From: Bacteroidaceae bacterium
GTDB taxonomy: Bacteria > Bacteroidota > Bacteroidia > Bacteroidales > Bacteroidaceae
Length of the DNA: 64,000 nucleotides
Reading direction: 5' to 3'
Assembly (NCBI GenBank): GCA_017546785.1
Contig: JAFYRW010000042.1
Span: 124,001-188,000, forward strand
Each line of letters opens with the position of its first letter. The stretch's first letter is position 1. The notes below the pieces were generated by a model. That model was not told the origin of the DNA. It saw nothing but the letters and a program-made list of their open reading frames with translations, and searched no databases. This document shows positions 1-64,000 of the stretch, one piece after another. Position numbers and translations under genes: made by a program.

Positions 1-80
1 AAATAGTAAAAATAAATGAATAATAAGGAGAAAGAGTTAAATTCTTTTTCTGTTCATTGCTTCACTGCACAAAAGAGAGC

Positions 81-113
81 AAAAAAACAATGCAGGCCGC
101 AAAGCCTGCATTG
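81..113 (-). terminator. Intrinsic terminator after ddl
   Basis: Ten-base arms (CAATGCAGGC at 88-97 and its complement at 104-113) enclose a six-base loop. Read on the minus strand the hairpin is followed directly by a run of seven T. It lies 24 bp after the ddl stop and should end the minus-strand transcript. Confidence 0.85.
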
Positions 114-137
114 TCCCGACAGTATGTCCTATTATAT

Positions 138-1328
138 TTATTTTTTGAATTTTGCACCCATCTTTGCTCCGCCTGCGCTTTTGGTAGCAAAAATGTTCTC
201 TCCGTAGTTTACAGCCTTGAAGCTTGAATCCTGCTTGCGACGCAATGCAATTTCGATAAGGCGGTCTATGAGCGCACCGAAATTTATGCCGCTGTACTCC
301 CATAGATAGAACGACAGTGAACCGGGGATAGTGTTAATCTCGTTCACGAAAATATTACCGGTCGATTCGTCAATTATAAAGTCGATGCGGGCAACACCGT
401 CGCAGTCGAGTGCGCGGAATGTGTCGCAAGCTGCCTTCTGAATGAACTGTGTGCTAGCCTCGGGGAGGTTGGCAGGAATCTCACGTACGGTAGACTGCAT
501 TCCCTGCGATTGCTTGCCTCCGCCGTTCATATATTTATCCTGATACGAAAGAATCTCTCCGCTGCGTACTGGAACTTCGCACACCGAGGGCTGACACTCG
601 TAGTAGTTGCCAAGAACGGCGCAGTTTACCTCTTTGAGCTTCTGTACATACTTCTCAATGATTACACGGCTGGTAAACGATATTGCATAGTCTATGGCAT
701 CGATAAGCTCCTCGCGGTTGTGTGCTGCGCGTATACCTACGCTCGAACCGCTGTTAGCGGGCTTTATGATAACAGGATAACCCAATTTTTCTTCGATATT
801 CTCTATTGTGCTCTCCTTTTTGTCGTCCCACTCCTTGTCGCTGAACCAATAGTAGTCTACTACAGGAATACCGCACTCTTTTAGAATCATCTTCATTGTG
901 ATTTTATCCATTCCATTGGCCGATGCAAGAGTGTTGCATCCTGTGTAGGGTACTCCGCAGAACTCCATTATACCCTGGAATGTTCCATCCTCGCAATTTG
1001 TGCCGTGCAATGCAGGCAGGATAACATCGAGCTTTGCCACTACATCCTTCTTGAATATACCGCATTTTGTACGGTAGAGGTTGCTGTCGCCGTATGTCGG
1101 ACGCATATAAACCTCTTCGCACATTGCGATAAGTTTCTTAGTGTTGCGGTAATTTTCAACGTTGCGCAATGCCTCGCCACTGTACCATTTTCCCTCTTTT
1201 GTGATGTATATGGGGATAATGTTATATTTCTCACTATCCATTGCAGCCATTGCCTGATTGGCTGTTACTACCGATATTTCGTTCTCTACGGAGCGGCCTC
1301 CGAATACAACTCCTACGTTAATTTTCAT
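138..1328 (-). CDS. ddl: D-alanine--D-alanine ligase
   Basis: This is an ATP-grasp ligase that joins two D-alanines for the peptidoglycan stem peptide in the cytoplasm. It has 396 residues, slightly above the usual 310-370. The N-terminal substrate loop reads GGRSVENEIS, the central ATP-grasp segment has PANSGSSVGI, and the omega loop keeps a Lys-Tyr pair (SYQDKYMNG), which fits D-Ala or D-Ser as second substrate rather than D-lactate. The metal-binding end has FVNEINTIPG. It is the last gene of a minus-strand set with a MurF-like ligase 29 bp upstream. The N-terminal wording (GGRSVENEIS followed by YNIIPIYITKEGKWYSG) resembles clostridial and VanG-neighbourhood ligases as I remember them, more than the short Bacteroides type. 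It may therefore be a second or transferred Ddl. That origin is inference; the ligase call is secure. Confidence 0.93.
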   Translation of the reverse strand: MKINVGVVFGGRSVENEISVVTANQAMAAMDSEKYNIIPIYITKEGKWYSGEALRNVENYRNTKKLIAMCEEVYMRPTYGDSNLYRTKCGIFKKDVVAKLDVILPALHGTNCEDGTFQGIMEFCGVPYTGCNTLASANGMDKITMKMILKECGIPVVDYYWFSDKEWDDKKESTIENIEEKLGYPVIIKPANSGSSVGIRAAHNREELIDAIDYAISFTSRVIIEKYVQKLKEVNCAVLGNYYECQPSVCEVPVRSGEILSYQDKYMNGGGKQSQGMQSTVREIPANLPEASTQFIQKAACDTFRALDCDGVARIDFIIDESTGNIFVNEINTIPGSLSFYLWEYSGINFGALIDRLIEIALRRKQDSSFKAVNYGENIFATKSAGGAKMGAKFKK

Positions 1329-1357
1329 CTTGTATATGCTTTTTATTTTGTTTCTGT

Positions 1358-2908
1358 CTATTTGAAATTGTCGGGTAGGTCATTCTCGTATAGAACAACA
1401 TCGCCGGCCTTTATTATTGTTGCCAAATGTGCGTGCGCCTCGTTAAGCGATGCTGCAAGGAACAGCTTGTCACTGGGGAATCCATTTTCTTCTATTCCGC
1501 TTGCAATGGCTTTGCGGTTGGTTTCATTTACCACTATTGCATAGTCGCAACAGCGTGCAATGTCGCCACCGAGTTCTCTGTTCGCCTCGTACTGACGGCT
1601 ACCCATTTCTACGAATCCCGGGGTGATGACAATACGCTGGTTGCCATCGCTTATTGAGAAATTCTTAAGTACCTCGAGCGCCATTCTTGCTCCTTGAGGA
1701 TTGGAATTATATGCATCATCAAGAATGGTGATACCATTGTTGCGACGCATTGACAATCGATGCTCGACCGGTTGTAGGCGTGCAATGGCACTCTTCTGCT
1801 TGTGTACAGGAACGCTCAAATGGTCCGATACGATAATTGCCGCAAGCATATTCAGCAAGTTCCCTGTTCCCAATAGGCGGCTCTCGTAACGCTCGCCGTT
1901 TGTCGAAAGGGTGAATGCAATGCCGTTGGCTCCATATTCGACATTCTGTGCCGTTGTTGCCGATGGCTGCTCAATTGAATATGTGGCAATATTGCATTTG
2001 CTTGTTATTCCGTTGAATTCGCGTGCTAATTGCGATTCAGTGTTTATAATGCCTAATCCATTGGCGGGTAGAGAGTTTATAAGCTCAAATTTTGTCTTTT
2101 GTATATTCTCTATACTCTTGAATGTTTCAAGATGCATCTCTCCTACAGCGGTAACTATGCCTATTGAGGGGTGTACAAGGTCGCAAATTTCTTTAATGTC
2201 GCCCTGCTGCTTGGCGCCCATTTCAACAATGAATACCTGATGATAGGGACGCAACTGCTCGCGTATGGTGCGCACTACTCCCAATAGGGTGTTAAAGTTA
2301 CCCGGGGTAACAAGAACATTGTATTTCTCTGCAAGTATGCTTGCTAAATAATTCTTGGTGCTTGTCTTTCCGAAACTACCGGTTACTCCTATGATTATCA
2401 ATCCCTTATGCGAGGCGATTATTTTTTTTGCGTCGTTGTAGTAGTAGCGGTTGATGCCTTTCTCTATCGGGGTGTTTATTATGTTCGCAATGAGCATAAC
2501 AAGGTCCGAGAATAGAATCATTGCCGCACCGACGATTGTGGCTGCCTGTGGAACAAGCAACGTTGTTGTTGTAACCGACGCAATGTATACGAGCAGGGTA
2601 GTGGCGTATAGTCTCTTCACTCTGTTGGTAAAGACAAGCGGAGTCTTTTGGCTGCTTTTCTTTCTCTTCTTTATTATGGCCTTTGCGATGAAGAACACTG
2701 CGAGTACCGCAATATTAAGAATGTCGTTGAGTGGCAAGGCTGCAGCAAGCAGTATAATACCTACCACGCGGTCGTACGACAGAATATTGTCGGGGACGAG
2801 CCAACGGAAATAGCGTCGGTAGCGGTAGGAATTCAATTGGAAAAGATGAATGTTGTCTACCGATACGAATGAGAAATAGAGTATATACAATATTAAATAT
2901 ATATTCAT
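1358..2908 (-). CDS. MurF-like Mur ligase with N-terminal membrane domain
   Basis: This Mur ligase of 516 residues would add D-Ala-D-Ala or a related dipeptide to UDP-MurNAc-tripeptide. The P-loop is GVTGSFGKTS (174-183), followed by the ligase signature around VEMGAKQQGD and the C-terminal domain with DDAYNSNP. Residues 1-145 are unusual: they hold several hydrophobic segments (about 1-18, 48-78, 103-145), absent from ordinary cytoplasmic MurF of about 430 residues, so this form is likely membrane-anchored. The start lies 4 bp after the upstream hydrolase stop, and ddl follows after 29 bp, so the three genes should be co-transcribed. A housekeeping murF may exist elsewhere; this copy could be a specialised paralogue. 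I leave the symbol blank because true MurF activity is not proven by sequence. Confidence 0.85.
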   Translation of the reverse strand: MNIYLILYILYFSFVSVDNIHLFQLNSYRYRRYFRWLVPDNILSYDRVVGIILLAAALPLNDILNIAVLAVFFIAKAIIKKRKKSSQKTPLVFTNRVKRLYATTLLVYIASVTTTTLLVPQAATIVGAAMILFSDLVMLIANIINTPIEKGINRYYYNDAKKIIASHKGLIIIGVTGSFGKTSTKNYLASILAEKYNVLVTPGNFNTLLGVVRTIREQLRPYHQVFIVEMGAKQQGDIKEICDLVHPSIGIVTAVGEMHLETFKSIENIQKTKFELINSLPANGLGIINTESQLAREFNGITSKCNIATYSIEQPSATTAQNVEYGANGIAFTLSTNGERYESRLLGTGNLLNMLAAIIVSDHLSVPVHKQKSAIARLQPVEHRLSMRRNNGITILDDAYNSNPQGARMALEVLKNFSISDGNQRIVITPGFVEMGSRQYEANRELGGDIARCCDYAIVVNETNRKAIASGIEENGFPSDKLFLAASLNEAHAHLATIIKAGDVVLYENDLPDNFK

Positions 2909-2912
2909 AGTC

Positions 2913-3671
2913 TTACTTTATATCAAAAAAGTTCTTAATTACTGCAGCAAATAATCCTGCATTCTCTATGAACGAGAAGTGTCCTGTTCCGTGGGCAATC
3001 ACAAGGCCTGCGTCGGGTATCAGGCGCTCCATTGTCTTTGCGTCGCTCAATGGGGTGGCGGTGTCCATATTTCCCCAAAAGAGCAGTGTGGGCGCTTTAA
3101 TCTTCGGCAGGCAGTGTGTAAGGTCTTCGTTTACCACCTTCGATAGTATGGCACGCATCATAGGCGAGGCATTGTTGTAGTCGCTCGAGCCGGCTCCCTT
3201 GCGTCGCTTGTCTATTATGGTCTGTGCCGCTTTTTTAGGAAGGAAAGTGTTGCACAGCCATTTTAGAGCCTTGAATGTGTACACCTTATAGTAATATTTC
3301 AGCGGACGCTTGGGCTTTATTCCTGCTGCATCGACAAGCACCAGACGGCCGACCTCGTTGCGCGAGGAGAACAGTATGCTCACTCTTCCGCCAAAGGAGT
3401 GTCCCACAAGAGCCGGACGCAAAATATTGTTCTCTTTAGCAAATAGCTCAACCATACGGGTATACTCCTCGACGCCCCAAACATCGGTAGGCTCCTGAGA
3501 GGCTCCGAACCCAGGAAAATCAAAGTTATATACTCTGTATTTCTTTGAGAGAATCTCTTGTAGCGCAGCGAATATAGTGTGAGTACAACCCCATCCGTGC
3601 AACAAGAATACGGGCTCTCCAGCGCCTGTCGCCTCAATGAATATTTCTCGGTTCTTGTAGTTGTATGTCAT
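2913..3671 (-). CDS. Alpha/beta-fold hydrolase
   Basis: A 252-residue alpha/beta hydrolase. The oxyanion motif HGWG is at 25-28, the nucleophile elbow is GHSFGG with Ser92, the probable acid is the Asp in WGNMDTATP, and the catalytic His is in GTGHFSF near the C-terminus. There is no signal peptide, so it acts in the cytoplasm. The substrate is unknown. It is the first of three linked genes (hydrolase, Mur ligase, ddl), which hints at a role in cell-wall peptide or amide chemistry, but this is only guilt by association. A weak -7-like box, TATCTTCG on the minus strand (3690-3697), lies about 19 bp upstream of the start and could give the cassette its own promoter apart from the C10 protease gene. 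Confidence 0.88.
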   Translation of the reverse strand: MTYNYKNREIFIEATGAGEPVFLLHGWGCTHTIFAALQEILSKKYRVYNFDFPGFGASQEPTDVWGVEEYTRMVELFAKENNILRPALVGHSFGGRVSILFSSRNEVGRLVLVDAAGIKPKRPLKYYYKVYTFKALKWLCNTFLPKKAAQTIIDKRRKGAGSSDYNNASPMMRAILSKVVNEDLTHCLPKIKAPTLLFWGNMDTATPLSDAKTMERLIPDAGLVIAHGTGHFSFIENAGLFAAVIKNFFDIK

Positions 3672-3728
3672 TGTCCTATAAAATTCGTGCGAAGATAATA
3701 ATTATTATTCTTAAACTCTCGTGGGCTA

Positions 3729-5483
3729 TTATTTGATGAGAATCTTTTTGCCATCAATAATAAATATTCCTTTTTTGTTGTCGTTGCCAATGATTTCTCC
3801 TTTAAGGTCGTATTTTATGGCTTTCTCATAGCTGTTAATAGCGTTAATGCCGCTTGTTACAGCAAAATTGGCAGTAAAGGTTATATCCTCCGATACGGTG
3901 AATGTGTAGCTGCTGCTTGTGCTTATAGCAATGTTGTTCACACTCCAATTGTCGAAATGATAGCCCTCGTCGGGGGTTGCTGTTATTGTAACCTCCTCGC
4001 CTTTCTTAACCTCTATTGTGCTATCGCCGCCATTTATGGTTGCGTTGCCTCCAATAGTGGAAATAACGCTTATTGTCAGCTTCTTCTCTTCGAAATTGGC
4101 AATATAATCGGCATCCTCTGTTGCTGTAATGTCGAGCGTAGCCTCTGTGCCCACAATCTCGCCGTTGAGGCTCCAATTGAGGAACGTATAACCCTCGTTG
4201 GCTGTTGCTGTCAACTGTACGGTTGTTCCCTCTTCCACTGTAACTGTTGCCGAGCCGTTTACGGCTGCTGTTCCGCCTTTCGATGCTCCAATAGATGCTG
4301 TAACAGTGTAATAGTTTATAACTAAAGGCTTTAAGTTAAAGAATGCCTTGTGTCCTGTAGTCTGTGATGAATAATCGTCGCTTGCAGTAGGGTCCATCTT
4401 TGCAAGAGAGTAGTATCCGTTGCAGTAGCCTCCCCAGCCCCAATTAAAGTGGAAATAGTCGCTGTCGGTGTATCCGTCGATTACAAAAATATGCTTTGCG
4501 TCGCTTCCTGTTCCTTTGTTTGTCGCAACGTAGGGTATAGGGCACGACTCGTCGAGGCTGGCCTTCATCTTCTGAATCCACACGGCATCGTTATTTACGA
4601 CGAAACGCTGTGATGCTCCGCTCGATGTTCCTGTGAGCTCCGACAAATTATTATAGCCGAAATTGTCGCGCATCTTGGTCGCATTCTCGGTTCCTCCTGT
4701 CGAGCCTACACCATAATCGAGTCCATAGGCAAAGCCAATGTCGCGCATAACGGTTGCAACCTCGGTAGCTTGCTCCTCGGTGTAGTTGCCGCTGTAATAT
4801 TCCAATGGCATATTGTCCCAATCGTAGGTGTGCCCCAATGTGATCTTTTCACCTGTGACAGGGTTGTATACATTGCCTGTTCCGCTCTTGGGCCATTTGT
4901 GGTGGCGCATAATTATTGCAAAGGCTGTGGCAATGCATCCGGTAGATGTGTTCTTTCCATTCTTTTGGGGACACAATTGGTTGTAAGGTGCACCCTGAGC
5001 CCATTTTGCAGTGTTAAGCTCAACAACAACGTTGCCTAATGTTGCTTTGTCGGTAACGGCGGCTCTTGTTGTCGCTCCGTTTGCTCTTGACAATCTTATT
5101 TCGCTGTCAAATTCAGCTAGGAAACTTACGAATGCTTCTGGCAATTCATCGGCAAGAGGCAGGCTGTCGTCGAATGAATAGCCTATGATGGGCGATGCCT
5201 CGCGCTCCTCGGCTACAATCACGAATCCTTCGCCGTCGGTCGATGCAAAGGCGTGAAAGGTTGGCTCGTCGGCAGAATTTCTTGTGGTGACATTGTTCAG
5301 AATGCTGCTGTCCCACACTTTTGCAAGAGAGGGGGCGCTACTGCGTGTCTCCACAATCTTATGGGCGAATAATCTCTCGGCTATTGCCTTTGCTCTATCC
5401 GCATTACTGCCCTGCGCTTGTGCAGCAGCAGTAATAATGGATAGTATTGCCAATAAAAAGATATTTCTGAATGGATTTTTCAT
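3729..5483 (-). CDS. Secreted C10-family cysteine protease with InlB-type repeats
   Basis: A 584-residue exported protease of MEROPS family C10 (streptopain, interpain, PrtT). Residues 1-23 form a signal peptide, and about 25-150 match the Spi/C10 propeptide. The catalytic Cys183 is in STGCIATAFAIIM, and the catalytic His331 is in AKHIFVIDGY, followed by the family WGWGG motif. Two divergent InlB B-repeat-like modules follow (about 390-460 and 465-535), each with the pattern ATANEGYTFLNWS / ATPDEGYHFDNWS. The tail KGIFIIDGKKILIK resembles a short type IX sorting signal, so surface or extracellular location is likely. The propeptide implies activation by processing. The start is 24 bp after the GH31 stop, so the two are probably co-transcribed. 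Confidence 0.93.
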   Translation of the reverse strand: MKNPFRNIFLLAILSIITAAAQAQGSNADRAKAIAERLFAHKIVETRSSAPSLAKVWDSSILNNVTTRNSADEPTFHAFASTDGEGFVIVAEEREASPIIGYSFDDSLPLADELPEAFVSFLAEFDSEIRLSRANGATTRAAVTDKATLGNVVVELNTAKWAQGAPYNQLCPQKNGKNTSTGCIATAFAIIMRHHKWPKSGTGNVYNPVTGEKITLGHTYDWDNMPLEYYSGNYTEEQATEVATVMRDIGFAYGLDYGVGSTGGTENATKMRDNFGYNNLSELTGTSSGASQRFVVNNDAVWIQKMKASLDESCPIPYVATNKGTGSDAKHIFVIDGYTDSDYFHFNWGWGGYCNGYYSLAKMDPTASDDYSSQTTGHKAFFNLKPLVINYYTVTASIGASKGGTAAVNGSATVTVEEGTTVQLTATANEGYTFLNWSLNGEIVGTEATLDITATEDADYIANFEEKKLTISVISTIGGNATINGGDSTIEVKKGEEVTITATPDEGYHFDNWSVNNIAISTSSSYTFTVSEDITFTANFAVTSGINAINSYEKAIKYDLKGEIIGNDNKKGIFIIDGKKILIK

Positions 5484-5507
5484 CTTTCTCCTTTAGCGTA
5501 ACAATGT

Positions 5508-8500
5508 TTATTTTGCCTCGATGCAGTTGAGAGCCTTGTCTACAATCATTGTATCGATAGCCTTAAGGTTGAATTTAATATTGCGCTTAGCCTTGAATGT
5601 AATCTTGACAAGCTCCTTGTTGCCATCTAAAGGCATCTTGTCTCCGATATTTACGAATGTGGGATAAACTGCAGTCTCGCCGTTGCCGTGCAGACGGTTC
5701 TTGCTCAAATTCTGCATCTCTCCTACGTTCATAGGCTCAATAGCAACAAAATCATAGTCGTTTGTGCTGTAGGGTATTGCAAGGCTCAATGCGTTTACGT
5801 GCTGCATATTCTCGCCCTTGACGGTTACAATAACCTCCTCGCCGCTCTTGTAATTCTTTTTGTCGGCGGCAATGCTTATAGAGCCGCTTACCGCTGCCCC
5901 GTAGCCGTTGGCACCATCCTCGAGCTTGGTTGCAACAACCGAAATATCGTATGCGTCTATGAGGCCATTCTCGTTGATGTCGCCTATGCTCACATAGTCA
6001 AAATCGGAGTCGCTCTTGCGTAGACCGGTGTAGTTGATATAAGATGTAAGGTCATTTTCATCAACCTTCTTGTCCTTGTTTATGTCTCCGGGGATAAATG
6101 TCTCGCTGCCGGGAACACGGAATATATACATCTCACGGCCCGAACCAAAGTTTCCGATAGCCTTGCTTACACTAATCTTGATGTAGCGTGCGAGAGGCTT
6201 CTCAGTGAACTCGAATATCTTGGTGTCGGGGCTGTTGTTCCACTTAATCTGCACAGGCTCGCTCCAATCCTTCTTGTTGGTGCTGTACTGTACGGTAGCC
6301 TCGAGGATTGTACCGTTGCCGCCATCCTCGCGTCCCAAATAGTGAAGCTTGTCGAGTGTGCTCTTGCAGTTGAGGTCAATCACAAGGTCGAACGGAACAG
6401 CTCTCTCGCCATATATTGTGTGCCATACGTTGCCCTCCTCAAAGTCGAAGAGACGGTTGGTGCCCTGACCGCCTTGGTTGGCGCAGGTCGTTGTTGCTGT
6501 TACTCCGGTGAGTGCAAACTCAAGAGGATTGCTCTTTGTCGTAGCCTCTACTGCTCTCCAGTCTGATGCTCCCTCCTTGTTCACGGCGCGTATCAGGAAC
6601 AGATATTTTGTCTCAGGGAGAAGGTCTTCGAACAACAATTCTGTGTTCTTTATTGTGCTATACATCTGTCCGTTGTTGTAGAAGAGAATCTCGTAATAGT
6701 CGGCATTGGCAACAGGCTCCCAAGAAGGAGTAAGGGTGTATGCCTGACAATTCTCGTCAGTAATTACTGCGTCGGGTGCCTCCAATGCTCCGCTCTTTGT
6801 GAGCAGTGTGCTGGGAGTATCCAATTTGCAACCTTTTATTGCAAGGGTAGCCGAATTTGCTGTTACGTCGCACTTCTCCAATTTAACCCACACCTGAGGA
6901 TTCTTTGTAATCTGCACCTTCTCGAACTCACTGCCAGCAGTGGCGAAGCGGTTGAGGTTGGGCGCTGCATTGTAGAAATAGACGTTTGTGCCGTTGTTGA
7001 ACTCCTCGATGCTGTTTACCTCGGTGAGCTTCACGCTCTTCTTGCCTATTTTTGCAGATACCTTCTTGGGCTTCTCGCTTACGTTCACTCGGAACTGTGT
7101 GCTCTTCTCTTTTATGAATCCATCGAAGCGGCCCTCGGTCGAAGATACACAAACCTCTATATTTCCTTTGCTGTCGCCAACGTTGAAGATGTTTGTTGTT
7201 GTAAACTCACCGCAACGGTAAAGTTCGGTGGTGCCATCATCGTCATACTCGGTGAATGTGGTCTCGCCATCAATGGGGTAAATCTCGTAGATACGTGTCT
7301 CCTTGTTGTACTGTGCAGGAGTATTGTGAGGCTCGGTCATAGGAATAATGGCTCCGGCTTTAACAAATACTGGTAATTTCCACAAGGGGGTGTCGTAGTT
7401 GTTTATGATGCGGCTACCATCGTATTTCTCTCCGCTGAACCAGTCGAACCACACTCCCTGAGGCAAATAGATTCCGTTGCGAATGTCGTTGCCCTCCTTG
7501 TCCATTGCAGTTTCCTGATAAATGGGAGCTACAAGCAGGTAAGGACCATACATATACTGATAGCGTGTGTCGTATCCGAGTGTGTAGGGTGTGCTCTCCT
7601 CCAAGAACATTGCGCGAATCATAGGCTTGCCGTCTACAGCCTCGTGAGCAATGCTATAGGCATAAGGCATAAGCTCACTCTTCATCTTTAGATACATACG
7701 GTTGATAGAGGTCGCAGGCTCTCCGAGTGCGTGAGGATATTTCTCGTTGGCACCCCATCCGTCCATATTAAGCTCCATAGGAGTATATGTCTTCCACTGA
7801 TAGTCACGAATATTCACCTGAAGATTGCGTCCGCCGAAGATACCGTCCATATCAGATGTGATATTGGGTTGTCCCGAAAGTCCCGAACCGATATATGTGG
7901 GAATGTGGAAACGGATATACTCCCAATCTCCTCCTGTCTGGTCGCCGCTCCATATTGTCGCGTAGCGCTGTGTGCCGGTCCAACCGTCGAGAGAGATAAT
8001 GAAGGGGCGCGCATTGTTTCCGTAGTATGTCATAATACCCGCAGCATCGGTAACGCCGTTCAATCCGAATGAGTAACCGGCACCAACCCACGCAACGTCG
8101 GTCTTAAGTACGCGTACACCGGCGTCACGAACCTCCTTGATGAGGTCGCGCTGCAAAAGAGCGGGAACGCCCTCTCTGGGGTGAAGATTCGACTCGGTCC
8201 ACAATCCAATCTCAACGCCACGCTCGCGTGCGTAGTCGCCGAACTCCTTAAGATTCTGAATGTTGCCGTCTATGGTCTCTGTCTGTCCGTATCCTGCGCC
8301 GTATCCGTCGTTGGGGAGAATCCATCCGAGGGGCATATCATATGCAGCGTAACGGTCTACGACAGCGCGAGCCGAGAATTGATAGTTGTTCTTCTCACCG
8401 TTGAGTGTCTCCTGAACGCCACCATTGTCCTTCTGGCTCTCGCGGTAGCGCTTGCCATCCTCGAAAAGAACGCCGCCATTGTCGCTCTCTTTCCAAAAGT

Positions 8501-9326
8501 CGCGGTTGTATGCGTTAAGGTGTCCCTCGTAGAATCCGAATTTCGGGATAAGTACAGGGTTACCTGTCAACTGATAGTAGTCGTTGAGCAATGCAACGGC
8601 GTTGTTGTTCACCATAAAGAATACGTCGAGATAATTATCCTCGTGCAGAAGCTTTACCTTGTTGGCCTCTGTTGCGCCAAAGTCGTATGTTCCTTTGCGG
8701 AATGTGTGCCACATAAAGCCGTATCCCTCGGTAGACCAGAAGAAAGGTGCGGGCGATGCTACGCCACCGTCGGTCCAGCTATTCTGATTCTCGATAGCGA
8801 TAATCTTGCCTTTGTGCGAGAAACGACCATTCTGCACACCGCCACCATAGAAATATTCGGTGCCGTTTGCCGACAGGGTCATTGTTGTCTTGCCCTTCTT
8901 GAATGCCACGGGCTCAACCTCACGAATAACGGTAACTCCTGTCAAAAGGTCGTTTACTGTTATTGTTCCGTTCTTCTTGCAGATAGAGACTTCTATTCTC
9001 TTTGTAGCAACGGTATATGTCTTGTCGTTGTCGGCTACAGCTATTTTCTCAACAGGCTTACGTGGATTATCCAAAAGGATTTTTGCCTCGGGCGATGCCT
9101 GCGGGTCGCGTATAATGCCGCCATTGTCGTCACGGAACATACGGAAAATGTTCTCGCCGTAAAAATCGATAGATACGCGGCAACTGTTGCTGAACTTTAC
9201 TTCTACAGTCGTGGGGTTTATCTGGTAAACGCTCTCGACTGCATTCTGTTTGTTCTCTTGTGCATTCAACGCTGATGCTGCCACAAAAGACAAAAAGAGG
9301 GTTGCAAAAAGAATAATTTTTCTCAT
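5508..9326 (-). CDS. Secreted multidomain GH31 glycoside hydrolase
   Basis: A 1272-residue exported GH31 enzyme (alpha-glucosidase/alpha-galactosidase superfamily). Order: signal peptide (1-22); N-terminal beta-sandwich (about 30-250); TIM barrel with the probable nucleophile Asp410 in LKTDVAWVG and acid/base Asp462 in WSGDQTGGDW; C-terminal beta domains with a DUF5110-like part (about 640-760); fibronectin III-like module (about 850-935); F5/8 type C carbohydrate-binding-like module (about 940-1075); dockerin with two calcium loops (GDINKDKKVDEND and GDINENGLIDAYD, about 1080-1138); and a last module (about 1145-1272) that looks like a cohesin. The barrel insert around 280-315 is large. The substrate is uncertain; an alpha-1,3-, alpha-1,6- or galactosidic linkage is possible. 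It is the first gene of the operon with the C10 protease. Confidence 0.93.
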   Translation of the reverse strand: MRKIILFATLFLSFVAASALNAQENKQNAVESVYQINPTTVEVKFSNSCRVSIDFYGENIFRMFRDDNGGIIRDPQASPEAKILLDNPRKPVEKIAVADNDKTYTVATKRIEVSICKKNGTITVNDLLTGVTVIREVEPVAFKKGKTTMTLSANGTEYFYGGGVQNGRFSHKGKIIAIENQNSWTDGGVASPAPFFWSTEGYGFMWHTFRKGTYDFGATEANKVKLLHEDNYLDVFFMVNNNAVALLNDYYQLTGNPVLIPKFGFYEGHLNAYNRDFWKESDNGGVLFEDGKRYRESQKDNGGVQETLNGEKNNYQFSARAVVDRYAAYDMPLGWILPNDGYGAGYGQTETIDGNIQNLKEFGDYARERGVEIGLWTESNLHPREGVPALLQRDLIKEVRDAGVRVLKTDVAWVGAGYSFGLNGVTDAAGIMTYYGNNARPFIISLDGWTGTQRYATIWSGDQTGGDWEYIRFHIPTYIGSGLSGQPNITSDMDGIFGGRNLQVNIRDYQWKTYTPMELNMDGWGANEKYPHALGEPATSINRMYLKMKSELMPYAYSIAHEAVDGKPMIRAMFLEESTPYTLGYDTRYQYMYGPYLLVAPIYQETAMDKEGNDIRNGIYLPQGVWFDWFSGEKYDGSRIINNYDTPLWKLPVFVKAGAIIPMTEPHNTPAQYNKETRIYEIYPIDGETTFTEYDDDGTTELYRCGEFTTTNIFNVGDSKGNIEVCVSSTEGRFDGFIKEKSTQFRVNVSEKPKKVSAKIGKKSVKLTEVNSIEEFNNGTNVYFYNAAPNLNRFATAGSEFEKVQITKNPQVWVKLEKCDVTANSATLAIKGCKLDTPSTLLTKSGALEAPDAVITDENCQAYTLTPSWEPVANADYYEILFYNNGQMYSTIKNTELLFEDLLPETKYLFLIRAVNKEGASDWRAVEATTKSNPLEFALTGVTATTTCANQGGQGTNRLFDFEEGNVWHTIYGERAVPFDLVIDLNCKSTLDKLHYLGREDGGNGTILEATVQYSTNKKDWSEPVQIKWNNSPDTKIFEFTEKPLARYIKISVSKAIGNFGSGREMYIFRVPGSETFIPGDINKDKKVDENDLTSYINYTGLRKSDSDFDYVSIGDINENGLIDAYDISVVATKLEDGANGYGAAVSGSISIAADKKNYKSGEEVIVTVKGENMQHVNALSLAIPYSTNDYDFVAIEPMNVGEMQNLSKNRLHGNGETAVYPTFVNIGDKMPLDGNKELVKITFKAKRNIKFNLKAIDTMIVDKALNCIEAK

Positions 9327-9374
9327 AGTATTTTAATTTTAATATTTATTTCGCGCGTAATTATAAATTAGTGG

Positions 9375-9405
9375 CAAATTTATACATTTTAATCCACTTT
9401 ACGAA
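9375..9405 (-). promoter_or_regulatory. Promoter of the GH31 gene
   Basis: On the minus strand TAAATTTG (9375-9382) matches the Bacteroidota -7 box TAnnTTTG, with a TTTCG element (9402-9406) about 20 bp upstream as a weak -33. The expected transcription start gives a leader of about 40 bases. It is back to back with the mutS2 promoter. Confidence 0.6.
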
Positions 9406-9431
9406 ATTTAGACTCTTTTTTCGTACCTTTG
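9398..9431 (+). promoter_or_regulatory. Promoter of mutS2
   Basis: TACCTTTG at 9424-9431 is a good -7 box; TTTA at 9398-9401 is a weak -33 with a 22-bp gap. The gene starts 30 bp downstream. It forms a compact divergent promoter pair with the GH31 gene. Confidence 0.6.
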
Positions 9432-9461
9432 TGGCAAATTTGTTTACAATAGCTTTGTACA

Positions 9462-11972
9462 ATGATTTATCCGCAAAATTTTGAGAGGAAGATAGAATTC
9501 GACATTATACGCACAATGCTCAAGGAACGATGCTTGTGTGAAATGGGACGTGAGCGCGTCGATGAGATGTCGTTCCTTACCGACTTTAATGCAATTGGTA
9601 TGCGTCTGAGCGAGACAGAGGAGTTTGTGCGTATATTGCAATTGGAGCAGAATTTCCCTAACGACTTTTTCTTTGACGTCCGCGAGCCTCTGCAAAGGAT
9701 TCGTATCCCCGGAATGTATATGGGCGAGGAGGAGCTCTTCTCGTTGCGTCGTTCGCTCGACACAATAGGACGCATCCTGTCGCTTCTGCGTAGGACAAAC
9801 AGCGACACTGCCGAGGAGGAAAAGTCTTTGTATCCCAATTTGCGCGCCCTTGCAGGCGATATTGAGGCCTTCCCGTCGATAATACGCGGAATAGATGCCA
9901 TTGTCGATAAATTCGGGCACGTCAAGGATAGCGCTTCGCCTACTCTTGCAAGGATAAGAAGCGAGCTTGTGCGAACCTCCAATGGAATCTCGCGTACGCT
10001 GAACAATATTCTGCACAGGGCACAGGCCGACGGCCTTGTCGAGAAAGATGCCTCGCCGACATTGCGCGACGGTCGTCTGGTAATACCAGTAGCGCCTGCG
10101 CTTAAGCGTAAGATGGGCGGTATTGTACACGATGAGTCGGCCAGCGGAAAAACTGTATACATTGAGCCTGCCGAAGTTGTTGAGGCCAACAACCGCATAC
10201 GCGAGCTTGAGGCCGAGGAGAAACGCGAGATAATAGCCATACTTACAGCCTTTTCCGATGAGCTGCGTCCCAATGTGCCGCAGTTGCTGCAGGCATACGA
10301 TTTTCTCGGTGAAATGGACTTTATCCGCGCAAAGGCAACGCTCGCCCAACTTGTTGGAGGCATAAAGCCCTCATTGAGCAAGCACCCCATTATCGATTGG
10401 GGAGCTGCCTGCCATCCGTTGCTCGAACTATCACTCATAAGACACGGACGAAAAATGTCGCGTCTCGATATTCAATTGGACAGCGAAAGACGAATATTGC
10501 TTATCTCGGGCCCTAATGCCGGAGGAAAATCAGTATGTCTAAAGACTGCTGGACTATTGCAATATATGCTTCAGTGTGGAATGCTTATCCCTGTCCACGA
10601 ACGTAGCCGCGCCGGAATATTCAAGAGTATGTTTATTGATATTGGAGACGAGCAAAGCATTGAGGATGACCTTAGTACCTATTCGAGTCATCTGCTGAAT
10701 ATGAAGCATACACTGCGCAATTGCGATGGCGCGTCGCTGATACTTATCGATGAGTTTGGTAGCGGAACAGAGCCTCTCATCGGTGCCGCCATTGCCGAGG
10801 CCATACTCAAGCGTTTCAACGAGCGTAAGGCCTACGGAATAATAACAACCCACTATCAGAATCTAAAGCATTTTGCCGATTCTACTCCCGGCATTGTAAA
10901 CGGTGCGATGCTATACGACCGCTCCGAAATGCGCCCTCTGTTTATGTTGCAGATAGGTAATCCCGGAAGCTCGTTTGCTGTAGAGATTGCTCGCAAGATA
11001 GGCCTTCCCGAAGAGATAATAAAAGACGCCTCAAATATTGTGGGTAGCGACTATATACAATCCGATAAATATCTGCAGGATATTGTGCGCGACAAACGCT
11101 ATTGGGAGACCAAGCGCAAGAACGTGCATCAAAAGGAAAAAGCTCTCGATGAAATGCTCGAAAAAGTGCAGGAGAGCACCGATGAACTGCGTAAGTCGCG
11201 TAAACAGATTCTGCGCGAGGCACAAGGCGAGGCCGACAGATTGTTGAAGGAAGCTAACGCAAAGATTGAGAATACTATACGCACTATTGTCGAGGCAAAG
11301 GCCGAGAAAGAAAAGACACGCAAGGCTCGTCAGGAACTCAGTGATTTTAGTCGTCAGGTAGAGGAGCTTGCCAAACGCGAGCAGCAGATGCGTGCCGACA
11401 GAGAAATGGCAAAGATTCTGGCACGTCAGGAGCGTAAAAAGAACGGTAAAAAGGGCGTTTCTGTACAGCCCGGCACTGTTCCGCAACAGGCCGTGGAGCC
11501 CGCAAAGCCTCAGTTTGAGGTAGGCGCGTATGTGCGTATATCGGGACAACAGGCCGTAGGAGAAATACTATCGCTGAACAAGAACAATGCCGTAGTACGC
11601 TTCGGAGCCATAAAATCCACCGTATCCATCGAACGTCTGCGCCCCAGCGACGCACCCAAAGAGGAGGTTCGCAAAGTATCGTTCCTCACAAGTGAGACAC
11701 AAGAGAATCTGCACCATAAACGATTGAATTTCAAGGAAGATATTGACGTGCGCGGAATGCGTGGTGAAGAGGCTCTGCAGGCTGTTACATATTTCCTCGA
11801 CGACGCAACAGTGTGTGGCGCCAATCGTCTGCGAGTGCTTCACGGCACAGGCAACGGAATATTGCGTACGCTCATTCGTCAATATTTGAGTACACTGCCC
11901 TATGTGCGTTCTTTTGCCGATGAACACGTACAATTCGGTGGTGCCGGAATAACAGTCATTGAACTGGAATAA
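9462..11972 (+). CDS. mutS2: Endonuclease MutS2
   Basis: An 836-residue MutS2, a MutS-type ATPase that lacks the mismatch-recognition domain. In other bacteria it suppresses recombination or rescues collided ribosomes. The lever/clamp helical region spans about 1-320, and Walker A GPNAGGKS is at 350-357. Walker B and signature lie in ILIDEFGSGTEP. A long charged coiled coil (about 515-660, rich in Lys/Glu) follows. After a KOW-like beta segment (about 680-725), a C-terminal Smr nuclease domain begins near 755, with DVRGMRGEEA and the motif LHGTGNGILR. Length and order match the family. The gene is monocistronic, and its stop is 2 bp from the stop of the convergent DoxX gene. Confidence 0.96.
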   Translation: MIYPQNFERKIEFDIIRTMLKERCLCEMGRERVDEMSFLTDFNAIGMRLSETEEFVRILQLEQNFPNDFFFDVREPLQRIRIPGMYMGEEELFSLRRSLDTIGRILSLLRRTNSDTAEEEKSLYPNLRALAGDIEAFPSIIRGIDAIVDKFGHVKDSASPTLARIRSELVRTSNGISRTLNNILHRAQADGLVEKDASPTLRDGRLVIPVAPALKRKMGGIVHDESASGKTVYIEPAEVVEANNRIRELEAEEKREIIAILTAFSDELRPNVPQLLQAYDFLGEMDFIRAKATLAQLVGGIKPSLSKHPIIDWGAACHPLLELSLIRHGRKMSRLDIQLDSERRILLISGPNAGGKSVCLKTAGLLQYMLQCGMLIPVHERSRAGIFKSMFIDIGDEQSIEDDLSTYSSHLLNMKHTLRNCDGASLILIDEFGSGTEPLIGAAIAEAILKRFNERKAYGIITTHYQNLKHFADSTPGIVNGAMLYDRSEMRPLFMLQIGNPGSSFAVEIARKIGLPEEIIKDASNIVGSDYIQSDKYLQDIVRDKRYWETKRKNVHQKEKALDEMLEKVQESTDELRKSRKQILREAQGEADRLLKEANAKIENTIRTIVEAKAEKEKTRKARQELSDFSRQVEELAKREQQMRADREMAKILARQERKKNGKKGVSVQPGTVPQQAVEPAKPQFEVGAYVRISGQQAVGEILSLNKNNAVVRFGAIKSTVSIERLRPSDAPKEEVRKVSFLTSETQENLHHKRLNFKEDIDVRGMRGEEALQAVTYFLDDATVCGANRLRVLHGTGNGILRTLIRQYLSTLPYVRSFADEHVQFGGAGITVIELE

Positions 11973-11974
11973 AA

Positions 11975-12442
11975 CTATTCAACAAGAATCTCACGCTCCC
12001 TTTTGTGGGATATGCTGTGCCTGTAAATAGCAGCATCTACCGAGAAATTTCCAGGGCCGGTAATATACATTATTACAAAAATAGTAAGGTATATTATTGC
12101 AAGCTCTCTTGTTGCAAGAGGGTCGCCCGAGTGTATCACAAAAACAGCCATAAGCATAGCAAAAATCATAGGAATCATCAGCAGACGATACATAAAGCCC
12201 ACGATAAAGGCAATGGAGCATATAACCTCGGCAAAGAGAATAAGCAAAAGGGAAATAGTGCTTCCTACGCCCAAAGGGTCGGGGAACGAAAGGGCTAAAC
12301 TCTCGAATGCCACCCATTTATAAAGTCCGTGACTCAAGAATGTCAATCCAAAAATGAATCGTGCGGCAAGTAACAGCGACGAATTTACAATGGAGACATC
12401 CTCTGTAGGGAATAAGAATTTAGTAAAGCGCTTGTTGTCCAT
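11975..12442 (-). CDS. DoxX-family membrane protein
   Basis: A 155-residue integral membrane protein of the DoxX family. Four hydrophobic helices are visible (about 20-40, 55-85, 90-110, 115-135), with the typical opening ARFIFGLTFLSHGLYKW. Roles proposed for the family include a link to quinone or thiol redox systems, but the function here is unknown. The ATG at 12442 is chosen because it follows an AAAAGAGA purine tract; the frame extends 24 bp upstream only to a TTG. The gene is convergent with mutS2 with a 2-bp gap, so transcripts from both sides must overlap or rely on other termination. Confidence 0.85.
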   Translation of the reverse strand: MDNKRFTKFLFPTEDVSIVNSSLLLAARFIFGLTFLSHGLYKWVAFESLALSFPDPLGVGSTISLLLILFAEVICSIAFIVGFMYRLLMIPMIFAMLMAVFVIHSGDPLATRELAIIYLTIFVIMYITGPGNFSVDAAIYRHSISHKREREILVE

Positions 12443-12525
12443 AATCTCTTTTTTTGAATATAACAAACGCTCTTTTCATTTGTTTGTGAGCGGTGGGTTT
12501 TATGGAATAAATTGCTTGGATAATA

Positions 12526-12560
12526 AATATGGTAAGCGCGAAAAACGCGCTTACCATATT
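12526..12560 (-). terminator. Terminator after the BspA-like gene
   Basis: A perfect 15-bp stem (AATATGGTAAGCGCG at 12526-12540 and its complement at 12546-12560) with an AAAAA loop. It starts 17 bp beyond the stop of the BspA-like gene. The minus-strand tail is T/A-rich (TTTATTA). Confidence 0.8.
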
Positions 12561-12577
12561 TTATTTGAGGAATATTC

Positions 12578-15500
12578 TTAAAGTTTTCTTACTATCTCTG
12601 GGTGGTTGCCTGCGCATATTATATATACACCCGCCGGTAGATTATTTATGTACACAATCTCCTTTTCTGATGATGCGATAATCTCTTGTATCATAATACC
12701 ATCGATGCTGTAAATTCGGATATCCTTTTCGCAAATATTTCCTTCTATTACAATGTAACCATAATAAGGATTGTAGTTTATTTTTACTGCCGACTGATGC
12801 GCATTGTCAATATTGTTATATGAATCAGTTGTGAAATATCCTTCCGATTCCGATATTACGATGCTGTTATTATATGTACCTTTAAGCTCATAGTAATATG
12901 TTGTTCCCGAGAGTAAATTCTCAATGGTGTATGAGACAGCTTTATTAGCGCGAGTCTCTATAACCTCTCCATTCTCGTCAAAGAAGATGGTCTCTATTAT
13001 ATTCTGTTTGTCAGCATCTGAATATATTGTAAGAGTGTATCTGTCTACACCATCTTCAATTTCCCACGTAAAATCTATTTTAGTTGCAGCGGGAGCTATC
13101 TTGATGCTGTTTTCATTGGCTACGGGGGCAAACAACGCGAGAATGTTGCGATTCTCTTCAACCTTGAATTCATAAGTATCGCTTAGGCATATCTCAGCAT
13201 TGTCTTCTACCCACGCAACAAACTTATAACCTTTGTTGGCTACGGCTCTGATAGAAGCGGTATCTCCCTTCTTGTATTCGGTAATTCCTAAAATAATGCC
13301 AGCTTTTTGAATATTTGAAGAAACGGAGATTGTGATAGGTTCTTCGGCCTGTATGTAGAAAAAGTCCTTCCAGCCATTGCTTCGTGAATATAGGTCGGTT
13401 GAATTATGAGGAACGTGCAGAATACAGGTTGCTGTTCGTACTCCCATAAATGAATTGTCGAAACAAGCGGCAGGCGATGCTCCGTTACAGTAAATATGCT
13501 CTAATCCTGCACAGCCGTACAGTGCTTTTTCGCCAACCATATAAATAGAAGCGGGCAGTGTAACCTCTTTAAGGGTTGATATACCGTATAATGCTCCATA
13601 ACTTAATTCTGTCGCTCCGTCGGTTATTGTAATCTTCTCGAGCTTCGGCGAAACATAGTATGTCCTTGAATTGTCGTTGTTGTAATATTGTGTAACAGCA
13701 CGCATCTTGCTGTTGCTTGATGTGCTGAAAATGCTGCCGAGTACTCCATTCTCATTGGTTGCTGTGCCTATTTCGCCACAACCGATGAAAGGTAAAATAA
13801 GCTCGGCAATGTCGGCCTTGTCTTTTAACAGATTGGAACTGATATTTTTAGCATTGCTTATGTCCAATTTCTTAAGTTTGTCGTAATTGCCGACAATATC
13901 GGTTGTTATATTGCTGATATTAGGAATTATAAGAGTTTCAATGCCTGAACAATCCTTAAGATTGGAGAGGAATGTGTCTCCCCAAATTGTAATCGATTTT
14001 ATGTTGTTAGAGGGTATAAAATTCTTGCCGATATATTTTACATTCTTGCCAAATACAAATGCCTCCAATGAATCACAATCGATAAAGGGACTATAGCTGT
14101 AATCGAAATTGTTTGTAATACACCATTCAACCTTCTTTAGATTTTTGCAGTTGCTGAATGCTCTAAGGGCTACAGAGTCTATTGTCTCAGGCAAAAAGAG
14201 TTCTTCTATCTTTGTGTTGTAGAACGAAGAGTTGCCTATAGTGCGTAATGTGCTTGGGAATGTTATGTTTTTTACTCCACTGTTATAAAATGCTCTCTCA
14301 TCAATCTCGGTTAATCCTTCATTCAGCTTTACATTAACGAGGTTGTTACAACCGTTAAAGGCATTTCTCTCTATTTTTGTCACACCTTTAGGAATATTTA
14401 TGCTCTCTATCGCAGTGCTTCCTAAAACAGCAACAGGCATAACAGTTATATCCTCGGGTAAAGTAATCTTTTTTAAGGCTGTACAACTGTTAAACGCTCC
14501 CGTTCCCAATTCCTTTACACTGCTTGGAACAACAATCTCTGTTATTAAATACATATTTGCGAATGCATATTCGCCAATTTTGGTTACACTGTTAGGAATC
14601 TCTATTTTGTCAATTCCTGAACATCTGATGAATGCCTCATTGCCAATCTCTTTTACTTTCTTAGGAATTACAATAGATGTAATTTTTTCAAGCTCTTCAC
14701 ATATATAAGATGGAATATATTCTACATTTTCTCCAAAAACAAAACTCTCTACACTGTCAGGGAATGGTGCTCCCGATAATGTTCCTGTGCAGTTAATGGC
14801 ATTCCATTTAACCGATGTGATAGATGACATGCTGAATGCCTGTTTATCGAGAAATGTCAAAGCTTCGGGGATCACAATTTCTGTGAGTCCTGTGCAGGCG
14901 TAGAAGGCCTGTTCGCCAATAGACTTTGTTGTTGAGGGTAATTGTACATTTGTCAATGAGCGGCAGTGGGAGAAAGCTCTCGTTCCAATAGTCTCTAACC
15001 CCTCGTGGAATTTTGTATCAAGGGTGTCGCAACCGGCAAAAGCTTCATAGCCAATCTCTTTCAACCCTTTGGGTAGGTCGGCCTTAACAAGTGAGCCGCA
15101 ATTGTAGAAGGCTCTTTCGCCAATTTTTGTTACAGATTCGGGTATTTTAACCTCGGTGACATTGGATAGGCGGTAGCATACCGACGGAATGCTCTTTACC
15201 TTGTCTCCAAATGTAACAGTTGTTATTTTTTCATTGAAGTCACTGCCATAAAGATACCCATCTATTGTGCAGTCAATGGCGTTCCACGTGATTTTGAAAA
15301 GATTGTCGCAATATTCAAAAACTCTATCGCCCATAAGTGTTACGCCTTCGGGAATTGTAATCTCGGAAATTCCTTTACAACCCATAAATACTCTGGCACC
15401 AATGCTTTTAAGAGATTCGGGTAGCTTTATTGATGTGAGAGCAGTCATATAGCAACATAAGCCTGCCGGTATATGTTCTACTTTGTTACCGAATGTTACA

Positions 15501-16975
15501 GAGGTTGTAAATTGGTTGCCGTGGTCTCCGAATGGGAAGTTTGTTTCACTGCAGTTAATAGCATTCCATTCCAGCGAATTTATGGCATCAACCGGTGACG
15601 TTCCGAATATTTCTATCGATTCGGGAACTACAAGGGTGTCAATAGCTTTGTAACCAAAAGCATTATTTGCTACATATTTTACTCCGTCAGGAATTATTGT
15701 TTTTCCTTTTTCATTTGGAATACAAAATAATAGTGATAACATATCTTTTGTGAGTATCATATTATTTTGTGCTTTGTATTTGAGGTTGTTCTCGTTAATC
15801 TGAATACTCTTTAAGTCTGTTGAATTGAATGCATTATCACCAATAGAGTCAATAGAGGCAGGAATATAGATAGATTCAATATTTTTACAATTGTTGAATG
15901 CATAAGGTGCTATTCCTGTAACTTTAAATGTAAAGTTGTTATATTCAAAAGATTCAGGAATAATAATATCTCCCGAATAGTTGTTGTCGTTCCATTGATT
16001 AACTCCTTGGTATGTTACGTAGGCTTCTGAATTTGTCTCGGTTACTAAGTAAGTAATGCCGTCTACAACAATCTTGCTTCCTTTTACAATTGTTCCTAAT
16101 GCATAGAATTCAGAGAAATTCTTCCATATATTGGCTTTTTTGTAATTGTCGAGGCTGTTGTCCGGAACAAATATCTTGGCTTTATATTCGCTGAATGTGT
16201 TTTCTGTAATAGTGGGGGGATTTACAGCGTTTATATGAATTTCGCTGAGATTACTGCAAGCGTAAAATGCTCGGCCTGAAATGTTATTTACATTAGCAGG
16301 TATTGTTATCGATGTCAATTTGTTACATCCTTCAAATGCGTACTCAGTTATTGTGGTCACACTCTCGGGGATAGTGTAGCTGCCTTGTTTCATTCCGCTG
16401 CAAATTATCAATTTGCTCATATCTTTAGTGAATAATACTCCATCTACAGTGGTGTAGTATCCGTTGTCGCCATCAACGATAAATTCTTCTATCTTTTGGG
16501 CGTATGTTATAATCTTCGTATCTATTGAACTTACATTTTTGGGAATCTCTAATCTTTTTAATTTATCGCAATTATAAAAAGCTGCCTGACCAATAGTCTC
16601 CAATGATTGAGGAAGCGTAATGGACTCTAGTCCATCACACATCGAAAAAGCACTATAATTGATGTATTTCAATCCTTCGGGCAGTACAATAGACTTTAAT
16701 CCTTCGCAGGAATAAAAGGCATCTTTCCCGATTCCGATTACAGTATATGTTTTTCCTCCATATGTTACTGTTCCTGGAATAATAATATCTCCGGTGTATT
16801 CATTATCGTATGCTGAGAATGAAGAGCCTCGGTAGCTGACTTCTACGTTGTTGTCACTGAGCGTGGTGTAATATATTCCATTAACAGCTAAATTGTGAGC
16901 TATCGTTGTAATGGACAGCGTAAGCATAAAAGCTGTCAAGAATAATGAGCGGAACAATTGTTGCAATAAGTTCAT
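12578..16975 (-). CDS. BspA-like leucine-rich-repeat surface protein
   Basis: A 1465-residue secreted protein. A signal peptide covers about 1-27. Most of the chain (about 50-1180) is LRR_5 repeats of the Treponema/Tannerella BspA type: units of about 23 residues such as ITSIVIPKKVKEIGNEAF and blocks with IPESVTKIGERAFYNC. Longer WNAINC-containing spacers recur at least five times, which suggests duplication of larger blocks. Then come an InlB-like GYKFVAWVEDN module (about 1195-1260), a fibronectin III-like module (about 1290-1385), and a tail ending LPAGVYIICAGNHPEIVRKL that resembles a type IX sorting domain. BspA proteins bind host matrix and other bacteria; that role here is inferred. 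The gene stands alone with its own promoter and terminator. Confidence 0.9.
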   Translation of the reverse strand: MNLLQQLFRSLFLTAFMLTLSITTIAHNLAVNGIYYTTLSDNNVEVSYRGSSFSAYDNEYTGDIIIPGTVTYGGKTYTVIGIGKDAFYSCEGLKSIVLPEGLKYINYSAFSMCDGLESITLPQSLETIGQAAFYNCDKLKRLEIPKNVSSIDTKIITYAQKIEEFIVDGDNGYYTTVDGVLFTKDMSKLIICSGMKQGSYTIPESVTTITEYAFEGCNKLTSITIPANVNNISGRAFYACSNLSEIHINAVNPPTITENTFSEYKAKIFVPDNSLDNYKKANIWKNFSEFYALGTIVKGSKIVVDGITYLVTETNSEAYVTYQGVNQWNDNNYSGDIIIPESFEYNNFTFKVTGIAPYAFNNCKNIESIYIPASIDSIGDNAFNSTDLKSIQINENNLKYKAQNNMILTKDMLSLLFCIPNEKGKTIIPDGVKYVANNAFGYKAIDTLVVPESIEIFGTSPVDAINSLEWNAINCSETNFPFGDHGNQFTTSVTFGNKVEHIPAGLCCYMTALTSIKLPESLKSIGARVFMGCKGISEITIPEGVTLMGDRVFEYCDNLFKITWNAIDCTIDGYLYGSDFNEKITTVTFGDKVKSIPSVCYRLSNVTEVKIPESVTKIGERAFYNCGSLVKADLPKGLKEIGYEAFAGCDTLDTKFHEGLETIGTRAFSHCRSLTNVQLPSTTKSIGEQAFYACTGLTEIVIPEALTFLDKQAFSMSSITSVKWNAINCTGTLSGAPFPDSVESFVFGENVEYIPSYICEELEKITSIVIPKKVKEIGNEAFIRCSGIDKIEIPNSVTKIGEYAFANMYLITEIVVPSSVKELGTGAFNSCTALKKITLPEDITVMPVAVLGSTAIESINIPKGVTKIERNAFNGCNNLVNVKLNEGLTEIDERAFYNSGVKNITFPSTLRTIGNSSFYNTKIEELFLPETIDSVALRAFSNCKNLKKVEWCITNNFDYSYSPFIDCDSLEAFVFGKNVKYIGKNFIPSNNIKSITIWGDTFLSNLKDCSGIETLIIPNISNITTDIVGNYDKLKKLDISNAKNISSNLLKDKADIAELILPFIGCGEIGTATNENGVLGSIFSTSSNSKMRAVTQYYNNDNSRTYYVSPKLEKITITDGATELSYGALYGISTLKEVTLPASIYMVGEKALYGCAGLEHIYCNGASPAACFDNSFMGVRTATCILHVPHNSTDLYSRSNGWKDFFYIQAEEPITISVSSNIQKAGIILGITEYKKGDTASIRAVANKGYKFVAWVEDNAEICLSDTYEFKVEENRNILALFAPVANENSIKIAPAATKIDFTWEIEDGVDRYTLTIYSDADKQNIIETIFFDENGEVIETRANKAVSYTIENLLSGTTYYYELKGTYNNSIVISESEGYFTTDSYNNIDNAHQSAVKINYNPYYGYIVIEGNICEKDIRIYSIDGIMIQEIIASSEKEIVYINNLPAGVYIICAGNHPEIVRKL

Positions 16976-17021
16976 ACCTTAAAGAGTTTTAATTGATGAT
17001 AGTAGAATGATTTATACTGAA

Positions 17022-17054
17022 CAAAGGTAATAAAACTGTTTTTAAATATGCAAA
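17022..17054 (-). promoter_or_regulatory. Promoter of the BspA-like gene
   Basis: On the minus strand TACCTTTG (17022-17029) is the -7 box, and TTTG (17051-17054) lies 21 bp upstream as the -33 box, a good Bacteroidota match. The leader is about 40 bases. The remaining intergenic bases up to the terminator at 17168 show nothing else. Confidence 0.8.
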
Positions 17055-17167
17055 AAAAGTAAAATTTATTGCATCTAATCGTCTCATTTTTAGCTGGTTT
17101 ATCTGTTTGTTCGAATCTCTTGTGCTGATTTTGTGGCGTTTTATTCGTCTGTTGCTCATTTGAAATA

Positions 17168-17193
17168 AAAAATGCCCACTAATTAGTGAGCAT
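17168..17193 (-). terminator. Terminator after the SIMPL gene
   Basis: On the minus strand AAATGC-T-CACTA pairs with TAGTG-G-GCATTT around a short loop, followed by TTTTTATT. One internal mismatch is present. It sits 23 bp after the SIMPL stop. Confidence 0.7.
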
Positions 17194-17215
17194 TTAATTG
17201 TTTATCCTATCGTAA

Positions 17216-17929
17216 CTATTTTAATTCGAATTTTACATCAACGTTTACGTTGTAGGTTATTTTTGCTATCGATATTTGTGCAGCGCTGTTCGGTTGTTGT
17301 TGCGCCGACTCCTCTAAAGTGATAAGGTCGTTGCGCGCCTTATACAATCGTGGCTGGGGACTATTCTGCGAGAACCAGGAACTTATTGTTATTGCTTTGC
17401 CAATCTCTTGTCCCACTGCGCCGGCCAGCGATGCAGCCTCCTCTTGTGCTTTCTTCATTGCTTGAATGCCGAGTTCTTTTCTTATTGAGTCTTCCTTGGT
17501 GTATTTGGTCTCTATAAGCTGAATGTTGGAAATTTGCTCCTCTTCGAGGCTGTAAATGACATTCTGCATAATGGCTGCGTCGTTGAGTTTCAGTATGTAT
17601 GTCGCTTGACTCTGAGGGGTGGGCTTGCGGCTGAATGTCTTGTAGCTTACGTTGCTGCCCATAAAATTGAGCGACAGGCACTCGTCGATATTTATCTTGT
17701 TTGTCTTTAATATCGATAGCATTGCCTGCTGCTTCTCCTGAAGCGTTGCTTTTCCCTTGTAGTCGCTCTCCTTTATTGTTATAGAGATATAAATTTCGTC
17801 GGGTGTTACCTGTTGCTCGGCCGACGACTGCATATTTATATAGGGTGTCTGTAGGCTCTGTGCCGGCACTATCGTTGCTGTCGTGAGCGCTATTGTTGCT
17901 ACGATGGCTTTTAGATTCAATGCTTTCAT
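17216..17929 (-). CDS. Periplasmic SIMPL-domain protein
   Basis: A 237-residue exported protein with a signal peptide (1-23, ending VPAQS) and one SIMPL/DUF541 domain. The typical start of the domain is seen in ISITIKESDYKGKATLQEKQ. The helix AMKKAQEEAASLAGAVGQEIGKA (about 150-175) is the most conserved stretch of the family. SIMPL proteins are linked to stress protection (E. coli YggE), but a biochemical role is not known. It stands alone, divergent from the porin gene. A second SIMPL protein of different sequence occurs at 39697. Confidence 0.87.
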   Translation of the reverse strand: MKALNLKAIVATIALTTATIVPAQSLQTPYINMQSSAEQQVTPDEIYISITIKESDYKGKATLQEKQQAMLSILKTNKINIDECLSLNFMGSNVSYKTFSRKPTPQSQATYILKLNDAAIMQNVIYSLEEEQISNIQLIETKYTKEDSIRKELGIQAMKKAQEEAASLAGAVGQEIGKAITISSWFSQNSPQPRLYKARNDLITLEESAQQQPNSAAQISIAKITYNVNVDVKFELK

Positions 17930-18134
17930 TTTGTGTGAATTTTGGTTACTGTTGCTATAGTAACGATGAAATTCCTGTGTAAATTATCTTTTCTCTCCTC
18001 TTTTATATTATTTTAACTAATATCCTGCCGTGTCTCTTTGCGAGTGTTCTCTCCTGCGCTCCGCAGCTGCTTTATTAGAACTTTTGCGTTGCAGCCGTTG
18101 TTCTATTCGGTGTAACTTAAAATTATGCGTGTTT

Positions 18135-19409
18135 ATGAGAAAAGTATCTATTTTGTTGTTTGCTCTCCTTATGCTTTCGGGAGGACAAACGGTCTTTGCG
18201 CAACGTTGGTCCAAGAGTACAGATGCTCCAATCAATGTCTACAGTTTCACCGAGACGGTGAATACTGCTCCTGAGCTTGTTCAGATATTCTATAATACTC
18301 AGGGCGAGTATTTCCGTGATCCTCGTGCTCCGCGTTTCATTCTTACCGACCGCGAGGGAAAATGGGGATTGGGCATTGGCGGCTATGTGATGGCTCGTGC
18401 GGAGTATGATTTTGCCGGTGTTACCAACGATGTTGATTTCCTGCCGTCGGCCATACAGCGTCGAAGCGGTCCGAATAATCAGATTCAGATGGATATTACA
18501 ACCTCTACGGTGTTCCTTAAATTGGCTGGACGTAGCCGTCTCTTTGGCGATTTTATTGTTTATACCTCGGGTGATTGGCGCGGAGCGGGCAATACCTTCC
18601 ATCTGCTGAATGCCTATATGAGCAATAAATATGTAACCTTCGGATATACTACGGGTACTTTTATGGACCCTGCGGCCTATCCAGCAACGGTGGATTATGG
18701 CGGCCCTTGCGGTATGACTTTCTATCGTACCACCCAATTGGCTGTGCGCTATGCGTTCGATTGGGGATTGTCTATGGGTGTTGCGCTGGAGGCACCCAAT
18801 GTTAATGCCGACGAGAATGAATTTGTCTCTATCGGCTCGCAGGAACTGCCCGATATTCCTGTCTTTATAAAATATCAATTCTACAAGAACACTCATTTGC
18901 GATTGGCGGCTATTATGCGCGACATTACCTATCGCGACCTTGTGAACAATAACAACAAGCATCAGGTAGCGTGGGGAGCGCAGGCGAGCGCACTCGTTAC
19001 GATGGGTAATTTTCAGGTGAGCGGACAGTATACAATAGGCGAGGGCATTGGAACGCTCATCAACGACGTGTCGAATCTTGGAATAGACCTTGTGCCTACT
19101 CCTGGTGTCGCAGGCTCTATGATGCGTCCGCTTACCGATGCGTGGTTCGCCAGCGTGCACTATAATATAAATCCTATGATGTTCGTGTCGGCAACCTACA
19201 GCCAGACAAATATTCATTCGTGCAACAATATAGGCTCGTCGGCGCCATCGATGTACAAGCGCGGACAGTATCTTGCAGCCAATATGTTTGTGAATGCAAG
19301 CAATAATCTGCAGCTTGGTGTGGAGTATCTACACGGTTGGCGCATCGATTTTAACGAAAAGATATATAATTCCAACCGCGTGAATATTGCTGCGCGATAC
19401 AATTTCTGA
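18135..19409 (+). CDS. DcaP-like outer membrane porin
   Basis: An outer membrane beta-barrel protein of 424 residues. A signal peptide MRKVSILLFALLMLSG...FAQ precedes a short spacer and then alternating amphipathic strands. Strands such as GIGGYVMARAEYDF, FLKLAGRS and LGVEYLHGWRIDFN end with Phe, as expected for BAM insertion (final residues AARYNF). The sequence resembles the DcaP family of trimeric porins, but without the N-terminal coiled coil. The frame is open 105 bp further upstream, but ATG 18135 is chosen because it opens the signal peptide. The solute is unknown. The next gene on the strand is a PiT phosphate transporter, separated by a terminator, so phosphate or another anion is a weak suggestion. 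Confidence 0.8.
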   Translation: MRKVSILLFALLMLSGGQTVFAQRWSKSTDAPINVYSFTETVNTAPELVQIFYNTQGEYFRDPRAPRFILTDREGKWGLGIGGYVMARAEYDFAGVTNDVDFLPSAIQRRSGPNNQIQMDITTSTVFLKLAGRSRLFGDFIVYTSGDWRGAGNTFHLLNAYMSNKYVTFGYTTGTFMDPAAYPATVDYGGPCGMTFYRTTQLAVRYAFDWGLSMGVALEAPNVNADENEFVSIGSQELPDIPVFIKYQFYKNTHLRLAAIMRDITYRDLVNNNNKHQVAWGAQASALVTMGNFQVSGQYTIGEGIGTLINDVSNLGIDLVPTPGVAGSMMRPLTDAWFASVHYNINPMMFVSATYSQTNIHSCNNIGSSAPSMYKRGQYLAANMFVNASNNLQLGVEYLHGWRIDFNEKIYNSNRVNIAARYNF

Positions 19410-19450
19410 ATGGTGTAAAAGTACTTGAAACATAGAGTTTTTTATATGCT

Positions 19451-19500
19451 ACAATTCCGTGATTATCCTTATGGGTATTTGCGGAATTGTCGTTTTTTTT
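19451..19500 (+). terminator. Terminator after the porin
   Basis: ACAATTCCG (19451-19459) pairs with CGGAATTGT (19482-19490) around a partly paired 22-base loop, followed by eight T from 19493. It separates the porin from the PiT gene. Confidence 0.8.
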
Positions 19501-19511
19501 ATTGCTCAAAA

Positions 19512-19542
19512 TTTGTTATTGCTCTTTTTTTTTATATTTTTG
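19512..19542 (+). promoter_or_regulatory. Promoter of the PiT gene
   Basis: TTTG at 19512-19515, 19 bp, then TATTTTTG at 19535-19542. This is a near-ideal Bacteroidota promoter and gives a leader of about 75 bases. Confidence 0.8.
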
Positions 19543-19623
19543 CCCTGCGAATTATAATGCGGGAGTTCGTTTTTTTTGCTCTTCCTGTTGTGGTTCGAAC
19601 ACAAAATAACTAATTAAACTTCT

Positions 19624-21888
19624 ATGGAAATTTCTTATTTGTTGATTGTTGCGTTTATGTTTATGCTGGCTATAATTGACCTTACAGTCGGCGTTAGCAA
19701 CGACGCGGTAAACTTCTTGAGTTCTGCGGTTGGTAGTAAGGCGGCGAAACTTAAAACAGTACTTTTTGTTGCGGCAATAGGTGTCTTTGTGGGTGCTGCG
19801 TTCAGTAGTGGTATGATGGATATTGCTCGCCACGGAATTTTTCAGCCCAGCTACTTTGTCTTTAGCGAGGTAATGTGCATTTTCTTGGCAGTAGTAATCA
19901 GCGACGTCTTTTTGCTCGACCTCTTTAACTCTTTGGGATTGCCTACATCAACAACTGTCTCAATGGTTTTTGAGTTATTGGGAGCATCATTTATAATATC
20001 ATTGATAAAGATATCATCGGGCGCAACATCGGCTCATATGGTGGACCTTCTGAACACCGATAAGGCGCTGACAATGATTATATCAATCTTCCTGTCGGTG
20101 GCAATAGCTTTTGTGTTCGGTCTTATTGTGCAGTGGCTTGCCCGCATAGTGTTTACCTTCAGCTTCCGCCGCAAGCTATCGTCAAAGATTGGTGTGTACG
20201 GTGGTATTGCCGTTACTGCAATCCTCTATTTTATGCTCATCAAGGGATTGAAGGGCAGCACACTTATCCCTGCCGATGTAAAGGAGTATATCAACAATCA
20301 TACAGGAATGCTGTTGCTTGCATCGTTCGCGTTCTTTACCGTGCTTATGCAGCTGTTGCACTGGTGTAAGGTCAATGTCCTTAGAATTATTGTGCTCATA
20401 GGTACATTCTCTTTGGCGTTGGCATTTGCCGGTAACGACCTTGTGAACTTTATTGGTGTAACCCTTGCGGGATTGTCATCTTATCAGGATTTTGCAGCCA
20501 ATGCCAACGGCCTTGCCGCCGACCAATTTGTTATGGACTCTCTTATGTCCTCGGCAAAGACTCCTGTCTTCTTCCTCATTGGTGCTGGCGCGGTGATGGT
20601 ATTTGCGCTGTATACAAGCAAAAAGGCAAAGAAGGTGCTCCAAACATCAATCAGCCTTGCGAGCAAGCAGAACGAGGAGAATGAAATGTTCGGTTCGTCA
20701 CCTCTTGCACGAAATGTGGTGCGTGTGGTTACCAATCTTGTGAATTCGGTATCGCGTAAGACTCCCGACAGCGTAAAGCTGTGGATTAACAAGCGCTTCG
20801 AGCCGCTTGAGGAGCGCGAGGATGTTGCTTTCGACCTTGTCCGCGCGTCGATAAATCTTGTACTTGCTGGCTTGCTTATTGCTGTCGGTACATCAATGAA
20901 ACTTCCTTTGTCTACAACATACGTTACATTTATGGTTGGTATGGGTTCTTCGCTTGCCGACAGAGCTTGGGGACGCGAGAGTGCCGTGTACCGTGTAACA
21001 GGTGTTGTATCGGTTATTGGCGGTTGGTTCATTACAGCCGGTGCGGCGTTCATCCTTGCAGCTTTGGTGGCTACCATAATGTATTACGGTGGTCTCCCCG
21101 CAATGTATGTGATGATTGCCATTGTGATATATCTGCTCATTCACAGCCATCTTAAATACAACAAGAAACAGCAAGAGGACAATGTAGACAAGAAAATGCA
21201 GGTGATAATGTCGTCTGAGGATCAGAATGAGGTGTGGGGCGTTCTTCAGCAGCACGCTGCCGAGACACTCTCTCACTCTCTTGAATTCTCGGCCGAGACA
21301 TATAAGAGAATGTTCGAGGCGTTTGCAAATGACGATGCTCGTCCTCTTAGAGGCTCAATGCATAAGATTGTGGACGAGAAGGCTCTTATGAAGAAGATGC
21401 GCCGTTCAGAGACTCGCGGATTGCAGCGTATCGACCAGGCGCTGGCTATTGAGCGCAGTACTTGGTATCATCTTTGTACCAATAGCTGTCAGCAGATGCT
21501 TAACACGCTCAACCGTATAGGTGAGCCTATGAAAGAGCATACCGACAACAGCTTCAGCCCAATGTCTAAAGTGTATGTTAAGGAGTTTACTCCCTATTGC
21601 AACGATATTTATAAGGCTCTAATGGATATCAACCAGATTATAGTATCTGGCGATTATTCAAACACTATGGAGGTGTCGGAGCGTGCGAAAGACCTTAAAC
21701 ATTCGCTTGCAAACTTGCGTAAGGTACAGACTGTTCGTCTGCATCAAAAGACCGGTAGCCTTAGAATGGATTTTGTATATCTGAATCTTATTCAGGAGTC
21801 TCACGAGTTGCTCAGTGAGGTTCGTAACCTTTTGCGCGGTAGCAATAAGCTATTTGCGCCGGTGGTAGACGAAGAGGTAAAAGAATAA
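19624..21888 (+). CDS. PiT-family inorganic phosphate transporter with PhoU-like tail
   Basis: A 754-residue inner membrane phosphate permease. Both halves of the PiT signature are present: GVSNDAVNFLSSAVGSKAA near the N-terminus and FAGNDLVNFIGVTLAG (about 260-275). The loop LGLPTSTTVSMVFELLG is also typical. About 11-12 membrane helices lie in residues 1-520. From about 525 the protein is soluble and helical, resembling a PhoU-like domain that may gate or sense transport. Bacteroidota PiT proteins of this length are common, so the fusion is not a local event. It has its own promoter, is followed by a weak hairpin, and nfo starts 71 bp after the stop. Confidence 0.93.
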   Translation: MEISYLLIVAFMFMLAIIDLTVGVSNDAVNFLSSAVGSKAAKLKTVLFVAAIGVFVGAAFSSGMMDIARHGIFQPSYFVFSEVMCIFLAVVISDVFLLDLFNSLGLPTSTTVSMVFELLGASFIISLIKISSGATSAHMVDLLNTDKALTMIISIFLSVAIAFVFGLIVQWLARIVFTFSFRRKLSSKIGVYGGIAVTAILYFMLIKGLKGSTLIPADVKEYINNHTGMLLLASFAFFTVLMQLLHWCKVNVLRIIVLIGTFSLALAFAGNDLVNFIGVTLAGLSSYQDFAANANGLAADQFVMDSLMSSAKTPVFFLIGAGAVMVFALYTSKKAKKVLQTSISLASKQNEENEMFGSSPLARNVVRVVTNLVNSVSRKTPDSVKLWINKRFEPLEEREDVAFDLVRASINLVLAGLLIAVGTSMKLPLSTTYVTFMVGMGSSLADRAWGRESAVYRVTGVVSVIGGWFITAGAAFILAALVATIMYYGGLPAMYVMIAIVIYLLIHSHLKYNKKQQEDNVDKKMQVIMSSEDQNEVWGVLQQHAAETLSHSLEFSAETYKRMFEAFANDDARPLRGSMHKIVDEKALMKKMRRSETRGLQRIDQALAIERSTWYHLCTNSCQQMLNTLNRIGEPMKEHTDNSFSPMSKVYVKEFTPYCNDIYKALMDINQIIVSGDYSNTMEVSERAKDLKHSLANLRKVQTVRLHQKTGSLRMDFVYLNLIQESHELLSEVRNLLRGSNKLFAPVVDEEVKE

Positions 21889-21911
21889 TAATATAATAAT
21901 GTAATATGATG

Positions 21912-21955
21912 CCGGCGGATATTACAGATTCTTCTGAATTATCCGTCGGTTCTTT
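21912..21955 (+). terminator. Hairpin between PiT and nfo
   Basis: CCGGCGGATA (21912-21921) pairs with TATCCGTCGG (21940-21949) with one G-U pair, followed by TTCTTT. The T run is short, so termination may be partial and some read-through into nfo is possible. Confidence 0.6.
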
Positions 21956-21959
21956 ATAA

Positions 21960-22817
21960 ATGAACAACAGTATGGGAAACAATAAATTTATAGGTGCTCA
22001 CGTGTCGTCGAGCGGTGGAGTGGAGAATGCTCCGTTGAATGCCGCTGCGATAGGTGCTAATGCTTTTGCTCTTTTTACAAAGAATCAGCGTCAGTGGGTG
22101 TCGGCACCGCTTACCGAAAAGAGTATAAGGCTTTTTAAGGAGAATTGTGAGCGTGGGGGATTGGACCCAGCCTATATATTGCCTCACGATAGCTATCTTA
22201 TAAATCTTGGTAGCCCTGAAGAGGAGGGGCAGGAAAAGTCGCGTGCAGCCTTCTTGGACGAAATGAAACGTTGCGAACAGCTTGGTCTTAAAATGCTTAA
22301 TTTCCATCCGGGAAGTCATCTTAAGAAAATATCGGTCGAGGAGTGTCTCGATAAGATTGCCGATAATATAAATTGGGCTCTTTCGCTCACAAGCGGTGTT
22401 ACAGCTGTCATTGAGAATACGGCGGGGCAGGGCAGCAATGTGGGTAATCGTCTCGAGGAATTGCGATACATTATAGACCGCGTCGAGGATAAGAGTCGTG
22501 TGGGAGTCTGTATCGATACTTGCCATTTTTATTCTGCAGGATACGATATTGTGAACGACTATGATGCAGCTTTTGGAGCGCTCGAAAGCATTGTAGGTAT
22601 TGAGTATCTTAGAGGAATTCATCTTAACGATACAAAAAAGCCGTTGGCCTCGCGCGTCGATAGACACGAGGTTGTCGGAACCGGTCTTTTGGGGCTTGAT
22701 TTCTTCAAGCGTTTTATGCAGGATTCGCGTTTCGACAATATTCCTATTATATTGGAGACCCCCGATGAGACCCGTTGGGCTGAAGAAATAGCACTATTAC
22801 GAAGTTTTTCTAAATAA
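21960..22817 (+). CDS. nfo: Deoxyribonuclease IV (AP endonuclease)
   Basis: A 285-residue class II apurinic/apyrimidinic endonuclease with three zinc ions, acting in base-excision repair. The opening [11 protein letters not shown], the zinc-ligand motifs [18 protein letters not shown] and [14 protein letters not shown], and the later [21 protein letters not shown] all fit family AP2. The length is normal. Two in-frame ATGs (21960 and 21972) are possible; the second starts [10 protein letters not shown] and is closer to most family members. The gene begins right after the PiT hairpin and no clear separate promoter was seen. Confidence 0.96.
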
Positions 22818-22840
22818 TTTTGAAAATTTTTCGCAAAATG

Positions 22841-22872
22841 TTTGGTGGGTAAAAAAAATACCCTTATCTTTG
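22841..22872 (+). promoter_or_regulatory. Promoter of tRNA-Ser
   Basis: TTTG (22841-22844), 20 bp, TATCTTTG (22865-22872). It lies 47 bp upstream of the tRNA. Confidence 0.8.
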
Positions 22873-22919
22873 CAGCGTTAAATGAGAGACGACCATAATC
22901 ATTTAGCTGAAAAACTTTA

Positions 22920-23004
22920 GGAAAGGTGGCAGAGTGGTCGATTGCACCGGTCTTGAAAACCGACGTACTGAGAGGTACCGGGGGTTCGAATCCCTCCCTT
23001 TCCG
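22920..23004 (+). tRNA. tRNA-Ser(UGA)
   Basis: The acceptor arm GGAAAGG (22920) pairs with CCTTTCC (22997-23003), with discriminator G at 23004. The anticodon TGA is at 22954-22956 in the loop CTTGAAA. A long variable arm (GTACTGAGAGGTAC) marks a class II tRNA, and the T loop is GTTCGAATC. No CCA is encoded. The outermost pair of the anticodon stem is a C-A mismatch. A T-rich hairpin follows at once. Confidence 0.95.
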
Positions 23005-23010
23005 CAGAAA

Positions 23011-23042
23011 AAAATCAGGTAACAACGTTACCTGATTTTTTT
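23011..23042. terminator. Bidirectional terminator, tRNA-Ser / AlkD-like gene
   Basis: Thirteen-bp stem AAAATCAGGTAAC (23011-23023) with its complement at 23027-23039 and loop AAC. T runs on both sides serve the tRNA on the plus strand and the AlkD-like gene ending at 23042 on the minus strand. Confidence 0.88.
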
Positions 23043-23854
23043 TATAATGCCTCTACGGTGCGTGTGCGGAACGATTCGCGTGCCTTGCGTATATATAGCT
23101 TGATTATATCCTGCGGAAGAGCCGATGAGTTTACGAATCTTCTTGTACGTTCGGGGAATTTTGCTAATGCCGTAGCCAGCAACCAAGCAATGCCCATACG
23201 CACATAATAAGGCTCTGCGCCCTGTACGGTGCCTTGCTGTGCCTTTTTTGGCTTTCCTTTTGCTGTCCTGTAACAGGACTTTATATTTTCTACGGGAATG
23301 CTCTCTATGCGATTGAATACTCTATCTATCCACTCTTCGTCCAAAAAATAGGTCATTACAAAGACTGTGGCGAAGCGAACCTCAAATTCTCGCGTCGATT
23401 CAAAATATTGCTGAAGAAACTCCCACACAGCCTCTTTGTCGGCATTTTTCATCCATTTTGCGTGGGCGCAATAGGAGTCGCATACTGCCCAATTGTCAAT
23501 TATGGGCACATAGTGGGTGAGCCTTTCTAACCGTTCGGTCAGCGTGTATTTCTGTAGGTTTATGAGAAAGCCCCATATTACCGTCTCTTCGTAGCTGAGG
23601 CTCTTTTCGTCGCTGCTCTCGAATGCCCGGATTACAGAATCGCCGTTGCTGCATAGCTTCTCTTGTCCGTCGGGTAGTGTGATGCTTGTGCTGCTGCGCG
23701 ACAGTTGCTTGGCTGTCTGCTTCATTTCGGGGGAGTGTAGCCCCAATACCTGTCTGTCGGGTAGTGCGTTTATCACTCTTAAATGGCCGTCGCGATAGTG
23801 CGCGTCGTTTAAAAAGCGCTCGCATACAAGAGGGTGTAAAAACTGTTCTATCAT
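23042..23854 (-). CDS. DNA alkylation repair protein (AlkD-like)
   Basis: A 270-residue all-helical HEAT-like protein resembling the DNA alkylation repair (AlkD) family, glycosylases that remove bulky or cationic alkylated bases. Family-like segments are YEETVIWGFLINLQKY, VPIIDNWAVCDSYCAHAKW and YYVRMGIAWLLATALAKFPE. Asp and Trp in the IDNWAVCD segment match positions used for base excision in characterised AlkD. The ATG at 23854 is chosen over an upstream in-frame start because it falls 2 bp after the SDR stop, giving tight coupling, and because upstream residues are basic and non-family. It is the second gene of an SDR-AlkD pair. Confidence 0.85.
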   Translation of the reverse strand: MIEQFLHPLVCERFLNDAHYRDGHLRVINALPDRQVLGLHSPEMKQTAKQLSRSSTSITLPDGQEKLCSNGDSVIRAFESSDEKSLSYEETVIWGFLINLQKYTLTERLERLTHYVPIIDNWAVCDSYCAHAKWMKNADKEAVWEFLQQYFESTREFEVRFATVFVMTYFLDEEWIDRVFNRIESIPVENIKSCYRTAKGKPKKAQQGTVQGAEPYYVRMGIAWLLATALAKFPERTRRFVNSSALPQDIIKLYIRKARESFRTRTVEAL

Positions 23855-23856
23855 TG

Positions 23857-24597
23857 TTATTCGGGGTATATCATCTTTTTTGTTACTCCGCCGTCTATTG
23901 TTATGCACTGCCCGTTGATGAATTCGCTTTTTTTGTCGCATAGGAATAGGCAGGCGTGTGCAATATCTTCGCCGTGGCCCACTCGTCCCGACAGATGAAA
24001 GGCGTGGTCCTCGGGGCGTAGAATCTCATTCTCGTTTACGCTTATCCAGCCGGGAGCAATGCTGTTTACTGTAATATGATAGGGGGCAAGCGATACTGCC
24101 AATGCGTGTGTGAGCGACCATATTCCGCCTTTTGACGCTGCATAGGCCTCGCTGCCGGGCTCGCTCTGCAGGTAGCGTGTGGAGCAAATATTTACTATTC
24201 GTCCGTAATTGTTCGTGTTGCCGCTTTTCTTGCGCAGTATGGCCATCATACGTGCTGTGATGAATGCGGGGCGAAGATTGGTGCTCAGCACCCTGTCGAA
24301 ATGCTCTACTGTGGTCTCTGTGATAGGCTCAAATTCGCTTATTCCTACATTGTTCACAATAATATCAATGTCGCCCCATTCGTCGTAAAGGCTCTGTAGG
24401 GTATTCTCCAATGCCTCTTTGTCGCATACGTCAATGGCAAAGAAGCGTGTGCCGGTAGCTGCTGCAAATTCCTCTCCATTTTTTGTGTCAATGTCGCAGA
24501 ATGCTACAATGTCATCGGCGGCAACAAAGGCCTCTGCTATGGCACGTCCTATTCCGTGTGCAGCTCCCGTAATGAATACTCGTCGCTTATTGTTCAT
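23857..24597 (-). CDS. SDR-family NAD(P)-dependent oxidoreductase
   Basis: A classical short-chain dehydrogenase of 246 residues. The cofactor motif ITGAAHGIG is at 9-17, NNVG at 82-85, and the catalytic Ser139, Tyr152 and Lys156 sit in the YAASKGG context. The tail has the usual GQCITIDGG. An Asp after the second strand (FCDID, about 33-37) favours NAD. The substrate cannot be read from sequence. It heads a two-gene unit with the AlkD-like gene, which has no obvious metabolic link to it. Confidence 0.9.
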   Translation of the reverse strand: MNNKRRVFITGAAHGIGRAIAEAFVAADDIVAFCDIDTKNGEEFAAATGTRFFAIDVCDKEALENTLQSLYDEWGDIDIIVNNVGISEFEPITETTVEHFDRVLSTNLRPAFITARMMAILRKKSGNTNNYGRIVNICSTRYLQSEPGSEAYAASKGGIWSLTHALAVSLAPYHITVNSIAPGWISVNENEILRPEDHAFHLSGRVGHGEDIAHACLFLCDKKSEFINGQCITIDGGVTKKMIYPE

Positions 24598-24631
24598 ATA
24601 AATAAGATGTATAAAATAAAATCCTCTTTGG

Positions 24632-24639
24632 CAAATATA
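24632..24639 (-). promoter_or_regulatory. -7 box for the SDR operon
   Basis: TATATTTG on the minus strand, 35 bp upstream of the SDR start. No convincing -33 element at the right spacing. Confidence 0.5.
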
Positions 24640-24723
24640 AGACTTACAAAAGTTTCTACACTATTTATTGAACCTTTTTTATCTATTTAATAATGTGTAG
24701 CTTGCATAAAATATCTATTTAAG

Positions 24724-24754
24724 TTTGTTGGAAGTTCAATTTTTTATAATTTAG
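24724..24754 (+). promoter_or_regulatory. Promoter of the beta-barrel/phosphoesterase pair
   Basis: TTTG (24724-24727), 19 bp, TAATTTAG (24747-24754), one base off the -7 consensus. Leader about 15-20 bases. Confidence 0.55.
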
Positions 24755-24776
24755 CGCAAATTGTAAAAAATGTAAA

Positions 24777-25445
24777 ATGAAATTAAAATTTCTTATTTTA
24801 TTGCTGCTGTCCCCCTTTTCGCTTCTTTTGTCGGCTCAAGAGGGACGTCTGAATATGAATCTAAAGGGTGGAAACAATGCGGCATTAGGCCATTTTGTCG
24901 CTCTCTCGTTCGATGCGCGTCATAGTCTGGAGAAATATTTTTCGGTAGAAGGAGGATTGCTCTATAATTCAGCTAAAGGTCTTGTTGCCGAGGCGCGCCC
25001 CTCTCTTTTCTGCGATTTTCCGGCCGGCCGTCTGAGTGTTGAGGCTCTTTTGCATTATTCACCATATTCGGGCATACATAATTATGCCTTAGGCGGTGGA
25101 GTAGCTTTTGATTCGCGTTATATTTCGCTTACAATGGGCTATTATTATCGTGCATTATCCACAGCCGGAAGTAGCCTGAATGAGCCTTTCAATATCTATT
25201 ATGGGCTTACTGTGAACTGCCTGCCCTCTGTCTCAAAATGGGATTTAATGGTCTCTCTGTCCAATTGCCGTATTTTTGAATTGGAACGACACTATCAGCC
25301 TTCGCTCTTTGTCGATGCCTGGTGGTATCCTGCCGATAAATATGGCATAACATTGGGTGTGTGCTATAAGCCAGCAGGAATGTTTAATTTGTCGAGTGAC
25401 TATTATCAATTATATGCAAATATTGGAGGATGCTACAGATGGTAA
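24777..25445 (+). CDS. Putative outer membrane beta-barrel protein
   Basis: A 222-residue protein that I do not recognise as a named family. A signal peptide (about 1-20, ending LLLSAQ) is followed by alternating hydrophobic strands, for example FVALSFDARHSL, FSVEGGLLYN, ISLTMGYYYRA and YGITLGVCYKP. It ends YANIGGCYRW with a terminal aromatic residue. This fits a small outer membrane barrel of perhaps 8-10 strands. Its 3' end overlaps the start of the phosphoesterase lipoprotein gene by 7 bp, so the two are translationally coupled and may work together at the cell envelope. Confidence 0.6.
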   Translation: MKLKFLILLLLSPFSLLLSAQEGRLNMNLKGGNNAALGHFVALSFDARHSLEKYFSVEGGLLYNSAKGLVAEARPSLFCDFPAGRLSVEALLHYSPYSGIHNYALGGGVAFDSRYISLTMGYYYRALSTAGSSLNEPFNIYYGLTVNCLPSVSKWDLMVSLSNCRIFELERHYQPSLFVDAWWYPADKYGITLGVCYKPAGMFNLSSDYYQLYANIGGCYRW

Positions 25446-26302
25446 AAAAAGTATATTATATTGTGCTGTTACTACTGCTTTGCGGTTGCGACAAAATTGA
25501 TTTTAAAGGTCTTGTGATGGCTACCGGTGATATGGTGGACAGCCGTTACGAACAGAGCTTCGAGCTTCATAAGGGCGCTTCTGTTGCCTCTATTGCTGTT
25601 ACCGACTCTTATCTCTTTTATGTATCTACCGATGCTCATATAAACGACGATACAAGAAATATTAAGGAGTTTGCCAATGCTCTGCGCAACGACGGGAATG
25701 CTCTCTTTGGTGTTATGCTCGGCGACTGCATCGACAAGCGCGGCAGTATGCCTCTCTATTGCGATGCTATCGATTATAAGGCTGATGAACAGAAATATCC
25801 TCTTCCAATCTTCTCGGTGATAGGCAACCACGACCTCTTCTTCGAGGGGTGGGACCATTTTCGCAATCTTTTGGGAGCATCGGTCTATTGGTTCGAGACT
25901 ATCTACGATGGCGGAAAAGACCTCTTTATCACCCTTGATACGGCAAGCGGTACGCTGGGAGCCAAGCAAATTGAATGGTTGCAGGAGTTTCTCGCTTCTG
26001 TGCGTGACAATTATCGTCACTGCATTGTGTTCACCCACACTAACCTTCTTTATACCGACACTTCTCAGGTAAGTTCGGGTAATCTTCCTTTAGAGGAGAC
26101 ATTGTTGCTGTTCGATATTTTCGGCGAGCATAATGTTACCCTCTGTCTGCAAGGACACGACCATTATCGCGAGGATGTAATGTTCAAAGGAGTGCGTTAT
26201 ACTATAGTCGGTGCCATACGCAAAGAGTTTGAGAAGGCGGAATATCTCTGTGTGCGTCTCTCCGACAGCGGCGTCGAGTATGAGTGGCGCTATATTCAAT
26301 AG
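25439..26302 (+). CDS. Metallophosphoesterase lipoprotein
   Basis: A 287-residue calcineurin-like phosphoesterase. The order of metal motifs is complete: DAHIND (65-70), GDCID (95-99), GNHD (129-132), VFTHTN and LQGHDHYRE. The N-terminus MVKKVYYIVLLLLLCGC has a lipobox-like end with Cys17 as the probable lipidated residue, so it should face the periplasm or surface. ATG 25439 is favoured over 25430 because a GGAGGA site (25425-25430) then has normal spacing; such a strong Shine-Dalgarno is rare in this window. The substrate could be a phosphodiester or nucleotide. It overlaps the upstream barrel gene by 7 bp. Confidence 0.87.
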   Translation: MVKKVYYIVLLLLLCGCDKIDFKGLVMATGDMVDSRYEQSFELHKGASVASIAVTDSYLFYVSTDAHINDDTRNIKEFANALRNDGNALFGVMLGDCIDKRGSMPLYCDAIDYKADEQKYPLPIFSVIGNHDLFFEGWDHFRNLLGASVYWFETIYDGGKDLFITLDTASGTLGAKQIEWLQEFLASVRDNYRHCIVFTHTNLLYTDTSQVSSGNLPLEETLLLFDIFGEHNVTLCLQGHDHYREDVMFKGVRYTIVGAIRKEFEKAEYLCVRLSDSGVEYEWRYIQ

Positions 26303-26305
26303 CAT

Positions 26306-26342
26306 AAAAAATGATGCGTAGCAATGCTACGCATCATTTTTT
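26306..26342. terminator. Bidirectional terminator
   Basis: ATGATGCGTAGC (26311-26322) with its complement (26326-26337), loop AAT, A run before and T run after. It ends the plus-strand phosphoesterase transcript 4 bp after the stop and can also act on the minus strand. Confidence 0.9.
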
Positions 26343-26353
26343 ATATTTAGCCC

Positions 26354-26382
26354 TGCAGCCCGTCGATAGGCTGCATTTTTTT
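26354..26382 (+). terminator. Second plus-strand terminator
   Basis: TGCAGCC (26354-26360) pairs with GGCTGCA (26369-26375), followed by seven T. It stands between the phosphoesterase and the convergent permease as a backup to the hairpin at 26306. Confidence 0.7.
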
Positions 26383-26383
26383 A

Positions 26384-27676
26384 TCAGATGAAAATGAATT
26401 TAAGAATAAACAATATTGCCAGAATATACATTGCTGGAGTCAATTTCTTGAATTTTCCGCAAATGACATTCATTGCAACATAAGTAATCATACCCAAAAG
26501 TATTCCGTTGGGAATAGAATAGGTAAGAGGCATTGTGATAAGGCATATAAATGCGGGAATAGCCTCCGAGGGGTCGTCGAACGGAATCTTTTTGATAGGC
26601 TCTATCATCAACATTCCCACAATGATAAGCGCGGGTGCTGTAGCTGCCGAGGGAATCGAAAGGAACAGCGGCGAGAAGAATAGCGACACTGCAAAGCAGA
26701 TGGCAATGACGAATGCTGTAAATCCCGAACGGCCGCCCTGTGTTACTCCTGTAGCGCTCTCAACGTATGTTGTGGTAGTGGATGTTCCGAGTATGGCTCC
26801 TGCGGTAGTAGCAATAGAATCGGACAAGAAGGCCTGTTTTAGTCTGTTGATATTTCCTTTCTCGTCAATCATCTTTGCCTTTGTACATATACCGACCAAT
26901 GTTCCCATTGTACCGAACATATCAATAAAAAGGAATGTAAATACCACAATCAGCATATCCAATGTGAATATCTTGTTCCATTCGAACTTGAATAATATAG
27001 GCATTACCGATTCAGGCTGCGAAAGTACTCCCTTAAATTGGCTGACACCCATAGGAACACCTATGATCATTGTGATAATGATTCCGCCGAGGATAGCTCC
27101 GGGTATATTGCGGGCGTACATAAATCCTGTGATTATCACTCCTATAAGTGCCAACAACGCCGGCCCTGATGTAATATCGCCGAGAGAAATTATTGTCGTA
27201 TCGTTCGAAACGACAACGCCCGCACTCTGCAGTCCAATGAAGGCAATGAATAGTCCTATTCCCGCTCCAATGGCGTTCCTTATGCTCAAAGGTATTGCGT
27301 TCACAATGGCCTCGCGTACGTTGGTAAGCGTTAGCAGAATAAAAATAAGACCCTCGAGGAATACGGCTGTCAGAGCAAACTGCCACGAATATCCCATTCC
27401 TAAACAGATGGTGTAGACGAAAAAGGCGTTAAGTCCCATTCCGGGGGCGAGTCCGAAAGGTAGCTTGCCGATGAATGCCATTGCAAGGCAGCCTACAATG
27501 GCCGCAAGGGCTGTTGAGGTAAATACTGCGCCTTCGGGCATTCCCTCGAGATTTTTAAACAAAGAAGGATTTACCGCAAGAATATAGGAGATTGTAAAGA
27601 ATGTTGTAATACCGGCGAGAATTTCGGTACGTATGGTTGTCTCCGCGGGATTGAATCCAAATAATTTCTTTAACAT
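26384..27676 (-). CDS. NCS2-family purine permease (AzgA type)
   Basis: A 430-residue inner membrane permease of the AzgA-like branch of NCS2, which takes up adenine, guanine or hypoxanthine by proton symport. The start MLKKLFGFNPAETTIRTEI and the conserved blocks PFGLAPGMGLNAFF, SAGVVV and GTSTTTTYVESATGV are typical. About 12-14 helices are visible. No purine salvage gene is adjacent. A -7 box lies 24 bp upstream. No guanine/adenine (xpt-type) riboswitch was recognised in the leader. Confidence 0.93.
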   Translation of the reverse strand: MLKKLFGFNPAETTIRTEILAGITTFFTISYILAVNPSLFKNLEGMPEGAVFTSTALAAIVGCLAMAFIGKLPFGLAPGMGLNAFFVYTICLGMGYSWQFALTAVFLEGLIFILLTLTNVREAIVNAIPLSIRNAIGAGIGLFIAFIGLQSAGVVVSNDTTIISLGDITSGPALLALIGVIITGFMYARNIPGAILGGIIITMIIGVPMGVSQFKGVLSQPESVMPILFKFEWNKIFTLDMLIVVFTFLFIDMFGTMGTLVGICTKAKMIDEKGNINRLKQAFLSDSIATTAGAILGTSTTTTYVESATGVTQGGRSGFTAFVIAICFAVSLFFSPLFLSIPSAATAPALIIVGMLMIEPIKKIPFDDPSEAIPAFICLITMPLTYSIPNGILLGMITYVAMNVICGKFKKLTPAMYILAILFILKFIFI

Positions 27677-27699
27677 ATTTTTGAGATATTAGTGTTTCG

Positions 27700-27707
27700 C
27701 AAAGTTA
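27700..27707 (-). promoter_or_regulatory. -7 box of the purine permease
   Basis: TAACTTTG on the minus strand, 24 bp before the start codon. No clear -33 element. Confidence 0.55.
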
Positions 27708-27933
27708 TATTAAATTATTTAAATTTTACCCGTTTGTGTGCAGATAACATCTTTTTTCTTAAAATAAGTGCGGTGCGCTTGTCTCTGTGTTCCTATAAAA
27801 TGCCTGACGGTTTTTCTGTAGCTCTACTGTTGTGGCCGTACATAATAAAAAACGTCCGATGAAAATAATACCGGTCAATATGCTTTATTTAGCGTATTAT
27901 TGCCTATTTTTACCACGCTAAAGAAAAAGGAAA

Positions 27934-28959
27934 ATGAGAAAATTCTCTTTTGTGTTGTTTGCTCTGCTGCTGAGTGTGAATATGCTCTTTGCGCAGAAGA
28001 ATCAGGAGATTTACAGCATAGGATTCTATAATCTCGAGAATCTCTTCGACACTATTCACGATAAAGGAAAAAACGACTATGAATATCTGCCAGACGGCGT
28101 TAATCGTTGGAATACAAAGAAGTATCGCAGTAAGCTGAAGAATATGGCAACGGTGCTCAACGAAATGTCGGCCGATGAAACATCTATGGGGCTTGCAGCC
28201 GTCGGAGTCTCTGAGGTTGAGAATATAAGAGTGCTCAAAGACCTTGTTAATCACAAAATTCTGGCGCATCGTAAATGGGGCATTGTGCACGTCGAGGGTC
28301 CCGACAAGCGCGGAGCCGACTGTGCGCTGCTCTATAATCCCCAGCTTTTTACCCCTCTCGATAGTCGCCTCGTGCCCTATACTACCGCCGACAATGACGC
28401 AAGCTATAAGACTCGCGGTTTTTTGACTGTCGCCGGAGAACTTGCCGGCGAAAAGGTATATATAATTGTGAATCATTGGCCGTCGCGCTACACAAAATCA
28501 TTCGCCCGCGAACGTGCCGGAGTGCTTGTGAAGGCTATAAAGGACTCTATTGTGGCGGTTGCTCCCGACGCCAAGATTGTGATTATGGGCGACCTTAACG
28601 ACGACCCCGACGATGAGAGTGTGAAAAATTCTTTGGGCGCAAAGCAGAATATTGTCGAGGTTAAGAGCGCGGGCGACCTTTACAACCCCTGGTGGAATAT
28701 TCTGCGTCGCGACAGGCTGGGAACACTCAAATATAAGGGAAAATGGAATCTCTTCGACCAGATAATCGTTGGCGGTAATCTTGTGGGCAAGAGAGGTGTT
28801 ACACTGAAATTCCATAAGGCGCAGATTTTTGTCCGCGACTATATGCTGCATAAGAGTGGTAAGCATAAAGGCTCGCCCAAGCGCACGCTGTCGGGGCGAG
28901 AGTGGCTCGATGGCTACAGCGACCATCTGCCGGTGATAATATACCTTAAAAAAGATTAG
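27934..28959 (+). CDS. Secreted endonuclease/exonuclease/phosphatase-family protein
   Basis: A 341-residue member of the EEP (DNase I-like) superfamily with a signal peptide (1-20, ending MLFAQ). Motifs in order: FYNLENLFD, GVSEVEN with the metal-binding Glu, NHWPSR, MGDLNDDPDD, WNLFDQIIV and the final YSDHLPV with Asp-His. This form is common in Bacteroidota and is usually annotated only as endonuclease; the true substrate (nucleic acid, phospholipid or sugar phosphate) is unknown. It is monocistronic. The 257 bp upstream hold no convincing promoter. It converges on sodB, with a shared hairpin at 28956. Confidence 0.88.
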   Translation: MRKFSFVLFALLLSVNMLFAQKNQEIYSIGFYNLENLFDTIHDKGKNDYEYLPDGVNRWNTKKYRSKLKNMATVLNEMSADETSMGLAAVGVSEVENIRVLKDLVNHKILAHRKWGIVHVEGPDKRGADCALLYNPQLFTPLDSRLVPYTTADNDASYKTRGFLTVAGELAGEKVYIIVNHWPSRYTKSFARERAGVLVKAIKDSIVAVAPDAKIVIMGDLNDDPDDESVKNSLGAKQNIVEVKSAGDLYNPWWNILRRDRLGTLKYKGKWNLFDQIIVGGNLVGKRGVTLKFHKAQIFVRDYMLHKSGKHKGSPKRTLSGREWLDGYSDHLPVIIYLKKD

Positions 28960-28980
28960 CGGCAGAGTCTCTGCCGCTAA
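28956..28980 (-). terminator. Terminator after sodB
   Basis: TTAGCGGCAGA pairs with TCTGCCGCTAA around GTC. Read on the minus strand it is followed by TCTTTTTT, so it serves sodB; the plus-strand gene ends inside it. Confidence 0.8.
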
Positions 28981-28992
28981 CCAAAGGCTGCA

Positions 28993-29610
28993 TTATATGT
29001 TCATTCGGCTCTCAACCATTTCCCAATCGACAATATCCCACAGGCGCTTAACATATTCGGCGCGTCTATTCTGATAATCGAGATAATAGGCGTGCTCCCA
29101 AACATCAATGCCATAGAGAGGTGTAAGCCCCTGACGTATAGGATTGTCGCCGTTAGGGCAGCTTACTATGCTCAATTTGTCGCTGTCGTCCTGCACCAAC
29201 CACACCCAGCCCGACCCGAATAGTGCCGCCGAGGCATCCTCTATCTTCTTTTTCATTGTGTCGAAGCTGCCAAAATCAAAGCGTATGGCGCTCATCAGTG
29301 CCCCCGATGGCTGGTTCTTTGGCAAAGGGGTAGCGGTGAACTGCTCAAAATAGAGTGTGTGGTTGAGTACCTGCCCTGCATTGTTGAACAATGGCCCTTT
29401 GGGTGCGGCAATTACTATCTCGCGCAGTGTCATTCCTTCGTATTCTGTGTCGCCGACCAGATTGTTCAGATTATCCACATACGTCTGCAGATGCTTGCCG
29501 TAGTGATATTCTATTGTTGCTTGACTAAGAACGGGCGACAATGCGCTGTTGGGGTAGGGCAGTATGGGCATATGATAGCCTGTTGTCTTACTCTTGAAAA
29601 TTGTACTCAT
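28993..29610 (-). CDS. sodB: Superoxide dismutase (Fe/Mn)
   Basis: A 205-residue Fe/Mn superoxide dismutase converting superoxide to oxygen and peroxide in the cytoplasm. Metal ligands are visible in EYHYGKHLQTYV (first His), VLNHTLYFEQF (second His) and DVWEHAYYLDYQN (Asp and last His). AALFGSGWVWLV is the usual active-site stretch. The N-terminus is about 13 residues longer than usual before MPILPYP; translation could instead start at the internal ATG (29571). The neighbour is uvrD, divergent. Confidence 0.95.
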   Translation of the reverse strand: MSTIFKSKTTGYHMPILPYPNSALSPVLSQATIEYHYGKHLQTYVDNLNNLVGDTEYEGMTLREIVIAAPKGPLFNNAGQVLNHTLYFEQFTATPLPKNQPSGALMSAIRFDFGSFDTMKKKIEDASAALFGSGWVWLVQDDSDKLSIVSCPNGDNPIRQGLTPLYGIDVWEHAYYLDYQNRRAEYVKRLWDIVDWEMVESRMNI

Positions 29611-29686
29611 AGATATTCTATTATAAAGTGTATGATTTTATAACAAGGTTTATGCCCTTATGTTCGGCTGTATTGTGAATTTTCTT

Positions 29687-29694
29687 TATCTTCG
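29687..29694 (+). promoter_or_regulatory. Possible -7 box of uvrD/nspC
   Basis: TATCTTCG, one base off consensus, 19 bp before the chosen uvrD start. The same variant stands upstream of the hydrolase gene at 3690-3697 (minus). Confidence 0.4.
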
Positions 29695-29713
29695 CGAGGA
29701 AATAAGAAAAGGA

Positions 29714-32068
29714 ATGTTTGTAAATTACGAAGAAGAGTTGAACGGGGTACAGCTTGATGCGGTACGTTATCTCGACGGCCCTGCGCTGGTTATTGCCGGT
29801 GCCGGATCGGGAAAGACAAGGGTGCTGACATATAAAATATCGTACCTTCTTGAGCAGGGCTATGAGCCGTGGTCCATTTTGGCATTGACATTTACCAACA
29901 AGGCCGCAAAAGAGATGAAAGAGCGCATCGCACGTCAGGTGGGCGAGCGCACAGCATCCTATTTGTGGATGGGAACGTTCCACTCTATATTCTCGAAGAT
30001 TCTGCGTCGCGAGGCTCATCTGCTGGGCTACGACCCTAATTTCACTATATACGACCAAACAGACTCGCGCAGCCTTGTCAAGAGCATAATAAAAGAGATG
30101 CAGCTCGACGACAAGACCTATAAGCCGGCCTCAGTTGCCGAACGAATATCTGCCGCTAAAAGCCGCCTTATAACTCCCGAGGATTATTCTCGCGACCAGG
30201 GACTGCTGATGGATGACCAACGCGCCCGCATACCATCGACTGCCGAAATTTACAGCCGCTACGCTGCCCGCTGTCTGCAGGCCAATGCAATGGATTTTGA
30301 CGACCTTTTGGTGAATACCTATAAGCTCTTCAGCCACTATCCGGCGGTGTGCGAGAAGTATGCCGCGCAGTTCCGCTATGTGCTTGTCGATGAGTATCAG
30401 GATACTAACTACGTTCAAGGCTGCATTGTGTGGCTGCTTACACAGACGCGCAAGGCAATATGTGTGGTGGGCGACGATGCTCAGAGTATCTATTCGTTCC
30501 GTGGAGCCAATATCGGCAATATCCTCGGCTTTACCAAGCAGTACGAGAATGCCGTAATCTTTAAATTGGAGCAGAATTACCGTTCGACAAAGATGATTGT
30601 GAATGCTGCCAACAGCCTCATAGAAAAGAACAGCGAGCAGATTCATAAGACCGTATATTCCGAGCGCGGCGAGGGCGATCCTGTGGCGCTCTATCAGGCA
30701 TACTCCGACTACGAAGAGGTTGAGATTGTCGCCAATAAAATATCGGAATTGCGCCGTAAAGAGGGTTACGATTATAGCGATTATGCTATTCTCTACCGTA
30801 CAAACGCGCAGTCGCGTCTCTTTGAGGAGACCTTCCGCAAGCGCTCTGTTCCCTACCGCATATTCGGCGGCCTCTCTTTCTATCAGCGAAAAGAGATAAA
30901 GGACGTTATTGCCTATTTTCGTCTCACCAGCAACTGTCACGACGAGGAGGCACTGAAGCGCATCATAAACTATCCTGCCCGAGGCATTGGCGATACAACA
31001 ATAGAAAAGGTAAAGAGAGCTGCCATAGAGCACAATGTGAGTATGTGGCGTGTTATTCTCTCTCCGGCAGAATATGGGCTCGAGGTAAATAAGGGCACTC
31101 TTACAAAATTGCAGTCGTTCGCATCGATGATTGAGGCTTTTGCAGAATCGGCAGCAACTAACGATGCGCTTACCACTGCAAGGGAAATTATACAGTCGTC
31201 GGGCATAAGAACAGAAATATATCACGATAGCAGCGTCGAGGGAAAGAGCCGACAAGAGAACCTCGAGGAGCTTATAAACGGTATCTCCGAGTTTGTGCAG
31301 ATGCGCAACGAGGAGGGCGACGAGCATAATAGGCTCGCCGACTATATAAGCAGCGTGCAGCTGCTCACTGACCAGGATACAGAGGGCGATGGCAACGAGG
31401 ATTATGTGACTCTTATGACCATACACTCGGCCAAAGGATTGGAATTCAAGACTGTGTTTGTGGTGGGCCTCGAGGAGGAACTTTTCCCCAATGCAATGGC
31501 GCAGAATTCATTGCGCGAGCTTGAGGAGGAGCGCCGTCTCTTCTATGTGGCAATAACCCGTGCTATGGACCACTGTATACTCACATACGCAAAGAGCCGC
31601 TACCGCTACGGAGCGTTCGGCTTTAGTGAGCCCAGTCGCTTCTTAAAGGAGATTGACCGTAAGTATCTGTCGTTCAACGGTGCATCGCCCGCTGTCAGCA
31701 GACCGCAGCCGCCGCAGGGTATGCGTGCCGGTCTTTTTGCCGCCACCAACGAACGACGCTCATTCGGCCAGCAGCCCTCTGTGCAGGAGCGCTTCCAACA
31801 AAGAGAGCCCGCGCCTGTCGAGCGTCCTGTGAACCGGACATACTCTACACATAATCTGCAGAAGGTGTCCGACGCTATACGCCACTCGTCACCCTCTGCT
31901 CCTGCCCCAATGTTGTCGGTGGGGGCTATTGTACAGCACGACCGCTTCGGAGTAGGAGAGGTACTCACGCTCGAGGGAGCAGGAGACAATGCAAAAGCTA
32001 CAATAAAATTCCGCAACGCGGGAGTAAAGACACTTTTGCTTAAATTTGCGAAACTAACACTAATATAA
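29714..32068 (+). CDS. UvrD/PcrA-like DNA helicase
   Basis: A 784-residue superfamily 1A 3'-5' DNA helicase of the UvrD/PcrA/Rep group, used in repair and replication restart. Motifs: QLDAVRYLDGP (Q motif), AGAGSGKTRVL (Walker A near 29-39), LTFTNKAAKEMKER, VDEYQDTN (Walker B), VGDDAQSIYSFRGA, YRSTKMI, and VTLMTIHSAKGLEFKTVFVVGLEE in the second RecA half. The last 130 residues carry a Pro-rich linker and a PcrA-like C-terminal tail (VGAIVQHDRFGVGEVLTLEG) that can bind RNA polymerase in homologues. ATG 29714 is preferred over the upstream frame start at 29660 because the protein then opens as family members do and an AAAAGG tract precedes it. nspC begins 2 bp after the stop. Confidence 0.94.
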   Translation: MFVNYEEELNGVQLDAVRYLDGPALVIAGAGSGKTRVLTYKISYLLEQGYEPWSILALTFTNKAAKEMKERIARQVGERTASYLWMGTFHSIFSKILRREAHLLGYDPNFTIYDQTDSRSLVKSIIKEMQLDDKTYKPASVAERISAAKSRLITPEDYSRDQGLLMDDQRARIPSTAEIYSRYAARCLQANAMDFDDLLVNTYKLFSHYPAVCEKYAAQFRYVLVDEYQDTNYVQGCIVWLLTQTRKAICVVGDDAQSIYSFRGANIGNILGFTKQYENAVIFKLEQNYRSTKMIVNAANSLIEKNSEQIHKTVYSERGEGDPVALYQAYSDYEEVEIVANKISELRRKEGYDYSDYAILYRTNAQSRLFEETFRKRSVPYRIFGGLSFYQRKEIKDVIAYFRLTSNCHDEEALKRIINYPARGIGDTTIEKVKRAAIEHNVSMWRVILSPAEYGLEVNKGTLTKLQSFASMIEAFAESAATNDALTTAREIIQSSGIRTEIYHDSSVEGKSRQENLEELINGISEFVQMRNEEGDEHNRLADYISSVQLLTDQDTEGDGNEDYVTLMTIHSAKGLEFKTVFVVGLEEELFPNAMAQNSLRELEEERRLFYVAITRAMDHCILTYAKSRYRYGAFGFSEPSRFLKEIDRKYLSFNGASPAVSRPQPPQGMRAGLFAATNERRSFGQQPSVQERFQQREPAPVERPVNRTYSTHNLQKVSDAIRHSSPSAPAPMLSVGAIVQHDRFGVGEVLTLEGAGDNAKATIKFRNAGVKTLLLKFAKLTLI

Positions 32069-32070
32069 TT

Positions 32071-33240
32071 ATGACTAAAGAAGAGATTATGCAGGCGCCG
32101 TCGCCCTGCTACATAATGGAAGAGAAACTGTTGCGTCGCAACCTTAATCTCATAAGCAGTGTTGCACGCGAAGCGGGAGTCGAGATAATACTCGCCTTCA
32201 AGGCTTTTGCATTGTGGAAAAGCTTCCCCATTTTTCGCGAATATATAAACTCGGTGACAGCAAGCTCAATACACGAGGCAAGGCTCGCATACGAGGAATT
32301 CGGCAGCAGGGCACACGCCTTCTCGCCTGCTTACACCGACGAGGAATTCGACGAAATGATGCGTTGCAGCAGTCATATATCATTCAATTCTCTTACACAA
32401 TATGAGCGTTTCTACAAGCGCACACAAGAGGCCGACCACACAATATCGTGCGGCATACGTATAAATCCCGAATATTCCGAGATTGAGACAGAGCTTTATA
32501 ACCCCTGCGCTCCCGGCAGCCGATTCGGTGTAACAGCCGACCTTTTGCCCGAAGAACTTCCTGAAGGCATCGAGGGATTCCATTGTCACTGCCATTGTGA
32601 GTCCGACTCATACGCTCTCGAGCATACTCTCGAGCACATTGAGCAGAAATTCGGAAAATGGTTGCCCCGCATCAAATGGCTGAATCTTGGTGGCGGACAT
32701 CTTATGACACGCAAGGACTACGACACACAACATCTTATAGCCTTGCTCAAAGGGCTGCGCAGTCGTTACCCTAATCTGCAGATTATTCTTGAGCCGGGCT
32801 CTGCTTTTGCTTGGCAGACAGGCTCTCTTGTGTCGTCGGTAGTGGATATTGTTGAGAGTCGAGGCATTCGTACTGCGATACTCAATGTCAGCTTCACCTG
32901 CCATATGCCCGACTGTCTCGAAATGCCTTACCAACCAAAGGTTACCGGCGCCGAGAGTCTCGATGCTGAGGCTGTCAAAGGTGCGCCGTTCGAGGAGAAT
33001 ATCTACCGTCTCGGAGGCAACAGCTGTCTGAGTGGCGACTATATGGGTAGCTGGAAATTCCCTCAGCCTCTAAAGGTGGGCGACAAGGTAGTCTTTGAGG
33101 ATATGATACACTACACTACAGTAAAGACCAATATGTTCAATGGAATATCCCACCCGTCGATAGCAATGCTGCGCGAGGATGGTCAATTGGAAATGTTCAA
33201 AATATTTGCCTACGAGGATTATCGCGACAGAATGTGCTGA
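32071..33240 (+). CDS. nspC: Carboxynorspermidine decarboxylase
   Basis: A 389-residue PLP enzyme of the alanine-racemase fold. It decarboxylates carboxyspermidine or carboxynorspermidine in the alternative polyamine route used by Bacteroidota. Residues: PLP Lys44 in LAFKAFALW, the phosphate-binding GGGH in LNLGGGHLM, and EPGSAFAW. The C-terminal GGNSCLSGDYMGSW supplies the reactive Cys across the dimer. The partner carboxynorspermidine dehydrogenase is not in the window. Translation is probably coupled to uvrD (2-bp gap), although the functions are unrelated. A strong hairpin follows. Confidence 0.92.
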   Translation: MTKEEIMQAPSPCYIMEEKLLRRNLNLISSVAREAGVEIILAFKAFALWKSFPIFREYINSVTASSIHEARLAYEEFGSRAHAFSPAYTDEEFDEMMRCSSHISFNSLTQYERFYKRTQEADHTISCGIRINPEYSEIETELYNPCAPGSRFGVTADLLPEELPEGIEGFHCHCHCESDSYALEHTLEHIEQKFGKWLPRIKWLNLGGGHLMTRKDYDTQHLIALLKGLRSRYPNLQIILEPGSAFAWQTGSLVSSVVDIVESRGIRTAILNVSFTCHMPDCLEMPYQPKVTGAESLDAEAVKGAPFEENIYRLGGNSCLSGDYMGSWKFPQPLKVGDKVVFEDMIHYTTVKTNMFNGISHPSIAMLREDGQLEMFKIFAYEDYRDRMC

Positions 33241-33244
33241 TAAT

Positions 33245-33277
33245 AAAAAAAGAGCCTGCATTGCAGGCTCTTTTTTT
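33245..33277. terminator. Bidirectional terminator after nspC
   Basis: Fifteen-bp stem with GAGCCTGC/GCAGGCTC core, loop ATT, A and T runs on both sides. It ends exactly at the stop of the convergent methyltransferase gene. The core GCCTGCA is also used by the terminator at 81-113. Confidence 0.9.
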
Positions 33278-33954
33278 TACCACACAAAGGGGAGTATGCG
33301 CCAACGTATGCGCGAGCAATATTCCTTGTAGCCGTCGAGCTCTTGCAGCAACTGACGCTCTTCGTCGAGCGTGCGTACAACAATTGCCGGAATATATAAT
33401 AGAAAAGCTGCAAACGACCACCACGAACCAAGAATCAAAGGAATAGATAGGAACAGCAGTATAGTGGCAAAATACATTGGGTGGCGCACAATGCCATACA
33501 GCCCTGTGGATACAACCTTTTGCCCCTTGCTCACCCCAATAGTGCGCGACAGCCATTCATTCTCGCGCATTACCTCGCCATATAAAGTATAGGATAAAAG
33601 GAACAGCAAAGATGCTGCAATGCGCACTGACGGTTGAACAGCGCTCCAGCCGAAGCGAAAATCGAGCCCGGCAACCACGAATCCAACGAGGAATATCACT
33701 CCCGATAGAGCAACCACTCCTTTCTGTGTTCCGCGGCTCTCCTTTGACTTTAGTCGGCGCTCCAGCAACTGCGGAGAGAGAATAAAAACAGCAACGCCCA
33801 TAATTAGCATCGGCACAAACAGCAGGGCAATGAACAGCCACGCTCCTGCATACTCTATGCTGCCCGCCGGAAGAAAGAGCAGTAACGACACAAAAAACAG
33901 TCCCAAAGAATATTTTACAAGCGCATTAAGCGCCAATTTTCCGTTAAAAGCCAT
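33277..33954 (-). CDS. Membrane methyltransferase (ICMT/PEMT-like)
   Basis: A 225-residue integral membrane protein with about five helices. The C-terminal half carries the phospholipid/isoprenylcysteine methyltransferase pattern: GLYGIVRHPMYFATI, then GSWWSF, and RTLDEERQLLQELDGYKEYCSRIRWR cut by helices. This part binds S-adenosylmethionine in characterised relatives. The substrate is unknown; a lipid or small hydrophobic acceptor is likely. It is the second gene of a minus-strand pair, 8 bp after a GNAT acetyltransferase. Confidence 0.8.
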   Translation of the reverse strand: MAFNGKLALNALVKYSLGLFFVSLLLFLPAGSIEYAGAWLFIALLFVPMLIMGVAVFILSPQLLERRLKSKESRGTQKGVVALSGVIFLVGFVVAGLDFRFGWSAVQPSVRIAASLLFLLSYTLYGEVMRENEWLSRTIGVSKGQKVVSTGLYGIVRHPMYFATILLFLSIPLILGSWWSFAAFLLYIPAIVVRTLDEERQLLQELDGYKEYCSRIRWRILPFVW

Positions 33955-33962
33955 ATAAACAA

Positions 33963-34532
33963 TTATTTACAAACAGACGTCACCTTTTTTGCCTGCATAT
34001 GCCACATACGATGGCCCAAAAAGGTTGTTTCGTTTACTCGTTTGAATCCCAACGACGAGTATAACTTCTCGGCTCGTGGGTTGTCAAAGTCCACCAGCAG
34101 GCCGACACGCTCATAGCCCCTTTCAAAAGCCTTGTCGCGCATAGCCGCAAGCAGTCTGCGGCCCACTCCCTTGCCGCGAAAAGAGGGCATCACTGCCAAC
34201 GAGTCAATGTAGAATTCTCCTGCTGCTGTCTCCTCCTCAATCTCTAATGATTCGCCTAACTGCTCCTTAATCAATGCGATGAGCGGCGCTCTAAGCTCTT
34301 GCAGACGCGCACCGTCGTAACCCACAATGGCACCGGCAGGCTCGCCGTCTATTGTGGCGACAAGCGCGTTGCGGTAGCTGTATTGCGAAAGCTCGCGGCC
34401 GGCAAGCTCGCGGAATATAGGGAACAGCGTGTGAGCCTTTGGTTCGCCACCAAGAGCCATAGACACCACCGTGGCAACTAATTCTGCGTCGCTCTTTTGC
34501 GCCTCACGTATTATAATTGTACAATTCTCCAT
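33963..34532 (-). CDS. GNAT-family N-acetyltransferase
   Basis: A 189-residue acetyltransferase. The acetyl-CoA pyrophosphate loop is RGKGVGRR (119-126) after the strand FYIDSLAVMPS, followed by FERGYERVGLLVD and KLYSSLGFKRV, which close the GNAT fold. The acceptor is unknown. The start codon sits where transcription would be expected to begin from the -7 box at 34537-34544, so the mRNA may be leaderless. It is co-transcribed with the membrane methyltransferase. Confidence 0.85.
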   Translation of the reverse strand: MENCTIIIREAQKSDAELVATVVSMALGGEPKAHTLFPIFRELAGRELSQYSYRNALVATIDGEPAGAIVGYDGARLQELRAPLIALIKEQLGESLEIEEETAAGEFYIDSLAVMPSFRGKGVGRRLLAAMRDKAFERGYERVGLLVDFDNPRAEKLYSSLGFKRVNETTFLGHRMWHMQAKKVTSVCK

Positions 34533-34536
34533 AGTG

Positions 34537-34544
34537 CAAATTTA
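34537..34544 (-). promoter_or_regulatory. -7 box of the GNAT/methyltransferase pair
   Basis: TAAATTTG on the minus strand, ending 5 bp before the ATG; TTTG at 34569-34572 is a possible -33 with a long 24-bp gap. It implies little or no 5' leader. Confidence 0.5.
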
Positions 34545-34642
34545 GTAAAAAAGAGTATCGCCGGTAAACAAATGAATTGTTTTTTATAGACAGAATATGC
34601 AGCCTTATATAATAGAGGATTCTTTTCTGCGGCCACAATAAA

Positions 34643-34682
34643 AAAGTAGCCTTGCTATTCAAACGAATAGCAAGGCTACTTT
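34643..34682. terminator. Long inverted repeat, terminator-like
   Basis: Perfect 18-bp arms AAAGTAGCCTTGCTATTC and complement with a 4-base loop. A run before and T run after. It lies between two minus-strand genes, so it may insulate them. It sits 110 bp upstream of the GNAT start and 110 bp beyond the lipoprotein stop. Confidence 0.75.
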
Positions 34683-34745
34683 TCTAACATTTTAAAATTG
34701 TAAATCTATCAAATTGATGATAGAAACACCTTATTTAGTTATTAT

Positions 34746-34782
34746 CAATGAGGCTGACTAAGGCTGTTAGTCAGCCTCATTG
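34746..34782 (-). terminator. Terminator after the beta-helix lipoprotein
   Basis: Sixteen-bp arms CAATGAGGCTGACTAA (34746-34761) and complement (34767-34782), loop GGCTG, starting 10 bp after the lipoprotein stop. The minus-strand tail is only moderately T-rich. Confidence 0.7.
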
Positions 34783-34792
34783 TTTAGGATAA

Positions 34793-37354
34793 TTATTTTT
34801 CGATATACTCGTTTGAACCACCAGCGTAGTATAGACGAACCTTTGCAAACTTGTTATTAGCAATTAAACTGCTAATGTGTGCCCAATCAGCCTCAGTAAC
34901 AGCATCCTTAGCACGGTTAGTCTCAAGTGTAGGACCTGTATTATCACAACCGCTCATTGTCAAATTTGTCAATGGGTAAGCTGCTGCAAAAATAATGTTT
35001 GGAGCCTTACCGTTGAGCTTACAATTTGTAAAATCAACTGTAGTAGTACCACTCATTGTATTGATATATACGTTTTTCTTGTACTTACCTACTGTACTTA
35101 AAAAAGAAGCGAACTTGAAATCACAGCCCTCAAACTTGCGTATACCGCTTGAAGAACCCTCTATAGAAAGAGATCTTGTCTGTGAGCCATTAACCGTTGT
35201 TGCTGCAAATGTACAGTTCTTTGCATATACGTCGCAACCACCCTGTACCTGAAGGTGACCCTCTGTTGAAAGGTCGTCGCTAATAGTACCGCTGAATGTC
35301 AAGCCCTCGAGAGTCGCCTTACAACCAGTGCGAGCATACATCTTACCATTGATAGTACCGTTCTTAATAGTTACATTTTTATGAATGTTGATCATAGGCA
35401 ATGTCATAGACTTACCATCGAGGTCGAGAATTACATCCTTCTGCAACTGGTAGTTAGCATTGTATGTGATATTCTCGGTCAATACAATTTTACCTTCACC
35501 TGCTGCGAGTGCTGCAGTAAACTCGTCCCAAGAAGCAACGGGAGCGTAGTAGTCGCGAGGATAAACACAGAGGTCATCAGCGCCTGTCAATGTATAAGTA
35601 CCTGTAGGCTTAACATATGCCTCATCGTCGCTACCCTTAGTGATGATAACCTGATAAGCGTCAAGCGCAGCACGTGTTCCTGATACAGTGAATGAGTTGT
35701 TACCCTCCAATGCAATAGTGTTGTTCTGTGCAGTCATCTTGCGAACGATAAGAGGCTGAATTGCTGTTACGTTGTTGTTCTTTACAACGATGCCGTAGTT
35801 GTCGATGTTACCGTCGAAACGGATACCATAAGCAGCTGCGTTGATAGTAGTGCCCTCAACTGTAGCAGACTTAACCTGTTTGAATGCAACACCATTCTTA
35901 CCATTTACTGTACAGTTTACAACCTTCACATCACCTGTATCACAGCTTTGAGCCTGAATAAGTGAGTGCATATTTGTTGCAGTACAGTTCTTTACAGTTA
36001 CACCGCGAGTCGCCTTAACCTGAACACCTACAGCAGTATTTACAGCCGCATCTTTTGCAGTGAAGGTACAATTCTCAACTGTGATGTTTGAAGAGTAGCG
36101 CTCAGAACCATTCTCAAGGGCCTCAATGAAGTTAACTGAAGCTGTTGATGTCTCGAAATTAAGGTTCTTGATAGTCAAAGCAGCATCAGCATAGTACTCA
36201 GAGTTGCTGTGAACCTTGATTGCACCATTGAATTTTACACCACAACCATCGATAGTAATCTTAACACCGGGTTTCTGAACAACGGTTACATTGCCAACAA
36301 TGTCGTGTGCAACGTAGATAGTAGACTCGCCAACGGGAGCAGCGTCGATAGCCTTCTGAAGGTCAAATTCGTTTGCAACATAGTGCATATTGATATCGCT
36401 GTTCTCGTCGAAACGCTCGTCAATTACAACGTTGAATGTAGCGGGGTTAGTGATAAGCTTACCGAGGATGTTTGTACGGTAGTTACGCTGTGTGCGAACG
36501 TTGGGGAAGTTTGTAGAAGGAACGTTTGTCTTGCCATCTACTGCAGTCCATACGAACTCAACGTCGGTCAAAGTCTTCTCTGAATTGAGGTCACCAACGA
36601 GCAAATAGTTCAATGCAAGATAAGTAAATTTCTCATCCTCCTGAATACCCTCAGTACCGTTCAACTCAACCTCGAGAGCCTCTGTAGGAATTGCGTTCAT
36701 TTCGAATACTACCTCTGTAGGATTACCTACAACCTCGTTGCTGTAAGCGTTAAATGCACTGTAAACGTTGCTAACCTTAATCTTGCTCTGCTCGATTACG
36801 ATACCTGCATTTGCAGCATCTGCAAGCTCAGTAGCGTCGATACCGAGGTTAAGCTGTGCAAGGGGACGCTTCAATAGAATATCCTCTGTGTTGATTGTGT
36901 TCATAGAAGCCTCGGCTGTAATCTCGTATGTGCCGGTGAAAGCGTCGCGCTCCTCGAGGTTACATTTCTGATTACCTTTAACTACAACGTTCTTAAGGTC
37001 TGTTACGTCATAGTAATCACCATTGTCATTGTAAGCAAAGAATACAGCTTTATAAGCCTGACCTTTTGCCAAACGAACACTGTAAGTAGCTTTCTTGTTG
37101 CTTACGGGAACAGTAGCATAGAGGTCCATCTCTTTGCCATCAGCGTCGTAAATTGTACAAGCTACCTTGTTTACGGTCTCTCCGTTACCAATAGTGGCAC
37201 GTGTGCTGATACCGTCAGCGGTAGAAACGGTGAATGTAGCGTCTACATAATCACCTGCTGTCTCACCACCTACGAAGTCATCCTGTGAACAAGATGCTAC
37301 AGCGAGCATACCTGCAAATGCAAGCATACCAAAGAATAAATTCTTAATCTTCAT
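34793..37354 (-). CDS. Surface lipoprotein with fimbrillin-like N-domain and beta-helix
   Basis: An 853-residue exported lipoprotein. The signal ends LAVASC, with lipidated Cys22, followed by SQDD, a usual surface-export-like start in Bacteroidota. Residues about 35-310 resemble the fimbrillin-like DUF6562/Mfa2-type beta-sandwich domain, including the stretch LLKRPLAQLNLGID. From about 325 the chain is a right-handed parallel beta-helix with many short turns (VKNCTATNMHS, VEGTTINAAAYGIRF, LEGLTFSGTIS), broken near 575-625 and resumed to about 820. This architecture suggests adhesion or glycan contact, not a proven enzyme. No good -7 box lies between its start and the inverted repeat at 37474. 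Confidence 0.8.
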   Translation of the reverse strand: MKIKNLFFGMLAFAGMLAVASCSQDDFVGGETAGDYVDATFTVSTADGISTRATIGNGETVNKVACTIYDADGKEMDLYATVPVSNKKATYSVRLAKGQAYKAVFFAYNDNGDYYDVTDLKNVVVKGNQKCNLEERDAFTGTYEITAEASMNTINTEDILLKRPLAQLNLGIDATELADAANAGIVIEQSKIKVSNVYSAFNAYSNEVVGNPTEVVFEMNAIPTEALEVELNGTEGIQEDEKFTYLALNYLLVGDLNSEKTLTDVEFVWTAVDGKTNVPSTNFPNVRTQRNYRTNILGKLITNPATFNVVIDERFDENSDINMHYVANEFDLQKAIDAAPVGESTIYVAHDIVGNVTVVQKPGVKITIDGCGVKFNGAIKVHSNSEYYADAALTIKNLNFETSTASVNFIEALENGSERYSSNITVENCTFTAKDAAVNTAVGVQVKATRGVTVKNCTATNMHSLIQAQSCDTGDVKVVNCTVNGKNGVAFKQVKSATVEGTTINAAAYGIRFDGNIDNYGIVVKNNNVTAIQPLIVRKMTAQNNTIALEGNNSFTVSGTRAALDAYQVIITKGSDDEAYVKPTGTYTLTGADDLCVYPRDYYAPVASWDEFTAALAAGEGKIVLTENITYNANYQLQKDVILDLDGKSMTLPMINIHKNVTIKNGTINGKMYARTGCKATLEGLTFSGTISDDLSTEGHLQVQGGCDVYAKNCTFAATTVNGSQTRSLSIEGSSSGIRKFEGCDFKFASFLSTVGKYKKNVYINTMSGTTTVDFTNCKLNGKAPNIIFAAAYPLTNLTMSGCDNTGPTLETNRAKDAVTEADWAHISSLIANNKFAKVRLYYAGGSNEYIEK

Positions 37355-37473
37355 AGATTTTAAAAATTAGGTTAATAAATTATGTGTTTGTAAATTATCT
37401 TCGATAAACGGTAAAAAAGTTGTGCACACTAATTTCTTGATAATCAGAATTATAGTGTGTAAAAAACTCTTTT

Positions 37474-37488
37474 TCTCTTGTTAAGAGA
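37474..37488 (+). repeat. Left 15-bp inverted repeat
   Basis: TCTCTTGTTAAGAGA. The exact reverse complement is at 37629-37643. Each copy is itself a 6-3-6 dyad (TCTCTT, spacer, AAGAGA). Confidence 0.85.
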
Positions 37489-37607
37489 CAAATCACTGCA
37501 AGATAAATATTGAGCCACAAGGGCATAGAATCAACAAAGCAAAAAAATTAACACTTTAAACCAGAATTTTTTATCTATAAAAAAGCATTCGTTTGCAATA
37601 TTTTACA

Positions 37608-37615
37608 TAATTTTG
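37608..37615 (+). promoter_or_regulatory. -7 box between the inverted repeats
   Basis: TAATTTTG, full consensus, pointing at the patatin gene. A TTTG at 37592-37595 is too close (12 bp) to be the usual -33. It lies 13 bp inside the right inverted repeat. Confidence 0.5.
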
Positions 37616-37628
37616 CAACGTAAATTCA

Positions 37629-37643
37629 TCTCTTAACAAGAGA
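37629..37643 (-). repeat. Right 15-bp inverted repeat
   Basis: TCTCTTAACAAGAGA, the exact reverse complement of the left copy; 140 bp separate the two. Confidence 0.85.
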
Positions 37644-37827
37644 GTGATACTTTTTTGTTTTTTATCAGCGGGTAAGGTACCGCTCTTTTTTGTGATTTAT
37701 ATTACTGTGCAGGGTGGGGCGGTGTCTCTGCTTTTCTCTTTTTTTTGTGGACGCAAATACAAAAAACGCGCTGCGGCTGTAAGTGAATTGATTTTTCTAT
37801 TAACTTTACCCGCCTTATACAATGCTA

Positions 37828-38682
37828 ATGGAAAAGAAAGTCTACAAGATTACACCAACGTCGGGGCTTGTGCTCGAAGGAGGAGGTATGCGCGGAATAT
37901 TTACGAGTGGAGTGCTCGATAATTTTATGGACCGCGGCGTACGTTTCCCTTATATAATAGGTGTAAGTGCGGGAGCCTGTACGGCTCTCTCCTATCTGTC
38001 GGAACAACGAGGCCGCTCAAAGTACAGCAATATAAATCTTTTGGAAGAACGCCGATACATTGGGCTGAAGCATCTATTATTAAAAGGCAATATAATGGAT
38101 TTTGACCTGTTGTTCTACGAGTTTCCACAAAGAATATATCCTTACGACTACAAACGATTGGCGCAGGGCAAAGAACGATTCGAGATTGTGACTACAAGCT
38201 GTCGTAGCGGAAAGCCCTGCTATTACGAGGAGAAGGAGAATCCCGAGCGTGTGATTGAGATTGTAAAGGCGTCGAGCAGTCTGCCTTTTGTGGCACCTAT
38301 AAGCTATGTTGACGGATATCCTATGCTCGACGGTGGAATATCGGACTCTATTCCTCTTTTGCGTGCCCGTCAGCAGGGGTACGACAACAATTTAGTTGTT
38401 CTTACACGCAATAAAGGCTATCGCAAGCCGTCGAAGCCAACAAGGGTGCCGCCTTTCTTTTATCACAAATACCCCGAGTTGCGCAGAGCTATAAAAGAAC
38501 GCAACATTTTATATAATAATCAGTTGTCGTTGGTGGAGCAGTTAGAGGAGGAGAGGGAACTTACTGTGATACGTCCGCAAAAGCCTATTGTTGTGGATAG
38601 AATGGAGCGCGACACGCAGAAACTGCTGGATTTATACAATGAGGGGTACGAATGTGCTGCCGCAATTGAATTTGTGCAATAA
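37828..38682 (+). CDS. Patatin-like phospholipase
   Basis: A 284-residue patatin-like acyl hydrolase. The oxyanion loop is EGGGMRG (17-23), the nucleophile Ser47 is in GVSAG, and the second dyad residue Asp168 is in LDGG. No signal peptide is present, so a cytoplasmic or membrane-peripheral role is expected. The C-terminal 100 residues match the extension seen in RssA/YjjU-like bacterial patatins. ATG 37828 is preferred to the in-frame ATG at 37822 because MEKKVYK fits the family start, but either is possible. The only consensus -7 box upstream is the one between the inverted repeats, about 210 bp away. Confidence 0.9.
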   Translation: MEKKVYKITPTSGLVLEGGGMRGIFTSGVLDNFMDRGVRFPYIIGVSAGACTALSYLSEQRGRSKYSNINLLEERRYIGLKHLLLKGNIMDFDLLFYEFPQRIYPYDYKRLAQGKERFEIVTTSCRSGKPCYYEEKENPERVIEIVKASSSLPFVAPISYVDGYPMLDGGISDSIPLLRARQQGYDNNLVVLTRNKGYRKPSKPTRVPPFFYHKYPELRRAIKERNILYNNQLSLVEQLEEERELTVIRPQKPIVVDRMERDTQKLLDLYNEGYECAAAIEFVQ

Positions 38683-38781
38683 ATGCTGTTATTTTTTTAA
38701 TGCGCAAATGCCGCATAATAAGACATTTACCTATTTGCGAAAAATATTTTTGAACTTTTTGCAAAAAAATGTCTCAAAAAT

Positions 38782-38812
38782 TTTGGAGAATTTGAAAAAA
38801 GCAGTACCTTTG
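38782..38812 (+). promoter_or_regulatory. Promoter of the tRNA cluster
   Basis: TTTG (38782-38785), 19 bp, TACCTTTG (38805-38812). Transcription should start near 38819, leaving a 70-base leader before the first tRNA-like unit. Confidence 0.8.
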
Positions 38813-38888
38813 CACTCGTCAAAAGAACAACGCCTCTGAATTATTAGAGAATGATTCTAAAAAAGGCTGTTCAAATTGAAACAAAAAT

Positions 38889-38987
38889 GCGGAAATAGCT
38901 CAGTTGGTAGAGCACAACCTTGCCGCAAAAAGAAAAGGTTTCCAACCTTGGCAAGGAATCTACTCAATGGGATATTAACGCAAAAAT
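38889..38987 (+). pseudogene. tRNA-Gly 5' half joined to a hairpin (unit A)
   Basis: Positions 38889-38924 repeat the first 36 bases of the tRNA-Gly at 38988 exactly, from acceptor strand through D arm to the anticodon GCC, and stop there. The following 63 bases are not tRNA. They contain CCAACCTTGGCAAGG (38942-38956), the reverse complement of the tRNA-Gly anticodon arm. The transcript can fold CCTTGCC with GGCAAGG, an inner AAGGTT/AACCTT stem, and an outer GTAGA/TCTAC stem. No T arm or 3' acceptor is present, so it cannot be a working tRNA. Confidence 0.8.
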
Positions 38988-39060
38988 GCGGAAATAGCTC
39001 AGTTGGTAGAGCACAACCTTGCCAAGGTTGGGGTCGCGAGTTCGAGCCTCGTTTTCCGCT
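38988..39060 (+). tRNA. tRNA-Gly(GCC), first copy
   Basis: Acceptor GCGGAAA pairs with TTTCCGC (39053-39059), discriminator T. Anticodon GCC is at 39021-39023 in a CAACC/GGTTG stem, and the T loop is GTTCGAGC. No CCA is encoded. Identical in sequence to the copy at 39410. Confidence 0.95.
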
Positions 39061-39096
39061 CAATCAAACAACGCAGAATCGATGTGTTTAACAAAT

Positions 39097-39177
39097 GCCC
39101 AGGTGGCGGAATGGTAGACGCGCTCGTTTCAGGTGCGAGTGTTGAGAGACGTGCAGGTTCGAGTCCTGTTCTGGGCA
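39097..39177 (+). tRNA. tRNA-Leu(CAG)
   Basis: Acceptor GCCCAG pairs with CTGGGC, anticodon CAG at 39130-39132, long variable arm (TGTTGAGAGACG), T loop GTTCGAGTC. Only CC follows the discriminator A, not a full CCA. Confidence 0.93.
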
Positions 39178-39203
39178 CCGGTGCTGCGCGATTTTTTGGG
39201 AAT

Positions 39204-39290
39204 GGAGAAGTGGCGGAATTGGTAGACGCGCTACTTTGAGGGGGTAGTGGCCGTTGGGTCGTGTGAGTTCGAGTCTCATCTTCTTCACCA
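39204..39290 (+). tRNA. tRNA-Leu(GAG)
   Basis: Acceptor GGAGAAG pairs with CTTCTTC (one G-U). Anticodon GAG at 39238-39240, long variable arm, T loop GTTCGAGTC, and an encoded CCA at 39288-39290, the only complete one among the tRNAs here. Confidence 0.93.
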
Positions 39291-39309
39291 AAGAAAAAAA
39301 TACCAAAAC

Positions 39310-39409
39310 GCGGAAATAGCTCTGTTGGTAGAGTACAGCCTTGCCGCAAAAAGAAAAGGTTTCCAACCTTGGCAAGGAGTCTACTGAATGGAATATCAAC
39401 GCAAAAAAC
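39310..39409 (+). pseudogene. tRNA-Gly 5' half joined to a hairpin (unit B)
   Basis: A second copy of the same unit, 100 bp before the second tRNA-Gly. The half-tRNA (39310-39345) differs from the functional gene at three positions (in CTCTG, GAGTAC, CAGCC). The hairpin part is kept without change from 39346 to 39377, including the antisense anticodon arm at 39363-39377. The later spacer differs at a few bases from unit A. The tRNA part thus drifts faster than the hairpin. Confidence 0.8.
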
Positions 39410-39482
39410 GCGGAAATAGCTCAGTTGGTAGAGCACAACCTTGCCAAGGTTGGGGTCGCGAGTTCGAGCCTCGTTTTCCGCT
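39410..39482 (+). tRNA. tRNA-Gly(GCC), second copy
   Basis: Same sequence as 38988-39060, anticodon at 39443-39445. It is the last gene of the cluster, with a terminator 5 bp further on. Confidence 0.95.
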
Positions 39483-39486
39483 CTAG

Positions 39487-39512
39487 AAGGCAGTCTGATG
39501 ACTGCCTTTTTT
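39487..39512 (+). terminator. Terminator of the tRNA cluster
   Basis: AAGGCAGTC (39487-39495), loop TGAT, GACTGCCTT (39500-39508) and a T run. Confidence 0.9.
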
Positions 39513-39543
39513 GTTATATATTGCATTCTTGCTCTCTTTGCAG

Positions 39544-39575
39544 TTCGAGGAAGAGTGGTGTAAATATTATCTTTG
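39544..39575 (+). promoter_or_regulatory. Promoter of the second SIMPL gene
   Basis: TTCG (39544-39547) as a weak -33, 20 bp, then TATCTTTG (39568-39575). Leader about 115 bases, in which nothing structured was noticed. Confidence 0.6.
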
Positions 39576-39696
39576 TTTCTTCTTTAATGTTTTTTAAAAC
39601 ATAATCTCTTGTTGTTAAATTGCTTTATGCTTTCTTTGCCATAGAAAATAGAGTATATCAAGGCTCTGTAGTTGTTTATCGTAAAATGTAGGAATT

Positions 39697-40407
39697 ATGC
39701 AGATTGTTAAATTGAAAGGATTTATTGGCGCGTCGCTGCTGCTTATGGTAGGCGCCATTGTGTTGGGTTATCTTGTTGCAGGAGGTATGAAGTCCTTTAT
39801 GCAAATAGGTCGGTATGTTGAGGTTAAGGGCCTTGCCGAGCGTGAGGTGCTTGCCAACAAGGTTGTGTGGCCATTGCCTTTTAATTGTGTAGGCAATAAT
39901 TTGAATGAGCTGTATAATACCGTTGAGAATAACTCTAATATAATTATAGACTTTCTTAAGAGCAATGGGATAACCGATGAAGAGATTGTTGTTTCGGCAC
40001 CAAAGGCTACCGACCGTGAGGCGCAGAGCTATATCCCTGATAATATGAAATATAGGTATTGCGTGGAGTCGCTTATTACCGTAATATCGTCGCAGGTGCC
40101 AAAGGTGATAGAGCTTAAGGAGCGTCAGGCTGAACTGCTTAAAAAGGGCGTTATAATATCGGAGGATTATATGTCGCAGACTCGATTCGAGTTTACTCAG
40201 TTGAACGAACTTAAGCCTTCGATGATAGAGGAGGCTACCCGCAACGCCCGTGCTGTGGCGCAAAAGTTTGCCGATGATTCCGAGAGTCGTCTGGGCGGTA
40301 TAAAGCAGGCTTATCAGGGGCAATTCTCGATAAGTAACAGCGACGAGACTACTCCTCATATCAAGCGTGTGCGAGTGGTGACTACTGTTGCCTATTTCCT
40401 TAAATAG
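39697..40407 (+). CDS. Membrane-anchored SIMPL-domain protein
   Basis: A 236-residue SIMPL/DUF541 protein. Instead of a cleaved signal it has an N-terminal helix (about 8-30, GASLLLMVGAIVLGYLVAGG), so it is probably anchored in the inner membrane and faces the periplasm. The domain begins YVEVKGLAEREVLANKVVWP; the late helix ATRNARAVAQKFADDSESRLGG is the family hallmark. Weakly similar to the other SIMPL protein in the window only within the domain. It stands alone with its own promoter and terminator. Confidence 0.87.
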   Translation: MQIVKLKGFIGASLLLMVGAIVLGYLVAGGMKSFMQIGRYVEVKGLAEREVLANKVVWPLPFNCVGNNLNELYNTVENNSNIIIDFLKSNGITDEEIVVSAPKATDREAQSYIPDNMKYRYCVESLITVISSQVPKVIELKERQAELLKKGVIISEDYMSQTRFEFTQLNELKPSMIEEATRNARAVAQKFADDSESRLGGIKQAYQGQFSISNSDETTPHIKRVRVVTTVAYFLK

Positions 40408-40425
40408 CGTCTGTTGTCGGTAATA

Positions 40426-40460
40426 AAAAGAGGTGCCAATATTCTTTTGGCACCTCTTTT
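40426..40460 (+). terminator. Terminator after the second SIMPL gene
   Basis: Fourteen-bp stem AAAAGAGGTGCCAA and complement with a seven-base loop, T run included in the arm. Confidence 0.9.
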
Positions 40461-40567
40461 ATTATAAATTGCAGAGAGTGTGCGCTAAAATTTGTGATTA
40501 TAATTTTTTTTTATTTTTTTTGTACGTTACAAACTATGCTTAAAAACAACAATAAATAATTAACATT

Positions 40568-41485
40568 ATGGAAAAAATTTATGGCTTGATAAATGCCCCC
40601 TTTACTCCCTTCTATGAGAATGGTGAGGTGAACTACGAACCTATTCCTGCCTATGCGCAGATGTTGGCTAAAAATGGTCTTAAAGGTGTGTTTATAAATG
40701 GTTCTTCGGGCGAAGGCTATATGCTCACCGAGGAGGAGAGAATTAAGCTCACCGAGGCTTGGGTCGCAGCTGCTCCTAAGGATTTTAAGATTATCGTTCA
40801 CGTTGGTAGTACCTGTGTAAAGTCGAGCCGCAGAATGGCTGAGCACGCACAGAAGATGGGTGTATTCGGCATTGGTGCAATGGCGCCTCCCTTCCCTAAA
40901 GTTAACCGCGTTGAGGAGCTTGTCAAATATTGCGAGGAGATTGCTTCGGCGGCTCCCGAGCTTCCTTTCTATTTCTATCATATTCCTGCATTTAACGGTG
41001 CTTATCTGTCGATGGTAAGCTTCTTGCAGGCTGTTGATGGCCGTATCCCTAATTTTGCGGGTATAAAATATACTTTCGAGAGTATGTACGAATATAACCA
41101 GTGCCGTCTGTACAAGAATGGTAAGTTTGATATGCTTCACGGACAGGATGAGACCATTCTTCCTTGCTTGGCAATGGGTGGTGCTCAGGGTGGTATAGGC
41201 GGAACAACCAACTACAATGGTTGTAATCTTGCGGGAATTATCGACGCTTGGAATGCCGGCGACCTTGAGAAGGCTCGTGAATTGCAGAATTTCTCGCAGG
41301 AGGTGATAAATGTTATCTGTCACTACCGAGGAAATATCGTTGGTGGTAAGAGAATAATGAAACTCATTGGTCTTGATTTAGGAAAGAACCGCACTCCCTT
41401 CCAGAATATGACAGACGAGGAGGAGGCTGCTATGCGTAAGGAACTCGAGGCGATTAACTTCTTTGAGCGTTGCAACAAATTGTAA
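40568..41485 (+). CDS. nanA: N-acetylneuraminate lyase
   Basis: A 305-residue class I aldolase of the NanA/DapA family. It splits N-acetylneuraminate into N-acetylmannosamine and pyruvate. GSSGEG (45-50) binds the pyruvate carboxylate, Tyr137 lies in YFYHIPAFNG, and the Schiff-base Lys167 in GIKYTFES. The HGQDE motif is present near 190, and NanA-type residues distinguish it from dihydrodipicolinate synthase. It is the first gene of nanA-nanE-nanT-nanM. The leader is T-rich with no clean promoter; a TTTG at 40519-40522 and several T/A-rich boxes are possible. Confidence 0.93.
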   Translation: MEKIYGLINAPFTPFYENGEVNYEPIPAYAQMLAKNGLKGVFINGSSGEGYMLTEEERIKLTEAWVAAAPKDFKIIVHVGSTCVKSSRRMAEHAQKMGVFGIGAMAPPFPKVNRVEELVKYCEEIASAAPELPFYFYHIPAFNGAYLSMVSFLQAVDGRIPNFAGIKYTFESMYEYNQCRLYKNGKFDMLHGQDETILPCLAMGGAQGGIGGTTNYNGCNLAGIIDAWNAGDLEKARELQNFSQEVINVICHYRGNIVGGKRIMKLIGLDLGKNRTPFQNMTDEEEAAMRKELEAINFFERCNKL

Positions 41486-41504
41486 TTCATATATATATCA
41501 TACT

Positions 41505-42686
41505 ATGGATTGGAAAAAATATTTAAAGGAGTGGCAGGATAAGTATCGTAGCGACCTTGTCGATAATATTATGCCCTTTTGGCTCAAGAATGGCCTCGAC
41601 AGAGTAAATGGCGGAGTATATACCTGCCTTGACAGAGACGGTTCGCTGATAGATACAACAAAGTCGGTGTGGTTCCAGGGACGCTTTGCCTTTGTGTGCA
41701 GTTTCGCCTATAATACAGTGGAGAAGAACCCCGAGTGGCTTGCTGCCGCAAAGAGTACAATTGATTTTATTGAGGCTCACTGCTTTGACAGCGACGGCCG
41801 TATGTATTTCGAGGTAACAGCCGACGGACAGCCTCTGCGCAAGCGCCGCTACGTATTCTCGGAGACTTTTGCTGCTATTGCAATGTCGGAGTATGCAAAG
41901 GCGTCGGGCGATAGCACTTATGCCGAAAAGGCATTGAAACTTTTTAAGGATATTCGTCGCTTTGTATCTACTCCCGGATATATGCCTGCAAAATATCTCG
42001 ATACGTTGCAGGCTAAAGGACACTCGTTGGTGATGATTATGATTAACACCGCATCGCGTATACGTGAGGTAATATCGGATCCTGAACTCGATAAGCAGAT
42101 TGATGAGTCGCTTCTCTCGCTAAAGGATTTTATGAAGCCCGAATTTAAGGCTCTGCTCGAAATGGTAGGCCCTAACGGTGAGTTCATTGATACCTGCAAC
42201 GGTCGCGTGATAAACCCCGGTCACTGCATTGAGACTGCGTGGTTCCTGCTCGAAGAGGCTAAGCGTCGCGGCTGGGAGAGTGAACTGACAAATATGGCTC
42301 TGCAGATTCTCGACTGGTCGTGGGAGTGGGGCTGGGATAAGCAGTATGGTGGAATAATAAATTTCCGCGATTGTCGCAATCTCCCTCCTCAGGATTACTC
42401 ACAGGATATGAAATTCTGGTGGCCGCAGACCGAGGCAATAATAGCAACGCTATATGCTTACGAGGCTACCGGTGACGATAAATATCTTATATGGCACAAG
42501 CAGATAAGCGACTGGACCTATGCTCACTTCCCAGATGAGGAGATGGGCGAGTGGTACGGTTATCTGCACCGCGACGGTACAGTGGCGCAGCCTGCTAAAG
42601 GTAATATATTTAAAGGTCCTTTCCACATTCCCCGTATGTTGGTGAAGAGCTATGACCTTTGTAACATTCTGATAGATAAACAGTAA
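41505..42686 (+). CDS. nanE: N-acylglucosamine 2-epimerase (AGE family)
   Basis: A 393-residue (alpha/alpha)6-barrel epimerase of the renin-binding-protein type. It converts N-acetylmannosamine to N-acetylglucosamine, as in the Bacteroides fragilis Nan pathway, in place of the phosphate-dependent NanE of enterobacteria. Family motifs include RFAFVCSFAYN, GHCIETAWFLLEEAKRRGW and GPFHIPRML, with the probable catalytic histidines in the last two. ATG 41505 is used; the frame is open 42 bp upstream across the nanA stop, but MDWKKYLKEWQ is the family start. 19 bp separate it from nanA and 6 bp from the transporter. Confidence 0.93.
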   Translation: MDWKKYLKEWQDKYRSDLVDNIMPFWLKNGLDRVNGGVYTCLDRDGSLIDTTKSVWFQGRFAFVCSFAYNTVEKNPEWLAAAKSTIDFIEAHCFDSDGRMYFEVTADGQPLRKRRYVFSETFAAIAMSEYAKASGDSTYAEKALKLFKDIRRFVSTPGYMPAKYLDTLQAKGHSLVMIMINTASRIREVISDPELDKQIDESLLSLKDFMKPEFKALLEMVGPNGEFIDTCNGRVINPGHCIETAWFLLEEAKRRGWESELTNMALQILDWSWEWGWDKQYGGIINFRDCRNLPPQDYSQDMKFWWPQTEAIIATLYAYEATGDDKYLIWHKQISDWTYAHFPDEEMGEWYGYLHRDGTVAQPAKGNIFKGPFHIPRMLVKSYDLCNILIDKQ

Positions 42687-42692
42687 AAGAGT

Positions 42693-43952
42693 ATGATTAG
42701 TGCTATAAAAGATAAAAAGTGGTATCCCTGGCTGGTGGTAGTATTGCTGTCGGGTGTTGCGTTCCTAAACTATATGGACCGACAGATGCTTAGTACTATG
42801 CGATTCGCTATGTCGGAGGATATTATTGAGGTTGCTACAAGCTACACAGGTCCTTGGGGCTGGGGTGCGCTGATGGCTGCCTTTATGTGGATTTACGGTC
42901 TTATGAGCCCTGTATCGGGTGCTATTGCCGACCGTCTCAATCGCAAGAAGCTAATCGTGGGCAGTCTGTTCGTGTGGTCGGCTGTAACATTCCTTATGGG
43001 TTATGTCGATACATACGTTGAACTTTATATATTGCGTGCTGTGATGGGATTCAGCGAGGCGCTATATATTCCTGCTGCTCTGTCGCTTATTACCGATATT
43101 CATAGTGGAAAGACTCGCTCAATGGCTATTGGTATACATATGACAGGACTCTATCTTGGACAGATTGCCGGAGGATTCGGCTCTATATTCTCGGGGCTGC
43201 TCAATTGGCACACTGTGTTCCTTATCTGCGGTCTTGTGGGAATGGTATATGCATTGGTGCTTGTACTCTTTATAAGCGACCCCGGACGCGAGAAGAAGGC
43301 TGTTGCTGCCGACCCCAATAAGCTTAGCGTTGCTAAGAGTATAATGCTGGTACTCAGTAATATGGCTTTTTGGGCCGTGCTCTTTGTGTTCACTACTCTG
43401 AGTATGCCAGGTTGGGCTACAAAGAATTGGCTGCCCGAACTTTTGGCCAATGTTATTGCCGGTAGTTGGGCTATGGAGCCTGCCGAGGCTATGAACTATG
43501 CCGGTCCTATTGCTGTGATAAGTCTTGCAGGAGCGTCGTTCTTGGGTGCTATGATTGGTGCCCGTCTGTCGGATAAATGGGTGCAGAAGAATGTCCGCGG
43601 CCGCGTGTATACAAGCTGTATAGGATTGGCGCTTATTGTCCCCTCGCTTGTGTTTATGGGATTGGGAAATAGTCTTTTTGCTGTTATTCTTGCAATATTG
43701 TGCTTTGGTATAGGCTATGGATTCTTTGATACCAATAATATGCCTATCCTCTGTCAGTTTGTGCCCTCGCGTCTGCGTGCTACAGCCTATGGCTTTATAA
43801 ATATGTCGGGAGTGCTTGGCGGTGCGGCAATTACAACTGTGCTTGGCAACCTTTCGTTGGGCGCGGGCTTTGCGCTTCTGGGAGGCGTTACTGTGCTATC
43901 GCTGCTCATTCAGATTATCTTCCTGCGTCCTAAGACACAGAATATGGAGTGA
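42693..43952 (+). CDS. nanT: MFS transporter, probable sialic acid uptake
   Basis: A 419-residue major facilitator with 12 predicted helices. The early loop has NYMDRQML and ADRLNRKK (the conserved loop 2-3 motif). By position between the lyase/epimerase and NanM genes it should import N-acetylneuraminate across the inner membrane, as NanT does in B. fragilis. Substrate assignment rests on context. The stop overlaps the next start (TGATG). Confidence 0.88.
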   Translation: MISAIKDKKWYPWLVVVLLSGVAFLNYMDRQMLSTMRFAMSEDIIEVATSYTGPWGWGALMAAFMWIYGLMSPVSGAIADRLNRKKLIVGSLFVWSAVTFLMGYVDTYVELYILRAVMGFSEALYIPAALSLITDIHSGKTRSMAIGIHMTGLYLGQIAGGFGSIFSGLLNWHTVFLICGLVGMVYALVLVLFISDPGREKKAVAADPNKLSVAKSIMLVLSNMAFWAVLFVFTTLSMPGWATKNWLPELLANVIAGSWAMEPAEAMNYAGPIAVISLAGASFLGAMIGARLSDKWVQKNVRGRVYTSCIGLALIVPSLVFMGLGNSLFAVILAILCFGIGYGFFDTNNMPILCQFVPSRLRATAYGFINMSGVLGGAAITTVLGNLSLGAGFALLGGVTVLSLLIQIIFLRPKTQNME

Positions 43953-45049
43953 TGAAAAGAACTTTTTTTATAATTCTGCTTTTTCCTCTGCTCGTGGGCT
44001 GTTGCAACCGAGCGTATGTTGAGCCTGTAAAGGCTGTGGGAGCGGTGCCTTCGTTCGAGAATGGAATGGAGCAGGGAGTCTCTGCCTGTTACGTTGCTCT
44101 TTACGATGGTTGCATATATATTGCCGGAGGCTGTAATTTCCCCGATGTTCCTGCTGCCAATGGTGGCTCTAAAAGATATTATAAGGGTATTTACAAGGCT
44201 GCTGTGGGCGATACTCTCGTTTGGGAGAGTGTAGCTTTGTTGCCTTGTGAGTCGGCATACGGTGCCTTTGCCTCGGATGGCGGACGCTTGTATATTGCCG
44301 GTGGTGTCACCCCCTGCGGAGCGCAAAAGAGTGTTATTAGTGTGGACCTTAAAGAGCATTGCAGGGTAGATACTCTTGCCTCTTTGCCCTTTGCTATGGA
44401 CAATTGTGCCGGAGCGTTCAGCGGCAACAGGCTGTTTGTCGTTGGTGGCAATTGCGACGGAAAGGCATCGAACAGAGTGTTCTTGTTGAATGTATCCGAT
44501 GCTCTCGCGCAGTGGGAGGAACTGCCAGTGATGCCCTCGCGCGGACGCGTGCAGCCTGTGTGCGTGGCTACGGACAGCGCTCTTTATGTGTGGGGGGGAT
44601 TTTCTCCTTCCGACGCTGACGGTGATGTTATTGTACACACCGACGGTTGCCGTTACAGCTTCTCTACAAAAGAGTGGAGCCCGTTAGGCGATATTTCCTT
44701 CGATGGCAATGTGCTAACCCTCTCGGGTGGTGCGGCTACTCTTCTCGACGACGGCACTATCGTTGCTGCCGGTGGAGTGAACAGGGATATTTTTGCCGAT
44801 GCAGTGTCGGGACGCTACACGATGGTGGAAAAGGAGAATTATATGCATCAGACGGCTGAATGGTACAGATTCAACAATAATATGCTTTTGTATAATGTAG
44901 AGCTTGACCGTTGGTCGTTACTGCGCAGCGACGCTGCCTTTGCTCGAGCAGGAGCGGCTATCGTTGCCGACAGAGAGAGAATTTACTCTGTCTGTGGCGA
45001 GCTTAAGCCCGGAATACGTTCGCCGTACATCTATTCAATAAAAAGGTGA
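43952..45049 (+). CDS. nanM: Kelch-repeat lipoprotein, probable NanM mutarotase
   Basis: A 365-residue beta-propeller with about six kelch repeats, recognised by recurring GG pairs: IYIAGGCN, LYIAGGVT, LFVVGGNC, LYVWGGFS, IVAAGGVN. The signal ends LLVGC, with the lipobox Cys at about residue 17, so it is a lipoprotein of the outer membrane. In E. coli, NanM converts alpha- to beta-N-acetylneuraminate in the periplasm; Tannerella and Bacteroides carry a similar gene in Nan clusters. ATG 43952 overlaps the transporter stop; a GTG lies one codon upstream. No sialidase gene is linked here. Confidence 0.88.
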   Translation: MKRTFFIILLFPLLVGCCNRAYVEPVKAVGAVPSFENGMEQGVSACYVALYDGCIYIAGGCNFPDVPAANGGSKRYYKGIYKAAVGDTLVWESVALLPCESAYGAFASDGGRLYIAGGVTPCGAQKSVISVDLKEHCRVDTLASLPFAMDNCAGAFSGNRLFVVGGNCDGKASNRVFLLNVSDALAQWEELPVMPSRGRVQPVCVATDSALYVWGGFSPSDADGDVIVHTDGCRYSFSTKEWSPLGDISFDGNVLTLSGGAATLLDDGTIVAAGGVNRDIFADAVSGRYTMVEKENYMHQTAEWYRFNNNMLLYNVELDRWSLLRSDAAFARAGAAIVADRERIYSVCGELKPGIRSPYIYSIKR

Positions 45050-45078
45050 GGGGAATTCTCCTCTTAACATTAGGGAAC

Positions 45079-45121
45079 CCCCCTGCGACGATTAGGAATT
45101 TAACGTTGCAGGGGGTATTTT
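45079..45121 (+). terminator. Terminator of the Nan operon
   Basis: CCCCCTGCGACG pairs with CGTTGCAGGGGG (one G-U) around a 13-base loop, followed by TATTTT. Its 3' arm overlaps the next promoter. Confidence 0.8.
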
Positions 45122-45136
45122 CTGCCTCTATCTTTG
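45106..45136 (+). promoter_or_regulatory. Promoter of the Lys-rich secreted protein
   Basis: TTG (45106-45108), 20 bp, TATCTTTG (45129-45136). The -33 part lies within the 3' arm of the upstream terminator. Confidence 0.65.
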
Positions 45137-45182
45137 CGACAGAGATAAACGAAAAAACTTAACCCCTTAAATTTTTACAGTT

Positions 45183-45623
45183 ATGAAAAAGATGATGATT
45201 ATTGCAGCGATGGTAAGCGTGATGCTTATTCCTGCACAGGTTTTTGCACAAGGTAACAAGAATGACAGAGGCGATAGAAAAGTGCGTATCGAGAAGCAGA
45301 GAGAGGATAAGAAAAAGGAGAATTTCAAAGGTGACTTTGGGAAGGGTAATAACAAGGATCTTGTGAAGAAGAATGACAAGAAGGCGCCTAAGATTGACAA
45401 GAAAAAGCCCGCTCCCAAAGTGGTGGTTAAAGAAAAGGCTCCTAAGGTTATCATTAAAGAAAAAGCACCTAAAGTTATTGTAAAAGAGAAACCCGTTGTG
45501 GTTCACAAGCCTGCTCCCCAGCCTGTAATAGTAGATTGCTGCGACCACAACGACAATGACGCTGTAAATGCGGCAGCCATAGCAGTTGGAGTAATTGGAT
45601 TGGCAGCATTGTTGGCAAACTGA
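45183..45623 (+). CDS. Small secreted Lys/Pro-rich repeat protein
   Basis: A 146-residue exported protein with no known domain. A signal peptide (1-23, ending VFAQ) precedes a very basic region. From about 68 a degenerate unit (A/K)PKV(I/V)(V/I)KEK is repeated at least four times, recalling histone H1-like or TonB-linker sequences. After a Cys-Cys-His stretch (DCCDHNDND, about 118-126) the last 20 residues are hydrophobic (AVNAAAIAVGVIGLAALLAN) and could anchor it. Stiff Pro-Lys repeats would suit spanning the periplasm or binding anionic polymers; both ideas are speculation. Its own promoter and a very strong terminator suggest high expression. Confidence 0.7.
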   Translation: MKKMMIIAAMVSVMLIPAQVFAQGNKNDRGDRKVRIEKQREDKKKENFKGDFGKGNNKDLVKKNDKKAPKIDKKKPAPKVVVKEKAPKVIIKEKAPKVIVKEKPVVVHKPAPQPVIVDCCDHNDNDAVNAAAIAVGVIGLAALLAN

Positions 45624-45676
45624 GAGCATAGAAAGTAAATGTGAGTTTTATAGTTAGTTAGCCACTAAAAGTGGTT

Positions 45677-45712
45677 CCCGAGGCACGAAAAGTCCGTGCC
45701 TCGGGTTTTTTA
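45677..45712 (+). terminator. Terminator after the Lys-rich gene
   Basis: CCCGAGGCACG (45677-45687), loop AAAAGTC, CGTGCCTCGGG (45695-45705), then TTTTTTATT. Confidence 0.93.
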
Positions 45713-45769
45713 TTGCCTGCCGGTAGCAATAAATGACTAAAAGGAGACTATAAATAATAAAAACAACTA

Positions 45770-45800
45770 TTGCCTGTTTAATATAAGATGTCTATTTTTG
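45770..45800 (+). promoter_or_regulatory. Promoter of feoAB
   Basis: TTG (45770-45772) in TATTGCC, 20 bp, TATTTTTG (45793-45800). Leader about 35 bases. No Fur box was certain by eye. Confidence 0.7.
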
Positions 45801-45843
45801 TATAATTTTAAATGTAAATATTTGGAGCATAATAGTCCAAAAG

Positions 45844-48240
45844 ATGAAACTCTCGGAATTGAAAAATGGAGAAACTGCCGTTATTGTACGTCTCTCGGGA
45901 CACGGTGGCTTCCGTAAAAGAATAATGGAAATGGGATTCGTGCGCGGCGAAAAGGTAAAGTCGGTGCTCGATTCTCCTATGCACGACCCTGTCAAATATC
46001 ACGTGATGGGGTACGACGTATCGTTGCGTCGCAACGAGGCTGCTATGATTGAGGTTCTTCCCGAGGAGGAGGCACGCGAGGAGCTTACTCCCATACATTC
46101 GTTCGGCTGTTCGTCGGTGTGCGAGAGCTGCAACAGCAGTATAGGATGCAATTGTATATACCGCCCCGCATCTACCAAACGCAATAATGTCATTGACGTT
46201 GCTATTGTAGGTAACCCCAATAGCGGAAAAACGTCGCTCTTCAATGCTCTCTCGGGTAGCAGTGAACACGTTGGAAACTACAGCGGCGTTACTGTAGATG
46301 CCAAGAGTGGCAGCCTCAGCTACAAAGGCTACAGAATAAATGTTACCGACCTTCCAGGAACATACTCTATTTCGGCCTATTCGCCCGAGGAGAGATACGT
46401 GCGTCGCCATCTTTTCGATAAGATTCCCGATGTTATAATAAATTCTGTCGTTGCATCGAACATAGAGCGCAACCTTTATCTTACCACCGAACTTATTGAT
46501 ATGAATCTGCGTACGGTGGTGGCTCTCAATATGTTCGACGAGCTTGAGGCGAGCGGTGCCAAGCTCGACTATTATCATTTGGGAGGAATGTTGGGTGTTC
46601 CTATGATTCCTACAGTGGCAAAGGCGGGTAAAGGCCTCGACAAGCTTCTTGATACTGTTATTGAACTTTTCGAGGGTAACAACAAGACAATAAGGCACAT
46701 TCATATAAACTATGGCAATGTGCTCGAGAATGAGCTTGCTCCTATGCAGCAGGAATTGCATAGTGCCGATGACCTTCCCCAGCAGTTTCCTGTGCGCTAT
46801 TGGGCGTTGAAGCTTCTGGAACAGGATGCCGAGGCTCTCAATCTGTTGGAGTCGTGCAAAAAACTAAAAGAGTGGAATACAAAAGCTGCTCTTGCTGCAA
46901 AGAGAGTGCATAATCAGTTGGGCATTGATGTTGAGACTGCCATAAGCGATGCAAAATATGGCTTTATAAACGGTGCGCTGCAGGAGACTTATACTCCCGG
47001 CGACAAGGATACGCAGCGTAAGACACGACGCATAGACCGTTTGGTGGCAAACAAATGGTTGGGATTCCCGCTGTTCATTGCGCTAATGTGGCTTATGTTT
47101 ACCGCTGTCTTCTATCTTGGTGCTTATCCTCAGGAGTGGATTGCTGCCGCTTTTGAGCTTGTTGGCCATTGGGTGGCCGATATTGTGCCTGCCGGAGCCG
47201 TTCAGGATTTGCTTGTCAATGGCATAATAGGCGGTGTAGGCAGTGTGGCGGTGTTTATTCCGCAGATTCTTATCCTTTATCTCTTTATTTCGTTGATGGA
47301 GGATTCGGGCTATATGGCTCGTGCGGCATTTATAATGGACCGTATAATGCACAAGATGGGGCTGCACGGAAAGTCGTTTATCCCTATGCTTATGGGCTTT
47401 GGTTGTAATGTCCCCGCGATTATGGCTACACGCACGATAGAGAGCCGCAGCAGCAGGCTGATAACAATTCTTATAACACCTTTTATGTCGTGCAGTGCGC
47501 GTCTGCCGGTGCTTATATTGTTTGCGGGTGTATTCTTCCCTAAATATGCGCCATTGGTGCTTATAGGCTTGTATGCATTGGGAATTCTTGTCGCAGCTTT
47601 AACTGCGCGTCTGCTGCGTAAGACAAAATTCAAGGAGGATGAGACTCCGTTTGTGATGGAGCTTCCGCCCTATCGTATGCCTACATTGCTTGCTACATTG
47701 CGTCATATGTGGGATAAATGCGAGCAGTATCTGCGCAAGATTGGTACTATTGTCCTTGCTTCGACGGTGATAATATGGTTCCTGAGCTATTATCCACGTC
47801 CCGAAATTGACGGGCAGGCGCTTGCTGCTGCCGATACAGAGCAGATGGCCGCGCAGAATTACGAACAGTCGTTTATTGGAATGATAGGAAAGGCCATAGA
47901 GCCTGTAATGGAGCCTATGGGACTTAATTGGCGTGCGACTATTGGTATTATAACAAGTATTCCTGCCAAAGAGCTTGTGGTGAGTACTTTAGGAGTGCTC
48001 TACAGCAGCGACGGCGAGGAGGGACTGCAGGAGAGCCTTGTGTCGTCGGGCGACTTTACCCCACGCTCGGCAGCGGCGTTCCTTGTCTTTATATTGCTGT
48101 TCTTCCCCTGTATTGCAACCGTAGCAGCTATTGCCTCGGAGACAGGCAGCCGTCGATGGGCTGTGTTTGCGGTTGTATATAATACTACGGTAGCGTGGGT
48201 TGCTGGATATATTGTGTACATTATAGGCGGACTTTTTTGA
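45844..48240 (+). CDS. feoB: Ferrous iron transport fusion protein FeoA-FeoB
   Basis: A 798-residue Fe(II) transporter. Residues 1-75 form a FeoA SH3-like domain, and a Cys-rich linker (Cys89, 93, 96, 102, 104) follows. The FeoB GTPase domain has G1 GNPNSGKT (123-130), G3 DLPGTYS and G4 NMFD. From about 400 the membrane part has two Gate motifs, with LMGFGCNVPAIMATR as the core. The FeoA-FeoB fusion is usual in Bacteroidota. The five-Cys linker could sense iron or redox state, an inference. It is followed at 28 bp by a hemerythrin-domain protein, probably in the same transcript. Confidence 0.96.
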   Translation: MKLSELKNGETAVIVRLSGHGGFRKRIMEMGFVRGEKVKSVLDSPMHDPVKYHVMGYDVSLRRNEAAMIEVLPEEEAREELTPIHSFGCSSVCESCNSSIGCNCIYRPASTKRNNVIDVAIVGNPNSGKTSLFNALSGSSEHVGNYSGVTVDAKSGSLSYKGYRINVTDLPGTYSISAYSPEERYVRRHLFDKIPDVIINSVVASNIERNLYLTTELIDMNLRTVVALNMFDELEASGAKLDYYHLGGMLGVPMIPTVAKAGKGLDKLLDTVIELFEGNNKTIRHIHINYGNVLENELAPMQQELHSADDLPQQFPVRYWALKLLEQDAEALNLLESCKKLKEWNTKAALAAKRVHNQLGIDVETAISDAKYGFINGALQETYTPGDKDTQRKTRRIDRLVANKWLGFPLFIALMWLMFTAVFYLGAYPQEWIAAAFELVGHWVADIVPAGAVQDLLVNGIIGGVGSVAVFIPQILILYLFISLMEDSGYMARAAFIMDRIMHKMGLHGKSFIPMLMGFGCNVPAIMATRTIESRSSRLITILITPFMSCSARLPVLILFAGVFFPKYAPLVLIGLYALGILVAALTARLLRKTKFKEDETPFVMELPPYRMPTLLATLRHMWDKCEQYLRKIGTIVLASTVIIWFLSYYPRPEIDGQALAAADTEQMAAQNYEQSFIGMIGKAIEPVMEPMGLNWRATIGIITSIPAKELVVSTLGVLYSSDGEEGLQESLVSSGDFTPRSAAAFLVFILLFFPCIATVAAIASETGSRRWAVFAVVYNTTVAWVAGYIVYIIGGLF

Positions 48241-48268
48241 TATTTACTGACAACTGATAATAAGAATT

Positions 48269-48970
48269 ATGAGTGACAATACATTATACTCCGACAGGAT
48301 GAAGATGGCAGAGCTTGTTGCTGCTGACGGTAACCTCCTGTCGATACTGCAACGTCTGGGAATTGAACTTGGATTCGGCGAGGCAACGGTAGCCGATGTC
48401 TGTGCGCGCTACGGACTCTCAAAATCTCTTTTCCTTGTAATATGCAACATTTACTCTTTTCGTCACTATGCTCCGGCAATGGACTCTTTGGACAAAAATG
48501 ATATTGTGCATATAATAAATTATCTGCGTGTGTCGCATAAGTATTATAAAGAGGTGTGCTTCCCCGGTATTCATAATAAGATTCACAAGCTTGTTGAAGG
48601 ACTCGATGATATTAACCGTCGCCTCATAGATAAGTTCTACGACGATTATGATAATGAGGTAAACAACCACTTCTATTTCGAGGAGAATGTGGTTTTTCCT
48701 TATATCGATTCGCTGTTCAATGCCGTCTTTGCTGGCGAGAATGAATTTTCTATCGTTAAGTTCGAGGAGAATCACAGCAATATAGGTGAAAAACTCAACG
48801 ACCTTAAGAATATTCTCATAAAGTATCTACCCGAGAAATATTCCTCTCCGATGAGATTCGAGATTCTTAAGGAAATTTGTGCTATGGAGAATGAGCTTCG
48901 CAAGCACTCTCTTATAGAGAATAAGCTGCTTGTGCCGCTTGTGCAAAATTTGGAGAATAGCTATGAGTAG
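48269..48970 (+). CDS. Hemerythrin-domain protein (RIC-like)
   Basis: A 233-residue protein with an N-terminal DUF542-like helical segment (about 10-60) and a hemerythrin HHE domain. The ligand-like residues are in RVSHKYYKE, HNKIHKL, NEVNNHFYFEENVVFPYI, FEENHSN and LRKHSLIENKLL. The arrangement recalls RIC/YtfE/ScdA proteins, which repair iron-sulfur clusters damaged by nitric or oxidative stress, but the N-terminal Cys-Cys motif of ScdA is absent. The di-iron role is thus likely and the repair role possible. It overlaps the next gene, an orphan LuxR regulator, by 8 bp. Confidence 0.82.
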   Translation: MSDNTLYSDRMKMAELVAADGNLLSILQRLGIELGFGEATVADVCARYGLSKSLFLVICNIYSFRHYAPAMDSLDKNDIVHIINYLRVSHKYYKEVCFPGIHNKIHKLVEGLDDINRRLIDKFYDDYDNEVNNHFYFEENVVFPYIDSLFNAVFAGENEFSIVKFEENHSNIGEKLNDLKNILIKYLPEKYSSPMRFEILKEICAMENELRKHSLIENKLLVPLVQNLENSYE

Positions 48971-49562
48971 TAGTGAAAAATATAGGATTCTGCTTATTGA
49001 GCCGTCGGAGATTATAGCTTCCGGCTTTAGGGCTGTCGTCTCTAAAAGTACCGATTTTGAGATTGTAAATACTCTGTCGAATCTATCGTATTATACTCCT
49101 GCACAGGCTCATTGCGACATTATTGTTATAAATCCTGCTGTGATAAACTATAATGAACGGTTCGATATCCGCTCCTATTTCTTGTCCGATGATGAGGATA
49201 TTTGCATTGTTGCGCTGACCAACAGCGGCTACGAGGAGAATGTTATGCGTCAATATGACGGCTGCATAAATATCTATGACAATACCGCGAGAATATTCCA
49301 GAAATTGCATACAGCAATAGAGGAAGCCAAGCAGTCGCCGAAGAATGAGCTTAATGAACTGTCTACCCGCGAGCGCGATATTCTTGTGGCAGTGGCAAAG
49401 GGAAAGACAAATAAGGAGATTGCTGATGAGTATAATATATCGGTATATACGGTAATATCGCACCGACGCAATATATCGCGTAAATTGGGAATTAACAGTA
49501 TCCCGGGACTTACCGTCTATGCCATAATGAATAAACTCATAGATATTAGTGATTTTAATTGA
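48963..49562 (+). CDS. LuxR-type regulator with degenerate receiver domain
   Basis: A 199-residue DNA-binding protein. The C-terminal LuxR/NarL helix-turn-helix is clear (LSTRERDILVAVAKGKTNKE, then VYTVISHRRNISRKLG). The N-terminal 115 residues look like a receiver, but the acidic pair is reduced to Glu13 (LLIEPSE), and the phospho-Asp place reads VINPAV, with Asn57. It cannot be phosphorylated in the normal way and may respond to a bound ligand or to a partner protein. Overlap of 8 bp with the hemerythrin gene suggests the two form one sensing unit. Confidence 0.88.
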   Translation: MSSSEKYRILLIEPSEIIASGFRAVVSKSTDFEIVNTLSNLSYYTPAQAHCDIIVINPAVINYNERFDIRSYFLSDDEDICIVALTNSGYEENVMRQYDGCINIYDNTARIFQKLHTAIEEAKQSPKNELNELSTRERDILVAVAKGKTNKEIADEYNISVYTVISHRRNISRKLGINSIPGLTVYAIMNKLIDISDFN

Positions 49563-49585
49563 TTGTCGGTAGAATATAACTCATA

Positions 49586-50056
49586 ATGGCCGAAGAACTT
49601 AAAATATCGGAGGGTGGCAAAGAGGAAAAATATGCCCTGCTGTATGCGCAGATAAAGAGTGTGGTATCCTGCGAAGATGTTATTATTGCCAATATGGCAA
49701 ATGTCGCGGCTATGATACACCATACTTTCGGATTCTGGTGGACAGGTTTTTATCGTGTGGAGGGGGATATTCTTCTGCTGGGGCCTTTTCAGGGGCCATT
49801 AGCCTGTACGCGTATATCACGCGGACGGGGTGTGTGCGGCACAGCGTGGCTCGAGAGGCGTACGATTGTTGTTCCCGACGTTGAGGCTTTCCCGGGGCAT
49901 ATAGCCTGTAGCAGTGCTTCGCGCAGCGAGATTGTCGTGCCGCTGTTTGCTGCCGATGGTGCGGTGCGTGCTGTACTCGATATTGACAGTGAGCATCTTG
50001 CAATGTTCGACGCAGTTGATGAATTGTGGCTCGAGAGGATTGTGAAACTGTTGTAA
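49586..50056 (+). CDS. msrC: Free methionine-(R)-sulfoxide reductase
   Basis: A 156-residue GAF-domain enzyme of the fRMsr family that reduces free methionine-R-sulfoxide. The three conserved cysteines are present: Cys74 (PLACTRI), Cys84 (GVCGTAW) and Cys108 (HIACSSAS), with spacing equal to that of the E. coli enzyme. The substrate pocket stretch TGFYRVEGDILLLGPFQGP is also kept. It follows the LuxR-type gene by 23 bp and may belong to the same redox-related transcript; it ends 6 bp from the convergent DUF454 gene. Confidence 0.93.
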   Translation: MAEELKISEGGKEEKYALLYAQIKSVVSCEDVIIANMANVAAMIHHTFGFWWTGFYRVEGDILLLGPFQGPLACTRISRGRGVCGTAWLERRTIVVPDVEAFPGHIACSSASRSEIVVPLFAADGAVRAVLDIDSEHLAMFDAVDELWLERIVKLL

Positions 50057-50062
50057 AGCTCT

Positions 50063-50422
50063 CTATCTTAGAGTCTTATAGTGCAGAATGTGTATGGATA
50101 TTGCAATGGCCAATGCAACAAAGAAAAGCTTGAACCACACAGCCTCGGCAATAAAAAAGGTGCAGTAGAGCAGGGTAATCCACACCATACTCACTGATAC
50201 TATCTTTACACGCAAAGGAATTGCTTTGTGCTCGCGGAAATTCTTTATATAAGGTCCGAATCTGGGATTCTCGAGCAACCACTCATAGAGGCGCGGTGAA
50301 CTGCGGAAATAGAGCGCGGCGGCAAGCAACAAAAATGGCGTAGTCGGCAAAATGGGCAGGAAAATGCCTATTACGCCTAATCCTAATGATATTGTTCCTA
50401 AAATTGCCAATATTGTTTTCAT
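50063..50422 (-). CDS. DUF454/YbaN-family membrane protein
   Basis: A 119-residue inner membrane protein with the DUF454 signature GIFLPILPTTPFLLLAAALYFRSSPRLYEWLL, shown here in part, and later NPRFGPYIKNFREHKAIP. Three helices. Function unknown; the family is often near iron or heme genes. It is alone on the minus strand. Confidence 0.9.
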   Translation of the reverse strand: MKTILAILGTISLGLGVIGIFLPILPTTPFLLLAAALYFRSSPRLYEWLLENPRFGPYIKNFREHKAIPLRVKIVSVSMVWITLLYCTFFIAEAVWFKLFFVALAIAISIHILHYKTLR

Positions 50423-50550
50423 ATAAATTGTTCCTTACGCTTTAAAATGCAAAGTAACGATTTTTTTATAATAGTAGACGAATAAAAATTTAATAAAAGT
50501 GTGATTTCTTAAAAAAGTCGTTGTATATTGCAGTCGCTTTAATAAATATA

Positions 50551-51060
50551 ATGATGATGAGAAAGTTTACAATATTTGCACTTATGCTGTTGTCTGTATC
50601 TATTGCTTTTGCACAGAAGGTGCATCCGATTGTGGGACTATGGCAACAGACTAATGTTGTAAAATTGAATGATGGCAGGGAGTTTCTGAACCGTCTGCCG
50701 GTGTATAAGCTTGTGAACAACGACGGTACTTATGTGGGTATTCTTGACTATGTGACAACAATCTCTCCCGACGATGCTCTGCCAAGCAATATGCCTATGC
50801 AGACAAACAGTACTGTGATAGCCCAGAAGGGTACCTACGAAATTGAGAATGATTCTGTATACAACGAATTTATAACAGACCATTATTTGAACAAGGCATT
50901 GGTTATTACAACGTCAAAGTTGAAATATAAATTCTGCGATTCTCAGAAAAATCTATTACGCATTGAATATTACAACGAGAGCCTGCAGCAGTGGATTCCC
51001 GAAATGTGGACACGCGTGGTTCCTCCGCAAGAGAATAAGGTGCTGATAGAGAATAAGTAA
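50551..51060 (+). CDS. Secreted DUF4488-like protein, first copy
   Basis: A 169-residue exported protein with signal peptide (to about 22, ending AFAQ) and a small lipocalin-like beta domain similar to DUF4488. Features are GLWQQ, YKLVNNDGTYVG, QKGTYEIENDSVY and EMWTRV. Three ATG codons in a row make the start uncertain (50551, 50554 or 50557). It precedes a related gene by 39 bp. Function unknown. Confidence 0.72.
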   Translation: MMMRKFTIFALMLLSVSIAFAQKVHPIVGLWQQTNVVKLNDGREFLNRLPVYKLVNNDGTYVGILDYVTTISPDDALPSNMPMQTNSTVIAQKGTYEIENDSVYNEFITDHYLNKALVITTSKLKYKFCDSQKNLLRIEYYNESLQQWIPEMWTRVVPPQENKVLIENK

Positions 51061-51099
51061 TGTTTAACGGGAATTATTTATCATTTAAACTTTATAGCT

Positions 51100-51588
51100 A
51101 TGAAAAAGTTGTTTTACGCTATTGCGGCCTTTATCTCTTTGGGCTTTGTGACTGCTTGTTGTGATGTTGATGTTGTAAGAACCGGTGAGCCTCTCGAGGG
51201 TATGTGGCAATATTGCCAACCTATCGTTAGTGCCGATGGTGATGTTTCATATACTCATCGTCCTATTTATAAGGTAATTGATTCTCGCGGAGCATATTAT
51301 GTGTGCGTAGGTAGAATGACTGCCGTTGAGAATGCCGAGAATAATATGCAGGAGGTAAGAACTTTCTTGACACAGAAGGGACGCTATGAGATTGAAAGTG
51401 ACAGCGTTTATTACGAGTATATAGAATTGCACAACCACAAGCCTTTTGAAAATACTACCTCTGTGATGAACTATAAGTTCGATGATGAGAATAAGGAGTA
51501 TATGCACGTTACATTCGTGAATAACGAGACCGGAATCTCTGTTTCTGAGGTATGGCGCAGAGTGGAATTTGTAGGCGCTGCTGAATAA
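51100..51588 (+). CDS. DUF4488-like lipoprotein, second copy
   Basis: A 162-residue relative of the preceding gene: GMWQY, YKVIDSRGAYYVCVG, QKGRYEIESDSVYYEYI, YKF and EVWRRV align in order. The signal ends GFVTAC, with lipobox Cys20, so unlike the first copy it is a lipoprotein. Tandem duplication with a change of localisation is the simplest reading. Function unknown. Confidence 0.72.
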   Translation: MKKLFYAIAAFISLGFVTACCDVDVVRTGEPLEGMWQYCQPIVSADGDVSYTHRPIYKVIDSRGAYYVCVGRMTAVENAENNMQEVRTFLTQKGRYEIESDSVYYEYIELHNHKPFENTTSVMNYKFDDENKEYMHVTFVNNETGISVSEVWRRVEFVGAAE

Positions 51589-51606
51589 AAAGTATCTGTC
51601 CTATAT

Positions 51607-51638
51607 AAAAATGGAGCCCGTGGGCTCCATTTTTTTTG
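51607..51638 (+). terminator. Terminator after the DUF4488 pair
   Basis: AAAAATGGAGCC pairs with GGCTCCATTTTT around CGTG, then TTTT. Confidence 0.9.
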
Positions 51639-51732
51639 TACTTTTTTACTCTTCTTTGTTCTTGATTGTACTTTTTGGTGCAATTTGTGCAAAAAGTGTG
51701 GCGAAAAACACTATTTTGTTTAAAAATGTACA

Positions 51733-51740
51733 TATATTTG
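51733..51740 (+). promoter_or_regulatory. -7 box of the DUF2147 gene
   Basis: TATATTTG, 50 bp before the start; a TTTG at 51715 is only 14 bp upstream, so the -33 is unclear. Confidence 0.5.
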
Positions 51741-51790
51741 TGCCAAAATATCCAAAAGGTATAATAAATTTAATGGTATAACCTTAAAAA

Positions 51791-52255
51791 ATGAACAAAA
51801 TGAAGAATGTTTTATTTGCACTCCTTGCATTGGTTGCGTTTGTGGCTCCTGTCTCTTCTCAGAATTTGAATGACAATGGCGATAATATTGTGGGAGAGTA
51901 TCTTACCGACCGTGGCGGTAGCAAAAGCAAGGTTCGTGTTACACGAAACGATAATGGCACATATACTGCTCAGGTTTTTTGGGTAGAGAATGCTATCGAC
52001 AAGAACGGCAACAAGCGTAAGGATGTTAAGAACCCCGATAAGAGCCTTCGTAATGTGGATATTGACAAGGTGATTCTTGTAGATGGCCTTAAATACGACG
52101 CTCAAGATAAAAAGTGGGGCGGTACAAAAATCTACGATCCTACTAAGGGATTAAAGGTTAATGTGTCGGCTGAATTTATTGAGCCTACAAAGCTTAAATT
52201 GCGCGGAACAATAATGGGAGTAGGCGTTACTCTCTATTGGCAGAAGCTGAACTAA
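51791..52255 (+). CDS. Secreted DUF2147 protein
   Basis: A 154-residue exported beta-barrel-like protein of the DUF2147 family. A signal peptide ends near residue 23 (VSSQN). Family marks are GEYLTDRGGSKSKVRV, NPDKSLRNVDI, WGGTKIYDPTKG and LRGTIMGVGVTLYW. Such proteins are periplasmic and of unknown function. It stands alone with its own terminator. Confidence 0.87.
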   Translation: MNKMKNVLFALLALVAFVAPVSSQNLNDNGDNIVGEYLTDRGGSKSKVRVTRNDNGTYTAQVFWVENAIDKNGNKRKDVKNPDKSLRNVDIDKVILVDGLKYDAQDKKWGGTKIYDPTKGLKVNVSAEFIEPTKLKLRGTIMGVGVTLYWQKLN

Positions 52256-52278
52256 AAGTAAAAAGAGTTTACTCTTAT

Positions 52279-52317
52279 AATTAGAGCCGTAATTTTTGCG
52301 GCTCTAATTTGTTTTTA
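52279..52317 (+). terminator. Terminator after the DUF2147 gene
   Basis: AATTAGAGCCG and complement around a nine-base loop, followed by TGTTTTT. Confidence 0.85.
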
Positions 52318-52440
52318 ATCTCATATTCGGAATCCGCGGCGTGCTGTCAAAAAATGTATTTTATTAAGCATTTTGCTATTATTTTGGATTGATATACGAA
52401 AAAAAACGTATAAACGCCACAATATATACAACAAATAGAC

Positions 52441-52448
52441 TATATTTG
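52441..52448 (+). promoter_or_regulatory. -7 box of the repeat-protein gene
   Basis: TATATTTG, 32 bp before the start codon. No matching -33. The 120 bp before it show nothing else. Confidence 0.55.
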
Positions 52449-52480
52449 CAGCTCATTTGAAAACTAAAAACATTATTTAT

Positions 52481-54502
52481 ATGAAGAAATTTTTACTTTT
52501 TACAACAATGTGCTTTTTGTTTGTTGTAGCAAAAGCGCAAATTAGCAGTATGACAGACTTGTTTGGTGAGTATGAGTTTACCTCAAATATGACTGTTACA
52601 ACTGATGGAGAGAAGTTCTTTAAGGCTGGACGTTTCGCCCAAGAGAGCGATGTTGTTATCTCAAAGAACGACGTTTACTTTGCCGAGGTTAGCGGATTGG
52701 CAGGTGCTAGCGGCGGTGTTATGGGTATTCAGAATTTTGATGCCGACAAAAAGACTTTCGGTACTCACAATGCAAACTCAAACTCTCCCTGGGTTGCTTC
52801 TACAATCGGTATGACAACTCCCGACGGTGCTAACCCCTACAACGGCGGTTACTATTTGGAGTTTACTTATGATGCAAACGGTGATATCACAATCCCCGAC
52901 TTTGCATTGGTTCGTGTAAGCGACTATAATGCTACAACAGCAACTATCCTTGCTCAGTTTACAAATTGTAAATTGACTCTTAAGAACAAGCAGGTAATTG
53001 TTCTCGAGGATATGTCTGGTAACTGGAACTTTACTGCAACAACTTTCGAGAATGACTCTACATTCCCCACACAGTTCAAAATGGATATTGTTGCAAACAA
53101 TCAGGAGCTCAGCGAGTATTCTGTAGATATTATGTTCGAGGGATACGAGACAGTTTCTATCAATAATGCTACATTCAACGGTGATGAGCTTATTATTCCT
53201 ATCGATGATTCATATATCAGCGTTGATGAGAAGATTGCTCTTTATACTTATATGAGCCCCAAACGTCAGGGTAATATCCGTTTCAAGAAGGGTTCTACAA
53301 ATTCAACAATGACTCTCTCTAGCGGTTTGCGTATCGCGCAGGAGACTAAAACAGTCGAGGGTAACGATACTATCATCGGTATTCAGGGCTATTCTTTTGG
53401 TTCAGCAGTTAAAGAGGTAATTGTTGAGGCCTCAGACTTTACAGGCTCATACAAGGTTACATCGGAGAAGGTTACAACAACAACCAGCGATGTAACTTAT
53501 CCTAAATCTTTTGAGATTGAGGTTAAGCCTGCTGCCGACGGTAGCTACTATATCACAAAGTTCTTTGATAAAGATGTTAAGGACATTAACAACAATGTAG
53601 GTATCCCCGCAGCTATTTCTGCCGAGGATCCTACAAAATTGGAGATTTCTGTAGGTGTCGATTCTCGTGTGATGAGCCTCGGAAACAATAAATATGTTGT
53701 ATTGTACGACCAGTCGGGTAGCGACAAGGGTAAGGTAACTATCACAATGAATAGCGATGGTACTCTTGCAATGAGCGACTTTGTAACCTATATTTACGAT
53801 GGTAATAAATCTACAATCAACGCTCTTTTCCAGTCTAATACAATTGTGCTTGGTGACGCTCCCCAGCCTATCGACTTTAAAAAGTCTTACACTGTGAAGT
53901 ATGATGCAAGCAATGTTGATGTCAAGAATGCTGTTATTGAGTTCCCTACAGAGTGGGAGATTGCCTTCACAGAGTTCAGCGAGTCTAAGATTGCTATCAG
54001 CTCATTCCTCGGATGTGATATTTCTTTGATAAATCAGGGTGGTTACCTCATAGAGGTTGATGCTGACGATATTCGCACAATCAAGGTTGATCTCAGCAGC
54101 GGTACAAGATATTTGAAGGCTGTTGTACAGGGCGAGCAGTATCTCTTGGTTCGTAATGTTGATGGCGAGAGCAAGGGTGAATTGGTAATTACCATCGACG
54201 AGGAGGGTAATGTAACCATTTCTGATTTCTCTGTTTGCTTGATGGACAGCGAGAGCGGTGATATTGCTGTTGTTGCAACTTATAGCTCAAATGCTAATAC
54301 TACTGCTGTTGATGCTGTTGAGGATGAGGCTGCTATTGCTGTTCAGGGTGGTGTGATAAGCATCGCGCAGGAGGCTGCAGTAGAGGTTTACAATTTGACC
54401 GGTGTTTGTGTTTACAATGGTGTAACAACCGAGGTTAGTGGATTGGCACGCGGAATCTACATTGTTAAGGTTGGTACAACTGTACGTCGCGTAATTCTTT
54501 AA
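52481..54502 (+). CDS. Secreted repeat protein with type IX-like tail
   Basis: A 673-residue exported protein that I do not recognise. A signal peptide (1-20, ending AKAQ) is followed by four diverged beta-rich modules of roughly 130-170 residues. They open with GEYEFTSNM, GNWNFTATTF, GSYKVTSEKV and KKSYTVKYDA, and later share a pattern such as KGKVTITMNSDGTLAMSDF / KGELVITIDEEGNVTISDF. The C-terminus (VYNLTGVCVYNG...GIYIVKVGTTVRRVIL) looks like a short type A sorting domain. Codons are strongly biased to a few choices, as in highly expressed genes. ATG 52481 is used; the frame opens 24 bp earlier with TTG. A related-tail LRR gene follows after a hairpin. Confidence 0.75.
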   Translation: MKKFLLFTTMCFLFVVAKAQISSMTDLFGEYEFTSNMTVTTDGEKFFKAGRFAQESDVVISKNDVYFAEVSGLAGASGGVMGIQNFDADKKTFGTHNANSNSPWVASTIGMTTPDGANPYNGGYYLEFTYDANGDITIPDFALVRVSDYNATTATILAQFTNCKLTLKNKQVIVLEDMSGNWNFTATTFENDSTFPTQFKMDIVANNQELSEYSVDIMFEGYETVSINNATFNGDELIIPIDDSYISVDEKIALYTYMSPKRQGNIRFKKGSTNSTMTLSSGLRIAQETKTVEGNDTIIGIQGYSFGSAVKEVIVEASDFTGSYKVTSEKVTTTTSDVTYPKSFEIEVKPAADGSYYITKFFDKDVKDINNNVGIPAAISAEDPTKLEISVGVDSRVMSLGNNKYVVLYDQSGSDKGKVTITMNSDGTLAMSDFVTYIYDGNKSTINALFQSNTIVLGDAPQPIDFKKSYTVKYDASNVDVKNAVIEFPTEWEIAFTEFSESKIAISSFLGCDISLINQGGYLIEVDADDIRTIKVDLSSGTRYLKAVVQGEQYLLVRNVDGESKGELVITIDEEGNVTISDFSVCLMDSESGDIAVVATYSSNANTTAVDAVEDEAAIAVQGGVISIAQEAAVEVYNLTGVCVYNGVTTEVSGLARGIYIVKVGTTVRRVIL

Positions 54503-54513
54503 TAATCATAGAG

Positions 54514-54549
54514 CACCGCTACCTTAATATTAGGGTAGTGGTGTCTTTT
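54514..54549 (+). terminator. Hairpin between the two surface-protein genes
   Basis: CACCGCTACC pairs with GGGTAGTGGTG (one wobble or bulge), followed by TCTTTTG. It may reduce read-through into the LRR gene, which has no evident promoter of its own in the remaining 25 bp. Confidence 0.65.
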
Positions 54550-54574
54550 GTTTAATTGTATTTTTTATAAGAAT

Positions 54575-56041
54575 ATGAAAAACAAGGGAATAGCATTGTT
54601 GGCATTTTTTGCGCTTGTATGTGCGCAGATGTCATTTGCACAGAATTATATTGGATATGGTTCTTCTATGGAGCTTACCTCTATGGGCGATCATATTGGA
54701 TTGTCGCTCGAGCCTAAATATCCTATCGAGGAGACTGTTCTTAATTTGAAAGGCGGTGATGAGTTTACAATTATGGCCAGAACTCTTACCGGTGGCTCTG
54801 CTTCCGATAAAGTGGCTGTTGCTCTTGTTGCTAGCAACCGTGCGTTGAAGGAGATTCTTGCCGAGACAACAAAGGGTGTTTCGGGTAATACCACTCTTTC
54901 GTTCGACTGTAAGATTAGCGAGAATACTTATGTTGCCGATGATGATATCATTATGCTTGTATCGGCAATGAAGAACGGACAGTATCAGGAGATTAAATCA
55001 ACTTATGCGGGTGTTGTTACAAATATCCCTGCAAAGAACTACCAGATTCCTTTCCACAAGATTAACCTTCCCGACAATATCCCCGGTGTAACAATAAAGA
55101 AGGGTGATGCTACTCTTTATCGCGACAAGATTGTTCGCGGACGCAACTACTCTTTCTACGTAATTCCCGATAATTCGGATATTAAGGTTATTGTTGAGGC
55201 TAACGGCTCTCCTTTGGTTGAGACTTACGGCTACTATGCTCTAAACAATGTACAGGGTGATATTGACGTAGAGGTTCGAGTATTCAATCCTCATACTTCT
55301 ACTCCTTACCGTAATCTTGCATTGGACTATCAGGTACGTCTGAGAGACCTTCTTACTCAGGAAGAGATGGATTGTGTCTCTTATCTTAAGCTTACAGGAT
55401 GGGTGTCACACGAGGATATCTTTACCATACGCGATGATATGCCCTTCTTGAATGTACTTGATATGTCAGAGGCAAGAGCTCAGAATAATACTTTCCCCGA
55501 TCGTGCTTTCGAAGGTAGAGCTTCTATTACTCATATTTATCTTCCCGAGACTCTCACAGGATTCGGAAGTAATGCTTTCTATGGCATTGGTATAGAGTCT
55601 ATTGTGCTTCCCGAGACATTGAGCACATTCGGATTTAACCAGTTCTATGGCTGTGCTAACCTGAGAACCCTTTGGGTTAAATGGGACCCCACTAAGAATG
55701 GTATGACACAGGGATTCCCTATTCCTCCCTGTGCTTTCCGCAGTACTCCTTATAACTACGAGGGTACACTCATTGTGCCTGCCGGCTGTGTGAACTATTA
55801 CAGAAATACAGAGACTTGGGGTAACTGGTATAATATTCGCGAGGAGGGTCCTGTGGATATCTTCTTGACAATGCCTCCTGCTCCTCCTGTTGTTGAAGAG
55901 CCTGAGAATACTACAGGCGTTGAGAATGTAGAGTCTGTAGACGCAGAGAATACTATTTATGATATTTTCGGTCGTCGTGTGAACGAGATTGTCGTTCCCG
56001 GCATCTATATTGTAAATGGTGTAAAACAGTTGGTAAAGTAA
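54575..56041 (+). CDS. Secreted BspA-type LRR protein with type IX-like tail
   Basis: A 488-residue exported protein. A signal peptide (1-23, ending SFAQ) is followed by a beta-rich N-terminal part of unknown type (about 25-245), then a short LRR_5 segment (about 260-370) with LKLTGWVSHEDIF, ITHIYLPETLTGFGSNAF and IESIVLPETLSTFGFNQF. A tail after a Pro/Glu-rich linker reads NTIYDIFGRRVNEI...GIYIVNGVKQLVK, a typical sorting-domain end. ATG 54575 is used; the frame extends 27 bp upstream without signal-peptide character. It is probably transcribed with the preceding repeat protein. Confidence 0.82.
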   Translation: MKNKGIALLAFFALVCAQMSFAQNYIGYGSSMELTSMGDHIGLSLEPKYPIEETVLNLKGGDEFTIMARTLTGGSASDKVAVALVASNRALKEILAETTKGVSGNTTLSFDCKISENTYVADDDIIMLVSAMKNGQYQEIKSTYAGVVTNIPAKNYQIPFHKINLPDNIPGVTIKKGDATLYRDKIVRGRNYSFYVIPDNSDIKVIVEANGSPLVETYGYYALNNVQGDIDVEVRVFNPHTSTPYRNLALDYQVRLRDLLTQEEMDCVSYLKLTGWVSHEDIFTIRDDMPFLNVLDMSEARAQNNTFPDRAFEGRASITHIYLPETLTGFGSNAFYGIGIESIVLPETLSTFGFNQFYGCANLRTLWVKWDPTKNGMTQGFPIPPCAFRSTPYNYEGTLIVPAGCVNYYRNTETWGNWYNIREEGPVDIFLTMPPAPPVVEEPENTTGVENVESVDAENTIYDIFGRRVNEIVVPGIYIVNGVKQLVK

Positions 56042-56062
56042 TTCCCGGTTGTGATATATGAT

Positions 56063-56093
56063 AATTCGGGCAGACTTTTGGTCTGCCCGAATT
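56063..56093. terminator. Bidirectional terminator
   Basis: AATTCGGGCAGAC (56063-56075), loop TTTTG, complement (56081-56093). It lies between convergent genes ending at 56041 and 56113. Confidence 0.85.
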
Positions 56094-56112
56094 TGTTTAT
56101 GGGTGGTCTCTG

Positions 56113-57414
56113 CTATCTTTTTTCACGTTCCAGAATGGAGAGGTTCATTGCTGCTTGCTCGTCTCCTTGCATTGCCGCTTCGAGGAATGCCTTTTCGGCG
56201 GCGCTGCGTCTGTGACGGCGATAGTCTATGATTCCTTGCAGATTAAGGCTGCGGGGGTCACTGCTGTATATCTTCAATTTGTCGCTCAGACGGTGATAGT
56301 CGGGGTGAGGGGATAATATTATCTCCCGAATAATCTTGTTTAGTTCGTCGGCTATGCTGTCGGGGGTATTGACATAATAGATGCGTGTGCAGCAGGCGCC
56401 ACGCAGATTCTCAGGCTCTTGTGCGTTTATTGCATTGTAGTAGCTTCCTTTGTCAAAATTGCGCAGGGTGGCGAGTCGTTTGGAGGCTTTTGGTTCGTTG
56501 TATAGCAGCCTTATGAGGCTGTCGCTCGCGGGAGTCCTTAGTGCGGCGAGCATTGTGTATATTTGCTCCCAATTTTTGCCTCCATCGGCAATCTCGAATA
56601 TCTCGGCGGGAAGCTCGCAGGCCTGCATAAGCTGGTCGCGCATCGATTGTGCGCGTTTGTATCCTAGCTTTGGGGTAATCTCGTCGTCGTGATCGGGAGC
56701 TGTGTATCCTAAAATCTGTATCGAGGCTATATTTGTGCGCTCGTCGTTGAGCATTCTTTTTATATAGGCGGTGAGGCTGTCGAGTGTGCTGCCGTTGTTC
56801 ATATATCCCTTTTCGAGGTGAGCGCTGTTCATAGGGTAGTGAACGTGGTTCGTCTGGCTGTGGGGAATGTGTACGCTGTCGCCCTTCAGCATCTTGTAGC
56901 TGTTCATAGAGCATATATAGGGGTGACGCTGCGACAGATGGTCGCCGGCGGTAAGCGCTGACGATATTGGGCGCAATTGCATTGGTTGGCACTCGGGCAT
57001 AAATATTCTGATGGAGTCGATATTTCCTATTGTGCCTTGTGGAGATGTATATTCGCTGTATGTGATGCCTGTAAGGTTGTTGGCGATATTCTCCTCGGGG
57101 ATTATCAGTGTACAGCGGTGGTGTCCCTGAGGCTTTGATGTTGTCTTATAGCCGTACTTCTTCTTGAACTCTTTTGCGTAACGTCGGCCCTGAAAGCGGC
57201 TTACTCCGCTGTTTACGCAGGTGTCGGGGCTGCATATTTGGCTGTGCAGTATCAGTTCGTCGCTTGTGGGTACCTTGTCGATTGTGTAATTCATTGTTAC
57301 GTACCAACAGCTGTTGTCGTGACGAAGGCTGCAACTGTCGGGGGTGATGGTGTGCGCTCTTGTGATTAACGGGCATAGAGCAAGAATAAAGAGTAATGAT
57401 TGGTTCCTTTTCAT
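56113..57414 (-). CDS. OmpA-like/DUF3868-type exported protein
   Basis: A 433-residue exported protein with signal peptide (1-20). Residues about 25-130 are beta-rich and resemble the DUF3868 domain of fimbria-associated proteins. Residues about 205-285 fit a divergent OmpA-type peptidoglycan-binding domain: LTAYIKRMLND, IQILGYTAPD and KRAQSMRDQLM. The last 60 residues (RRSAAEKAFLEAAMQGDEQAAMNLS) look like a single TPR/Sel1-like unit. It stands alone, with no fimbrial operon in the window. The combination suggests an outer membrane or periplasmic anchor. Confidence 0.65.
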   Translation of the reverse strand: MKRNQSLLFILALCPLITRAHTITPDSCSLRHDNSCWYVTMNYTIDKVPTSDELILHSQICSPDTCVNSGVSRFQGRRYAKEFKKKYGYKTTSKPQGHHRCTLIIPEENIANNLTGITYSEYTSPQGTIGNIDSIRIFMPECQPMQLRPISSALTAGDHLSQRHPYICSMNSYKMLKGDSVHIPHSQTNHVHYPMNSAHLEKGYMNNGSTLDSLTAYIKRMLNDERTNIASIQILGYTAPDHDDEITPKLGYKRAQSMRDQLMQACELPAEIFEIADGGKNWEQIYTMLAALRTPASDSLIRLLYNEPKASKRLATLRNFDKGSYYNAINAQEPENLRGACCTRIYYVNTPDSIADELNKIIREIILSPHPDYHRLSDKLKIYSSDPRSLNLQGIIDYRRHRRSAAEKAFLEAAMQGDEQAAMNLSILEREKR

Positions 57415-57557
57415 ATTGTTGTTGTTTAAAAGTTTGCTTATCCTTTACTTGATATAAATAAGGTCGCTGCCTGCTTTGTTCGCTGTGTGGTTGCCTTATG
57501 GCTCCATTTTTTTTATGTTTAACGCCCAGACGGTGTTGATAATTTTTTTTCGCACAA

Positions 57558-57589
57558 TTGCCTTTGTTTGGATAATTGTTGTATATTTG
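57558..57589 (+). promoter_or_regulatory. Promoter of the nrdDG operon
   Basis: TTG (57558-57560), 21 bp, TATATTTG (57582-57589). Expected transcription start near 57596, exactly where the riboswitch P1 stem begins. Confidence 0.75.
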
Positions 57590-57593
57590 CATA

Positions 57594-57765
57594 GTGATGG
57601 TTCCGCCTGTGCCTCTTCTGCGTGGGTGGTGAATAGGGAATCGGGTGAAAATCCCGGACAGTCCCGCTGCTGTGAATCTCCTGTGACGTCTTATAACTCT
57701 TGGCCACTGAGTGTAATCTTGGGAAGGCAATAGACCGAGGATTAAGTCAGAATACCTGCCATCGG
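57594..57765 (+). ncRNA. Cobalamin riboswitch aptamer
   Basis: The conserved B12-box parts occur in order: GGGAATCGGGTGAAAATCCC, then GGACAGTCCCGCTGCTGTGA, GCCACTGAG, GGGAAGGC and AAGTCAGAATACCTGCC. GATGG (57596-57600) can pair with CCATC (57759-57763) as the closing P1 stem. It senses adenosylcobalamin or a related form in the 5' leader of nrdDG. Confidence 0.95.
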
Positions 57766-57774
57766 CTTTTAAAT

Positions 57775-57801
57775 TGTTCTTACTCGTGGGTTAGAAGAAC
57801 A
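57775..57801 (+). promoter_or_regulatory. Probable riboswitch expression-platform hairpin
   Basis: TGTTCTT (57775-57781) pairs with AAGAACA (57795-57801). The loop has GTGGG, which could pair with CCCGC in the aptamer, like the known kissing-loop contact. A short T-rich stretch (CTTTTGTTT) follows. The start codon is 28 bp downstream, so control may be on translation or on termination; sequence alone does not decide. Confidence 0.55.
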
Positions 57802-57829
57802 GTGCTACTTTTGTTTAATATATACAATT

Positions 57830-60037
57830 ATGATACAGACTGTTGTTAAGCGCGATGGGCGCATTGTCGGCTTTAATGAGGAGAAAATAGCAACTGCCAT
57901 ACGCAAGGCTATGCTGCATACTGATAGGGGCGAGGATAAGCGTCTTATCAGTCAGATAACCGACTATATTACATTCAAGGGTGATGCTCAAATGACGGTT
58001 GAGGCCATACAGGATATGGTTGAGGTTGAGCTGATGAAGAGTAGCCGCAAGGATGTGGCAAAGGTATATATTGCCTATCGCAACCAGCGTCGTATCGCAC
58101 GAAAGGCAAAGACTAGGGATATATTTTTGGAGATTATTGAGATAAAGTCCAACGACGTTACCCGCGAAAATGCCAATATGAATGCCGATACTCCCGCCGG
58201 AATGATGATGAAGTTCGCCAGCGAGAGTACAAAGCCTTTTGTAGATGATTATCTGCTTAGCAGCGAGGTTCAGGATGCGGTGAGGAATAATTATCTCCAT
58301 ATTCACGATAAGGATTACTATCCCACAAAGAGCCTTACCTGCGTGCAGCATCCTCTCGATAAGATTCTCTCCAATGGACTGTCGGTAGTTCACGGAGAAT
58401 CGCGCCCTGCCAAGCGCATAGAGACGGCCAGCATTCTGGGCTGTATATCAATGGAGACTGCGCAGAATGAGATGCACGGCGGTCAGGCAATTCCTGCTTT
58501 CGATTTTTATCTTGCACCTTTTGTCAGAGCAAGCTATATTGAGGAGGTAAAGCAATTGGAGACTCTTATGGGAGTAAATTATTCCCATTTGTACAGCAAG
58601 CAGGTTGATGACTTTGTGAAGCAGCCGCTGGATCTTCTGTCGGGTGACGAGCGCATTGTGCAGCACGCGATAAACAGAACCGTGGCGCGTGTGCATCAGG
58701 CGATGGAGGCGTTTATCCATAATATGAATACTATTCACTCGCGAGGAGGCAATCAGGTAGTATTCAGCTCAATAAACTACGGTACAGATACATCGGCAGA
58801 GGGACGCTGCATTATAAGAGAGCTTCTTACAAGCACCTACGAGGGAGTAGGGAACGGTGAGACCGCCATATTCCCCATACAAATATGGAAAAAGAAACGA
58901 GGAGTAAGCTATTTACCCGATGACCGCAACTACGACCTTTATAAATTTGCATGCAAGGTGTCGGCGCGTCGTTTCTTCCCCAATTTCCTGAATCTTGATG
59001 CGACATTCAACCGCAACGATGCTTGGCGCGCCGATGATCCTAGACGCTTTGAGCACGAGGTAGCTACAATGGGTTGCCGAACAAGAGTCTTTGAGAATCG
59101 TTTCGGTCCAAAAACGTCTATTGGTCGCGGTAACCTCTCTTTCTCTACCATAAACATTGTGCGTCTGGCTATAGAGTGTATGGGTGTCGAGGATAAAGAG
59201 CTGCGAGTGGCGCAGTTCTTTGCAAAGCTTGATGAACTTTTGGAGATTACGGCATTGCAGCTGCACGAACGTATGGAATTCCAAAAGACTGCCTATGCTA
59301 AGCAGTTCCCGCTGCTTATGTCCTCTTTGTGGATTGGCAGCGAGAATCTATCATCGAACGATACTATTGCTTCGGTAATAAATCAGGGAACATTGGGTAT
59401 TGGATTCATTGGATTGGCCGAATGTCTTGTTGCGCTCACTGGCAAGCATCACGGAGAGTCCGAGGAGTCTCAGGAGCTTGGATTGCGCATAGTAACATAT
59501 ATGCGCGATAGAGCAGATGAATTCTCTGATAAATATCAGCATAATTATAGTGTGCTTGCTACTCCTGCCGAGGGATTGTCGGGAAAATTTACCCGTGTAG
59601 ACCGTAAACATTTTGGAGTGCTTGCGGGAATAACCGACCGCGACTATTATACAAACTCGAATCACGTGCCAGTATATTATAAATGCAGCGCGCGCCACAA
59701 GGCCGAGATTGAGGCTCCTTATCATAATCTTACTCGCGGAGGACATATATTCTACGTTGAGATTGACGGCGATGCAACGCATAATCCCGATGCCATAATG
59801 CGTATGGTTGATATGATGGACAAATATAATATGGGTTACGGCTCGGTGAATCATACACGCACCCGCTGTATGTCCTGCGGCTATGAGAATGCCGACGCTC
59901 TTATGCAGCAGTGCCCTAAATGCGGCAGCAGCAGTATCGACCGTCTGCAGCGTATAACAGGCTATCTTGTAGGAACAACCGACCGCTGGAACAGAGCAAA
60001 ATTGGCTGAATTGAACGATAGAGTGATACACGAATGA
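57830..60037 (+). CDS. nrdD: Anaerobic ribonucleoside-triphosphate reductase
   Basis: A 735-residue class III ribonucleotide reductase that makes dNTPs under anaerobiosis. An ATP-cone (about 3-95, starting VVKRDGRIVGFNEEKI) precedes the ten-stranded barrel. GCISMETAQNEMHGGQ and NFLNLDATFN are in the catalytic part. The C-terminal zinc site is CMSC...CPKC, and the glycyl radical is Gly711 in RITGYLVG. The length is normal. It is activated by the product of nrdG, whose start overlaps its stop by 4 bp. Its leader carries a cobalamin riboswitch. Confidence 0.97.
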   Translation: MIQTVVKRDGRIVGFNEEKIATAIRKAMLHTDRGEDKRLISQITDYITFKGDAQMTVEAIQDMVEVELMKSSRKDVAKVYIAYRNQRRIARKAKTRDIFLEIIEIKSNDVTRENANMNADTPAGMMMKFASESTKPFVDDYLLSSEVQDAVRNNYLHIHDKDYYPTKSLTCVQHPLDKILSNGLSVVHGESRPAKRIETASILGCISMETAQNEMHGGQAIPAFDFYLAPFVRASYIEEVKQLETLMGVNYSHLYSKQVDDFVKQPLDLLSGDERIVQHAINRTVARVHQAMEAFIHNMNTIHSRGGNQVVFSSINYGTDTSAEGRCIIRELLTSTYEGVGNGETAIFPIQIWKKKRGVSYLPDDRNYDLYKFACKVSARRFFPNFLNLDATFNRNDAWRADDPRRFEHEVATMGCRTRVFENRFGPKTSIGRGNLSFSTINIVRLAIECMGVEDKELRVAQFFAKLDELLEITALQLHERMEFQKTAYAKQFPLLMSSLWIGSENLSSNDTIASVINQGTLGIGFIGLAECLVALTGKHHGESEESQELGLRIVTYMRDRADEFSDKYQHNYSVLATPAEGLSGKFTRVDRKHFGVLAGITDRDYYTNSNHVPVYYKCSARHKAEIEAPYHNLTRGGHIFYVEIDGDATHNPDAIMRMVDMMDKYNMGYGSVNHTRTRCMSCGYENADALMQQCPKCGSSSIDRLQRITGYLVGTTDRWNRAKLAELNDRVIHE

Positions 60038-60534
60038 GAATGCTCTCCATTCTTGAGATTATAGAGGATACGACAGTCGATGGACCGGGCTTTAGAACCT
60101 CGGTCTATGCGGCGGGGTGTCCCAATGCCTGTCCCGGCTGCCATAATCCGCAGTCGTGGGACATTGCTAACGGCCGTTCAATGACTACGCAGGAGATTCT
60201 TGATGTTATTCTTACAGACCCTTTTGCCGACGTGACATTTACGGGTGGTGACCCTATGTTTCAGCCGTTGGAATTTGCTGGGCTTGCAAAGGCTATCCGT
60301 GAGCATAGTAACAAGAATATATGGTGCTATACAGGATTCCTGTACGAAAATATCCTTAAGAACAACGAGCAGAGGGCTCTGCTGGAACTTGTCGATGTTC
60401 TTGTCGATGGTCCTTTCGTGCAGTCGCTGCGCGATGAATCGTTGCCTTTCCGCGGCAGCAGCAATCAGCGTCTGATAGATGTCAGGCGCTCAATGGCCGA
60501 GGGTGCTGTCGTGCTTTACGACCCGTTAGCCTAA
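60034..60534 (+). CDS. nrdG: NrdD-activating radical SAM enzyme
   Basis: A 166-residue glycyl-radical activase. The 4Fe-4S motif CxxxCxxC is Cys29, Cys33, Cys36 in GCPNACPGCHN, and the SAM-binding TFTGGDPM follows. It overlaps nrdD by ATGA and is controlled with it. Its 3' end overlaps the 3' end of the convergent HAD gene by 9 bp. Confidence 0.96.
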   Translation: MRMLSILEIIEDTTVDGPGFRTSVYAAGCPNACPGCHNPQSWDIANGRSMTTQEILDVILTDPFADVTFTGGDPMFQPLEFAGLAKAIREHSNKNIWCYTGFLYENILKNNEQRALLELVDVLVDGPFVQSLRDESLPFRGSSNQRLIDVRRSMAEGAVVLYDPLA

Positions 60535-61230
60535 AATGTCGAGTAGTTCGGCAATATTGCTTATTGTGACGGTTGGCATAGCCTGCGGCTCTATTTTTTC
60601 CTCTTCCCACACTTTTCCCTTTATCCACGCTGTTGCGCAGCCTAATGTGCTTGCCGGATATATATCCTTGCGGTAGGAGTCGCCTACGACAAGAATATTC
60701 TCGGCGGGGAGCGACAGTGCCTCTACTCCCATAGCATAGAGCGCAGGGTCGGGCTTTCTTATGCCTACTACCGACGATTCAATTATTCGGCCGAAGAAGC
60801 TGTCGAGCTTGAATTCGCGCAGTACCACCGGCATATTGCCGTAGAAATTTGTTACAAGAACCATAGGGAAGCGCTCAGAGAGTGTGGCAACGACGTTGCG
60901 TGTCGTGTCGAGTGTCGATAGCACTCGCTGGTAGCAACCTGCCGATATTCTCTCTTTCTGTGCATCGCTAATAAGGGCGCCTTTCTCGCGGAGATATTCT
61001 GCCTGAATCTCTATCTTCTTTTCTAACAGTATCTTGAATGTGTCGCAAGGCTCTATTATAGGCATCTTTGCCAATGTGCGCTCTCCGTGTACATAGGCCT
61101 CGCGGAAGAGTTCCTTGCCAATATTTGTTTCGGCTTCAAGATACTGATCCCATATAACCTCGGCCCAATGGTCGCCATTGGTGTCTATTGTGCCGCCGTA
61201 ATCGAATATTACTCCTTTAATCTCTTGCAT
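60526..61230 (-). CDS. HAD-superfamily hydrolase
   Basis: A 234-residue HAD phosphatase. Motif I is DYGGTID with Asp10 as the likely nucleophile, but the usual fourth residue Asp/Gly pattern (DxDGT) is DYGGT, seen in several phosphatases. Motif II is LVTNFYGN, motif III the Lys in RKPDPALY, and motif IV VVGDSYRKDI. As the last gene after a CDP-alcohol phosphatidyltransferase, it could remove the phosphate from a phosphatidyl-alcohol phosphate, an inference from context. The start overlaps the upstream gene by 14 bp. Confidence 0.88.
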   Translation of the reverse strand: MQEIKGVIFDYGGTIDTNGDHWAEVIWDQYLEAETNIGKELFREAYVHGERTLAKMPIIEPCDTFKILLEKKIEIQAEYLREKGALISDAQKERISAGCYQRVLSTLDTTRNVVATLSERFPMVLVTNFYGNMPVVLREFKLDSFFGRIIESSVVGIRKPDPALYAMGVEALSLPAENILVVGDSYRKDIYPASTLGCATAWIKGKVWEEEKIEPQAMPTVTISNIAELLDILG

Positions 61231-62170
61231 CTTCTTCCAATATCTTTTTGGTGAGTCTTACGCACAAGCTCTCGTGCTTGTGTTTCATATATACGAACAG
61301 TATCATAAGGATAACAAGCTCAAAGAAGAGATAGAACCATAGCTGGTCTATAAGCAGTGTGAACCACAGCATTATGAATCGTGAGTTGAATGTCAGGATA
61401 TTGGTGTATTTCATCAGAGGGAGGCTGCCTTTGCGGAACTCCTTGCGCAACCACATTGGAATATCTGTACCATACTTTTGCTTCACAGTCTCTATGAATA
61501 TCTGGAATTTTGGCGACATTCTCTCTTGGTTACCTGTGTAGTTTATATAGAAGAATAGAAATATCTTCCAAAAGAAATTTCCTTTCCACGGAGTCTCCTT
61601 GAAGCGTTCGCGCTGCGCCTGTGAATTGTCGAATTCGTTGCCGTTGGCCTCGTTGGTAAAGTAAAGGTGTATGTTGCGGTAGTAGTCGGCTAATTGACAC
61701 TGCGAACCGTGTATCCAGAATCCCGAGAAAGAGCTCATAATCCAAATGGGTAATCCCCATTGATACTCGGGAGCAAATGGAATTGGGTCGTAATTCGAAC
61801 GTATGGCTATGGCAAGGTATATGAAGAAGAACCATACGTCGCCGGCAAAGCCGTCGAGAATGCGTCCCCAGCGTGTCTTCTGTCCTGTGATACGTGCCAG
61901 CTGACCGTCGGTGCTATCGTAGAGATTGGCCCACATAAGCAGCAGTATACCGAGCATATTCCATTGTAGGCTCTCCTGTATAAAGCATATTCCGGCCGCT
62001 GCTCCCAAGAAAATGGACGCTATTGTGATTACGTTGGGGTGAATGCCTCTGTTGCGGAAGAATAGCGCGCAGCGGAATCCTAACGGACGGTAGAACCAAA
62101 GGTCGATAAACTCTTCGGTGTCCAACGATTTTATTGATGCAAGATATTGTTTTCTGTCAGCTTCGTTCAT
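61217..62170 (-). CDS. CDP-alcohol phosphatidyltransferase
   Basis: A 317-residue membrane enzyme. The signature D-x2-DG-x2-AR-x8-G-x3-D-x3-D is complete in residues 85-111 (DSTDGQLAR...GRILDGFAGD). Five or six helices are visible, with a large soluble insert (about 165-245) not found in small relatives such as PgsA. It should join a CDP-activated alcohol to a second alcohol in the membrane. ATG 62170 is chosen because it overlaps the ATP-grasp stop (ATGA); the frame is open 60 bp further upstream. Co-encoded nucleotidyltransferase and HAD genes suggest that a polar headgroup is activated and attached. Confidence 0.92.
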   Translation of the reverse strand: MNEADRKQYLASIKSLDTEEFIDLWFYRPLGFRCALFFRNRGIHPNVITIASIFLGAAAGICFIQESLQWNMLGILLLMWANLYDSTDGQLARITGQKTRWGRILDGFAGDVWFFFIYLAIAIRSNYDPIPFAPEYQWGLPIWIMSSFSGFWIHGSQCQLADYYRNIHLYFTNEANGNEFDNSQAQRERFKETPWKGNFFWKIFLFFYINYTGNQERMSPKFQIFIETVKQKYGTDIPMWLRKEFRKGSLPLMKYTNILTFNSRFIMLWFTLLIDQLWFYLFFELVILMILFVYMKHKHESLCVRLTKKILEEDARD

Positions 62171-62982
62171 ACTCTTAATTTTGATATTATATATTCGCTT
62201 ATAGCCTCCGACGCAGCCTCGCGACAGCAAGAGAAGCTCGGAAAGTCGTTAATGTCTATTATAAAAATCTCTCCCTCTTTGGTTATTATGGCGTCGCCAC
62301 CGTAAATCTCTAAGCCAATGGCGTCGGCTGCCTTTTGAGCATTTATGTGTAGAGCATTCTCGTCGAACGGATTGTGGCTTGTCGCTCCGTTAATCTTCTC
62401 TAATCCGAATTTGCTTTTTTGCGGATCGGGATATTGCCAATGAAAGAATCTCCCTTTTACTCCGTAGAATTTTACAATATCGCCCTTTGTGTGGCGGCAA
62501 CAGATAATCTCCTTGTGTCCGCGTGCCCTATAGTCGTGCAGTGCCTCTTGTGCCTCGGACTCGTTTGTGATATATTGAACATCCTTTGGATGAGCCGACC
62601 ATCCTTCGGCATTTTTTAACCATATTGGATAATCTATTGCAGGAATACCTCCCTCGGTCTCTGTAATGCAGAATGGGGGCTGTGATGCCCCCGCGTCGGA
62701 TAGCAGCTGCATAAATCTCTTTCGTGAGCAATTCTCGACTGATGCTACGCTGTTCATTGCCTTTTCGCCCATCTTTCTTATTCCCGATAGCACCGAACCT
62801 GTGCGCGACATATGGTACAGCGCATCGTAGCCGTCGGGAATATTGCTCTCGTCATCATTCAAAATATCTACACTGTGGCCTTTGCTCTTAAGCTTCTCGG
62901 CAACAGCGAGGAGTATGGCCTTGTCGTGTTCCGTCATATTGGGAGAGTCGGAACTGTTACGAGGAATTGCTGCAATTTTCAT
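62167..62982 (-). CDS. ATP-grasp domain protein (RimK-like)
   Basis: A 271-residue ATP-grasp protein. The central domain has PIWLKNAEGW and EIICCRHTKGDIVKFYGV, and metal-binding residues are in the late segment IFIIDINDFPSFS. It probably forms a carbon-nitrogen or similar bond through an acyl-phosphate; the substrates are unknown. Starts and stops overlap by 4 bp with both neighbours (ATGA), so it is an integral part of this operon. Its presence beside lipid-headgroup genes is not explained by ordinary phospholipid synthesis. Confidence 0.82.
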   Translation of the reverse strand: MKIAAIPRNSSDSPNMTEHDKAILLAVAEKLKSKGHSVDILNDDESNIPDGYDALYHMSRTGSVLSGIRKMGEKAMNSVASVENCSRKRFMQLLSDAGASQPPFCITETEGGIPAIDYPIWLKNAEGWSAHPKDVQYITNESEAQEALHDYRARGHKEIICCRHTKGDIVKFYGVKGRFFHWQYPDPQKSKFGLEKINGATSHNPFDENALHINAQKAADAIGLEIYGGDAIITKEGEIFIIDINDFPSFSCCREAASEAISEYIISKLRV

Positions 62983-63677
62983 TCTTCAGAGATTAGTTCT
63001 TCGGCTTTTTGAATATCTGTCGCGTGGTCAATATCTATTATCTTGCCGAAAGGAAAGGCTTTTAGTTGCAGCTTGTCGGCAATTAGCTGACGCTGGAAAT
63101 TACGCATACGCGACTGTCCGCTCTCTATGCATCTTTGCAGTGTCTCTACTGCTGCTGCCGATAGTCCGTATATGCCTCCCGAAATGTAGCGTGCATCCTG
63201 TGGCATAGTATCGTGAAATCCGGTAATGAACATCTGCCCGTCGGTGGTGATATATAGAGGCTTTTCGTCGTCAATATATTCCGTTACTCCCATAATGCCG
63301 TCGCAGTCGCTTTCTTCGAAAGCCTTTATATAGCTCTCAAACTCTTTCTCGTGGAAGATGGTGTCTACCGTTGTCAGGCAGAATTTACCCTTCTTGAGAT
63401 AGGACGACAGGGCATACATACTGTGCATTGAACTTGTGGTATTCTTTACGACAATGTTCAACGGGTATTTCTCCTGCAACTTTTTCAGCAGGGCGAGAGT
63501 GTCGGGCTGCTGCTCGTTGATTATTATGCTTATGCTGTCGGCATTGTTGCGCATAAAAATTCCAATCAGACGCTCAATTATGGGTACACCAAAAAGCGGA
63601 GTGAGCGGCTTTGGTTGTGCCACTCCTTCGCTTGCCAAACGTGAACCTTCGCCTGCAGCTATTATAGCATAATTCAT
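62979..63677 (-). CDS. Sugar/alcohol-phosphate nucleotidyltransferase
   Basis: A 232-residue NTP-transferase. AAGEGSRL (7-14) is the nucleotide loop, PKPLTPLFG the second signature with catalytic Lys, and TVDTIF (about 101-106) carries the metal-binding Asp. The final DIDHATDIQKAEEL is typical. It should make an NDP- or CDP-activated phosphate compound, such as a CDP-polyol. The gene overlaps the ATP-grasp start by 4 bp and follows pdxA by 4 bp. Confidence 0.88.
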   Translation of the reverse strand: MNYAIIAAGEGSRLASEGVAQPKPLTPLFGVPIIERLIGIFMRNNADSISIIINEQQPDTLALLKKLQEKYPLNIVVKNTTSSMHSMYALSSYLKKGKFCLTTVDTIFHEKEFESYIKAFEESDCDGIMGVTEYIDDEKPLYITTDGQMFITGFHDTMPQDARYISGGIYGLSAAAVETLQRCIESGQSRMRNFQRQLIADKLQLKAFPFGKIIDIDHATDIQKAEELISEE

Positions 63678-63681
63678 AGCC

Positions 63682-64000
63682 TTATTCTTCTGCTTGCAAG
63701 TTCAGACGGTTGCTGTCGTCGCGCTTCTCGAAATAGAGCTTGCGTAGAGGCGAACGATGCACGTATTCGTACTGTGAGCGGTTGCGATAAATATCTATTG
63801 CCGCATATATTGCCTGACGGAAAGAATTCTCGTCGGCCTCGCCCTTTCCGGCAATGTCGTATGCTACTCCGTGAGCGGGAGAGGTGCGTACAACAGGGAG
63901 TCCGGCAGTGAAATTTACTCCATTCTCCATTGCCAACAGCTTCATAGGCGCGAGTCCCTGATCGTGATACATTGCCAGAATGCCGTCGAAGCGTGTGTAT
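63682..64000 (-). CDS. pdxA: 4-hydroxythreonine-4-phosphate dehydrogenase, C-terminal part
   Basis: Only the last 105 or so codons lie in the window; the frame is open through the right edge. The family motif AMYHDQGLAPMKLL with zinc-ligand His is present, and TSPAHGVAYDIAGKG gives the final signature. PdxA makes the 3-amino-2-oxopropyl phosphate precursor of pyridoxal phosphate. The stop is 4 bp before the nucleotidyltransferase gene, so it may be the head of, or a member of, the same operon. Confidence 0.93.
   Translation of the reverse strand, partial: YTRFDGILAMYHDQGLAPMKLLAMENGVNFTAGLPVVRTSPAHGVAYDIAGKGEADENSFRQAIYAAIDIYRNRSQYEYVHRSPLRKLYFEKRDDSNRLNLQAEE

Follow-up and report, generated by a model that had tools for sequence, protein, structure and literature searches.

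Antisense copies of the anticodon arm in the leaders of tRNA-Gly(GCC) genes of Bacteroidales: a probable tRNA-pairing element

Both tRNA-Gly(GCC) genes in a 64,000-nucleotide stretch of a Bacteroidaceae genome, referred to here as the window, are preceded by a partial copy of the same tRNA together with an antisense of its anticodon arm. The question raised by this locus is whether such an arrangement is the debris of a duplication or an RNA element retained for pairing with tRNA-Gly. The repeated unit, situated 5' of each of the two genes, comprises a segment S1 corresponding to tRNA nucleotides 1-36, an A-rich linker, an antisense segment A of 14-15 nucleotides that is the reverse complement of tRNA nucleotides 30-43/44, and a variable tail.

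The two units belong to a tRNA cluster on the forward strand that is ordered as promoter, unit A, tRNA-Gly(GCC), tRNA-Leu(CAG), tRNA-Leu(GAG), unit B, tRNA-Gly(GCC) and terminator. A Bacteroidota-type promoter is recognised from the sequence at 38781-38812 (TTTTGG ... TAccTTTG, the latter at 38805-38812). S1 of unit A (38889-38924) ends with the anticodon triplet GCC and matches tRNA nucleotides 1-36, at 38988-39023, with 100% identity. The linker of unit A (38925-38941) has an A-rich insert of 10 nucleotides followed by AAGGTT, equivalent to tRNA nucleotides 37-42, so that the window units contain the anticodon arm in sense orientation, interrupted behind the anticodon by about 10 nucleotides; AAGGTT can pair with A in a predicted AAGGTT/AACCTT hairpin. 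It is followed by A (38942-38956, antisense to tRNA nucleotides 30-44, that is the anticodon loop and the 3' strand of the stem), by a tail (38957-38987) and by the first tRNA-Gly(GCC) gene (38988-39061), also referred to as S2. The genes of tRNA-Leu(CAG) and tRNA-Leu(GAG) are located at 39097-39179 and 39204-39290. In unit B, S1 (39310-39345) differs from the tRNA by three changes (A14T, C25T and A29G), the linker (39346-39362) and A (39363-39377) are identical to those of unit A, and the tail (39378-39409) has diverged from that of unit A. The second tRNA-Gly(GCC) gene, likewise S2 (39410-39483), is followed by an intrinsic terminator closing the cluster (AAGGCAGTC-tgat-GACTGCCTT and a T run, 39487-39512). 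All four tRNA genes are assigned by both ARAGORN and Rfam, the two tRNA-Gly genes to the family RF00005. The Rfam scan of the window has also identified a full-length cobalamin riboswitch at 57581-57777 (106 bits).

The first-pass annotation of this locus had described half-tRNA copies that stop after the anticodon, and the coordinates bear this out, the copies starting 99 and 100 bp ahead of their tRNA genes. It had also placed a reverse complement of the anticodon arm in the spacer and a long hairpin in the transcript, and both are recovered. The sequence CCAACCTTGGCAAGG, present in both units, forms a 15/15 inverted repeat with CCTTGCCAAGGTTGG, which is found in both tRNAs, and the unit hairpin is much more stable than shuffled sequences (z = -4.6 and -3.3 for the two units, with none of the shuffles equally stable). 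Its further statement that the 32 nucleotides up to the end of the antisense (17 of linker, then A) are identical between units in spite of the three changes in the half of unit B agrees with the comparison given above; the tails, of 31-32 nucleotides, differ between the two units.

How such a unit may have arisen is suggested by the remainder of the spacer. In the predicted fold the tail of unit A pairs with the 5' half, and in the window the entire spacer looks like the 5' half of the tRNA in reverse complement. The tail is a decayed reverse complement of the D-arm and acceptor strand, and the block reads as sense, antisense and sense. Since this is the order that replication template switching leaves behind, the unit probably originated in such a switch at the anticodon arm, which is nearly palindromic. 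A stem between tail and D-arm is evident on folding in the window and in some species; as a conserved stem it was rejected, since RNAalifold applied to 82 diverse units retains only the D-hairpin and CCTTGCC/GGCAAGG.

The first-pass annotation had already raised a template-switch scar, later copied with the gene. These features also lend themselves to a fuller form of that reading, in which the unit is a functionless scar, multiplied by unequal crossing-over, with A kept in agreement with the tRNA by repeated template switching at the DNA level or by gene conversion. The spacer as a whole and the perfect inverted repeat are what a reverse-complement copy of adjoining sequence would give, S1 is near-identical to the local tRNA, and the arrays are tandem. 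Template switching is able to create and maintain RNA hairpins (PMC8794818). We regard the scar as unlikely to be the whole account, on the evidence from the conservation of A presented below.

In the current analysis 44 genomes of the genus were considered, and no fewer than 18 besides that of the window carry the unit upstream of tRNA-Gly, sometimes in tandem; about half of the genus is without a detected unit. When 84,980 species genomes were scanned by pattern, at least 119 loci were revealed, with 150 units among the matches listed. Over the genus and these loci the unit is present in one to six copies. Titles were obtained for 80 of these at least 119 loci and all are from Bacteroidales or Bacteroidota. 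The taxa bearing the unit among the matches listed include Petrimonas, Proteiniphilum, Fermentimonas, Tannerella forsythia ATCC 43037, Odoribacter laneus, Alistipes, Paludibacter, Mediterranea and Azobacteroides, so that Bacteroidales of the gut as well as of the environment are represented. Three units each are present in Odoribacter laneus YIT 12061 and in Petrimonas sp. IBARAKI. A tRNA-Gly gene follows on the same strand within 600 nucleotides for 123 of the 150 units among these matches, and the other 27 are followed by a contig end, an N gap, or a tandem array reaching one. None of the 150 is situated away from tRNA-Gly; wherever the contig continues, the units in the matches listed lie upstream of tRNA-Gly(GCC) and the tRNA that follows is intact. 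The recurrence of the unit across the order at one and the same place shows that the inverted match is not due to chance. Among the tRNA genes of the examined loci, which include most tRNAs of the window genome, antisense of this kind is seen only at tRNA-Gly(GCC).

Searched with a strict pattern, a sample of 392 genomes covering the order gave 6 with the unit, and a sample of about 386 from the rest of the phylum gave none. When A was left out of the pattern, the unit was detected in 32 of 101 genomes of one family, in 8 of 100 of another, and in the window's own family in 9 true cases among 151 genomes, after removal of three matches to an unrelated GAGAACTTGCC sequence. As many draft contigs end inside units, the sampled frequencies are undercounts. 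The patchy distribution indicates that the unit is dispensable. In one genome (G245, loci L192 and L261) six or more units stand in arrays that are divided between two contigs, and the draft contigs of many genomes end in unit repeats, owing to which tRNA-Gly loci are often absent from assemblies.

Tandem copies and patchy occurrence could also be expected of a mobile or site-specific recombination feature, such as a non-autonomous repeat or an integrase attachment site in the anticodon loop, and anticodon arms of tRNAs are known to serve as integrase sites. Such a feature would hardly be confined to tRNA-Gly as are the units among the matches listed, and the unit is absent from 2.9 million viral contigs. 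Moreover, the duplicated part is the 5' part of the tRNA, not the usual 3' part, and the spacer is too short for cargo. This explanation is without support here and is considered very improbable.

The position of the unit relative to the promoter suggests that it is transcribed. Of 103 loci that could be compared, 94 have the element TAnnTTTG in the 150 nucleotides preceding their first unit, where random windows would give 10.5; the median distance is about 40 nucleotides. With a promoter ahead of it the unit would head the pre-tRNA, and it is very likely, judging from this arrangement, a leader transcribed together with the tRNA. The unit hairpin is not followed by a U run in the window, where the only terminator seen is the one after the last tRNA; the leader has neither a terminator nor any other obvious output element.

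Other structured or partial copies are found near tRNA-Gly in the relatives. A second long palindromic element (GCGGAATTTTCGTGCCAGCGAGTGGGAAAGTTTACTTTCACGCAACGAGCGCAGCCGAAAATGCC...) is located between the promoter and tRNA-Gly in many relatives of the genus (L047, L050, L052-L058, L063 and L069), sometimes between unit and tRNA, and is possibly another structured leader. Decayed copies of tRNA-Gly occur in L044, L058 and L061, downstream of the cluster terminator, and at positions 260-372 of L057. They consist of a 5' half, an A-rich linker like that of the unit and a well-kept 3' half, with an unrelated hairpin of 24-39 nucleotides inserted at position 36/37. Shorter 5' fragments of the tRNA (GCGGAAGTAGCG... 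and GCGAGAATAGCTCAGTTGGTAGAGCACAAAC) directly precede the gene or the unit in L071, L115, L129, L138 and L145, which suggests that the leader repeatedly acquires partial tRNA copies.

The evidence that distinguishes an element under selection from debris comes from the conservation of the segments. Among 40 units from three other families, collected by S1 alone with A not required, the mean pairwise identity is 92% for S1, 88% for A, 52% for the linker and 28% for the tail. By this measure the tail is saturated with substitutions and A is not, in keeping with the earlier opinion that the unit is not plain debris. In the samples gathered by S1 only, A is present in every unit in which the A region is readable. 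A functionless scar should decay evenly, and gene conversion acting to preserve A should have renewed the tail as well; template switching is thus a good account of the origin that leaves the match of A to the tRNA, beside a saturated tail, unexplained. Nor does it explain why the unit is limited to tRNA-Gly(GCC) and lies on the upstream, transcribed side of this gene.

The partner to which A is matched can be read from tRNA nucleotides 40-43, which were not required by the search pattern. Of 340 cells compared at these positions, 334 are Watson-Crick pairs, 5 are G-U pairs and 1 is a mismatch, so that 339 of 340 can pair. The anticodon stem of the tRNA is of the CAACC, CGACC or TAACC type depending on the lineage, and in each case A agrees with the 3' strand of the tRNA that accompanies it. 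The stem type switches inside single families and genera and A switches along with it. Genome G904 carries two stem types, each A fitting its own downstream tRNA, a single case for which contamination is possible. As S1 is without nucleotides 37-43, the match at nucleotides 40-43 cannot stem from the unit hairpin alone, and on these comparisons the main conserved partner of A is the intact tRNA. The first-pass annotation had spoken of retention of the hairpin; the conservation of A stands, and the half, from which nucleotides 37-43 are absent, is replaced by the intact tRNA as the chief partner. It had also named absence from all close relatives, lack of covariation and lack of a stable RNA as the joint outcome that would reduce the unit to a recent scar, and on the first two the opposite has been found, the unit occurring in relatives with A tracking the tRNA.

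Where S1 and the tRNA disagree, A agrees with the tRNA (L079, L103, L122, L128, L129, L166 and others). Concerted evolution of S1 and tRNA was considered as the whole story and rejected, since S1 is not identical to the tRNA in L086, L103, L129 and others, and A sides with the tRNA in L103, L129 and others having differences in the arm. In the genus Tannerella (L091 and L269) the downstream tRNA-Gly has the anticodon TCC while S1 and A still carry GCC and GGC, which may represent a recent mutation, an error or a real UCC tRNA.

The substitutions within A are of a kind tolerated by RNA pairing. In the core of A (11 nucleotides, opposite tRNA nucleotides 31-41) all 9 of 9 substitutions in the sample drawn independently of A are G-U compatible (two in L230 and one each in L235, L249, L254, L255, L267, L270 and L290); those of L267 and L270 may share ancestry, the counts ignoring kinship. 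By our own estimate, with a 2:1 excess of transitions, the chance of a G-U-compatible change is about 0.36 per change, as 6 of the 11 core positions can form G-U by a transition. DNA copying has no preference for such changes, which argues further against a scar, and we take the pattern as RNA-pairing-like, supportive and not a proof. Two mismatches are found in the core among all units seen (L049 and the second array copy in L154), and a few more true mismatches occur at the edge positions 42-43 (L124, L132 and L192). Taken over these comparisons, it is likely that A has been selected for pairing with tRNA-Gly.

The consequences of such pairing have been explored by folding. In the minimum energy folds of unit-plus-tRNA precursors, A is placed on the anticodon arm of the tRNA in 93 of 93 cases, and these folds lie on average 10.9 kcal/mol below the separate unit and tRNA; in the window precursor the acceptor strand of S1 additionally joins the 3' end of the tRNA. 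When prefixes of growing length are folded, A is on S1 in 98% of the shorter lengths and is handed over to the tRNA once 37-43 nucleotides of the tRNA are present, again in 93 of 93. These are equilibrium folds that leave aside kinetics, tRNA modification, tertiary structure and protein, and a perfect 15-bp duplex wins in such a model regardless of its purpose.

The sequence and folding data are best read as showing a leader whose RNA is under selection for pairing with tRNA-Gly and which is built in the manner of an attenuator, with S1:A and A:tRNA as the competing states. The tRNA promoter would give a transcript in which a structured leader precedes tRNA-Gly(GCC). S1 would be made first, and its nucleotides 30-36 (CCTTGCC) would pair with A (GGCAAGG) and keep A off the tRNA. 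As the real anticodon arm is transcribed, A:tRNA pairing would compete, A being fully complementary to tRNA nucleotides 30-43. In the S1:A state the tRNA would be free to fold and mature; the A:tRNA state would open the anticodon stem, the acceptor strand of S1 would then lie on the 3' end of the tRNA, and the precursor would be trapped. In attenuator terms S1 would be the protector, A the switch strand and the tRNA the target, and the balance of the two states would set the amount of mature tRNA-Gly, in the way that 1:2 against 2:3 pairing works in attenuators. Presence, position, promoter, conservation, co-variation of A with the tRNA and tolerance of G-U are read from the sequence, and the two folds and the hand-over are predicted. 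A cis switch of tRNA-Gly maturation is put forward tentatively as the purpose of the unit and as the best single mechanism. The patchy distribution, the few mismatched copies of A, the TCC anticodon downstream of the Tannerella units and the lack of a terminator in the leader speak against it. Of the interpretations offered in the first-pass annotation, an RNA pairing with tRNA-Gly or an attenuation element in the precursor fits best, with the correction that the half is not the main partner of A.

The same pairing evidence would serve an RNA acting in trans. Cleavage by RNase P at the 5' end of the tRNA would release an S1-A RNA of about 100 nucleotides, which might bind mature tRNA-Gly, or fragments of it, at the anticodon arm and function as a sponge, a brake on glycine decoding or a buffer against anticodon nucleases. 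The predicted binding gain of the unit averages -12.8 kcal/mol for tRNA-Gly, compared with -0.9 for a tRNA-Leu taken as control, so that in these models a trans role is thermodynamically as open as a cis role, and tandem copies would increase the dosage. A free small RNA gene could, however, be located anywhere, whereas no unit among the matches listed lies away from tRNA-Gly; the fit of each A to its own downstream tRNA in G904, subject to the reservation made for that genome, also speaks against action in trans, and a folded, modified tRNA is hard to invade. Action in trans is accordingly regarded as a possibility of rather low probability.

The geometry of A admits a further role. A spans exactly 7 nucleotides on each side of the 36/37 junction, at which S1 ends, so that S1 paired to GGCAAGG leaves CNACCTT free. 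This free strand would capture the 3' fragment (nucleotides 37-76) of a tRNA-Gly cut in the anticodon loop, next to a fresh 5' half, and S1 and A would form a repair kit that either splints the break for an RNA ligase or senses cleaved tRNA. We consider this very improbable. A tRNA intron, with S1 spliced to the downstream 3' half, was rejected, as the locus has an intact tRNA and the predicted fold locks tRNA nucleotides 37-44 in the long hairpin.

The preferred leader reading may be compared with the known systems that share some of its features. A 5' half cut beside the anticodon, with an adjoining pairing sequence, also occurs in the split and permuted tRNA genes found in archaea and algae (PMC3218864). 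The unit differs in that a complete tRNA gene follows it and there is no separate 3' half. Bacteria, moreover, are not known to possess the splicing endonuclease. Template-switch hairpins carry a reverse-complement copy beside its source (PMC8794818), whereas the unit keeps only part of the inverted copy, shows G-U-compatible changes and has its partner outside the hairpin. Searches of 38800-39530 against Rfam, at the gathering threshold and at relaxed ones, gave the tRNAs and chance matches alone. The RtT RNA (RF00391) of the E. coli tyrT operon is made up of tandem repeats that carry the 3' end of the tRNA, lie downstream and are released by processing. The units similarly form tandem repeats in a tRNA operon, each with a part of the tRNA, but carry the 5' part and lie upstream, and RtT lacks an anticodon-arm antisense; the window locus gave no Rfam match to RtT at either threshold. 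T-box riboswitches (RF00230) are also RNA leaders contacting the anticodon of a specific tRNA, and A has the glycine codon GGC opposite GCC. T-boxes are situated upstream of mRNA genes, read only the codon triplet and the 3' end of the tRNA, and possess a stem I and an antiterminator; no match to the T-box covariance model, with its stem I and UGGN bulge, was found over 38800-39530 at the gathering threshold or at E<=5.

In its predicted folds the unit works like the attenuator leaders of the trp and his operons, in which 1:2 and 2:3 pairings are mutually exclusive. Both have three segments of which the middle one is complementary to both neighbours, with the fold set by which pairing forms first, and mutually exclusive pairing of the middle segment is seen in the predicted folds of 93 of 93 unit and tRNA pairs. 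The unit differs in having no leader peptide and no terminator, and segment 3 is the tRNA itself, so that the output would presumably be tRNA folding or processing. A search of open-licence papers on leaders of tRNA-Gly, RNAs antisense to tRNAs, RtT and the small RNAs of Bacteroides yielded no matching description, and a tRNA gene carrying in its own leader a 5'-half decoy together with an antisense to its anticodon arm is, to our knowledge, undescribed. If the pairing is real in cells, a single tRNA species would be controlled via its own folding, in an order dominant in the human gut. The occurrence of the unit in cultured strains of Odoribacter laneus, Petrimonas and Tannerella forsythia makes this directly testable.
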